NCBI GenBank assembly: GCA_016865865.1
Contig: VGOC01000026.1
Coordinates: 1-35,533, forward strand
DNA: 35,533 nt
Direction of reading: 5' to 3'
Source: Chloroflexota bacterium
GTDB lineage: Bacteria; Chloroflexota; Anaerolineae; Anaerolineales; UBA11858
Shown here: one piece after another, positions 1 through 35,533 of the stretch
How positions within the stretch are numbered: position 1 is the first letter of the stretch
Layout: each line of letters begins with the position of its first letter
The notes under the pieces: model-generated
The model's input: the letters and a program-made list of their open reading frames with translations, nothing else
Database searches by the model: none
What the model was told of the DNA's origin: nothing
Translations under genes and position numbers: made by a program

Positions 1-534
1 ATCACTCCCAGGGGGATCAAGTATCGGGAGATGACCGCCAAAGATATTTCGATCATTGATCTGGACGGGAATCTCATCGAAGGCCCAACGCCTTCCTCCG
101 AAACCCCCATGCATACAGCAATCTACTGCCATTTCCCTGCCATCGGCAGCGTCTGTCACACCCATTCCACTTTTGCGATCACTTTCGCCACGCTGGGGGA
201 AGACATCCCCATGGCGAACCTGGAACTGCTGGCTTGCGGCGCGCCGATCCCGGTAGCTCCCTGGGCCTGTCCCGGCACCCCCAGGGCAGGCGAGGTGGTT
301 GTGGAGATCTTTTCCAGCCGCCCAGAATTGAAAGTGATTTTGTTGAAAAAACACGGGCTGGTGGCGATTGGCTCGAACCTCGAGGAGGCCTTCGACATGG
401 CTTTCAACGCCGAGTTGGGTTTGCAAGCCTACCACCAAGCCCTGCAACTGGGCAAACCGGAGCCAATCACAGTCGAACAGTTAGTCGAAATCGTAGCTGC
501 TTATCATATTATTTCGACAGAGCAGCTTCGATAA
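1..534 (+). CDS. Class II aldolase/adducin family protein, 5'-truncated by window edge
   Basis: The frame is open from base 1 and the ATG at 31 is internal: the preceding codons read ITPRGIKYRE, which matches the stretch before the DLDGN motif in L-fuculose-1-phosphate-type aldolases. Visible family features are a Glu before PMH (the catalytic Glu position), the zinc-binding HTHS pair and a third zinc ligand in KKHGL. The family cleaves sugar phosphates such as fuculose- or ribulose-1-phosphate to dihydroxyacetone phosphate and an aldehyde in the cytoplasm; the substrate here cannot be told. About 177 residues are present against a usual 210-220, so only the N-terminus is missing. The 3' end overlaps the end of the convergent DsbA-like gene by 26 bases. 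Confidence 0.85.
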   Translation: MTPRGIKYREMTAKDISIIDLDGNLIEGPTPSSETPMHTAIYCHFPAIGSVCHTHSTFAITFATLGEDIPMANLELLACGAPIPVAPWACPGTPRAGEVVVEIFSSRPELKVILLKKHGLVAIGSNLEEAFDMAFNAELGLQAYHQALQLGKPEPITVEQLVEIVAAYHIISTEQLR

Positions 535-1225
535 GGGATTGGAATTCTGACGTGGGGCGGTTGCCGACCACCAATCGTCCGTTGATCAAAAAGCTGGGGG
601 TGGATTTGACTCCCGACTGTACAGCATCTAGCTGGTCTTGTTGCGTTCGGTCTTGATATTTCCTCTCATCCAGGCAGGCGTCGAATGCGTCCATGTCTAG
701 AGACAGCTCCTCGCCAAAGGCTTGCAGATAACGATCTATAGGCACATTCGGCCCAGAATAGAGGGCGGTCTGGTTGGCGTAGACCAGATCATGGAATTCC
801 CAATATTTGCCCTGATCTCCAGCGCAGTAGGCCGCTTCGGCCAGTCGCGGAGATGGCGTCGGAGTCAACATGCTCCCGACAGATCGAGAAATGAAATATA
901 CCTGGCCGTTCGTTATATATGTTTCGGTGATCAGCTTGCCCGTCCCCTCGGCAAAATCGGCGCAATAGCCGCAACCAAAATCAGCGAACTCCTCGATGAC
1001 CACAGGAGCATCGGGATCGCCCATGGCGTTATCCGAGACATTGGGACGGGAAATGAATTCAGGCACGATGATCTCCCCGAGGGGGATCAGTGAACGTTGG
1101 ATCGTTGGCATCATGAGAATTGCGGCAATAACCAACGCGGCCCCACTGACTACCAGAACTGCTGTCATACGTTGTTGTTTCTTGCGTCTGCGACGTCTCT
1201 CCTGGATGGCTTGACGATTTTGCAT
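509..1225 (-). CDS. Membrane-anchored DsbA-like thiol-disulfide oxidoreductase
   Basis: The 238-residue protein has a very basic N-terminus (RRRRRKKQQR), one membrane segment at about residues 20-40, then a thioredoxin-fold DsbA domain facing outside. The active-site motif is CGYC at about residues 85-88, inside EEFADFGCGYC, and the cis-proline loop is STPSFLING. This fits the disulfide-forming or isomerising DsbA/BdbD group in which a single transmembrane anchor replaces the cleaved signal peptide. I chose the ATG at 1225 because GAGGTG lies 6 bases upstream; a longer reading to 1264 lacks such a site. The gene is followed tail-to-tail by the aldolase with a 26-base overlap. No DsbB/VKOR partner is visible in the window. 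Confidence 0.88.
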   Translation of the reverse strand: MQNRQAIQERRRRRKKQQRMTAVLVVSGAALVIAAILMMPTIQRSLIPLGEIIVPEFISRPNVSDNAMGDPDAPVVIEEFADFGCGYCADFAEGTGKLITETYITNGQVYFISRSVGSMLTPTPSPRLAEAAYCAGDQGKYWEFHDLVYANQTALYSGPNVPIDRYLQAFGEELSLDMDAFDACLDERKYQDRTQQDQLDAVQSGVKSTPSFLINGRLVVGNRPTSEFQSLIEAALSK

Positions 1226-1391
1226 AGAATACACCTCATGAAATGGATTCGATTTCATAGGCACATGAGCCCATTTAATAACGCCCCGAATTTTGCCATA
1301 CCCGTTATGGCTTGTCTAGCTGGAAATCATGAATCCACGGAGAATCTTATCAGGTTCTCATCCACATTTTCAGAGTCCACACGCGCGAATA

Positions 1392-2228
1392 CTATCTCAC
1401 CCGTCCATCGAGCCAGCCGAGCATGTATGCAAAGACTTGATCTTTCTCCGGCTCGTTGTGAAGCTCGTGATACCAGCCCTCCCAGATTTTGAGGGTTACA
1501 TTATCTCCGGCTTTAGCAGCAAATTCCTGGCTGCCTTTTACGGAGGTGATCCGGTCTTCGCTGCCGTGCATCAGCAGCAAGGGCAATGGAAATTCAGCGG
1601 CATGTTCCAAGGCGAATAGACTGGCCTCATGGATGCCGCTCACGAACATGCGCGCAGTAATGCGATCATGCACAAGGGCATCCTCTTCGTAGTCGCGCAC
1701 CACCTGGGGGTCGCGGCTGAGGGCTACGGTCTCTAGCCCGCTGGCCTGGGTAAAAGTCGGCCAGATATTGTTCATCATGCGCCCCAGGGCTACTTTGAAG
1801 GTCGGTGGATCGAACCCCAGGCGGAAATTGGGGCTGGTGGCGATCACACCGGCTAAATCTGGGCGGCGGTCAACGACATAGTTGATCACCAGGCCTCCCA
1901 GGCTGTGTCCATACAGCACAATAGGCTTGCCGGGGTAACGATCCCGCGATGCTTTCAAGAACAGATCGAGATCCCCAAAGAAAGCCTCGGTCGAGAGGAT
2001 ATGGCCTCGTCTGCCCTCCGATTTGCCGTGACCGCGCAAATCGAAGGCTACCAGCGCATATCCGCCCTGATTGAGCGCCTCCCCCACGTGGACGTATCGT
2101 CCACTGTGCTCGCCCAGGCCATGCATCAGGCAAACAACTGCGTGGGGTTCGCCGGGCGGCTGCCAGCCCTGGCCATACAGATGCAATCCATCAGTGGTTC
2201 GTAATGCGAATTCGAAATGCTCACTCAT
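1392..2228 (-). CDS. Alpha/beta hydrolase, monoacylglycerol lipase/lysophospholipase-like
   Basis: The 278-residue protein has the serine-aminopeptidase/monoglyceride-lipase pattern: an oxyanion-hole HGLGEH near residues 36-41, DLRGHGKSEG near 63-72, the nucleophile elbow GHSLGG with Ser at about 109, an acid in HGSEDRITS and a catalytic His in WYHELHNE near the C-terminus. The family hydrolyses monoacylglycerols or lysophospholipids, usually in the cytoplasm or loosely at the membrane. There is no signal peptide. The start at 2228 has GGAG 7 bases upstream. A gap of 90 bases separates it from the V4R gene upstream, with a weak hairpin and T-rich run between them, so it may be transcribed separately. 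The true substrate is unknown. Confidence 0.87.
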   Translation of the reverse strand: MSEHFEFALRTTDGLHLYGQGWQPPGEPHAVVCLMHGLGEHSGRYVHVGEALNQGGYALVAFDLRGHGKSEGRRGHILSTEAFFGDLDLFLKASRDRYPGKPIVLYGHSLGGLVINYVVDRRPDLAGVIATSPNFRLGFDPPTFKVALGRMMNNIWPTFTQASGLETVALSRDPQVVRDYEEDALVHDRITARMFVSGIHEASLFALEHAAEFPLPLLLMHGSEDRITSVKGSQEFAAKAGDNVTLKIWEGWYHELHNEPEKDQVFAYMLGWLDGRVR

Positions 2229-2250
2229 CGGTCAACTCCTCGATAACGAT

Positions 2251-2272
2251 CCTAAGCCGGACAGGCCGGAAC
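2251..2272. repeat. Copy A of a dispersed 22-bp intergenic sequence
   Basis: This sequence matches 10103-10124 at 19 of 22 positions (CCTAA-CCGGAC--GCCGGAAC). Both copies lie just upstream of minus-strand genes and are followed by different A-rich sequence. Next to this copy, 2282-2294 forms a 5-bp hairpin that on the minus strand is followed by five T residues; this could be a weak terminator for the V4R gene. Confidence 0.4.
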
Positions 2273-2318
2273 CAAAAAGATGTGGAGAATCCACGAAGAT
2301 CACGATCCACTCAGTCAG

Positions 2319-2942
2319 TCATTGCCCTAAGGGCTCACCAATTTCAAATTGACAATATTCGTCCCCCATGGCGATGCACTTTGTTTCGCTCACTTCGTAA
2401 TCCTCTCCTGTGGCCCATCGAACCGCCTCACTGAGCGAGCCGATATACAGATAGCAGATTGGGCTATCGCTGGTACGGCCATTACAGATCGCACAGGTGC
2501 GTTCGACATAGATCAATGTGCCATCTATTTCCCCCGCCCAGGCTTCGACTTGCGGGTTGCTCTTTTCGAGAGCATCGGCGACGCTGTTGAGAATGAACTT
2601 GATCCGTTGCTTGCGCGGCAGGGCTTTCAGGGCGATCCCGGCCAGGCCCATCAAGGCTGGCTGCTCACGGATGCCATACTGGAAGGAGGCTTTTCCGATG
2701 CGCTTGAGGATGCCGCGTCCGCCGCGGCCATAGAACTCCTCGATGGCGGCGTTGAAGCGGGCGTATTGGGAGGCCTTGATGCCGGGTTCCAAATCATCCG
2801 GGGGGAAATAGCCGATAAAACGCTCCAGGCCGGTCGTGCGCAATACGACATTCAATCCATTCTCGCCCATGACTTCCTGGGCCGCTACCAGAGCCTGTCG
2901 AACCAGGGCGTTGACAATGACGGCATCTTCTCTATTGACCAT
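2319..2942 (-). CDS. V4R (4-vinyl-reductase-like) domain sensor/binding protein
   Basis: This 207-residue protein is mostly one V4R domain. Its C-terminal half has the family's cysteine pattern, CAICNGRTSDSPIC followed by a Cys in ETKC and DEYCQFEI at the end. The same fold occurs in bacteriochlorophyll 4-vinyl-reductase-related proteins and as the sensing part of aromatic-responsive regulators, where it binds small hydrophobic ligands. No output domain is attached, so here it is probably a stand-alone ligand-binding or adaptor protein. The ATG at 2942 has GGAGG 5 bases upstream. It is the last gene of the long minus-strand signalling/secretion run. A metabolic reductase role is not excluded, but no bacteriochlorophyll genes are near. 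Confidence 0.8.
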   Translation of the reverse strand: MVNREDAVIVNALVRQALVAAQEVMGENGLNVVLRTTGLERFIGYFPPDDLEPGIKASQYARFNAAIEEFYGRGGRGILKRIGKASFQYGIREQPALMGLAGIALKALPRKQRIKFILNSVADALEKSNPQVEAWAGEIDGTLIYVERTCAICNGRTSDSPICYLYIGSLSEAVRWATGEDYEVSETKCIAMGDEYCQFEIGEPLGQ

Positions 2943-3017
2943 GTTATCCTCCAGGGCAGTACAACGCCTCGAGAACCTGAATCACCACAGGGGGCGTCCG
3001 AGGCTCCCATTCTCGAC

Positions 3018-3887
3018 TCAGTGGTTCGCCTCGAAGACTGGGAATACTTCTCCAGTCCTTTCGAAGCCCGCTTTTTCATATAAAGCCAACGAGGCCAGAT
3101 TATTCTCTTCTGTATTGACGGTTATTTTGACGACGCCTCGTCTTCTGAAATTTTTCAACAAGTCCTGCACTAAAGTATAACCCACCCCCCGACGTCTTGC
3201 ACGGGGGTGAACAGCCAGACGAGCCAGATGTCCATCGCATTGATTGGCCATGCTCATCTGATATCCGATGATTCCCTGGCGGTTTTCGGCGACAGTGGCC
3301 AGGGTGGAATCCTGATAAGCAACCCCCAGGAGTACTATAGAATTGCGCCAGAGTGGGTTGAAGGCTTCATTATCCAGAGCATGCACAGCGGCGAGATCAT
3401 CATCGTTCATCAAGCGGATACGATAGGGCAAATCGGAGGGCAGATCGGAGAGAGTTTGATCGCGATCCTTCCACTTCATCATCAGGACATCATAGGAATG
3501 GGAGAAGTTGCTGGTCTCCAACAGCCTTCGGAACCAGCTCTGGAGGGGCAGCGCAGCGACGGGGATGGATTCGCCGATGAGGCGATTGGCAACCGGCCAC
3601 ATCGCCTCCCAGGCGTCATCCACTTGTATTGCGGTGGAAACGGCAAATAAGCGCAGCCAGGATATATCGGGGATATCGGGAGGACAGGCCAGAGCGGCCA
3701 GAACCTGGTCGCCTCGCTCCGCGACCAGGTAAGGTTGTTTCCCCAACCAATCCAAGGGGGTCAGCCAACCCAAATGTCTGTGGACGAATGGGCTGAAATG
3801 AATGAGGGCGGCTAATTTTTGCCGATCAGCTTCTCTGGCTGGCCTGACGGACATGTGGGCTGGATTGGTTGGAGTTGTCGCCATCAT
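3018..3887 (-). CDS. GNAT family N-acetyltransferase with degenerate N-terminal half
   Basis: The 289-residue protein has a clear C-terminal GNAT fold. It includes the acetyl-CoA-binding segment LAVHPRARRRGVGYTLV and the final motif NLASLALYEKAGFERTGEVF. The N-terminal half (residues about 12-130) starts with SVRPAREADRQKL, which looks like the start of a second, decayed GNAT domain, so this is a two-lobed acetyltransferase. The substrate amine is unknown. Two adjacent ATG codons lie at 3887 and 3884 and another in-frame ATG at 3854; none has a strong ribosome site, so the start is uncertain. It begins 20 bases after the TPR gene ends, consistent with one transcript. Confidence 0.82.
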   Translation of the reverse strand: MMATTPTNPAHMSVRPAREADRQKLAALIHFSPFVHRHLGWLTPLDWLGKQPYLVAERGDQVLAALACPPDIPDISWLRLFAVSTAIQVDDAWEAMWPVANRLIGESIPVAALPLQSWFRRLLETSNFSHSYDVLMMKWKDRDQTLSDLPSDLPYRIRLMNDDDLAAVHALDNEAFNPLWRNSIVLLGVAYQDSTLATVAENRQGIIGYQMSMANQCDGHLARLAVHPRARRRGVGYTLVQDLLKNFRRRGVVKITVNTEENNLASLALYEKAGFERTGEVFPVFEANH

Positions 3888-3907
3888 GACGCCAAACCCG
3901 AGACTTT

Positions 3908-4447
3908 CTACCGCCCCATCAGCCGGCCAGGCAAAGAAACCAGACGTTCGAGCAGGCGTTGTTTGAGATTGGGTTTTGATATCCCCTGTACGCCAGCCTG
4001 CATCGTCGCCAACGCCTCGATGGGATGGCCGGTTTTGAGCTGCAAAGCAGAGAGCGATTTCACCACATCCATGCGCAGGTCATCGGCGCCGACCTTTTTC
4101 AGGAGGTCGGCTGATTCCTGGAAATCGGCCATCGCCGCCTGGGACTCGCCCAAAGCTTCTAAAGCGGAGGCGCGATTTCCTAATGCCATCGCGTGGCGGC
4201 GGTCATCTCCAGCAAGGCGAAATACAGCAATCGTCCCTTCGACGGCTTCCAGGGCGGCCTGGGGTTCGTCGGCCTTCAGCAAGGCGACGCAGCGGTTATT
4301 GGCCATCTCGGCGGATTTCAGCTCGTCCCCGGCAGTTTCGTACCCTCCCTGCGCGGCCGCAAAAGAGGCCGCGGCTTTCGAAAAATCTCCCTGGCGATAG
4401 GCGGCGCTGCCCTCGGCTTCTAATTGCTGCGGCGTGATCGTATCCAA
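3908..4447 (-). CDS. Tetratricopeptide-repeat protein
   Basis: The 179-residue alpha-helical protein carries consecutive TPR-like units: EGSAAYRQGDFSKAAASFAA, MANNRCVALLKADEPQAALE and LGNRASALEALGESQAAMAD. It has no signal peptide or membrane segment, so it is probably a cytoplasmic scaffold or adaptor. A basic C-terminal tail follows the repeats. It starts 9 bases after the stop of the double-HTH regulator and ends 20 bases before the acetyltransferase, so it is almost certainly cotranscribed with them. The partner protein cannot be told from the sequence. Confidence 0.8.
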   Translation of the reverse strand: MDTITPQQLEAEGSAAYRQGDFSKAAASFAAAQGGYETAGDELKSAEMANNRCVALLKADEPQAALEAVEGTIAVFRLAGDDRRHAMALGNRASALEALGESQAAMADFQESADLLKKVGADDLRMDVVKSLSALQLKTGHPIEALATMQAGVQGISKPNLKQRLLERLVSLPGRLMGR

Positions 4448-4456
4448 CGAAGGCTC

Positions 4457-5131
4457 CTACAGAGTGATATCCAATAAACCCTCGGCGACCGCCCGAAGCT
4501 GGTCAACCGACATCTTGCTCAACCTTTGAGCTAACTCCAGATAAGGTTGGTTGATGGGTTTACTGATGAATTCTTGTAATTCAGGAGGCAGCCCGAGAAA
4601 ACGCTGGATGGCCTTTTCCTGAGAAACCCACTGCCCTACGGGGCCGGTTTGATCGCGGAACTCATCAATGGAGAGATTCATCAGCTTGAGCATCCCCTCG
4701 AGTTCGGGCAGGGGAATCGGGCGTTCGCTGCGCTCGTATTGCCTAAGTAGACCCGTAGAAATCCCCACGCTCTCCGCTACACTAGCCATCGAAAGCCCGG
4801 CCTCCTGGCGGGCCAGACGCAACTTGGCGCCGATGATGCGCCGGCGCAAGAGCACCATCTTGTCAATTTTTTTGCGATCATATTTCTTTTCGAGCGAAAT
4901 AGACGTATCCCCCCAAAAATGATCCAGTGGAATATCCAGATAGAACGCCAGGGTCTCCAATTCCGGGAGAGAAGGCGAACTATCCCCCCTCTCGAAGGAA
5001 GCAATCCGTTTACTGCTCACTCCAATTGCCTCGCCGCATTCTTTCAAGGTCCTTCCTGATGCCAGGCGCGCGTTGCGAAGTAACACCCCCAATTTCTTAG
5101 CACGAATCGTAATTGCGAGAGGAACGGCCAT
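4457..5131 (-). CDS. Transcriptional regulator with two Cro/C1-type HTH domains
   Basis: The 224-residue protein contains two XRE-family helix-turn-helix domains in tandem. The first is around residues 10-65 (GVLLRNARLASGRTLKECG, then IGVSSKRIASFERG); the second is around 98-152 (AKLRLARQEAGLSMASVAE, then SVGISTGLLRQYERS). A helical C-terminal region follows. Two DNA-binding domains in one chain suggest binding to a bipartite or direct-repeat operator. I chose the ATG at 5131 because GGAG lies upstream and this start leaves 46 bases after cpaF; extension to 5242 would overlap cpaF and reads unlike a real N-terminus. It may control the CpaF-containing run it belongs to, but no operator was identified. 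Confidence 0.83.
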   Translation of the reverse strand: MAVPLAITIRAKKLGVLLRNARLASGRTLKECGEAIGVSSKRIASFERGDSSPSLPELETLAFYLDIPLDHFWGDTSISLEKKYDRKKIDKMVLLRRRIIGAKLRLARQEAGLSMASVAESVGISTGLLRQYERSERPIPLPELEGMLKLMNLSIDEFRDQTGPVGQWVSQEKAIQRFLGLPPELQEFISKPINQPYLELAQRLSKMSVDQLRAVAEGLLDITL

Positions 5132-5177
5132 TAGATCATTACTCCAGCTCTGATATTCATCATCTGTGCTCAGCCAA

Positions 5178-6521
5178 TTATTTTCTCCGCCGTCGCAGCT
5201 CGGAACGGGACGACTCCAGCATATCGGTTGACGCAGCCCCAAATATTTGGGCAGTTAGCTTGAATCCCGCTGCCGCAAGCCGGTCGCTAAACAGCGGGCG
5301 GATGCCTGTCGGCTTGAGTTCTCCGATCACCTTTCCATCAGGAGCGATGCCGGTTTGTTCGAACTTGAATATATCAGTCATGACGATGGTATCCCCCTCC
5401 ATGCCGGCGACTTCTGTAATATAGGTTACTTTTCGAGAGCCATCCTTCATACGGGATTGCTGAACGATCAAATCAATAGCCGAGGCGATTTGCTCGCGAA
5501 TGACTTTCAGAGGCATATCGAGACCGGACATCAAAGCCATGGTCTCCAAACGCGAGAGGGAATCACGGGGTGTATTGGCATGCGCCGTGGTCAAAGAACC
5601 ATCATGGCCGGTATTCATGGCCTGCAACATATCGAGCGCCTCGCCGCCGCGCACCTCTCCAACGATGATCCGGTCGGGGCGCATGCGCAATGAGTTTCGC
5701 ACCAGATCCCGGATACTCACAGAACCGATGCCCTCCACGTTAGGCGGTTTGGTTTCCAGGCGCACAATATGATCCTGATGAAGCTGAAGCTCGGCTGCAT
5801 CTTCGATGGTGACGATGCGTTCATCCTCGGGAATGAAACTCGAGAGGATATTCAATAAGGTGGTCTTCCCTGACCCCGTCCCACCAGAGATGACTATATT
5901 CAGACGGCTCACCACACAGGCGCGCAAGAAATCAGCCATGTGCTCAGTGATGGAACCGAAATTAACCAGTTGCTGGAAGGTCAATTTCTCTTTGGCGAAT
6001 TTTCGGATAGTTATCGAAGGGCCATCAATGGCGACCGGAGGGATGATCGCATTGACGCGCGAACCATCCGGCAAGCGCGCATCAACGGTTGGATTATCGG
6101 CATCGACGCGCCGCCCTAAAGGCAGGATGATGCGATCTATCACCTGCAACACATGATCGTCATTATCGAATTTGACATTTGTCTTGACGAGCTTCCCCCC
6201 CCTCTCGACGTAGACATCATCGGGGCCATTGACCATCACCTCAGAGACGCTATCCTCATCCAATAAGGACTGAATGGGGCCATAGCCTAACAATTCATCC
6301 AAAACATCACGGAAGAGTTGGGCGCGTATACTTTGATCCAGGTTGAGATTCGTGCGCTTATAAACTACCTCCAACGTGTCTATAGCAGCCTGCCGGCGAT
6401 GCTTGATGGAGGGGGGATTATTCTCGAATTCCTGGGTCAGGCTGTTCACCAGATAAGCTTTGAGCTTATCCAGATCGACGCGCTGAGGTTGAGTCGAGGG
6501 AGCCCGGTCCGATAAAGTCAT
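5178..6521 (-). CDS. cpaF: CpaF/TadA-type secretion ATPase
   Basis: This 447-residue protein is a full-length hexameric ATPase of the CpaF/TadA branch, which powers Tad (Flp) pilus assembly and related type II/IV secretion at the inner face of the membrane. The N-terminal domain includes LLGYGPIQSLLDEDSVSEVM; Walker A is GGTGSGKTT at about residues 213-221; the Asp box (IEDAAELQL), the Walker B region (MRPDRIIVGEVRGGEA) and the His box (GHDGSLTTAHAN) follow in order. I prefer ATG 6521, which has GAGGG 9 bases upstream and starts 5 bases after the upstream stop; a GTG at 6545 would overlap that gene by 19 bases. No other tad genes are in the window, so its pilin, TadB/TadC and secretin partners must be elsewhere. 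Confidence 0.92.
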   Translation of the reverse strand: MTLSDRAPSTQPQRVDLDKLKAYLVNSLTQEFENNPPSIKHRRQAAIDTLEVVYKRTNLNLDQSIRAQLFRDVLDELLGYGPIQSLLDEDSVSEVMVNGPDDVYVERGGKLVKTNVKFDNDDHVLQVIDRIILPLGRRVDADNPTVDARLPDGSRVNAIIPPVAIDGPSITIRKFAKEKLTFQQLVNFGSITEHMADFLRACVVSRLNIVISGGTGSGKTTLLNILSSFIPEDERIVTIEDAAELQLHQDHIVRLETKPPNVEGIGSVSIRDLVRNSLRMRPDRIIVGEVRGGEALDMLQAMNTGHDGSLTTAHANTPRDSLSRLETMALMSGLDMPLKVIREQIASAIDLIVQQSRMKDGSRKVTYITEVAGMEGDTIVMTDIFKFEQTGIAPDGKVIGELKPTGIRPLFSDRLAAAGFKLTAQIFGAASTDMLESSRSELRRRRK

Positions 6522-6526
6522 ACGAT

Positions 6527-6826
6527 CTATCCCTCGGCTGTCCACTCGCTGGTTGCATCCACTGGGCTCATCCAGAGCACATGATCCAGATTCACCGTCA
6601 AGAATTCGGTGTGGTAGAGCTTGTCCCCGCGTGCGTTCAAAACATCCGCATTGGTCACGGCGATGAATTTTTCGGATTTATTCAATTCATCCTTCAAACG
6701 CTCTCCTGGGCGCACATAGATATCCCCAATGATACGCACTGTCAGAGTCTGGATGATGGTGCGCACTACATCTTTCGAGATGACTTCCGTGAAGTACTTT
6801 CCCTTGAAATCTATATGCATGGACAT
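6527..6826 (-). CDS. Small conserved protein of unknown function, DUF6812-like
   Basis: This 99-residue protein is soluble and mixed alpha/beta. The segment VRIIGDIYVRPGERLKDELN followed by KFIAVTNADV resembles the small family in which a short beta domain is followed by R-x-x-D-x-L-N and F-x-x-x-T-N motifs (DUF6812, from memory). No catalytic or metal-binding residues stand out. AGGAGA lies 7 bases before the ATG at 6826. It lies between the response regulator (11 bases) and cpaF (5 bases). That tight packing implies cotranslation with them and a possible link to pilus or secretion control; this is inferred from position only. Confidence 0.7.
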   Translation of the reverse strand: MSMHIDFKGKYFTEVISKDVVRTIIQTLTVRIIGDIYVRPGERLKDELNKSEKFIAVTNADVLNARGDKLYHTEFLTVNLDHVLWMSPVDATSEWTAEG

Positions 6827-6837
6827 AGATGTTTCTC

Positions 6838-7548
6838 CTAACTATTAGCCGAAGTTTCATCGGGATATGGCATAGTGTACCCTAAACCTGGGCGGGTCAC
6901 AATATATCGGGGCTCTTTTGGATGATCTTCGAGTTTTTGCCGTAAGCGAGAAATGCTCACCCAAAGCACCTCCTTGTCCTCCCGGTATGACTGCCCCCAT
7001 ACATTCTCCAACAATACTTCCGAAGTCATGATGCGGCCCTTATTTTGCACAAACTGCAAAAGCAAGCGATATTCAGTCGCCGATAGCAGCACTTCGGTAT
7101 CGCCAATATAAACTTGCGCTCGGGCAAAATCCACACGCAATTTGCCATGCGAAAAAGCTGATTGTTGGGAAGAGCTTTCGGAAAATTGCGCCCGGCGGAG
7201 TACAGCTCTCACACGAGCCAGCAATTCGGTCACAGAATAGGGCTTGACGATATAGTCATCCGCGCCAACATCCAATCCTCGGACGCGATCCCGTTCGTCG
7301 CTGAGCGCAGTGACCATGATGATCGGCACAGCCGAAAATCTACGGATGCGCTCACAGGCTTCGATGCCATCAAGATCGGGCATCATTATATCCAACAATA
7401 CTAAATCTGGACGGTTGGCGTCCACCGTATCAACTGCTTCCTGACCACCAGCAGCAGTGATGACTTTATACCCCGCGCTTACAAGGTTGGCTTCCATCAG
7501 ACGCACATAGCGAGGCTCGTCATCAACAACCAGTATTAGCGCACTCAT
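6838..7548 (-). CDS. OmpR/PhoB-family response regulator
   Basis: The 236-residue protein has an N-terminal receiver domain with acidic residues in VVDDEP, phospho-acceptor Asp at about 53 in LVLLDIMMPD, Thr in IIMVTAL and Lys in YIVKP. A C-terminal winged-helix DNA-binding domain follows, with LSATEYRLLLQFVQN and a VWGQSY/RLRQKLE region ending in RPGLGYTM. The ATG at 7548 has GAGGAGG just upstream. It follows the GAF histidine kinase, now separated from it by a 93-bp mobile element; before that insertion its start codon overlapped the kinase stop. It is the likely DNA-binding output for one or both upstream kinases. Confidence 0.93.
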   Translation of the reverse strand: MSALILVVDDEPRYVRLMEANLVSAGYKVITAAGGQEAVDTVDANRPDLVLLDIMMPDLDGIEACERIRRFSAVPIIMVTALSDERDRVRGLDVGADDYIVKPYSVTELLARVRAVLRRAQFSESSSQQSAFSHGKLRVDFARAQVYIGDTEVLLSATEYRLLLQFVQNKGRIMTSEVLLENVWGQSYREDKEVLWVSISRLRQKLEDHPKEPRYIVTRPGLGYTMPYPDETSANS

Positions 7549-7568
7549 ACATCCTCCTCACAAGATCG

Positions 7569-7576
7569 AGAGATTC
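7569..7576. repeat. Left 8-bp target-site duplication of MITE 1
   Basis: AGAGATTC occurs here directly before the element and again at 7670-7677 directly after it, with no mismatch. Confidence 0.85.
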
Positions 7577-7669
7577 GTATCTTCTCAACAACTTGGGGGA
7601 AGATGGGGGGTGTGCGGGCGGCTTCGCCGCCCGCACACCCCGCCTCCCCCCTTATTATTGAGATGATAC
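7577..7669. mobile_element. 93-bp palindromic MITE, IS66-like (MITE 1)
   Basis: The whole element is a long imperfect palindrome. Terminal repeats are GTATCTTCTCAA at the left and GTATCATCTCAA at the right (reverse complement). The centre is a perfect 16-bp stem (7607-7622 with 7626-7641) closed by a 3-base loop. It is flanked by the perfect 8-bp direct repeat AGAGATTC. Ends beginning GTA and an 8-bp duplication are typical of the IS66 family, so this is probably a non-autonomous derivative mobilised in trans; it has no coding capacity. The right end encodes the last four residues and stop of the kinase gene. TIR and core are related to those of the element at 14028-14141. Confidence 0.85.
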
Positions 7670-8905
7670 AGAGATTCCCTGGCGGGGAAGATAGATGTGA
7701 ACAACCATTCCCTCACCCAGGGCAGACTCGGCCATGATTTCTCCGTCATGAGCCTGGATGATCTGGCTGCAAATATACAAACCCAGGCCCGTACCCGACA
7801 CATTTGCCCGATGTTCTGGTAAGCGATAGAAACGTTTGAAAATATCCTCCAGATGTTCCTTGGGTACGCCAGGCCCGGTATCACGAACGGTGATATGGGC
7901 GCGCTCCGCTTCCCAGTTCAATGATATCGTGACCACTGATCCAGGAGCATATTTTTCCGCATTGTTAATCAGGTTATCCAATACTTGAACAAGGCGAGCT
8001 GAATCGGCAAGGATGATTTCTGGCGATCGTTCGATATTCGACGAAATCTCTAAGTCGAAACTTCCCACCTTCACGCGCTGAACGAAAACTTCCAGCATTT
8101 TAGCCAGCAGGACTTCCTGGAAATTCATGGGGAGAGTCCCGGATTGAAGACGGGAAGAATCGAGGATATTATCAATGATTTCAGTCAGGCGATCAGATTC
8201 CTCGTCAATGATCGTCAAGAACTCCCGTCGGGTTTGCGGATCCCATTCCACATCATCGCGCAGCAACGATGTCGCATATCCTTTGATGAAACCCAGAGGG
8301 GATCGCAGCTCGTGAGAGACGGTAGAAATGAATTGTTCTTGCAAGTGGCCGAGGCGTCTTTCGGCTTCCAACGCCGCCACGCGCTCGACAAGCTGCCTGC
8401 GCTCCAGAAGCTTCTCCACATGCTCGGCAATCAACCAGGCGAAATAGATTTGTTTTTGCAGGAAGGGCGGTCCTCCGAAACGGATGAAGACCAACGCCTT
8501 GCTGATCTCATCTTTGGCCTGCAACGGCAAACCTAAAAAATCACGCTGATTCAGCCTCTCATCATGAGCGCTGTTTAGCTCGTTTTCCAGGATTTCACGC
8601 CGCATGACCATTTTGCCAGTTTGCATCACCTCGCGGGCGGTCGTCTCCCCCCAATCCATATCGGCCTCCTTGGAACGGCCACGACCGAGAGAACGGGCAT
8701 ACGTGGGGATCAGTTTTCGATCTTCCTGCCTATCGTAAAGAACAATATTGTCGAAAATAAAAGCCGGTCGAGCCAGGCGAAAGATTTCCCTAAGCGCGGT
8801 TGCTACGTCATGCTCTTGGATAATCACGCGACCAATCTGATAAAGAGATTTATACTCCTCTGGCAGCAACTGCTCAGTTTGTAAATCAATGCCGGGTTCT
8901 AGCAA
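7655..8905 (-). CDS. GAF-domain sensor histidine kinase
   Basis: The 416-residue cytoplasmic kinase has a GAF-like sensing domain (about 20-165), a short coiled coil (170-192), a HisKA domain with phospho-acceptor His at about 198 in STVSHELRSPLG, and a HATPase domain with the N box (LINNAEKYAPGS), G1 box (DTGPGVP) and G2 box (GTGLGLYI). No membrane segment is present, so it senses an internal signal or partner. TTG at 8905 is the start: AAAGGA lies 6 bases upstream and it overlaps the upstream kinase stop by 7 bases. The last residues VSSQ and the TAA come from an inserted mobile element; the ancestral tail would have been RSCEEDV. Its partner is the OmpR-type regulator downstream. Confidence 0.92.
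   Translation of the reverse strand: MLEPGIDLQTEQLLPEEYKSLYQIGRVIIQEHDVATALREIFRLARPAFIFDNIVLYDRQEDRKLIPTYARSLGRGRSKEADMDWGETTAREVMQTGKMVMRREILENELNSAHDERLNQRDFLGLPLQAKDEISKALVFIRFGGPPFLQKQIYFAWLIAEHVEKLLERRQLVERVAALEAERRLGHLQEQFISTVSHELRSPLGFIKGYATSLLRDDVEWDPQTRREFLTIIDEESDRLTEIIDNILDSSRLQSGTLPMNFQEVLLAKMLEVFVQRVKVGSFDLEISSNIERSPEIILADSARLVQVLDNLINNAEKYAPGSVVTISLNWEAERAHITVRDTGPGVPKEHLEDIFKRFYRLPEHRANVSGTGLGLYICSQIIQAHDGEIMAESALGEGMVVHIYLPRQGISVSSQ
7670..7677. repeat. Right 8-bp target-site duplication of MITE 1
   Basis: This is the second copy of AGAGATTC. It lies within the 3' coding part of the kinase gene, showing that the insertion hit the end of that gene. Confidence 0.85.
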
Positions 8906-10062
8906 GATGTATCCTTTCCTGCTATCGTCAACGCGAACTCGAAATACGAGCCTTCCCCCTCTCTGGAACGTACAACGATATCCGACCCGTGGGCTTCGAC
9001 GATCTGACGAGCCATCGCCAACCCCAGGCCGGTACCGCCATATCGCCTCGTAGAGGAACTATCGAGCTGGTGGAACGGCTCGAAAATTTCATTGATCTTC
9101 TCCTCAGCAATCCCAATTCCGGTATCATAGACATAGAGCTTTACCACAGCGCCATTGATGATTGCGCCTACCTGGACGGCGCCGCCTTCTGGTGTAAATT
9201 TAACCGCGTTATCTACCATATGCAGTAACACCCAGGGCAACATCTGTGCATCTGCCAATACCTCAGGAATACTGGGGGGGATTTTCGTTTGAAAATGGAG
9301 GCTCTTTTCATCGCAGCGATTGCGTGCCTTTTCGAGCACATCGCCCATGATTTCCAGCAAATCGAGCGGGGCCAGTTGGATATCGAGGCTGCCGCGAGAA
9401 TAGGTCGAAAACTGAATCAGATTTTCGATCAGATTTCCAAGCCGGTTTTCAGCCTTCTTCATCACCCGCACAGCATCAGCCTGCTGGGGGTTCAAATCCC
9501 CCAACGCCTGCTCTTCGAGCAATTCGATATATCCCTTCAGGTGAATCAGAGGAGTTCGCAACTCATGCGACACATTCGAGACGAAATTGGATTTGAGCTG
9601 GTTCAATTCCGCAAGCCTGTTCATGGCGTGTTCTAACTCGGCCGTACGCTCACGAACTCGCGCTTCCAACTCATCGTTTGCCCGTTGTAATGCTAATTGT
9701 AGCTGAAGGATTTGCTCCGTAACTGCCTGATCCAGGGCTTCTCTGCTGATCAAGTTCAACTCCAATAGAGCCTTTCCAATCAGTTTTGACTGCCCACCAT
9801 CGCACATTTTCTTCTGGTAGGCCAGCGCCTGGATCAAGTCATCCGGGCTTAATAATCCCCTTTTGACCAGATAATCTCCGAGACGGGGGACCAACAATTC
9901 GGGCGAGAGGCTCAAATCCGGCAGCATGCCGGTTTGCACTTCCAGCTTCTTCTCAGCCAGAATTGCGTATAGAGCCATGTTGACTCCACAATATTCGCAT
10001 GTGCTGGCATTCGAGTCGACCGGTTGATTACAGTTGGGGCAGGAGATCAGTTCTGATGTCAT
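8899..10062 (-). CDS. Histidine kinase with N-terminal zinc ribbon and MshEN-like domain
   Basis: In this 387-residue protein, residues 8-25 hold a zinc ribbon (CPNC and CEYC). Residues about 59-117 hold two consecutive helical motifs, RLGDYLVKRGLLSPDDLIQA and, after a spacer, LIGKALLELNLISREALDQA. These match the GspE-N/MshEN pattern known to bind cyclic di-GMP in secretion ATPases. A coiled coil (118-155) leads to HisKA with His at about 166 in SNVSHELRTPL, then a HATPase with DTGIGI and GGTGLGLAM. It is cytoplasmic. The ATG at 10062 has only a weak ribosome site. The gene heads the minus-strand run, which includes a second kinase, a response regulator and cpaF. Cyclic di-GMP binding is inference: the second motif lacks the usual Arg. 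Confidence 0.85.
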   Translation of the reverse strand: MTSELISCPNCNQPVDSNASTCEYCGVNMALYAILAEKKLEVQTGMLPDLSLSPELLVPRLGDYLVKRGLLSPDDLIQALAYQKKMCDGGQSKLIGKALLELNLISREALDQAVTEQILQLQLALQRANDELEARVRERTAELEHAMNRLAELNQLKSNFVSNVSHELRTPLIHLKGYIELLEEQALGDLNPQQADAVRVMKKAENRLGNLIENLIQFSTYSRGSLDIQLAPLDLLEIMGDVLEKARNRCDEKSLHFQTKIPPSIPEVLADAQMLPWVLLHMVDNAVKFTPEGGAVQVGAIINGAVVKLYVYDTGIGIAEEKINEIFEPFHQLDSSSTRRYGGTGLGLAMARQIVEAHGSDIVVRSREGEGSYFEFALTIAGKDTSC

Positions 10063-10102
10063 ATGAGTATCATATCCTTACTTCGTTTATGATGCAAGTG
10101 TC

Positions 10103-10124
10103 CCTAACCCGGACTAGCCGGAAC
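10103..10124. repeat. Copy B of a dispersed 22-bp intergenic sequence
   Basis: It matches 2251-2272 at 19 of 22 positions. It lies in the 229-base divergent gap 10063-10291. Further along, 10126-10139 and 10182-10196 form an imperfect inverted pair (ATGAACACC against GTGTTCAT). No convincing sigma-70 promoter was found in the gap although divergent promoters must be there. Confidence 0.4.
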
Positions 10125-10291
10125 AAATGAACACCGATTTTCTTGATGAACAGCCGTCTTTTATCGCCGAAATCCCTTTTATCTGTGTTCATCTGTGGCC
10201 GATTTGAGTTTTAAAACACTCTCTTAGGCGTTTGTAAGGTGAAAGACGTCGATTCTACATGATAATTATCCAATCTTGTTGGAGGTAAACC

Positions 10292-10672
10292 ATGGCGATA
10301 AAAGTCCTTATCATCAACGAACATCAGGATCAAAACGAACCTTGTATTGATTTCCATCCTCGCGGCTTCAGCGTGCACAAGATCAACGCTGGCAAGATGG
10401 TCGTCAACGATATTCGGGAAATGAAACCGGACGTGATTATCATCGACTCATCCGGGCCGGATCAAGACAACGGAAACGCATACTGGAATCTGCGCGCCAT
10501 CAGCAAGGCCCCGATCCTGGTGTTATCGGTGGTGGATAAGCCGGGGATCGTCGAGAAGGTGCTGGATCGAGGCGCGGACGAATATCTTCTCAAACCGGTT
10601 TCGCCTGGTCTCCTGGCCGCTCGCATCAATGCCCTGGCCCGACGGACGTATCGCGATGGTTTTGCAGCGTAA
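10292..10672 (+). CDS. Stand-alone receiver-domain protein with altered acidic pocket
   Basis: This 126-residue protein is a single CheY-like receiver. The phospho-acceptor Asp (about 52, in DVIIIDSS), the Ser at the Thr/Ser switch position (VLSV, about 79) and the Lys (YLLKP, about 101) are all kept. The usual acidic pair after beta-1 is instead Asn-Glu (IINEHQ), so Mg2+ binding is probably weakened. No output domain follows. GGAGG lies 7 bases before the ATG. It is divergent from the zinc-ribbon kinase and may receive phosphate from it or act as a phosphorylation-independent switch; neither can be shown from sequence. Confidence 0.85.
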   Translation: MAIKVLIINEHQDQNEPCIDFHPRGFSVHKINAGKMVVNDIREMKPDVIIIDSSGPDQDNGNAYWNLRAISKAPILVLSVVDKPGIVEKVLDRGADEYLLKPVSPGLLAARINALARRTYRDGFAA

Positions 10673-10737
10673 TTTTTTACACAAAACCCCCTCTTTGAAG
10701 TAAAATCAGGCGCAGATACCCATCGAGGAGGCACTCT

Positions 10738-10977
10738 ATGCAACAAACATCAAAATTCGATCAACTGACCCCAGCAGCGGCTCTCGAAAAACTCCAGAAA
10801 AACCCGCGCGTGCGCGATATCCGGCTGGTTGTGTCGGCGGATTGCTGCCCTGTCTGCGCCGCACAGGAAGGCACGTACGCCAAAGACCAGGTTCCTGCGG
10901 TACCTGTCCAGGGCTGCTCACACCCCCAGGGATGCCGCTGTTTCTATGAACCGATGTTGAAAGAACTTTATCCCTAG
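10738..10977 (+). CDS. Small Cys-rich protein, probable metal-binding
   Basis: This 79-residue protein has no recognised function. Its second half has a dense metal-site-like pattern: CCPVC at 36-40, then GCSHPQGCRC near 61-70, giving six Cys plus one His. The arrangement CxxC followed by P-x-x-GCxHPxGCRC resembles the Cys/His cluster at the end of some phage minor head proteins, but it is found here alone. A good ribosome site, GAGGAGG, precedes the ATG. It is 65 bases downstream of the receiver gene and may be cotranscribed with it. Confidence 0.65.
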   Translation: MQQTSKFDQLTPAAALEKLQKNPRVRDIRLVVSADCCPVCAAQEGTYAKDQVPAVPVQGCSHPQGCRCFYEPMLKELYP

Positions 10978-11014
10978 AACCCTCGAGGAAGCACATTTAC
11001 TCGGGGCGGCATAT

Positions 11015-11095
11015 TCAGTACTTCACGAAAGATGATCCAAGACCCGTCTGCGGGGCGCCCGGGGACGGGCTCCTGATCGTTTTCGTGAACACTGA
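11015..11095. repeat. 81-bp imperfect palindrome, MITE-like, after cca
   Basis: The left end TCAGTACTTCACGAAA and the right end (reverse complement) TCAGTGTTCACGAAA are nearly identical. Similarity continues inward through GATGATC/CGATCAGG to the CCCGTC...GACGGG core, so the whole sequence can fold on itself. The only flanking direct repeat is TAT (11012-11014 and 11096-11098). It lies in the 120-base gap between the convergent Cys-rich gene and cca, touching the cca stop codon. It has no T-tract on either strand, which argues against a simple terminator; a small transposon remnant of a family different from MITE 1 and 2 is more likely. Confidence 0.6.
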
Positions 11096-11097
11096 TA

Positions 11098-12765
11098 TTA
11101 GCTTTTATTCAAGTAATTACCCACATAATCGAGAGCAGCTCTTCGATCCCGTACCAGCCCTTCCGCCTGGGATTCGCGCAGGGCTTCGAGGATCTCGCCG
11201 ATCTTCGGGCCGGGTTCGAGGCCGAATTCTTCGATCAGGTCGTCACCGGAGATCAATGCAGGGGGAGCGACTTTCTCCTCAGGCTGTTCCCACCAGGCTT
11301 CTAACAGAATCCGCGCCACCTCTAGCTGCCGGCCCCACCTTTCCTGAGGCAGCGTCGCCCCATACGTCGCCAATAGATCAGCTAGGGAGAGAAGGCACAC
11401 CGCTACGCCGGCCTGCCGTGTATCACGGAAGAAACGATAGATCGCCCGCCGGCTAGGCCCCTCCGTCTCGTTCGCCAGCCAGAGTGGGCGCATGTGATGT
11501 TTCACTACCGCGCCGAGCCACCCCACTTCTGCATTGCTCAATTGCAAAGCGCGGCCGCGCTCAGTTGCGATCTCCGCGCTGATGCGTTCGTGTTCCAAAA
11601 ACTGTAACCGGCCAGTCTCGCTCTCCAGGCTCTGACTGTGAGGTTTCCCGATGTCGTGATAGAGCGCGGCCAGGAACAACAGCGGCCGCAGATTCCTGTC
11701 GGTCACCAAAGACGTGTTCAACATTTCCCCGATCTGCTCTCGGTACCGGCCCAGTTGCATGACAGCCAGGCCAAGCGCCAGGTTCCCCGAGGCGTCAGGG
11801 TCGTGCACAGGGCCAAGGATATGCAACAGCCGCTCCAACTGGCTGAGCGTATCCAGGGTGTGATTCCAGACATCCTGAGTATGCGGAGGGGATTGGGCTA
11901 ATCCCTTCAACGAGGATAACTCTGGCAACAGGTATTCCAACGCCCCCAGGATATCCAGGGCGCGCAGGGAAGTGCTCACCCGCGGTGCACCCAGGATGTT
12001 CAGCAGTTCATCGCGCAGCCGCTCGGCAGAGACCTTCTGCAAGCCGGTCACAGAGCGCCGCATTTGTTCCCGGGTATCCGGCGTGATGGATAGGTGATAG
12101 GCCGCGGCCAGGCGCACAGCCCGGAGAATCCGCGCCGGGTCTTTACTGAACGAGACAGACGAACAGGCGCGCAAAACCCTGGAATGCAGGTCGGATGCGC
12201 CTCCTAGAGGATCATACAAGGCCTGAGGTTCGCGCAGACTCACCGCCATGGCGTTGATCGTGAAATCGCGGTCTCGCAAGTCAGCTTCCAGATCAGGGGC
12301 GCGCAACGCGGCGAAATCCAGGTGATAGCGAATGCCGGCCTCATCGGTATAGATCACCCGGGCGGTGGAGCGTTCTACATCCAGAGGGAAATAGGCCGCG
12401 CCAAGCCTGTCCGCCACAACCCGGGCTACTCGAAGAGCATCCTGCCCCAGGACGAAATCGAAATCATGACACTCTCGTGAGAGCAACGCGTCACGCACCG
12501 CGCCGCCAACCAGGTATATCCCTGCGTCATCCGGCAGGGCGCGGCGGACTCGTTCTATGATGGCCGAAAAACGAAACGGCGTCTGTGTTGGCACGTAGAA
12601 TACCTCGGGATTTTCTTTGTACCGGGCGGCTTTGGCTGCGCTCAAGGCTTGCTGGGGCGTCCCCCCCTGGGCGACGACCTTTCCCCCCAGGTAAGCTACC
12701 CACCGTCCCTCATAGGGGGCAAGGTCATCCCCGTGGGGAACAGGCGCCCTCTCGAACTTTCCCAC
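11098..12765 (-). CDS. cca: CCA tRNA nucleotidyltransferase with HD domain and N-terminal DUF5678-like extension
   Basis: This 555-residue protein adds or repairs the 3' CCA of tRNA. Residues about 15-60 (YEGRWVAYLGGKVVAQGG and the helix after it) resemble DUF5678, an unusual front extension. The nucleotidyltransferase head follows with GGAVRD at 87-92, the metal-binding DFD at 101-103 and RDFTINAMA. The neck/body has DPARILRAVRLAA. Further on is an HD phosphohydrolase domain with HDIGK and a second His pair in VKHHMRP. The start is GTG at 12765, with GGAG about 11 bases upstream, 8 bases after the hpt stop. The tRNA-Gly gene in this window lacks an encoded CCA, so the enzyme is needed for synthesis and not only repair. 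Confidence 0.9.
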   Translation of the reverse strand: MGKFERAPVPHGDDLAPYEGRWVAYLGGKVVAQGGTPQQALSAAKAARYKENPEVFYVPTQTPFRFSAIIERVRRALPDDAGIYLVGGAVRDALLSRECHDFDFVLGQDALRVARVVADRLGAAYFPLDVERSTARVIYTDEAGIRYHLDFAALRAPDLEADLRDRDFTINAMAVSLREPQALYDPLGGASDLHSRVLRACSSVSFSKDPARILRAVRLAAAYHLSITPDTREQMRRSVTGLQKVSAERLRDELLNILGAPRVSTSLRALDILGALEYLLPELSSLKGLAQSPPHTQDVWNHTLDTLSQLERLLHILGPVHDPDASGNLALGLAVMQLGRYREQIGEMLNTSLVTDRNLRPLLFLAALYHDIGKPHSQSLESETGRLQFLEHERISAEIATERGRALQLSNAEVGWLGAVVKHHMRPLWLANETEGPSRRAIYRFFRDTRQAGVAVCLLSLADLLATYGATLPQERWGRQLEVARILLEAWWEQPEEKVAPPALISGDDLIEEFGLEPGPKIGEILEALRESQAEGLVRDRRAALDYVGNYLNKS

Positions 12766-12773
12766 CGCTCGAC

Positions 12774-13331
12774 CTACTCCGGGGGTTGGAATCGCTGCGG
12801 GTTGACGATCCCAATAAAAGGCAGGTTTCGATAATACTCATCGAGGTCCAGACCATATCCAAAAACGAAAGCGTCGGGGATGACGAAACCGCAATAGTCA
12901 ATCGGCACGGCCACCTCGCGCCGTTCGGTTTTATCGAGCAAGGCGCAAACCTTCAGGCTGGCCGGTTTACGCACCGTCAACAACTCCAACACGGAGGATA
13001 GGGTATTCCCGCTATCTATGATGTCCTCGACGAGCAGAACATCCCGCCCCCCAATATCATCCTTGAGGTCCATCGTCAGGCGGACCTGGCCGTGGGATTT
13101 CCGGATGCCTGCGCCGTAGGAGGAGATCGCCATAAAATCAATGGTGTGGGGGATGGAGATCTGGCGCATCAGGTCGGTGAGGAACATGACAGCCCCGCGC
13201 AGGATGCAGACCAGATGAAGGCTCTTTTCCTTGTAATCGCGGCTGATCTCTGCTCCCAGGGCTGCGATTCGCTCCTGGAGCGTTTCCTCGTCGATCAAAA
13301 TCTCTTTCAGAAGCTCTTGATAGGCTAACAC
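12774..13331 (-). CDS. hpt: Hypoxanthine phosphoribosyltransferase
   Basis: The 185-residue purine salvage enzyme makes IMP/GMP from hypoxanthine or guanine and PRPP in the cytoplasm. The PRPP-binding signature is VLLVEDIIDSGNTL, the early active-site loop is LHLVCILRGAVMF with the flexible SSYGAG region, and the C-terminal base-binding part is PDAFVFGYGLDLDEYYRNLP. I chose GTG at 13331 because AGGAGG lies just upstream and VLAYQELLKEILIDE is the normal beginning; an upstream ATG at 13373 would add 14 unusual residues. It sits between tdk and cca, and its stop is 8 bases from the cca start. Confidence 0.93.
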   Translation of the reverse strand: MLAYQELLKEILIDEETLQERIAALGAEISRDYKEKSLHLVCILRGAVMFLTDLMRQISIPHTIDFMAISSYGAGIRKSHGQVRLTMDLKDDIGGRDVLLVEDIIDSGNTLSSVLELLTVRKPASLKVCALLDKTERREVAVPIDYCGFVIPDAFVFGYGLDLDEYYRNLPFIGIVNPQRFQPPE

Positions 13332-13385
13332 GGTTCCTCCTAAGGTGGGGCGCATCTGACAGATGCACCCCACCCGAATAGAATA

Positions 13386-13955
13386 TTACCGCGGCACTTC
13401 ATGATGTTTGCGACAGCGCGCCTCGTACAATTCGTCAGCTCCAACGATCACCACTGGATCGTCATAACGCGCTGGGGCGCCATCTACCAGGCGCTGCGTG
13501 CGCGAAGCCAGCTCTCCGCAGACCATACAAATTGCGTGCAGTTTATCGACGCGCTCGGCCTTGGACATCAACACCGGCATCGGACCGAAAGGCTCGCCGC
13601 GAAAGTCCATATCCAAACCAGCAACGATCACCTGCAAGCCGCGCTCGACCAGGTCTTGAACGACATTGATAATGTCATCGTCGAAGAACTGAGTTTCATC
13701 TATGGCGACTACCGTGGTATCGTGGTGAAGATGTTCGATGATCTCGGCGGGATGTCTGACGGGAAGGGCGTCGAAGACCATGCCATTATGCGAGGCGACC
13801 TTCTTTTCGGCGTAGCGGTTATCTATGGCCGGCTTGAAGACCTGCACGCGCTGCCTGGCGATGGTGGCGCGCCGCAATCGGCGGATGAGTTCTTCCGTCT
13901 TGCCGCAGAACATAGAACCTGTGATGATCTCGAGCGAACCGGTGTGGACTTTCAT
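13386..13955 (-). CDS. tdk: Thymidine kinase, type II
   Basis: The 189-residue enzyme phosphorylates thymidine to dTMP. Visible features are the P-loop [11 protein letters not shown] near residues 13-23, the DETQFF motif near 95-100, the [11 protein letters not shown] lasso and its zinc-binding cysteines (CMVCG, and the late Cys/His in ARCRKHHEV), and the substrate site ASRTQR. Length and order fit the bacterial TK1-like family. GAGGAG lies just before the ATG at 13955. It heads the minus-strand salvage/tRNA block with hpt and cca; 54 bases separate it from hpt. Confidence 0.94.
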
Positions 13956-14019
13956 GAACTCCTCTTATCTTAGCGACTCTGCACCCTGGCGCCTTTGCGT
14001 TCCGTTTTTTAGTGAGGTC

Positions 14020-14027
14020 AATAATAA
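14020..14027. repeat. Left 8-bp target-site duplication of MITE 2
   Basis: AATAATAA directly precedes the element and recurs at 14142-14149 directly after it, with no mismatch. Confidence 0.85.
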
Positions 14028-14141
14028 GTAACTACTCAGCCAAACGGAGAAATTCCCGAAAAAAGGGCGTGCGTGCGGGTGCTGCGCACCCCCACGCACA
14101 CCCTTTTTTCGGGTTAATCCGTTCGATGACTGAGCAGTTAC
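14028..14141. mobile_element. 114-bp palindromic MITE, IS66-like (MITE 2)
   Basis: The element is a near-complete palindrome. Left end is GTAACTACTCAGCCA; right end (reverse complement) is GTAACTGCTCAGTCA. Both arms continue inward with AACGGA, CCCGAAAAAAGGG and a GC-rich GTGCG core. It is flanked by the 8-bp direct repeat AATAATAA. GTAA ends with an 8-bp duplication match the IS66 family. No coding capacity is present, so it must depend on a transposase elsewhere. It lies in the 256-base gap between tdk and rpmE, inside the T-rich tail of the rpmE terminator. Nothing else was recognised in that gap. Confidence 0.87.
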
Positions 14142-14178
14142 AATAATAAACAGGCAGATACTTTTGTATCTGCCTGTT
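14142..14178 (-). terminator. Rho-independent terminator of rplU-rpmA-rpmE
   Basis: A perfect 13-bp stem (14149-14161 with 14166-14178) with a 4-base loop lies 33 bases beyond the rpmE stop. On the minus strand it is followed by TATTATT, part of the target duplication of MITE 2. The original T-rich tail has been copied to the far side of the inserted element. Confidence 0.8.
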
Positions 14179-14211
14179 AAGTTTACTTCAAGATTGACCT
14201 GGCGGGTAGCT

Positions 14212-14685
14212 CTACACAGAAACTGCTTCGGCGGCCTCTGGCAAGCCGTAGCCCAATCGGCGCAGGCCTTTCTTGAGGTCCGCAAGGGACTTGCGACCAA
14301 AGCCTTTGATCTCGAGCATAGCCGCTTCGCCCAATTCGAGCCGGGCGAGGGCGTGACCGATCTCGGTGATACCAGCTTCTTCGAGCGCCTTCTCGACACG
14401 TGCGCCCAATTCCAGGTCAAGGATAGGTCGTCCTGGGGACAGACGCGCTTCCTCCTGGGCCTGCTGATCGGCCAGGTAGGTTTCACGAGCCTGGAGTCTC
14501 TTCCTGAAGCGATCCACCTGCCCCTCGGTGTCAACTATGCGCTGCTCACCGGTGAAGAACGGATGGCATTTCGAACATATATCTGTGCGAATTTCTGCCT
14601 TCGTCGAACCCGTCCTCCAGGTGTTGCCGCAGGCGCAAATCACGACAGCTTCGGTGTAGTACGTTGGATGGATATCTTTCTTCAT
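14212..14685 (-). CDS. rpmE: Ribosomal protein L31 fused to an RNA-polymerase alpha-CTD-like domain
   Basis: Residues 1-58 are a normal zinc-type L31: [20 protein letters not shown], then [20 protein letters not shown], with Cys ligands kept. L31 usually ends at about 70 residues; this protein has 157. After a charged helical linker (58-88), residues about 90-150 resemble the C-terminal domain of RNA polymerase alpha: [20 protein letters not shown] and [18 protein letters not shown], a double helix-hairpin-helix fold. It is part of the large ribosomal subunit, but the extra domain could bind nucleic acid or another protein. It starts 12 bases after rpmA and is followed by a good terminator. 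The fusion is read directly; its role is unknown. Confidence 0.93.
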
Positions 14686-14697
14686 ACCGATAAACCT

Positions 14698-14955
14698 CTA
14701 TTGGGCGGCTTCGACGCTGACCTGCTTACGCCTCCCGCGGATGGTCTCGAACTTGACGAAGCCGTCTACGGTAGCGAAGATGGTATGATCTCTGCCCAGG
14801 CCGACATTGTATCCGGGTCTGATCTTCGTGCCACGCTGGCGAACCAGGATGTTGCCAGAGCGAACATACTCGCCGCCGAATCTCTTCACGCCTAAGCGTT
14901 TGGATTCGCTATCACGTCCGTTGCGGGATGAACCGCCGCCTTTTTTGTGTGCCAT
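14698..14955 (-). CDS. rpmA: 50S ribosomal protein L27
   Basis: The 85-residue protein starts [19 protein letters not shown], the flexible N-terminus that reaches the peptidyl-transferase centre. It continues with the family core [20 protein letters not shown] and [14 protein letters not shown]. There is no N-terminal extension of the kind cleaved in Firmicutes, so it needs no processing protease. It is separated from rplU by 11 bases and from rpmE by 12, in the classic rplU-rpmA order. Confidence 0.97.
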
Positions 14956-14966
14956 GATCCCACTCC

Positions 14967-15284
14967 TTATTTCTTTACGATCTTATCAACCCGAACCCGG
15001 GTGTACTGCTGACGATGACCCTGGGTGCGGCGATGACGAACACGTGGAATATATTTGAAGACGATGACTTTCTTGGCTTTGATATGTTCCTCGACGGTCC
15101 CCTCGACTACGGCTCCGCCTACGGTGGGAGTACCCACGTGAAATTTATCATCGTCAGAAACCAGGAGCACCTGATCGAACTCGATCTTGGCGCCTTCTTC
15201 AACCGGCATACGGTCTACATCAACCGCGCCGCCGGGGACGGCTTTGTATTGCTTGCCGCCGCTCTCGAAAATAGCGTATACCAT
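14967..15284 (-). CDS. rplU: 50S ribosomal protein L21
   Basis: The 105-residue protein begins [19 protein letters not shown] and ends in the conserved basic part [20 protein letters not shown], which binds 23S rRNA. I chose ATG 15284 because GGAGGAAGG precedes it directly and [12 protein letters not shown] is the family start; a reading from 15305 adds seven residues not expected. It is first in the rplU-rpmA-rpmE operon and is transcribed from the strong promoter at 15439-15467 through a structured leader. Confidence 0.97.
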
Positions 15285-15432
15285 ATTCCTTCCTCCAACC
15301 TTCACTTCTCACCGCACACCCCGCGAAATTGTGGAAATCAACCACAAAGCACGCCGAGGCGCGGGGAAGCTTGGGGATAAAAATTGACTGTATCCTTACA
15401 CACAACTCGCCCCAGGGCAAAGCCACTGGGGC
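15285..15432 (-). promoter_or_regulatory. Structured 5' leader of the rplU operon
   Basis: The leader is about 148 bases from the predicted start site to the rplU ATG. It contains two hairpins. Near its 5' end CGCCCCAG pairs with CTGGGGCG. Closer to the gene CCCCGCG (15360-15366, minus strand) pairs with CGCGGGG (15319-15325) and encloses a second stem TTGTGG/CCACAA (15342-15347 with 15329-15334). L21 leaders with autoregulatory roles are known in other bacteria; homology to them is not established here. Confidence 0.45.
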
Positions 15433-15438
15433 GGCAAT

Positions 15439-15467
15439 ATTATACAGGGGTTATATATGGCTGTCAA
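15439..15467 (-). promoter_or_regulatory. Perfect-consensus sigma-70 promoter of rplU-rpmA-rpmE
   Basis: On the minus strand, TTGACA (15467-15462), exactly 17 bases, then TATAAT (15444-15439). Predicted start site is near 15432. It lies in the 300-base divergent gap between rplU and the ferredoxin gene. Confidence 0.85.
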
Positions 15468-15489
15468 CGAATATTTTTTTCGTATTTCT

Positions 15490-15518
15490 TTGCAACTGGT
15501 TTAGGAATATAATATAAG
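15490..15518 (+). promoter_or_regulatory. Probable sigma-70 promoter of the 2-oxoacid:ferredoxin oxidoreductase operon
   Basis: TTGCAA, 17 bases, then TATAAG; 9 of 12 consensus positions match. It points towards the ferredoxin gene, whose ATG is about 60 bases downstream of the predicted start site, and lies back-to-back with the rplU promoter. Confidence 0.55.
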
Positions 15519-15584
15519 CCGATTGTCTCTCAGTTGCATGTTGGCGATGCACAGGAGCATAGATCTCGAACAAGGAGCTGCATC

Positions 15585-15836
15585 ATGCCTGTTAAAGGTT
15601 GGATCGAAGTCCACGATCTGCATTGCAAGGGATGCGCTTTATGCGTGAGCGCCTGTCCACAAGATGTGATTTCACTGGATATGGAGCGCCTGACCCCGAA
15701 AGGCTATCACCCAGCCCACCTGATCGCCGATGGATGTACAGGATGCGCCATTTGCGCAATCGTGTGCCCGGACGCCGCCATTACGGTATACCGTGAAGCG
15801 CCTGTCCATCCCCAAAAAGCCCCAGCTTCAGCCTAG
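15585..15836 (+). CDS. 2-oxoacid:ferredoxin oxidoreductase, ferredoxin-like delta subunit
   Basis: The 83-residue protein carries two [4Fe-4S] cluster motifs, CKGCALCVSACP (about residues 13-24) and CTGCAICAIVCP (about 48-59). It passes electrons from the catalytic subunits to free ferredoxin. I chose ATG 15585 because AAGGAG lies 7 bases upstream; an ATG at 15534 would add 17 unlike residues and sit close to the promoter. It is the first gene of a four-gene operon in the order delta-alpha-beta-gamma, as in VOR/KOR-type enzymes, and ends 13 bases before the alpha gene. Confidence 0.92.
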   Translation: MPVKGWIEVHDLHCKGCALCVSACPQDVISLDMERLTPKGYHPAHLIADGCTGCAICAIVCPDAAITVYREAPVHPQKAPASA

Positions 15837-15849
15837 GAGGTAGCATACA

Positions 15850-16974
15850 GTGGCAAAAGAACTGCTCAAAGGAAACGAGGCCTTCGCCGAAGCAGCTATT
15901 CGGGCTGGCTGTGAAGGCTTTTTTGGTTATCCGATCACCCCATCAACAGAATTTCTGGAGCACATGGCGCGGCGGATGCCCCAGCTTGGCCGGGCCTTCG
16001 TCCAGGCCGAGAGCGAAGTCGCAGCCATCAACATGGTCTACGGCGCGGCCTGTGCAGGCAAGCGCGTGATGACCTCCTCATCCAGCCCCGGCATCAGCCT
16101 GATGATGGAGGGAATCTCCTACATCGCCGGGACGGAGGTCCCCGCCGTGATCGTCAACGTGATGCGCGGCGGGCCCGGCCTGGGGAATATCGCCCCCTCC
16201 CAGGGAGATTACTATCAAATGGTCAAAGGCGGCGGTCACGGGGATTACTTCCCCATCGTGCTAGCCCCGGCCAGCGTGCAGGAAGCCATAGATTTTATCT
16301 CCCTGGCCTTCGACCTGGCAGAAAAATACCTCAATATCGTTTATGTGATCGCGGACGGCAACATGGGGCAGATGATGGAACCCGCTGAATTACCTCCCAT
16401 GCGGGAACTTCCCAAAGAGCCTCCCGCCTGGGCTGTCACCGGCGCAAAAGGGCGTAAACCCAATATCCTTTCTTCCATCTACATCAATCCTCCCGATGAA
16501 GAAGTCACAAATATCCGTCTGGTTAAACGCTGGTTGGAGATCGAAAAGAACGAAATCCGCTTTAGCGAATATTTGATGGAAGACGCCGAGTTCGCCGTGA
16601 TCGGCTTCGGCACCGCTGGCCGGGTAGCTACCACGGCCATTCGCGCCGCCCGCCAGGAGGGCATCAAAGTCGGCCTCTTCCGCCCGATCACCCTGGCGCC
16701 ATTCCCGAAGGAACAAGTCGCAGAAATTTCCAGGCGGGTCAAGCGCATCCTGGTGGTCGAGATGAACTCCGGGATGATGCTCGAAGATGTCGCCGCCGCT
16801 GTCCAGGGCCGCGTGCCGGTAGAATTCTTCGGCCGCATGGGCGGCGTAACCCCCTTCCCGGATGAAATCCTGGACGAGATCCGTCGGGTGGCTGCAAATA
16901 AGCGGCCTGTCAATTGGAATGCACGTGCAGAATGGATTGCACGCCTCGAGCAAATCGTCGCGGAGGGCAAATGA
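15850..16974 (+). CDS. vorB: 2-oxoacid:ferredoxin oxidoreductase alpha subunit, VorB-like
   Basis: The 374-residue protein has the pyrimidine-binding domain (residues about 8-230: [57 protein letters not shown]) and the transketolase-C-like domain II (about 255-355). With the beta subunit it oxidatively decarboxylates a 2-oxoacid to an acyl-CoA, reducing ferredoxin. The sequence looks closest to proteins named VorB (3-methyl-2-oxobutanoate dehydrogenase) in anaerobes, but 2-oxoglutarate is an alternative substrate; this cannot be settled by reading. The start is GTG at 15850 with AGGAGG about 10 bases upstream. The stop overlaps the beta start. Confidence 0.92.
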
Positions 16975-17747
16975 TGACAACGCCAGTTAAACCTGAAATC
17001 CAGGTCGTTTACCAACGCCCTGACTCCTTCACCGATCTGACCACGCACTACTGCCCAGGATGCACACACGGCATTGCCCATCGTTTGGTGGCCGAAGTCA
17101 TTGATGAGATGGGGCTGCGCGAAAAATCTATCGGTGTAGCTCCGGTGGGCTGCTCGGTGTTTGCCTACAAATATTTCAATATGGATTTCGTCGAGGCCGC
17201 CCACGGCCGCGCCCCGGCCATGGCCACGGGCATCAAACGAGTGTTGCCGAAAAACACGGTATTCACCTACCAGGGCGACGGCGACCTGGCTTCGATCGGC
17301 ATGGCAGAGATCATACATGCCGCAGCCCGGGGCGAGAATATCACCGTAATTTTCATCAACAACGCCATCTACGGCATGACCGGCGGTCAGATGGCCCCCA
17401 CCACCCTGCCAGGGATGAAGACCACTTCATCACCCTTTGGCCGCGACGTTGAATTGAGCGGCTACCCTGTCCGCATGTGTGAGATCCTGGCAACCATGGA
17501 AGGCGCCGGGTATATCGTGCGGCGCAGCCTGCATGACGCAAAACACATCCGTCAGGCTAAGAAGGCCATCCGCCTGGCCTTCGAAACCCAGGAGCGGGGG
17601 TTGGGCTTCGCGATGGTCGAGCTGCTCTCTTCCTGTCCGACCAATTGGGAAATCAACCCCCATGAGGCCTTGGATTTCATCGCCGAGCGCATGGTCCCTG
17701 TTTTCCCGCTGGGCGATTATAAAGTCAACGAGGAGCTAAAACATTGA
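16971..17747 (+). CDS. 2-oxoacid:ferredoxin oxidoreductase beta subunit (thiamine-diphosphate binding)
   Basis: The 258-residue protein starts with [14 protein letters not shown] and carries the thiamine-diphosphate/Mg2+ motif from [13 protein letters not shown] to [13 protein letters not shown]. The PVGCS motif lies near the pyrophosphate site. It is the catalytic partner of the alpha subunit. Two adjacent ATGs overlap the alpha stop (16971 and 16974); GGAGG is 4 or 7 bases upstream respectively, so the second is equally possible. Its own stop overlaps the gamma start. The tight overlaps imply coupled translation and equal subunit amounts. Confidence 0.94.
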
Positions 17748-18307
17748 ACGAAACCAGCATCATCATCTCAGGCTTCGGCGGTCAGGGAGCGCTTTTCGCA
17801 GGACAGGTTCTAGCCTACGCAGCCCTGGACAACGACCTTAACGTCACCTGGATTCCTTCCTACGGTCCCGAGATGCGCGGCGGCACAGCCCATTGCACGG
17901 TCATCATCTCCGAGGATGCAATAGGCTCCCCCCTGGTGCGCAACCCTGATGTAGCCGTCGTGCTCAACCTGCCCTCCCTGGATAAATACGAAAAGCTCAC
18001 CAGGTCGGGGGGTGTTTTGGTCGCCAACTCCTCCCTAATAAACCGCGACCTATCACGGAACGATCTCAGACATGCCTATCTCCCCGCCAACGAAATCGCT
18101 GAGGAAATTGGACTGGCACGGCTGGCGAATATGGTGATGCTGGGTGGAATGCTGGGCCTCGACCCCATCCTGACGCTGGAGATGGTCAAAAAAGCCCTCG
18201 ATGAACACATGCCCGAACGCCACCGAAAAACGATCCCCATGAACTACGAGGCTATAGAGAGGGGTTATTCCCTCTGCGCCAAAGAGTCGGCGTCAATCAA
18301 ATCCTGA
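17744..18307 (+). CDS. 2-oxoacid:ferredoxin oxidoreductase gamma subunit
   Basis: The 187-residue protein begins with the family signature [20 protein letters not shown] and the segment [19 protein letters not shown]. It ends with a helical part that includes [11 protein letters not shown]. This subunit completes the heterotetramer and helps bind CoA. The start is TTG at 17744, overlapping the beta stop by 4 bases, with GAGGAG 8 bases upstream. It ends 43 bases before rsmA. Confidence 0.92.
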
Positions 18308-18350
18308 GGACGGCCAGGAGCGCGTTTCGTCCTCCAGGACATCCAATCCG

Positions 18351-19202
18351 ATGAAAAGCCTCCCTCCCCTCGACATCCCCCCCCTTTTGCGAAAATATGG
18401 ATTGCGCCCCGATAAAAGCCTGGGGCAGAATTTTCTAGTGGATGACTCCGCCCTGAGAAGAGTGATGGACGCGGCTGAAATTACGGCTGGCGAGGCGGTT
18501 TTGGAGATTGGCGCCGGCCTGGGGAGTCTGACCCGCTACCTGGCCGCCGCGGCCCGGCAGGTGATCGCCGTCGAGGTAGATGACAACCTGATTCCACCGC
18601 TTCGTGAAGTCTTAGCGCCCTTCGAAAATATCGAGATCATCCAGGCCGATATTTTAGAGGTTGACCCAGATCAACTACTCTCCAACCTCCAACCTCCAAC
18701 CTCCAACTACCTCGTCGTAGCGAACATCCCCTACTACATCACCTCGGCCATTATCCGCCATCTACTCGAAGCCGAGATCAAACCCCAACGCCTGGTGTTG
18801 ACGGTGCAGCGCGAGGTGGCAGCGCGTATCTGCGCCGGCCCGGGAGAAATGAGTCTCCTGGCACTCAGCGTGCAAGTCTATGGGGAGCCGCGCATCGTCG
18901 CCAGGATCCACGCTGGCGCCTTCTATCCCCCCCCAAAGGTGGACTCAGCGGTCGTCCGCATAGACCTATTCCCTGAACCATTGATCCCCCGACCGATGAT
19001 CCCCGCATTCTTCGATTTAGCCAGAGCTGGTTTCGGGCAGAAACGCAAAACTTTACGCAACTCCCTCTCTTCTGGGATGGCCTGGCCTAAGGAAAAAACC
19101 AGCCGTATTTTGGAAAACGCCGGTATAGACCCCCAACGCCGGGCGGAAACCTTGAGCCTCGACGAATGGAACGAGTTAATCAGCCAGAGCCTGAAAATTT
19201 AA
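18351..19202 (+). CDS. rsmA: 16S rRNA dimethyladenosine transferase
   Basis: The 283-residue enzyme dimethylates two adjacent adenines near the 3' end of 16S rRNA using S-adenosylmethionine. Motifs: SLGQNFLVD, the SAM-binding VLEIGAGLGSLT, the acidic EVDD, the catalytic NIPYYIT and the C-terminal FYPPPKVDSAVV. The ribosome site is weak (AGGA about 13 bases upstream). Just before NIPYY the gene contains a 7-base tandem repeat encoding SNLQPPTSN in a surface loop where homologues vary. It lies 43 bases after the oxidoreductase operon and may share its transcript. Confidence 0.95.
   Translation: MKSLPPLDIPPLLRKYGLRPDKSLGQNFLVDDSALRRVMDAAEITAGEAVLEIGAGLGSLTRYLAAAARQVIAVEVDDNLIPPLREVLAPFENIEIIQADILEVDPDQLLSNLQPPTSNYLVVANIPYYITSAIIRHLLEAEIKPQRLVLTVQREVAARICAGPGEMSLLALSVQVYGEPRIVARIHAGAFYPPPKVDSAVVRIDLFPEPLIPRPMIPAFFDLARAGFGQKRKTLRNSLSSGMAWPKEKTSRILENAGIDPQRRAETLSLDEWNELISQSLKI
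18681..18708 (+). repeat. Tandem 7-bp repeat inside rsmA
   Basis: TCCAACC occurs three times without change and a fourth time with one difference (TCCAACT). The unit length is not a multiple of three, so gain or loss of one copy would shift the rsmA frame. Confidence 0.8.
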
Positions 19203-19259
19203 AAGATAACATGCCCCAGCTTAAGACTCAACAACCCTATATAACAAAAGGAGCAAACC

Positions 19260-19766
19260 ATGACACCCTATCTCGTATTAATTGGCGGCGGTATCTTCGC
19301 CGCTGCGTTGTTCATTGGTGGAATCGTTGCGATCATCGCCAGTCTCCGCAGCAAGAATAAAGCTGAGGAGAGTGGAGGCTGGCCTGCTGTCGTTGGGGTC
19401 ATCACCAACGCTATCATCAAAAAGAACGTCAGCTCCGATTCCGACGGCTATACCAGGACGACCTACGCACCCCAAATCGAATACCAATACAGCGTTGCAA
19501 GCCAAGAATTCATCGGCAATCGCATCACCTTTGGTATGACGAAAACCTATGGGAGCAAAAAGAAGGCGGAGGAAGCGATGGCATCCTACCCAATCAACGC
19601 CAGGGTCAACGTCTTCTACGACCCACAGAATCCCTCCGATGCCGTCCTGGACCGCAAGGCTGGCGGGTTTATGGCTGGCATCATTGGGGGCGTGGTCCTG
19701 ATCCTGATTTCCGTCTGTGTCGTCTGCCCGATCCTCGGAGGATATGCCGTCAATGCCTTTCAATAG
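19260..19766 (+). CDS. DUF3592-family membrane protein
   Basis: The 168-residue protein has an N-terminal membrane segment (about 5-27), a beta-rich central domain beginning GWPAVVGVITN and including YAPQIEYQYSV and RVNVFYDPQNPSDAVLDR, and a second membrane segment (about 135-160). This topology and the VFYDPxNPxxAVL motif are those of DUF3592. The function is unknown; the soluble domain lies between the membrane spans, probably outside. AAAGGAG lies 7 bases before the ATG. It is 57 bases downstream of rsmA. Confidence 0.85.
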   Translation: MTPYLVLIGGGIFAAALFIGGIVAIIASLRSKNKAEESGGWPAVVGVITNAIIKKNVSSDSDGYTRTTYAPQIEYQYSVASQEFIGNRITFGMTKTYGSKKKAEEAMASYPINARVNVFYDPQNPSDAVLDRKAGGFMAGIIGGVVLILISVCVVCPILGGYAVNAFQ

Positions 19767-19843
19767 GACAAATCGCGACACCCAGCCACGTTGGGAAGCC
19801 ACTCTTCTGTGATCGCCATCTCCACCTTCGTAGAGGAAAAGGC

Positions 19844-19872
19844 TTGCCCCTCTTTCGTCTGTTCGGTATAAT
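19844..19872 (+). promoter_or_regulatory. Sigma-70 promoter of tRNA-Gly
   Basis: TTGCCC, 17 bases, then a perfect TATAAT; the tRNA begins 12 bases after the -10 box. It lies in the 327-base gap 19767-20093, which otherwise holds the tRNA and its terminator. No clear promoter for the receiver genes was seen in the rest of that gap. Confidence 0.7.
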
Positions 19873-19884
19873 ACAGCCGTCCTT

Positions 19885-19956
19885 GCGGGTGTCGCCAAGT
19901 GGTAAGGCAGTAGCTTCCCAAGCTACGATACGTGGGTTCGAATCCCATCACCCGCT
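19885..19956 (+). tRNA. tRNA-Gly, anticodon CCC
   Basis: A full cloverleaf can be drawn: acceptor GCGGGTG/CACCCGC, D stem GCC/GGC, anticodon stem GTAGC/GCTAC with loop TTCCCAA (anticodon CCC, reads GGG), T arm GTGGG TTCGAAT CCCAT with one G-T pair, discriminator T. The 3' CCA is not encoded, so it must be added by the nucleotidyltransferase at 11098-12765. Confidence 0.96.
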
Positions 19957-19961
19957 TCATC

Positions 19962-19992
19962 AAGCCCGTTGGATACAACGGGCTTTTCGTTT
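19962..19992 (+). terminator. Rho-independent terminator of tRNA-Gly
   Basis: AAGCCCGTTG and CAACGGGCTT form a perfect 10-bp stem around a GATA loop, followed by TTCGTTTTC, five bases after the tRNA end. Confidence 0.85.
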
Positions 19993-20093
19993 TCTGGGCC
20001 TTCTCAATGAGATAGGACGCTAGTATTATATCGGTGACAAACTATTCATGGTAAAATCCTGACAAGAAACCAGTATGCAAAACTGTATCGCAT

Positions 20094-20477
20094 ATGACAA
20101 AAGATGCAGCCATTCTTTATGTAGAAGACAATATCTCTAGCCGTATACTCGTCCGGCGGATTCTCGAGGCGGAAGGATATACCGTCATCGAAGCAGGAGA
20201 CGCAAAACAGGCGTTTGCCATCCTGGAAGAGGCGAGTCCCAGCCTCATTTTGATGGACATCAACATCCCCGACATAGATGGCTATACGCTAACCACCCAA
20301 CTCAAGAATCTTCCCAAACTGAAGAACGTACCCATCATTGCTTTGACCGCCAATGTGATGAAAGGCGACCGAGAGCGCACCCTCGACGCCGGCTGTGATG
20401 GGTATATCCAAAAACCTATTGACGTAGATTCCCTCCCCAAACAAATCGCTCAATACCTGCGAGAGGCGAAATCGTGA
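20094..20477 (+). CDS. Stand-alone receiver protein, DivK/CheY-like
   Basis: The 127-residue protein is one complete receiver domain: Glu-Asp in LYVEDN, phospho-acceptor Asp at about 55 in LILMDINIPD, Thr in IIALTAN and Lys in GYIQKPID. No output domain. No clear ribosome site precedes the ATG. The stop overlaps the GTG of the next receiver by 4 bases. It begins the long plus-strand signalling array; a phosphodonor kinase is not visible within the window on this strand. Confidence 0.92.
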   Translation: MTKDAAILYVEDNISSRILVRRILEAEGYTVIEAGDAKQAFAILEEASPSLILMDINIPDIDGYTLTTQLKNLPKLKNVPIIALTANVMKGDRERTLDAGCDGYIQKPIDVDSLPKQIAQYLREAKS

Positions 20478-20923
20478 ACCAGAGCACCTCAGAATTCCAA
20501 GAGAGAATGACCAGCTCAAAAGACATCCCCAAAGGCGCCACTGTGCTGGTTGTGGAAGATAACGTTTCCAATTTCGTGCTCATCGCCCGCATGCTGGGCT
20601 ACATGGGGATTCATTGTGAATGGAAAACTTCGGGATATGAAGTTGTCGAATATGCAGACACCCTCCCGCGCCTCGATCTGATCCTGTTGGATATCCGCTT
20701 ACCGTACGAAGACGGGTACAGCGCGCTGAAGAAGATCAAAGCATCCCAAACCCTGCAAGACACGCCAGTTGTTGCTGTGACCGCGGAGGCCAGCGTCACG
20801 CAGATGAACAAAGCTCGTAGCGCTAATTTCAACGGATTCATTGGCAAACCTCTCGACCCAGATCGCTTTCCCAATCAAATCCGCCGTATCTTGACTGGTG
20901 AACCCGTCTGGGAGTTCGAATAA
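20474..20923 (+). CDS. Second stand-alone receiver protein
   Basis: The 149-residue protein has a roughly 20-residue leader and then a receiver domain: Glu-Asp in LVVEDN (about 28-29), phospho-acceptor Asp at about 73 in LILLDIRLP, Thr in VVAVTAEA and Lys in GFIGKPLD. The start is GTG at 20474 overlapping the preceding stop; an ATG at 20507 is a possible alternative. It pairs with the receiver before it, and 85 bases separate it from the first sensor of the array. Confidence 0.9.
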   Translation: MNQSTSEFQERMTSSKDIPKGATVLVVEDNVSNFVLIARMLGYMGIHCEWKTSGYEVVEYADTLPRLDLILLDIRLPYEDGYSALKKIKASQTLQDTPVVAVTAEASVTQMNKARSANFNGFIGKPLDPDRFPNQIRRILTGEPVWEFE

Positions 20924-21008
20924 CATCTTTTTCCACCTACAGGTCATCGAGGCGGGAATGATATAACACATAAGCACGACAAAAACTAAGGCTTTCGAGG
21001 AGACCGAC

Positions 21009-23897
21009 ATGTCACAAGCTATTCCTGCAGCAACCCCAAAATTTCGCGGGAAATTAGCGCGCACGATGCTAACAGTGTTGATCCCCATCTCATTGCTACC
21101 TCTTCTCTTGATGGGTGGAATGGCTTATGCCCGCTCACGACAGATTCTCATCAGCCAAATCGGAAGCACGCTGGTCTCCATCGAGAAACAACAACAGACG
21201 AAAATCGCCCTTTGGATCGAGGCCAGAAAAGAGCGAATCAACGAATTCTACCTCGATCCAACCATCATCGAAGCATTCCAGACGGTCAACCGACTCAACA
21301 ACAAGGAGGATCCCAGGTTTCTCGAAGCTCGTGAACTCATCCTGATCAACCTGGAAGAAATCAATGCGACCGAAGACCTTATCCATCAATTCTTCGTGCT
21401 TTCGGCGGATGGAGAAATATTAGTCGCATCGAACCGGCGTTTCGAAGGCGCTTCCCTGGGGGATACTGCGTACTTCGAGCAGCTCTCGACCGAACACGCT
21501 TTTCTGGCCGTATACAAGCCCGAACCCATCTATAATTCGTTAGCGATCATCACTGCCAGACCGTACTACACGCTCGAGGGAGAACACCTGGTCACGATTT
21601 GGGGATTGACAGGGTTTTCTCGCTTCGAGGCGCTCTTCAACGACATTAGTTTCCTCGGCATCAGGATTTACCTTATCACCGAGGAGGGCTTATACATAGG
21701 GCTTGGCCCCAATATCAAAGAATACACCGATGCACCGGTCTTCCAGCCCAGCGCTGACCAATCGCGGCTCTTCACCTCCTCGCTGAAGGACACCACCAGT
21801 GAAGTCGTCGAATTTACCTCCTTCGACGGTCAGCACGTTTTGGCTACTTATATACCAATCCCTGAGCTAAAAGCTGGCCTGGTGATCGAAGTCCCTACAT
21901 CAGACATCATTCAACAACTGCAAAACCTGCCCTACTTTGGCGCTCTACTGGCGTTCACGATCCTCCTATCCGCCTTGCTCACCTGGTATGGCGCCCGTCA
22001 GATCGTCCGCCCAATCCTGGAAGTCACGCGATCAGCGCAACACTTCTCGGAAGGGGATTGGCAAAGACGCGCCCTGGTCAATAGCTCCGACGAAATCGGC
22101 CTGCTGGCATATACTTTCAATCGAATGGCCGATGAACTCAGCACGCTCTACCGCTCATTGGAAGCGCAGGTGATCACCCGCACCCAGCAGATTCGCACGG
22201 CCTCAGAAATAGCTCAAATCGCAACATCTGCTTCAGATCTCGACACCGTGCTCAAGCAAACAGTGAAGCTCATCGTAGAGCGATTTGGTTATTATTATGC
22301 GGCTGTCTTTTTGCTCGATGGGGCCAAGGAGAAAGCCATCCTGGAAGAGTCCTTCACGGCAACCGAGGGGGGCGCTATCCAACGAGGTTATCACAGCCTT
22401 CCTGTGGGCGGGGGGTCAATCGTAGGCCAGGTGTCAGCGACCAATCAATATTATGTGGCCGCGGATGTCGAGAAAGACCCGCACTATCTCCCCGTAAGCG
22501 ATCTACCGGAAACCCGTTCCGAGGCGGTTATTCCTCTCAGCGTCAGCGACCATGTCATTGGGGTGCTGGACGTGCAAAGCCAGCAGGTCAATGCCTTCGA
22601 GGCCGATAGCATCGCCACATTGCAGACGCTGGCCAATCAGATCGCCACGGTGCTGCAGAACTTTCACCTGCTGGAATCAGCGCGGGTTGACCTTCAGGCC
22701 ACCTCGGCGCTGTATCAGGCCAGCCATACGATTGCACAGGCCGAAACCAGCGAGGATGTTTTGCGCACATTGGCGAAAACCCTGGAACAAACCCCCTTCA
22801 TATCCGCGCTCTTCGAGATCGAGGAAGACAATCTGGTAGGCTTGGCGATGAACGATCCTATCCGGGGAACAGAATCGCCCCAACCGTTGCCCCGCCTCTC
22901 CATTTCGGCCCGTGAGTTGGCTGCATATTTCGAGAGCGAATCACCTCTGATGATCCCCGCAGACAGTCAAATAGAACATTTCCCTCCCAATCTCTTGCAT
23001 GTACCACGCAACCTTGGTTGTCAGAGTTTTGCATTCCTGCCCATCATGCCAGGCAACCAACTCCAGGCTCTGCTCATTCTTGGGGCGCTCGATGCCAGCA
23101 GGTTGACACACGCTGCCTTAGAGCCATATGTCAGTCTCATCCATATCACTAAGACCGCGCTGGAAAAGGTGAAAGCCCTCGAAAGCATCCGACAACGTCT
23201 AGCTGAGCTAGAAACCATTTCCACCGTTGGTCAATCCATCTCAACCGAAACCAATCTCGATAACCTCTACCAGATCATCCACCGCCAGATCGTTCAGGTG
23301 ATGGGAGAGGTCAATTTCATGATCGCACGCTACGACGCCAGCACCGACATGATCGAAATCCCCTACCTCGACGAAGGCGGCCAGATCACATCACTTCCCC
23401 CGTTTCCATTGGGTCAAGGCCTGACTTCGATCGTCATTCGCACGCGACAGCCCTTGATGATCGTCGAAGACACGGTCAACCGCAGCCGGGCGTTGGGCGC
23501 CATTGCCACCGAGAGCGGCTTTGCGAAATCCTGGCTGGGCGTGCCTCTCATCATAGCGAATGAGCCGATCGGCGTGATCGTCGTTCAGGATATGGAAAAC
23601 GAACATCGCTTCGATGAGGATGATATACGCCTGCTGGTCACCCTGGCCTCTCAGGTAGCTATTGCCATCCGTAATGCGCGATTGCTCGAAAGCACGCGCT
23701 ACAAGGCTGAACGTGAGAGGCAGCTGTACGAGATAACCGACAAAATCCGACGCTCGCCCGACATGCAGACCATCCTGAAAACGACAGCGGAAGAGATCAG
23801 CCGGGCCCTGGGCGCACGGCGAATCCACATCAAGATTGCGCCGGAGACAGAACCCACCCCGCCCAATGTTCCAGTCGAAGAGGAGGTCCCCGCATGA
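21009..23897 (+). CDS. Membrane sensor: Cache-HAMP-GAF-GAF-GAF, no output domain
   Basis: This 962-residue protein has membrane segment 1 at about 19-41, an extracellular Cache-like sensing region (about 45-300, with FFVLSADGEILVASNRRFEG), membrane segment 2 (about 308-330), HAMP (about 330-383, ending EIGLLAYTFNRMADEL), then GAF 1 (about 405-555), a weaker GAF 2 (about 560-720) and GAF 3 (about 727-895). The last 50 residues (ITDKIRRSPDMQTILKTTAE and the following strand) look like the start of another GAF that stops short. No HisKA, HATPase, GGDEF, EAL or methyl-accepting domain is present. GGAG lies 6 bases before the ATG. Its stop overlaps the next start by 4 bases. Confidence 0.9.
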   Translation: MSQAIPAATPKFRGKLARTMLTVLIPISLLPLLLMGGMAYARSRQILISQIGSTLVSIEKQQQTKIALWIEARKERINEFYLDPTIIEAFQTVNRLNNKEDPRFLEARELILINLEEINATEDLIHQFFVLSADGEILVASNRRFEGASLGDTAYFEQLSTEHAFLAVYKPEPIYNSLAIITARPYYTLEGEHLVTIWGLTGFSRFEALFNDISFLGIRIYLITEEGLYIGLGPNIKEYTDAPVFQPSADQSRLFTSSLKDTTSEVVEFTSFDGQHVLATYIPIPELKAGLVIEVPTSDIIQQLQNLPYFGALLAFTILLSALLTWYGARQIVRPILEVTRSAQHFSEGDWQRRALVNSSDEIGLLAYTFNRMADELSTLYRSLEAQVITRTQQIRTASEIAQIATSASDLDTVLKQTVKLIVERFGYYYAAVFLLDGAKEKAILEESFTATEGGAIQRGYHSLPVGGGSIVGQVSATNQYYVAADVEKDPHYLPVSDLPETRSEAVIPLSVSDHVIGVLDVQSQQVNAFEADSIATLQTLANQIATVLQNFHLLESARVDLQATSALYQASHTIAQAETSEDVLRTLAKTLEQTPFISALFEIEEDNLVGLAMNDPIRGTESPQPLPRLSISARELAAYFESESPLMIPADSQIEHFPPNLLHVPRNLGCQSFAFLPIMPGNQLQALLILGALDASRLTHAALEPYVSLIHITKTALEKVKALESIRQRLAELETISTVGQSISTETNLDNLYQIIHRQIVQVMGEVNFMIARYDASTDMIEIPYLDEGGQITSLPPFPLGQGLTSIVIRTRQPLMIVEDTVNRSRALGAIATESGFAKSWLGVPLIIANEPIGVIVVQDMENEHRFDEDDIRLLVTLASQVAIAIRNARLLESTRYKAERERQLYEITDKIRRSPDMQTILKTTAEEISRALGARRIHIKIAPETEPTPPNVPVEEEVPA

Positions 23898-25540
23898 CTT
23901 CGTTCTTCAGGAATCTCAAGGCCTTGCGCCCGACCGGGCGAACAGCCGAAATCCAATACTGGCGCGAGAGCATTTTAAACGCCGTCCTGGTTGCTGGGGC
24001 GATTTTAGGCGGCATTGCCTATATCATGAACCTGAGCTCTGCGCTCAGATCCGGTTCGATCCTATTCGTGCTGGCCTATTCATTGGTGTATGCCTGGGCG
24101 CTCATCATCGCCATCTTCCGGAGGCTGAGTTATGAACTGCGGGCAGGCACTCTGCTAGCGTCACTCTACATCATCGGCATCTTCTCCGCCCTTCAATTCG
24201 GCTCGGCAGGCGATGCGCGGGTATGGTGGCTTGGTTTCTCACTGCTCTCAGCCGTCTTCTTTGGAGCGCGGGTGGGCATATCAGCATCGGTTTTCAGCAC
24301 AGGCACATTACTCGCCATGGGCTGGCTGATGAACCAACACATGATCGCCGCCCCAATCCTCGACACCTATCTCGACGCCACAGCGCTCTTCCCATGGACA
24401 TCTACCAGCGTCCCCCTACTCACCATCAGCGTTCTGGCAGTGGTTTCCTTCGGTTTGATTATCAACGGATTGGCGGTCAACCTAGAGAAAGCAAACCAGC
24501 TCACCAACGAGCTGGAACAAGACCGCGTTCAACTTCGACAGCGCACGTCCGATTTGGAACGACGTCAGGTTCAAATTCGTACTGCGGCGGAGATCTCCAG
24601 GGCAATCACCGCCGAGCTCGATCCAGACAAGATTTTCGAGCAGGTCGTCAACCTGATCAAAGAACGCTTTGGGTTATATTACATTGGCGTGTTCATGTTG
24701 GACGAGAACAGGAAATTTGCCGTTTTACGAGTTGGCACCGGTGAAGCTGGCCGCCAAATGGTCGCCGACGGCCACAAACTGGCTGTTGGAGGCAGTTCGA
24801 TGATCGGTTGGGCGATTTCTCATCGCCAGGCGCGCATTTCCCTGGATGTCGGCGAGGACGCAGTCCACTTCCAGAACCCTTATTTGCCATCCACACGCTC
24901 GGAACTGGCCCTACCGATGATCAGTGAGGGACAAGTCCTCGGGGCCTTGACCATCCAGTCTATCTGGCCCGCAGCCTTCGACCAGGACGATGTCACGGTT
25001 CTGCAAGGCATCGCCGATAGTCTTGCAACGGCCATAGATAACGCCAACCTGTTCAACCAGGCGCAAGAGAGCCTTGATGAGATCCGCTCCCTGCACAGGC
25101 AATATCTGGCCAAAGCCTGGGAAGATGTGACCGCTCGCCAGGGAGATATGGCCTATACCTTCGAGAGACCTGCGGTGGGAAGTCGCCCCTCACCCGATTC
25201 CCAACCAGCGACTATCGAAACGCCGTTGGTTCTCCGCGACCAGGTCATCGGCCGGATCACCGTCGAACGCGATCAAGAAACCTGGTCAGCGGAAGAAGAA
25301 GCCTTTATCAACGACGTAGCTACACAAACCGCTCTGGCGCTCGAGAACGCCCGCCTGGTGACCCAAACGGAACGCGGAGCGCAGCAAGGCCGATCGGTAG
25401 CCGATATCACCAGCAAAGTATGGGCATCTACCAGCGTGGATACGATCTTACGCACCGCACTTCAAGAATTAGGGCAAACGCTGGGCGCTTCGGAGGGTTT
25501 GATCCAGTTGAACGTCTCCGATGGCTCAGCCATCGAATAA
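23894..25540 (+). CDS. Multi-span membrane GAF sensor, no output domain
   Basis: This 548-residue protein has an N-terminal membrane block of about six segments (residues 26-195), arranged like MASE-type integral sensory domains. A coiled coil (about 198-232) leads to one full GAF domain (about 232-395, with RFGLYYIGVFMLDENRKFAV and STRSELALPMI). The next part (about 430-500, DQVIGRITVERDQETWSAEE and LALENARL) matches only the second half of a GAF. The end (about 505-545) is the short GAF-start tail shared by its neighbours. No catalytic output. ATGA overlap with the preceding gene indicates coupled translation. Confidence 0.88.
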   Translation: MTSFFRNLKALRPTGRTAEIQYWRESILNAVLVAGAILGGIAYIMNLSSALRSGSILFVLAYSLVYAWALIIAIFRRLSYELRAGTLLASLYIIGIFSALQFGSAGDARVWWLGFSLLSAVFFGARVGISASVFSTGTLLAMGWLMNQHMIAAPILDTYLDATALFPWTSTSVPLLTISVLAVVSFGLIINGLAVNLEKANQLTNELEQDRVQLRQRTSDLERRQVQIRTAAEISRAITAELDPDKIFEQVVNLIKERFGLYYIGVFMLDENRKFAVLRVGTGEAGRQMVADGHKLAVGGSSMIGWAISHRQARISLDVGEDAVHFQNPYLPSTRSELALPMISEGQVLGALTIQSIWPAAFDQDDVTVLQGIADSLATAIDNANLFNQAQESLDEIRSLHRQYLAKAWEDVTARQGDMAYTFERPAVGSRPSPDSQPATIETPLVLRDQVIGRITVERDQETWSAEEEAFINDVATQTALALENARLVTQTERGAQQGRSVADITSKVWASTSVDTILRTALQELGQTLGASEGLIQLNVSDGSAIE

Positions 25541-25559
25541 ATTCGAGGCTGGTTTACAA

Positions 25560-27833
25560 ATGGACGCAGATAACCAACCAACTCATTCCCTCAGAAGCCA
25601 GGAAAGGTTCCGCGGGCGCATCCAGCGAACATTCTTGCTCGTGGTGATCCCATTATCCCTGCTGCCGCTGCTGATCATCGGCAGTATTGTGTACTTCCAA
25701 GCCCGCAATCTGCTCATCGGTCAAGTTCACGATCAGTCCAGTACCTATTTGCACACCCTGGCAAATGAGATCGATGCCTGGGTCACGACTGCCCAAATCA
25801 AGTTAGATGCAACCCTCCGCCAACCAGCGATCGAGGAATCGCTCGACCAAATCCTATCCCTCGAAGACAAGGAAACCTCGACTTTCGAGACCACGCGCGA
25901 GGTCATTCTTGGTGAACTCAAATCGCTCAATCAAGAACGAGTCGGCATCAACTTCGATGATTTCATCGTTCTATCTTCCTCAGGGGAAATCATCATCTCC
26001 ACCCGGCCATCCTGGGAGGGTTTATATCTCACCGATGAATCATTCAGCAATATCTACACCGACCAACCCGGTTCTTATATTGGTTACGCCTTCGACCCGC
26101 TCAGTGATGACGAGATCATGCTCCTCACGCATATACCCTATCACGGGGAAGGTACGAATGGGTATGTCATCGGGATGCTGAGTAATTCCCAACTCCTCGA
26201 AATCCTGACCTCAGTGGCCAAATACCAACCCCAGGCGAACAGCTATATCGTTTTGGGAAATCGAATTTTTCTCGGTCTCGATTATCGAATCGAAGAGCTG
26301 GCAGTTTTATTGCCCTCTCAGTCTCAACTCGATGTCCTGACACCCTTGAGCGATCAATACACGCACAGAAGCCGAGAAGCGCAGCACATCGCGAATAGTC
26401 CGGATGAACATAAAGGGATTTCACTACGTTCCTTCGATGAAACTCCCTCTATCGCCTCATTTACCTGGGTCTCGTCGCTGCAAGCAGGCGTTGTCATTGA
26501 TATCCCCGAATCTGTCGCTCTCGAAAACCTGCGGGCGCTGACGCCAAACGCTCTCATCTCCCTGGCTGTGATCGTGGCGCTGCTCAGTATCGTATTGTGG
26601 TTCGCCGCCCGACGCTTCACCCAACCCATACAAACCCTCACCGAAACGACGCGCCAGTTTGCTCGCGGCGACTGGTTGCGGCGCGTCCCCGAAACGCGCC
26701 ATGATGAAATCGGAATGCTTTCCCACACTTTCAACCAGATGGCCGAAGAGCTTTCAGAACTTTACCGATCACTGAGCGATCAGGTTGCAGAGCAGACCCT
26801 GGAACTTCACCAGCGCAGCACACAATTAGAAGCCACCGCACAGGTAGCCCGCGAAGCTGCGGCAATTCATGATCTCGACTCGCTGCTGAGGGATACGACC
26901 AAACACATCTCCGAATATTTTGGTTTCTATCACGCCGGCATCTTCCTGCTAGATCAAGACAACCGGTTCGCCGTTCTGCAAGCCGCCAATAGCGAAGGCG
27001 GACAGCGAATGTTGAAGCGTGGACACAAACTCGCCGTTGGACGGACGGGCGTAGTCGGCCGCGTCGCAGAGACCGGCCTCCCCCGCATCGCGCTGGATGT
27101 AGGCGAAGATCGCTACTTCTTCGACAACCCCGATCTGCCAGAAACCCGCTCGGAGATGGCGCTGCCTCTGAAAATCCACGACAGGATCATTGGCATCCTG
27201 GATGTACAATCGAAAACAGCCGGGGCTTTCAGCGATGCAGATGTAGATGTTCTCCAAATCATGGCCGATCAGGTCGCCATGGCCATCGGGAACGCCCGCT
27301 TGCTCGAACAGAGCCAACGGACGGTTCGAGAACTACAAATCCTTTACGGTGAACATATTCAAGAGGCCTGGCAGCAAAGATTGGGCGGCAAACCAAAAGC
27401 CTATCATTTCGACCGTGTGCGCGTAAAACCGGCCTCCCCCGATCAAACCCTTTCATTGAAATCTGGCGATCACCACGTAAACGTACAGGTAGATTCCGCA
27501 GGCAATCAATACCTGTTGGTCCCTATTACGTTGCGCGGGCAATCTCTCGGCGACATCTCGCTGCGCCGGAATCCCGATGAACCCCCATGGACTCTCGACG
27601 ATCGAGAGTTGGCCGAGGAAGTATCTGCGCAAATCGCCGTTGCCCTGGAAAATGCTCGCCTGCTGGAAGAGTCGCAACGCCGGGCCGCCCAGGAGGAACT
27701 GCTCAGTCAGGCCTCCGCCCGCTTTAGCCAATCGCTCGATATCAATACCGTGCTTCAAATGGCGGTGCGCGAGTTAGGACAGCTCGCTGGCGTTGCAGAA
27801 GTATCCGTTCGATTATCGCCTGGAGAATCTTAA
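25560..27833 (+). CDS. Membrane sensor: Cache-HAMP-GAF, paralogue of the first sensor
   Basis: This 757-residue protein has membrane segment 1 at about 25-47 (FLLVVIPLSLLPLLIIGSIV), an extracellular Cache-like region (about 50-320, DFIVLSSSGEIIISTRPSWEG), membrane segment 2 (about 328-350), HAMP (about 350-402, EIGMLSHTFNQMAEELSELY), a full GAF (about 415-580), a second-half GAF (about 640-705) and the short GAF-start tail. Its N-terminus aligns by eye with that of the sensor at 21009, so the two are probably tandem duplicates. I chose ATG 25560, 19 bases after the previous stop; an ATG at 25521 overlaps the previous gene by 20 bases and is an alternative. No output domain. Confidence 0.88.
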   Translation: MDADNQPTHSLRSQERFRGRIQRTFLLVVIPLSLLPLLIIGSIVYFQARNLLIGQVHDQSSTYLHTLANEIDAWVTTAQIKLDATLRQPAIEESLDQILSLEDKETSTFETTREVILGELKSLNQERVGINFDDFIVLSSSGEIIISTRPSWEGLYLTDESFSNIYTDQPGSYIGYAFDPLSDDEIMLLTHIPYHGEGTNGYVIGMLSNSQLLEILTSVAKYQPQANSYIVLGNRIFLGLDYRIEELAVLLPSQSQLDVLTPLSDQYTHRSREAQHIANSPDEHKGISLRSFDETPSIASFTWVSSLQAGVVIDIPESVALENLRALTPNALISLAVIVALLSIVLWFAARRFTQPIQTLTETTRQFARGDWLRRVPETRHDEIGMLSHTFNQMAEELSELYRSLSDQVAEQTLELHQRSTQLEATAQVAREAAAIHDLDSLLRDTTKHISEYFGFYHAGIFLLDQDNRFAVLQAANSEGGQRMLKRGHKLAVGRTGVVGRVAETGLPRIALDVGEDRYFFDNPDLPETRSEMALPLKIHDRIIGILDVQSKTAGAFSDADVDVLQIMADQVAMAIGNARLLEQSQRTVRELQILYGEHIQEAWQQRLGGKPKAYHFDRVRVKPASPDQTLSLKSGDHHVNVQVDSAGNQYLLVPITLRGQSLGDISLRRNPDEPPWTLDDRELAEEVSAQIAVALENARLLEESQRRAAQEELLSQASARFSQSLDINTVLQMAVRELGQLAGVAEVSVRLSPGES

Positions 27834-27859
27834 CCATGCCACATTTCGATCGAGATGGT

Positions 27860-27910
27860 CGGAATTTGGGGGTGGAGCGTGGTGAAACCACGCTCCACCC
27901 CCAAATTCCG
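27860..27910. repeat. Perfect 24-bp inverted repeat within the sensor operon
   Basis: 27860-27883 is exactly complementary to 27887-27910, with a 3-base loop; the arm begins CGGAATTTGGGGGTGGAGCG. It lies in the 126-base gap between the Cache sensor and the FIST gene, the only long gap in the array. No T-tract follows on the plus strand and no convincing flanking duplication was found, so it may be an RNA processing or stability element, or a mobile-element remnant. Confidence 0.75.
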
Positions 27911-27959
27911 GAGCTTTCTGTCAAAGAATAACCTGAAAGAATTAGAAGGAGCAACTACT

Positions 27960-29096
27960 ATGAAAATCGAACAAAGCATCTGGCGACAATCCCGAAATTG
28001 GATCTCCGATCCCCCCGGGAAATTGAAATCCGCCCAGTGGGTTCTCACATTCGGCTCACGAGAGGTCCTGCAAGAACCCGGACATATCATGAACATCCGC
28101 AAGGCCTATCCCGATGCCCTGATCGTCGGCTGTTCCACGGCTGGCGAGATCAGCGGCACGCGGGTCTTCGATGATTCGCTGGTCATCACAGCCATCGAAT
28201 TCGAGCACACCCGCATGAAAGGCGCTCAAGTCAAATTGGGGGACGTGGATATGAATAGTTTCAAGGCCGGCGAAGAACTTGCTAAAGCCCTCGACCATGA
28301 AGACCTTGCGCATGTCTTCGTCCTCTCCGAAGGAACGCATACCAACGGCAGCGACCTCGTCCGGGGATTAGCCAAACATCTGCCCTCCCATGTCGCCATC
28401 ACGGGCGGACTGGCTGGAGACGGCGCAAGGTTCCAAGAAACAGTCGTATTCTTCAACAGCGGCCCAAAGGCAGATAGCATCGTCGTGGTTGGATTCTACG
28501 GGGACCGTATCAAAGTTGGCTACGGGTCCATGGGAGGCTGGGACCCCTTCGGGCCGGAAAGGCTCATCACCCGCTCTGAAGGCAATGTGCTATACGAGTT
28601 GGACGACCAATCCGCCCTGGCGTTGTACAAGAACTACCTGGGCGATCACGCCAAAGATCTGCCCTCCAGCGCGCTGCTCTTCCCCCTGAGCATCCGATCG
28701 GAAGAATATCCCGAACAGCTCGTGAGGACGATCCTGTCCGTCAACGAGGAAGCCGGGAGTATGGTTTTCGCAGGCGATGTCCCCAAAGGAGCCTACGCCC
28801 GTTTCATGAAAGCCAACTTCGACCGCCTGGTGGATGGCGCTTACGGGGCCGCGAAGACCAGCCTCGAGATTGGCGGAGAAACGCCGGATCTGGCGATTTT
28901 GATCAGTTGCGTCGGGAGAAAACTCGTTCTGCAGCAAATGGTCGAAGACGAAGTGGAGAGCGTGCGCGAGGTCTTGGGTGAGCATACCACCCTGACCGGG
29001 TTCTACTCCTATGGCGAGATCTGCCCGGCCGCGCCCAATGCCAGTTGCGACCTCCACAACCAAACCATGACCATCACCACTTTATTGGAGAAGTAA
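27960..29096 (+). CDS. FIST-domain sensor protein
   Basis: The 378-residue soluble protein has FIST N and C domains. The N part includes YPDALIVGCSTAGEISGTRV, then FVLSEGTHTNGSDLVRGL and ITGGLAGDGARF; the C part includes VGYGSMGGWDPFG, LYKNYLGDHAK and, near the end, ILISCVGRKLVLQQ and GFYSYGEICP. FIST proteins are proposed to sense small ligands such as amino acids. I chose ATG 27960 because AGGAG is 8 bases upstream; an open frame reaches back to 27855 through the hairpin and is unlikely to be used. It is followed 3 bases later by a GAF protein, the usual position of a FIST-linked kinase. Confidence 0.92.
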   Translation: MKIEQSIWRQSRNWISDPPGKLKSAQWVLTFGSREVLQEPGHIMNIRKAYPDALIVGCSTAGEISGTRVFDDSLVITAIEFEHTRMKGAQVKLGDVDMNSFKAGEELAKALDHEDLAHVFVLSEGTHTNGSDLVRGLAKHLPSHVAITGGLAGDGARFQETVVFFNSGPKADSIVVVGFYGDRIKVGYGSMGGWDPFGPERLITRSEGNVLYELDDQSALALYKNYLGDHAKDLPSSALLFPLSIRSEEYPEQLVRTILSVNEEAGSMVFAGDVPKGAYARFMKANFDRLVDGAYGAAKTSLEIGGETPDLAILISCVGRKLVLQQMVEDEVESVREVLGEHTTLTGFYSYGEICPAAPNASCDLHNQTMTITTLLEK

Positions 29097-29099
29097 TCT

Positions 29100-30377
29100 G
29101 TGCATAGGCTACTCCAGCGCCAACTGAGACGCTATCTCGGCCCGGATGAGGATATTCCTCGAGAACTGGAACGCCTCGTTCAGGCGGTAGACGCAGCCTA
29201 CACTCAGGCAGACGATGATCGCGCCCTGCTCGAACGCTCTCTGGAATTGACTTCGCAAGAGCTGCTCGACCGCAACGAACAACTGCGTCTGAGACGTGAG
29301 GAGCTGGAACGTATGGTGATGGAACGTACAGCCGAATTAGAAGCCCGGACAGTCCATCTCCAAACCGCCGCCGAGGTCGCACGTGACGCGACGACTGCGC
29401 AAAACCTGGATGATCTGCTCGACAACGCTGTCAGATTGATGCGTGAACGTTTTGGGTTCTATCATACAGCCATTTACCTGACAGATGAACGCGGGAAGTA
29501 CGCCGTCCTCATGGCCGCCTCCGGGAAAGCCGGAGAGAGGATGCTGGCCGAAGAATATCGTCGAATCCTGGACGAGACCAGCCTGGTTGGGCAGGCCATC
29601 ATTCATGGCCGGCCTGGCATCGAACTAGCATCAGGCGATGACGAAGGCCGCCCTCCTAACCCTTTCCTTCCCGAAACGCGTTCAGAGGCGGCACTACCGC
29701 TCCGGGTGGGCGAACGTGTCATCGGCGCCCTGAACGTCCACAGCCGGGAAGAGGCTGCTTTCGAAGAGGCGATCGTCTCGGTTTTGCAGACGCTCGCCGA
29801 CCAACTGGCAGTAGCCATCTCGAACACCCGCCTGCTCCGAGAAATGGAGCAGACCCTGCGCGAGTTAGAGGTCGCCACCGGCGGCTATACCCAGGCAGCC
29901 TGGCAGAAAGTCGCCCGAGGATTTGGAGGTTCGCTGGGATTCCGCTATCGGGGCGTGGGCATCGAATCTATCGAAGGCGAAGACGCACAAAACGAACGGG
30001 CGACTGAGGCGGCGCCTTTCGACGGGACGCGAACTACAAAGCTAACTGTCCCCATCCGGCTGCGCGACCAGGTCATCGGATCCCTCGATCTGCGTCTCGA
30101 AGATGAGGGAACCGTGGCGGAGACCTCCTCCCTCGCCGAGTCAGTAGCCGAGCGGTTAGCCCTGGCCCTGGAAAACGCCCGACTGCTGGGTGAAACCCAA
30201 CGCCGCGCCGAGCAGGAACGGTTGATCGCAGAAATCACTGCTCACATGCGCGAAACCCTGGATATCGAAACCGTGCTCCAGACAGCCACAAAAGAACTGC
30301 GCAAATCTCTGGACCTTGCAGAAGCAGAGATTCGACTGGGCGGCAACCCTGGCGAAGAGAGGCAGAAGAACCAGTGA
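29100..30377 (+). CDS. FIST-associated coiled-coil/GAF protein, no kinase domain
   Basis: The 425-residue cytoplasmic protein begins with an N-terminal helix-rich region (residues 1-90: HRLLQRQLRRYLG, AVDAAYTQADDDRALLERSL), of the kind found at the start of histidine kinases encoded beside FIST genes. A full GAF follows (about 95-250), then a second-half GAF (about 310-365) and the short GAF-start tail (about 372-415). HisKA and HATPase are absent, so the usual kinase partner of FIST has been replaced by a GAF module. The start is GTG at 29100, 3 bases after the FIST stop, with GGAG inside the FIST end. The stop overlaps the next GTG start. Confidence 0.87.
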   Translation: MHRLLQRQLRRYLGPDEDIPRELERLVQAVDAAYTQADDDRALLERSLELTSQELLDRNEQLRLRREELERMVMERTAELEARTVHLQTAAEVARDATTAQNLDDLLDNAVRLMRERFGFYHTAIYLTDERGKYAVLMAASGKAGERMLAEEYRRILDETSLVGQAIIHGRPGIELASGDDEGRPPNPFLPETRSEAALPLRVGERVIGALNVHSREEAAFEEAIVSVLQTLADQLAVAISNTRLLREMEQTLRELEVATGGYTQAAWQKVARGFGGSLGFRYRGVGIESIEGEDAQNERATEAAPFDGTRTTKLTVPIRLRDQVIGSLDLRLEDEGTVAETSSLAESVAERLALALENARLLGETQRRAEQERLIAEITAHMRETLDIETVLQTATKELRKSLDLAEAEIRLGGNPGEERQKNQ

Positions 30378-31747
30378 AGTTCAAGAACACATTTCGCTAT
30401 GCTCTGGTCGGAGCGCTATTTGGCCTGCTCTTCCCTATGATTGCAACGATCATAGATACCCTCCACCACGGCTTATCCCTTTCCCTCGAAGACTTCGTTG
30501 CTGTACAGACAGTGAATCCTCTTCATTGGATCATTGATACTGCCCCTTTCTTCTTGGGCGCCTTCGCCAGTCTGGCTGGCATTCGGCAAGACAGATTGAC
30601 CCAAACGAATATCAAGTTCGAAGCCGAGATCCTGGCCCGCAGACATGCCTTGAATGAACTCGAAACCATCAAAGCCCGCCTCGAGCAAGAAGTAAAGGAT
30701 CGCACCACTTCCCTGGAGAGAAAAGCGCTTCAACTTCAGGCAGCTATGGATGTTGGTCACGCCAGCGCGACCATCCGGGATTTGGATACGCTGCTCTATG
30801 AAGTCGCCATGCTGATCAGCCAGCGGTTCGGCTTCTACCATGTAGGAATCTTCCTTCTCGATGCAGAAAAAAGATACGCCATCTTACGGGCGTCGAGCAG
30901 TAAAGGGGGAGGACAGATGTTAGCTCGTGGTTTCCGCTCGAGAGTCGGAGAAGAAAGCCTGATCGGATTCGTCACCGCGCAACGACAGCCCCGAATCGCC
31001 CTGGATGTTGGCGAGGGCGCGGTCACCTTCGATTACCCCGATCTCCCGGAAACCCGCTCAGAATTGGCCTTACCCCTGACCATGGGGGATGAATTGTTGG
31101 GCGTCCTGGATGTCCAAAGCAGGCGCGAAGCTGCCTTTGCCAGCGACGATATCACTGTGCTCCAGACCCTGGCAGACCAGGTCGCCATATCCATCGAAAA
31201 TGCGCGCCTGTTCACTGAATATCAGACCTCTCTCGAAGCCACTCGCCGCGCGATCGGCGAGCGCTCTCAGGTATCCTGGAGAGATTATCTGCAAGCAGAA
31301 GGCGGCCTGGGTTTCCTATCCACCTTGACTCAGGATGTCATTCCAACCTCGAAAGGATGGACTCCCGGCATGACCGAGGCTAGCCTGCGCGGGGAGATCA
31401 TTCGAGCCGATGAATATACCATCGTCGTCCCGATTATCTTGCGCGATCAAGTCCTGGGCGTTGTCCGTCTGCGAAAACCCAATGACGCCGCGCCTTGGAG
31501 CGAAGACGAAATCATCCTCATGGATACGCTCGTAGATCAACTCGAAGTAGCCCTGGAAAGCGCCCGCCTCTACCGGGATACCCAGCAACGGGCTGAGCGC
31601 GAACGCCTGGTGACAGAGATCACCACGAAAATCCGCGCCGCCGCTGACCCTCAGGCGATGCTCCAGACAGCGGTCAAGGAATTAGGTCAGGCGCTGAAAG
31701 CAGGTCGAGCGCAGATGGTCATCCAGCCAACAGAGCAGGCAGATTAG
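30374..31747 (+). CDS. Two-span membrane GAF sensor, no output domain
   Basis: This 457-residue protein has two membrane segments (about 8-28 and 50-70) with a short loop between, a coiled coil (about 75-118), a full GAF (about 120-280, RFGFYHVGIFLLDAEKRYAI and LPETRSELALPL), a second-half GAF (about 340-400) and the common GAF-start tail. GTG at 30374 overlaps the preceding stop by 4 bases. It resembles the other array sensors throughout the GAF part but has a different membrane input. Output must come from another protein. Confidence 0.87.
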   Translation: MKFKNTFRYALVGALFGLLFPMIATIIDTLHHGLSLSLEDFVAVQTVNPLHWIIDTAPFFLGAFASLAGIRQDRLTQTNIKFEAEILARRHALNELETIKARLEQEVKDRTTSLERKALQLQAAMDVGHASATIRDLDTLLYEVAMLISQRFGFYHVGIFLLDAEKRYAILRASSSKGGGQMLARGFRSRVGEESLIGFVTAQRQPRIALDVGEGAVTFDYPDLPETRSELALPLTMGDELLGVLDVQSRREAAFASDDITVLQTLADQVAISIENARLFTEYQTSLEATRRAIGERSQVSWRDYLQAEGGLGFLSTLTQDVIPTSKGWTPGMTEASLRGEIIRADEYTIVVPIILRDQVLGVVRLRKPNDAAPWSEDEIILMDTLVDQLEVALESARLYRDTQQRAERERLVTEITTKIRAAADPQAMLQTAVKELGQALKAGRAQMVIQPTEQAD

Positions 31748-31752
31748 GTTTT

Positions 31753-32535
31753 ATGACACACATCATTGCCATTGCCAGCGAAAAAGGAGGCGTAGCCAAG
31801 ACCACCTCGGCCATTTCCCTGGGAGGTGCCCTGGTCGAGATGGGTCAGGATGTCTTGATGGTTGATATGGACCCCCAGGCCAGCCTCACGCTTTCGCTGG
31901 GCGTCCCCCCCCACAAAGTGCGTCGCTCCATCGCCGATGTGCTCATCAACCAGGTTTCGCCGGTCAGCGTCAGCCGCGAGACAACCATCCCCGGTCTGGA
32001 TTTGCTGCCATCCAACTCCGAGATGGAGCTGGCCGAACGTTTCTTGCCCATCCGCAAGAACTACAAGCACGTTCTCGAAGATGCCCTCCAGGATATTCAC
32101 TGCTACGACGCCATCCTCCTCGATTGTCCGCCTTCGTTGGGAGCAGTGACGCACAACGCCATCGTCGCCGCCGACATGCTCATCATTCCCACAATTCCAG
32201 AATATCTCTCGATCTATACTTTGCGAAATATCCTGCGCGTGGTGCGTTCTGTTCGAGCGCAAGACAACCCCTCGTTGAACTATCGCATCCTCATCACGAT
32301 GCTCGACCAACGCATCGCCTCCCATATTACCCTCAGCAACCAGTTGCGCGCCACATTCGATCAGGCGATATTCGCCACCGCCATACAGGTGGACACGCGT
32401 CTGCGGGATAGCGCCATCGTTGGACTACCCATCACGCATTACGCAAAAAAGGCGCGCGGCGCGGAACAATATCGCGCCCTGGCTCAGGAGTTACCCCAAT
32501 ATGTCAGATCAGAAAAAGTTGAACAAGCGGCTTAG
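31753..32535 (+). CDS. ParA-family ATPase
   Basis: The 260-residue protein has the deviant Walker A KGGVAKTT near residues 11-18, a Walker A' region VLMVDMDPQASLTLSLG and Walker B AILLDCPPSLG. It belongs to the Soj/ParA group that forms dynamic ATP-dependent gradients on the nucleoid to position plasmids, chromosomes or protein complexes. No ParB or parS-like repeat is next to it, so plasmid-style partition is unlikely. It starts 5 bases after a GAF sensor and its end overlaps the next sensor by 35 bases, which suggests it positions or controls the sensory complex. That role is inferred from context. Confidence 0.92.
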   Translation: MTHIIAIASEKGGVAKTTSAISLGGALVEMGQDVLMVDMDPQASLTLSLGVPPHKVRRSIADVLINQVSPVSVSRETTIPGLDLLPSNSEMELAERFLPIRKNYKHVLEDALQDIHCYDAILLDCPPSLGAVTHNAIVAADMLIIPTIPEYLSIYTLRNILRVVRSVRAQDNPSLNYRILITMLDQRIASHITLSNQLRATFDQAIFATAIQVDTRLRDSAIVGLPITHYAKKARGAEQYRALAQELPQYVRSEKVEQAA

Positions 32536-35533
32536 CGACTTGTTTGCCGATCTGGAAGGTGAGTTCACCCGGCTGCCGGAGGGGAAAGAAAGCATATCTG
32601 GGTGGACATGGGTAATCGACTCTCGGAGACTTTACAGCCATTGCAGCCCTGAAGTCGAAGGCATCCTGGGGATCGAGGTCGAGAAGTTCATTGGAGAGCC
32701 GCTGACGACCTTCAGGCTGGCTGCTGATTCCCAGAGCCGGCTGGCTGCCTCCTTAGAGGCTAAACGGCCGAAAAGCGAGTTGACCCTTCGATTTCTGACC
32801 GCCGAGGGATTTCCCGTCAACGTCCGCATGAATATCTTCTATATCCCCGCGGAGGAGGATGTCGAAGAGTGTTGGCGAGGCTTTACGGAGATCATCCAGG
32901 ATGGACCTGTCGAGGCCGTCCCTGCGGATATTCCTCCCTCTCGGCCGGTTCCCCCTACGGCGTCCATCCCATCTTCGATGTCGCTATCCATGCCCAGGGG
33001 AATTGCCATCGAAGACGATCGTTTCTATTCTGTATCCAGCCCTTTCTCCCCAATTGGCGAACAAAGCTTAGCCTTGCGGCAAACCCTCGTCCATGAGGCC
33101 ACCCCCGATACTCCTGCATCCCTGGCGGTGCCCATCGAACTTCAGCAGCAAGCCCTGGGGCTGTTAGAATTCATTGACGAAAATCCCAACCGCCGCTGGA
33201 GCAGAGAAGAGCAGCATCTGGTAGAAGAAGTCGCCGGGCAATTATCGCTGGCCTTGGAGAACGCCCGCCTCTTCGAAGAGGCCCAACGTCGTTCACAGGA
33301 GTTGGCGCTGATCAACCGCGTCGTTTCGAAAGTCGCCGCATCTCTCGATGTAAACGAGAGTCTCCAAATCGTCACCACCGAATTGGCGCATGCCCTGGAC
33401 ATCCAGGTGAATATCGCCCTGATCAATCCCGACGGGGAGTCGTTGACGATGGCGACCGACTACTCTCCCCGCCAGGTAAATCCTTTCGTGGTGGGCTATC
33501 AGATCCCCATTACAGGGAATCCATCTACGGAGAGAGTATTCGAAACCAAGAAACCGGTAATCATCGAGGACCCCCAAACCAACCCGCTCATCGCCTCCAT
33601 TCACGACCTGATGCGCTCGTTGAATGTCCAAAGCATGGGTATCTTCCCCATCATCATCCAGGACGAAATTTTCGGAACAGTGGGATTATACATCCTCGAT
33701 GAGGGGCGCTCTTTGACGCAAGGCGAAATCCAACTGGTCGAGACGATCCTGGTTCAGGCTGCAACATCTATCCAAAACGCCCGATTGTATGAATCGCTTG
33801 CCCGGGAGCAGCACCTCATGCAATCCCTGATGGATAATATCCCCACCTCGATCTACTTCAAGGATCGCCAAAGCCGTTTCCTCAGAATTAACAAAGCCCA
33901 GGCCGAGGTTCTCGGTTTAAGCGATCCTTCGGAGGCGCTCGACAAAACGGATTTCGACTTCTTCTCCGAGGATCACGCCCGCCCTGCCTTCGAAGACGAA
34001 CAGAATATCCTCCGAACCGGCGAGCTGTTGATCGGTTTCGAGGAGAAAGAAACCTTCCCAGATAAGCCCGACAGGTGGGTATTGACAACAAAGTTGCCCT
34101 TGCGCGACGAAGCGGGAAATATCACCGGCACCTTTGGCATCTCCACGAATATCACCGAGCGCAAGCAGGCCGAGATCGAACGTGAACACCTGTTGTCTGT
34201 TCTCGAACGCCGCAGCACCCAACTCCAAACCGCGGCCGAGATCTCTCGTGCCGCCAGCAGCATCCTGGAGCCTAATCCATTGATCATGCAGGCGGTCAAC
34301 CTGATCCGGGATCGCTTCGATCTATACTATGCAGGCATCTTCCTGGTTGACCAGGATGGCTCTTTGACGGGTGAAGCTGGACGCTGGGCGGTCTTGCGCG
34401 CTGGCACGGGGGAGGCGGGCAGAATTCAAGTAGAACAAGGCCATAAACTGGAAATCGGTGGGGATTCCATGATCGGGCAATGCGTCACGATAGCCCAGGC
34501 GCGCATCTCACGATTGGCGCCTGAGGAAATTCATCGCTACGCCAACCCTCTGTTGCCCAATACCCAATCCGAGATGGCCCTGCCCCTGATCAGCCGCGGT
34601 AAAGTCATCGGGGCCATGACCATTCAGAGCACCAAACCAGACGCTTTTTCCGAAGAAGATGTCGCTGTGCTTCGAACCATGGCAGACCAGGTGGCCAATG
34701 CGCTGCAAAACGCCAACCTGTTCGACCAGACCCAGCAAAACGCCAGGGAATTATCGATTCTGAATGAAATGAGCCTGACCTTGAGCCGGCAGTTGGATAT
34801 CGAAGAGATCATCCAAACCATCTACCGATACACATCCCAACTCATGGATACAACCTACTTCTTCGTCGCCTTATATAATCCGGACGAGGATCAGGTTTCA
34901 TTCCCACTGGTGGTCGAAAATAATACCTTCGGCCACATCCCGGCGATGAAGAAACGACGGGGATTGACCCAACATGTCATTGACAGCAAAGAGCCATTGT
35001 TGATCTACGAAAATGTAGAGCAAGTGATCGAAGAGCTGGGCCTCGAAGAAATCGTCGTTGGCGAACCGGCCAAGTCCTGGTTGGGCGTTCCCTTGTTAAT
35101 CGGAGACGAGGTGCTCGGCGTGATCGCCACCCAAAATGCCGCCCGTCCCAGGATGTTCGATACCCACGACCAGGAGCTACTGGTGTTAGCAGCGCGACAA
35201 TCGGCAATCGCCCTGCAGAATGCCCAGCTATTCGCCCAAACCCAACACCAACTGGCCGATCTTTCCACCATTCAGGAAACCACTTCCGGTCTCAGCGCCG
35301 CGCTGACCTTCGGCGGCGTCATCAACACCCTTTTAGCGCACCTCACTGCTGCTGTAAGAGCAGACTATGCCAGCGTGTTTGCTATCGAAGGCGCAAATTT
35401 GATCCGCGTCGGAGTATACCCCTCTGGGAAGAATTCCCCGGAAATAGGCGAGGCCATTTCACTCGAAGATTTTCCGCTGGCCCAACATGTCATCGAGACC
35501 CAAAAACCACTCTCTCTATCAGGAGACGACGAT
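32501..35533 (+). CDS. Large PAS/GAF multi-domain sensor, 3' end beyond window
   Basis: The frame is open from ATG 32501 to the window edge, at least 1011 codons. Domains read in order: PAS-like (about 30-125, WTWVIDSRRLYSHCSPEVEG), a Pro-rich linker (about 135-165), a second-half GAF (about 206-261), full GAF (266-430), PAS (433-556, SIYFKDRQSRFLRINKAQAE and ISTNITERKQAE), GAF (571-743), GAF (751-916) and the beginning of another GAF. No membrane segment is seen. AGGAG lies 10 bases before the ATG, which is inside the end of parA (35-base overlap). A kinase domain may follow outside the window; if so, this would be the kinase for the array. Confidence 0.9.
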   Translation, partial: MSDQKKLNKRLSDLFADLEGEFTRLPEGKESISGWTWVIDSRRLYSHCSPEVEGILGIEVEKFIGEPLTTFRLAADSQSRLAASLEAKRPKSELTLRFLTAEGFPVNVRMNIFYIPAEEDVEECWRGFTEIIQDGPVEAVPADIPPSRPVPPTASIPSSMSLSMPRGIAIEDDRFYSVSSPFSPIGEQSLALRQTLVHEATPDTPASLAVPIELQQQALGLLEFIDENPNRRWSREEQHLVEEVAGQLSLALENARLFEEAQRRSQELALINRVVSKVAASLDVNESLQIVTTELAHALDIQVNIALINPDGESLTMATDYSPRQVNPFVVGYQIPITGNPSTERVFETKKPVIIEDPQTNPLIASIHDLMRSLNVQSMGIFPIIIQDEIFGTVGLYILDEGRSLTQGEIQLVETILVQAATSIQNARLYESLAREQHLMQSLMDNIPTSIYFKDRQSRFLRINKAQAEVLGLSDPSEALDKTDFDFFSEDHARPAFEDEQNILRTGELLIGFEEKETFPDKPDRWVLTTKLPLRDEAGNITGTFGISTNITERKQAEIEREHLLSVLERRSTQLQTAAEISRAASSILEPNPLIMQAVNLIRDRFDLYYAGIFLVDQDGSLTGEAGRWAVLRAGTGEAGRIQVEQGHKLEIGGDSMIGQCVTIAQARISRLAPEEIHRYANPLLPNTQSEMALPLISRGKVIGAMTIQSTKPDAFSEEDVAVLRTMADQVANALQNANLFDQTQQNARELSILNEMSLTLSRQLDIEEIIQTIYRYTSQLMDTTYFFVALYNPDEDQVSFPLVVENNTFGHIPAMKKRRGLTQHVIDSKEPLLIYENVEQVIEELGLEEIVVGEPAKSWLGVPLLIGDEVLGVIATQNAARPRMFDTHDQELLVLAARQSAIALQNAQLFAQTQHQLADLSTIQETTSGLSAALTFGGVINTLLAHLTAAVRADYASVFAIEGANLIRVGVYPSGKNSPEIGEAISLEDFPLAQHVIETQKPLSLSGDDD

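What the first reader, a model, noticed from the sequence alone, without database searches (positions are those of the whole stretch)
7569..7677. MITE inserted between a kinase and its response regulator, supplying the kinase stop codon
A 93-bp palindrome is bounded by a perfect 8-bp duplication (AGAGATTC). Removing the element and one duplication copy, the kinase frame reads GGA ATC TCT CGA TCT TGT GAG GAG GAT GTA TGA. That TGA overlaps the ATG of the response regulator. The ancestral genes were therefore overlapping and translationally coupled. The insertion separated them by 106 bases, replaced the last seven kinase residues (RSCEEDV) with VSSQ, and put a 16-bp GC-rich hairpin in the mRNA. 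This may change the kinase/regulator ratio.
Basis: partly seen in the sequence, partly recalled or inferred. Interest (0 to 1): 0.8.

Follow-up and report, generated by a model that had tools for sequence, protein, structure and literature searches.

The report
IS66-type MITE splitting kinase–regulator gene overlap
A 93-base parasitic DNA element jumped into the spot where a sensor-kinase gene and its partner regulator gene used to overlap by four bases, so the kinase now ends on a stop codon inside the element's own end; the event is real and recent, but of a known kind, and its effect on the two proteins is untested.

Summary
The finding holds up. A 93-bp palindrome (7577-7669) is flanked by a perfect 8-bp duplication (AGAGATTC) between a histidine kinase and an OmpR-type regulator, both on the minus strand. 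Every first-stage prediction that could be tested passed. About 24 copies exist in the genome, most with 8-bp duplications. All six congeneric genomes have the same gene pair without the element. Five of the six keep the ATGA stop/start overlap, in gapless register with the reconstructed empty site. A same-genus genome carries a 1801-bp IS with an intact IS66-family transposase (549 aa) whose one end is identical to the MITE end over 22 nt. Relatives in Nostoc and Allochromatium plasmids have matching ends and perfect 8-bp duplications. The nearest described group is ISBst12 of IS66. The kinase tail changed from RSCEEDV to VSSQ. This is an intrinsic property of the terminal repeat: three other copies close ORFs with VSS(Q/R)-stop. 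The mRNA gains a 40-bp hairpin, but the regulator keeps its own Shine-Dalgarno site. Altered kinase/regulator ratio remains inference. New member of a known kind (bacterial MITE). Unexplained: the GC-rich hairpin core also sits inside MITEs with unrelated ends in this genus.

The parts
7577..7669 (.). MITE, 93 bp, near-palindromic, ends GTATC..GATAC
   Evidence: family of about 24 copies; this copy has 3 aligned-column differences from the 92-bp consensus
7569..7576 (.). target-site duplication copy 1, AGAGATTC
7670..7677 (.). target-site duplication copy 2, AGAGATTC
7607..7641 (.). GC-rich core hairpin GGGGTGTGCGGGCGGC-TTC-GCCGCCCGCACACCCC (16-bp stem); arms shared with MITEs of unrelated ends in the genus
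7655..7669 (-). element end GTATCATCTCAATAA read in frame by the kinase as V-S-S-Q-stop
7655..8905 (-). histidine kinase (weak GAF match, HisKA, HATPase_c), 416 aa, last 4 residues from the MITE
6838..7548 (-). OmpR-type response regulator (Response_reg + Trans_reg_C), 236 aa
7553..7558 (-). Shine-Dalgarno AGGAGG of the regulator, on the regulator side of the insertion and therefore retained
   Evidence: sequence; comparison
8899..10062 (-). second histidine kinase (HisKA, HATPase_c) overlapping the start of the first: operon HK-HK-RR

Best explanation
This is a recent insertion of a non-autonomous element (MITE), mobilised in trans by a single-ORF transposase of the IS66 family (ISBst12-like, ends GTA[T/A]CnnCTCAAnAA, 8-bp target duplication). 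It landed in the last codons of a histidine kinase that overlapped its response regulator by ATGA (shown). The kinase lost its last seven poorly conserved residues and now ends V-S-S-Q on a TAA built into the element's end (shown). The most likely consequence is loss of the tight stop/start translational coupling: ribosomes now terminate 106 nt upstream of the regulator start, at the foot of a 40-bp mRNA hairpin, and the regulator relies on its own retained Shine-Dalgarno (inferred). The kinase itself is probably fully active, because the change lies outside the ATPase domain (inferred). A modest change in kinase/regulator ratio or mRNA processing is plausible but untested.
For: 8-bp duplications at most copies. 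Six empty orthologous junctions, five with ATGA, in gapless alignment with the reconstructed empty site. Intact 549-aa transposase in same-genus G003 between ends GTATCTTCTCAAAAA and GTATCTTCTCAATAACTTGGGG, the latter identical over 22 nt to the MITE end. PF03050 DDE_Tnp_IS66 E=6.5e-14, above the Pfam cut-off. Relatives on Nostoc and Allochromatium plasmids have ends of the GTATCnnCTCAnnA / GTAACTTCTCAATAA type and perfect 8-bp duplications. HATPase_c ends at residue 409 of 416, and the tail differs freely among orthologs. RNA fold.
Against: The transposase scores below the NCBIfam IS66 equivalog cut-off (107.7 vs 180 bits). The G003, G116 and G198 full-length IS copies show no 8-bp duplication. 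No intact mobiliser was found in the own genome. No expression data exist; predicted Shine-Dalgarno accessibility hardly changes (0.25 to 0.14 mean unpaired).
Confidence: 0.85

Rival explanations
1. The element is neutral baggage: the insertion only swaps a dispensable tail, and the regulator's own Shine-Dalgarno gives unchanged expression.
For: Shine-Dalgarno AGGAGG retained. Kinase tail not conserved among orthologs, and G005 has already lost the ATGA overlap by itself. 9 of 22 copies lie within 35 bp of called gene 3' ends against 5.5% of bases in the window, as expected if only harmless insertions survive.
Against: A 40-bp hairpin between two coupled cistrons is seldom without any effect on RNA; Correia and ERIC elements alter mRNA processing or level (PMC10969869).
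Confidence: 0.4
2. The element acts as an mRNA processing or stability device: RNase III cuts the long hairpin, separating kinase and regulator transcripts and changing their ratio.
For: 40 base pairs, -73.4 kcal/mol. Precedents: Correia elements cut by RNase III in mtrCDE, ERIC at gene 3' ends altering transcript levels (PMC10969869), the same proposal for QMITE2 in Coxiella (PMC5896051).
Against: No RNA data; the ribosome terminating at the hairpin foot may keep it partly open.
Confidence: 0.3
3. It is a REP/BIME-type repeat or an intrinsic terminator rather than a transposon-derived MITE.
For: Palindromic, GC-rich, multicopy, near gene 3' ends.
Against: 8-bp target duplications, IS-matching ends and empty orthologous sites; no T-run terminator called at the element.
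Confidence: 0.03

Closest known systems
ISBst12 group of the IS66 family (e.g. ISDge4 of Deinococcus geothermalis, PMC12898284)
   Same: Single transposase ORF, 8-bp duplication, imperfect ends GTGACTACTCAGCA/GTAACTGCTCAGCA sharing GTnnCtnCTCA with GTATCWTCTCAAWAA; the genome's second MITE family (GTAACTACTCAGCC) matches ISDge4 ends even more closely
   Different: The mobile element here is 93 bp without ORF; the presumed mobiliser is a divergent clade (549 aa, below NCBIfam IS66 cut-off) with GTATC rather than GTAA ends
Chunjie MITE inserted in an operon of Geobacter uraniireducens (cited in PMC10969869)
   Same: Recently active MITE inserted in an operon
   Different: 235 bp, other transposon; not known to lie at a stop/start overlap
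QMITE1/QMITE2 of Coxiella burnetii (PMC5896051)
   Same: Palindromic MITEs at gene 3' ends that replace C-terminal residues of the host gene
   Different: Different ends and length; not shown to split overlapping genes of a two-component system
MITEAba12 of Acinetobacter (PMC6382973)
   Same: 113-bp MITE with stop codons in all six frames, recent movement
   Different: ISAba12-related; its 3'-end case truncated a gene by 398 aa

Membership tests
Bacterial MITE | short, no ORF, terminal inverted repeats | tested here: met
   93 bp; ends GTATCTTCTCAA / GTATCATCTCAA
Bacterial MITE | multiple copies with target-site duplications | tested here: met
   about 24 copies, most with 8-bp duplications
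Bacterial MITE | empty orthologous site | tested here: met
   six congeners empty
IS66 family / ISBst12-like group (of the presumed mobiliser) | DDE transposase of PF03050 | tested here: met
   E=6.5e-14, 52.4 bits vs cut-off 23.1; NCBIfam IS66 equivalog only 107.7 of 180 bits
IS66 family / ISBst12-like group (of the presumed mobiliser) | single ORF in a 1.4-1.9 kb element (size range from memory) | tested here: met
   1801 bp, 549-aa ORF in G003; 1756 bp in G116
IS66 family / ISBst12-like group (of the presumed mobiliser) | 8-bp target duplication | tested here: met
   MITEs and four plasmid IS relatives; but absent at the G003, G116 and G198 copies
IS66 family / ISBst12-like group (of the presumed mobiliser) | ends beginning GTAA (family consensus, from memory) | tested here: inconclusive
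   GTATC here; GTAAC in Allochromatium relative L187 and in MITE L046
IS66 family / ISBst12-like group (of the presumed mobiliser) | transposase moves this MITE | not testable with these tools
   needs a transposition assay
Intrinsic terminator | GC-rich stem followed by T-run | tested here: not met
   no terminator called at the element
Rfam-described RNA | score above gathering threshold | tested here: not met
   only sub-threshold matches, mostly hairpin microRNA models

The most novel reading that the evidence does not exclude
The MITE is one product of a modular system in this genus: a GC-rich hairpin core (GGGGTGTGCGGG...CCCGCACACCCC) is exchanged between MITEs with unrelated ends and acts on mRNA at gene junctions, while IS66-type ends carry a built-in in-frame stop that makes insertion at gene ends harmless. 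Together they would repeatedly uncouple overlapping gene pairs and reset protein ratios.
Probability: 0.08. Interest if true: 0.65.

Novelty: new member of a known kind. Interest (0 to 1): 0.38.

Why it matters
It is a clean case, with empty sites, of a mobile element cutting a stop/start overlap in a two-component system, where coupling is thought to fix protein ratios. It also links a large, apparently undescribed set of MITEs in this bacterial order to an IS66-type transposase clade (no paper on IS66-derived MITEs was found), and shows that the terminal repeat itself supplies a stop codon.

Tried and rejected
A genome-contig scan with the kinase gave only distant kinases. PDB search with the transposase gave nothing. 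Pfam on fragments of the decayed G198 transposase gave no IS66 match. Rfam gave only sub-threshold hairpin models. No promoter-like site in the element region. Terminator and REP readings were rejected. IS66-type transposases elsewhere in the genus (L172-L174) have no GTATC ends; L175 has GTAACTACTAAGCC ends, a likely relative of the second MITE family. In one search the downstream query was translated in the wrong frame, so only the junction sequences read off directly for G001, G002 and G003 are used from it.

Full report
OBSERVATION. The sequence contains exactly what was described: a 93-bp near-palindrome at 7577-7669 between two copies of AGAGATTC. On the minus strand a histidine kinase (7655-8905; HisKA, HATPase_c, weak GAF match) ends with GISVSSQ-stop inside the element. 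An OmpR-type regulator (6838-7548) starts 106 bases further on.

MULTICOPY AND DUPLICATIONS. The element has about 24 copies in its own genome, a draft of 168 contigs. Twenty of the 22 near-complete copies differ from the consensus in 0-6 alignment columns; two are more diverged. Perfect or near-perfect 8-bp duplications flank most copies. A wider scan found 55 distinct insertions with GTA[AT]C-type ends and duplications with 0-2 mismatches (AT-rich in the middle positions) in this and related genomes. Five copies have the hairpin loop inverted (GAA for TTC), as can happen in palindromes.

EMPTY SITES. The regulator search of all seven genomes of the genus gave one clear ortholog in each, each with the kinase directly adjacent. 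None of the six relatives has the element. In five the kinase stop overlaps the regulator start as ATGA, and the reconstructed empty G000 site aligns with them without gaps. In G005 the kinase stops 12 nt before the ATG. The insertion is therefore derived and specific to the G000 lineage.

MOBILISER. The end motif GTATCWTCTCAAWAA occurs in 35 of 251 genomes of the order. Following it led to full-length elements. G003 (same genus) has an 1801-bp element with an intact 549-aa transposase. G116 has a 1756-bp element whose transposase is 53% identical. G198 has a decayed copy. The transposase is IS66-family by Pfam but falls below the NCBIfam cut-off. One end of the G003 IS equals the MITE end over 22 nt. 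The three genome copies lack an 8-bp duplication, but four plasmid relatives (three Nostoc, one Allochromatium) with ends of the same type (GTATCnnCTCAnnA or GTAACTTCTCAATAA) have perfect 8-bp duplications. ISDge4, of the ISBst12 group of IS66, has an 8-bp repeat and ends GTGACTACTCAGCA/GTAACTGCTCAGCA (PMC12898284). The own genome holds no intact relative of this transposase, only a PF03050 fragment. It may have been lost, or may be missing from the 94% complete assembly.

BUILT-IN STOP. In the frame where the first codon is GTA, the end GTATCWTCTCAATAA reads V-S-S-Q-stop. Four of 22 copies close an ORF of at least 150 codons this way: the kinase here, an NADH dehydrogenase subunit (L021, VSSR), a URO-D protein (L029) and a glycosyltransferase (L030). 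L030 is a second case in which the reconstructed empty site is an ATGA overlap of two genes. Its neighbours overlap in G001 and G002, and G003 has a different hairpin repeat just upstream of the downstream gene.

HOW IT PROBABLY WORKS. Shown: insertion, loss of RSCEEDV, gain of VSSQ, 106-nt gap, 40-pair predicted hairpin (-73.4 kcal/mol), retained AGGAGG before the regulator. Inferred: loss of tight termination-reinitiation coupling, unchanged kinase catalysis, and possibly altered regulator yield or mRNA processing. Predicted Shine-Dalgarno accessibility changes little, so the direction and size of any effect are unknown.

CONTEXT. Nine of 22 copies lie within 35 bp of a called gene 3' end, against 5.5% of bases in the window (p about 1e-6 with crude ORF calls). 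Purifying selection against insertions inside genes explains this sufficiently, and the same bias is reported for Coxiella QMITEs (PMC5896051).

VERDICT. A well-supported, ordinary mechanism (MITE transposition) at an interesting place. The identity is firm; the regulatory consequence is open.

Noticed in passing
window 14028-14141: Copy of a second, larger MITE family (ends GTAACTACTCAGCC / GTAACTGCTCAG, 112-117 bp, 8-bp duplication AATAATAA) with at least 40 copies in the genome; its ends match ISDge4 (ISBst12 group of IS66).
   Followed up: partly
window 7607-7641; L034-L037; L055, L130-L140 (G003); L129, L041: The hairpin core GGGGTGTGCGGG..CCCGCACACCCC occurs 43 times in G003, 21 in G000, once each in G004 and G005 and in none of the other 57 genomes searched, inside MITEs with unrelated ends (e.g. 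AGGACTTACGCAGTT, GGTGTGTTTCA); why unrelated MITEs share a core is unexplained.
   Followed up: partly
L142-L148, L039, L046, L052, L054: In other families of the order the GTATC-ended MITEs keep a palindromic core although its sequence differs (GGGTGTTTTTGGCG..., GGGGTGTTTTGGGC...), so pairing is preserved while letters change.
   Followed up: no
L030 1140-1310 (G000:C5:59649-59740): A second copy of the same MITE split another ATGA overlap (glycosyltransferase / PMT-like gene); here the downstream gene's upstream Shine-Dalgarno region was displaced.
   Followed up: partly
L123 1884-2008: A GTAACTACTCAGCC element inserted beside a GTATC element, its duplication being GTATCATC, the first 8 bases of that element: nested insertion.
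   Followed up: no
window 8899-10062: A second histidine kinase overlaps the start of the first, giving an HK-HK-RR operon.
   Followed up: no
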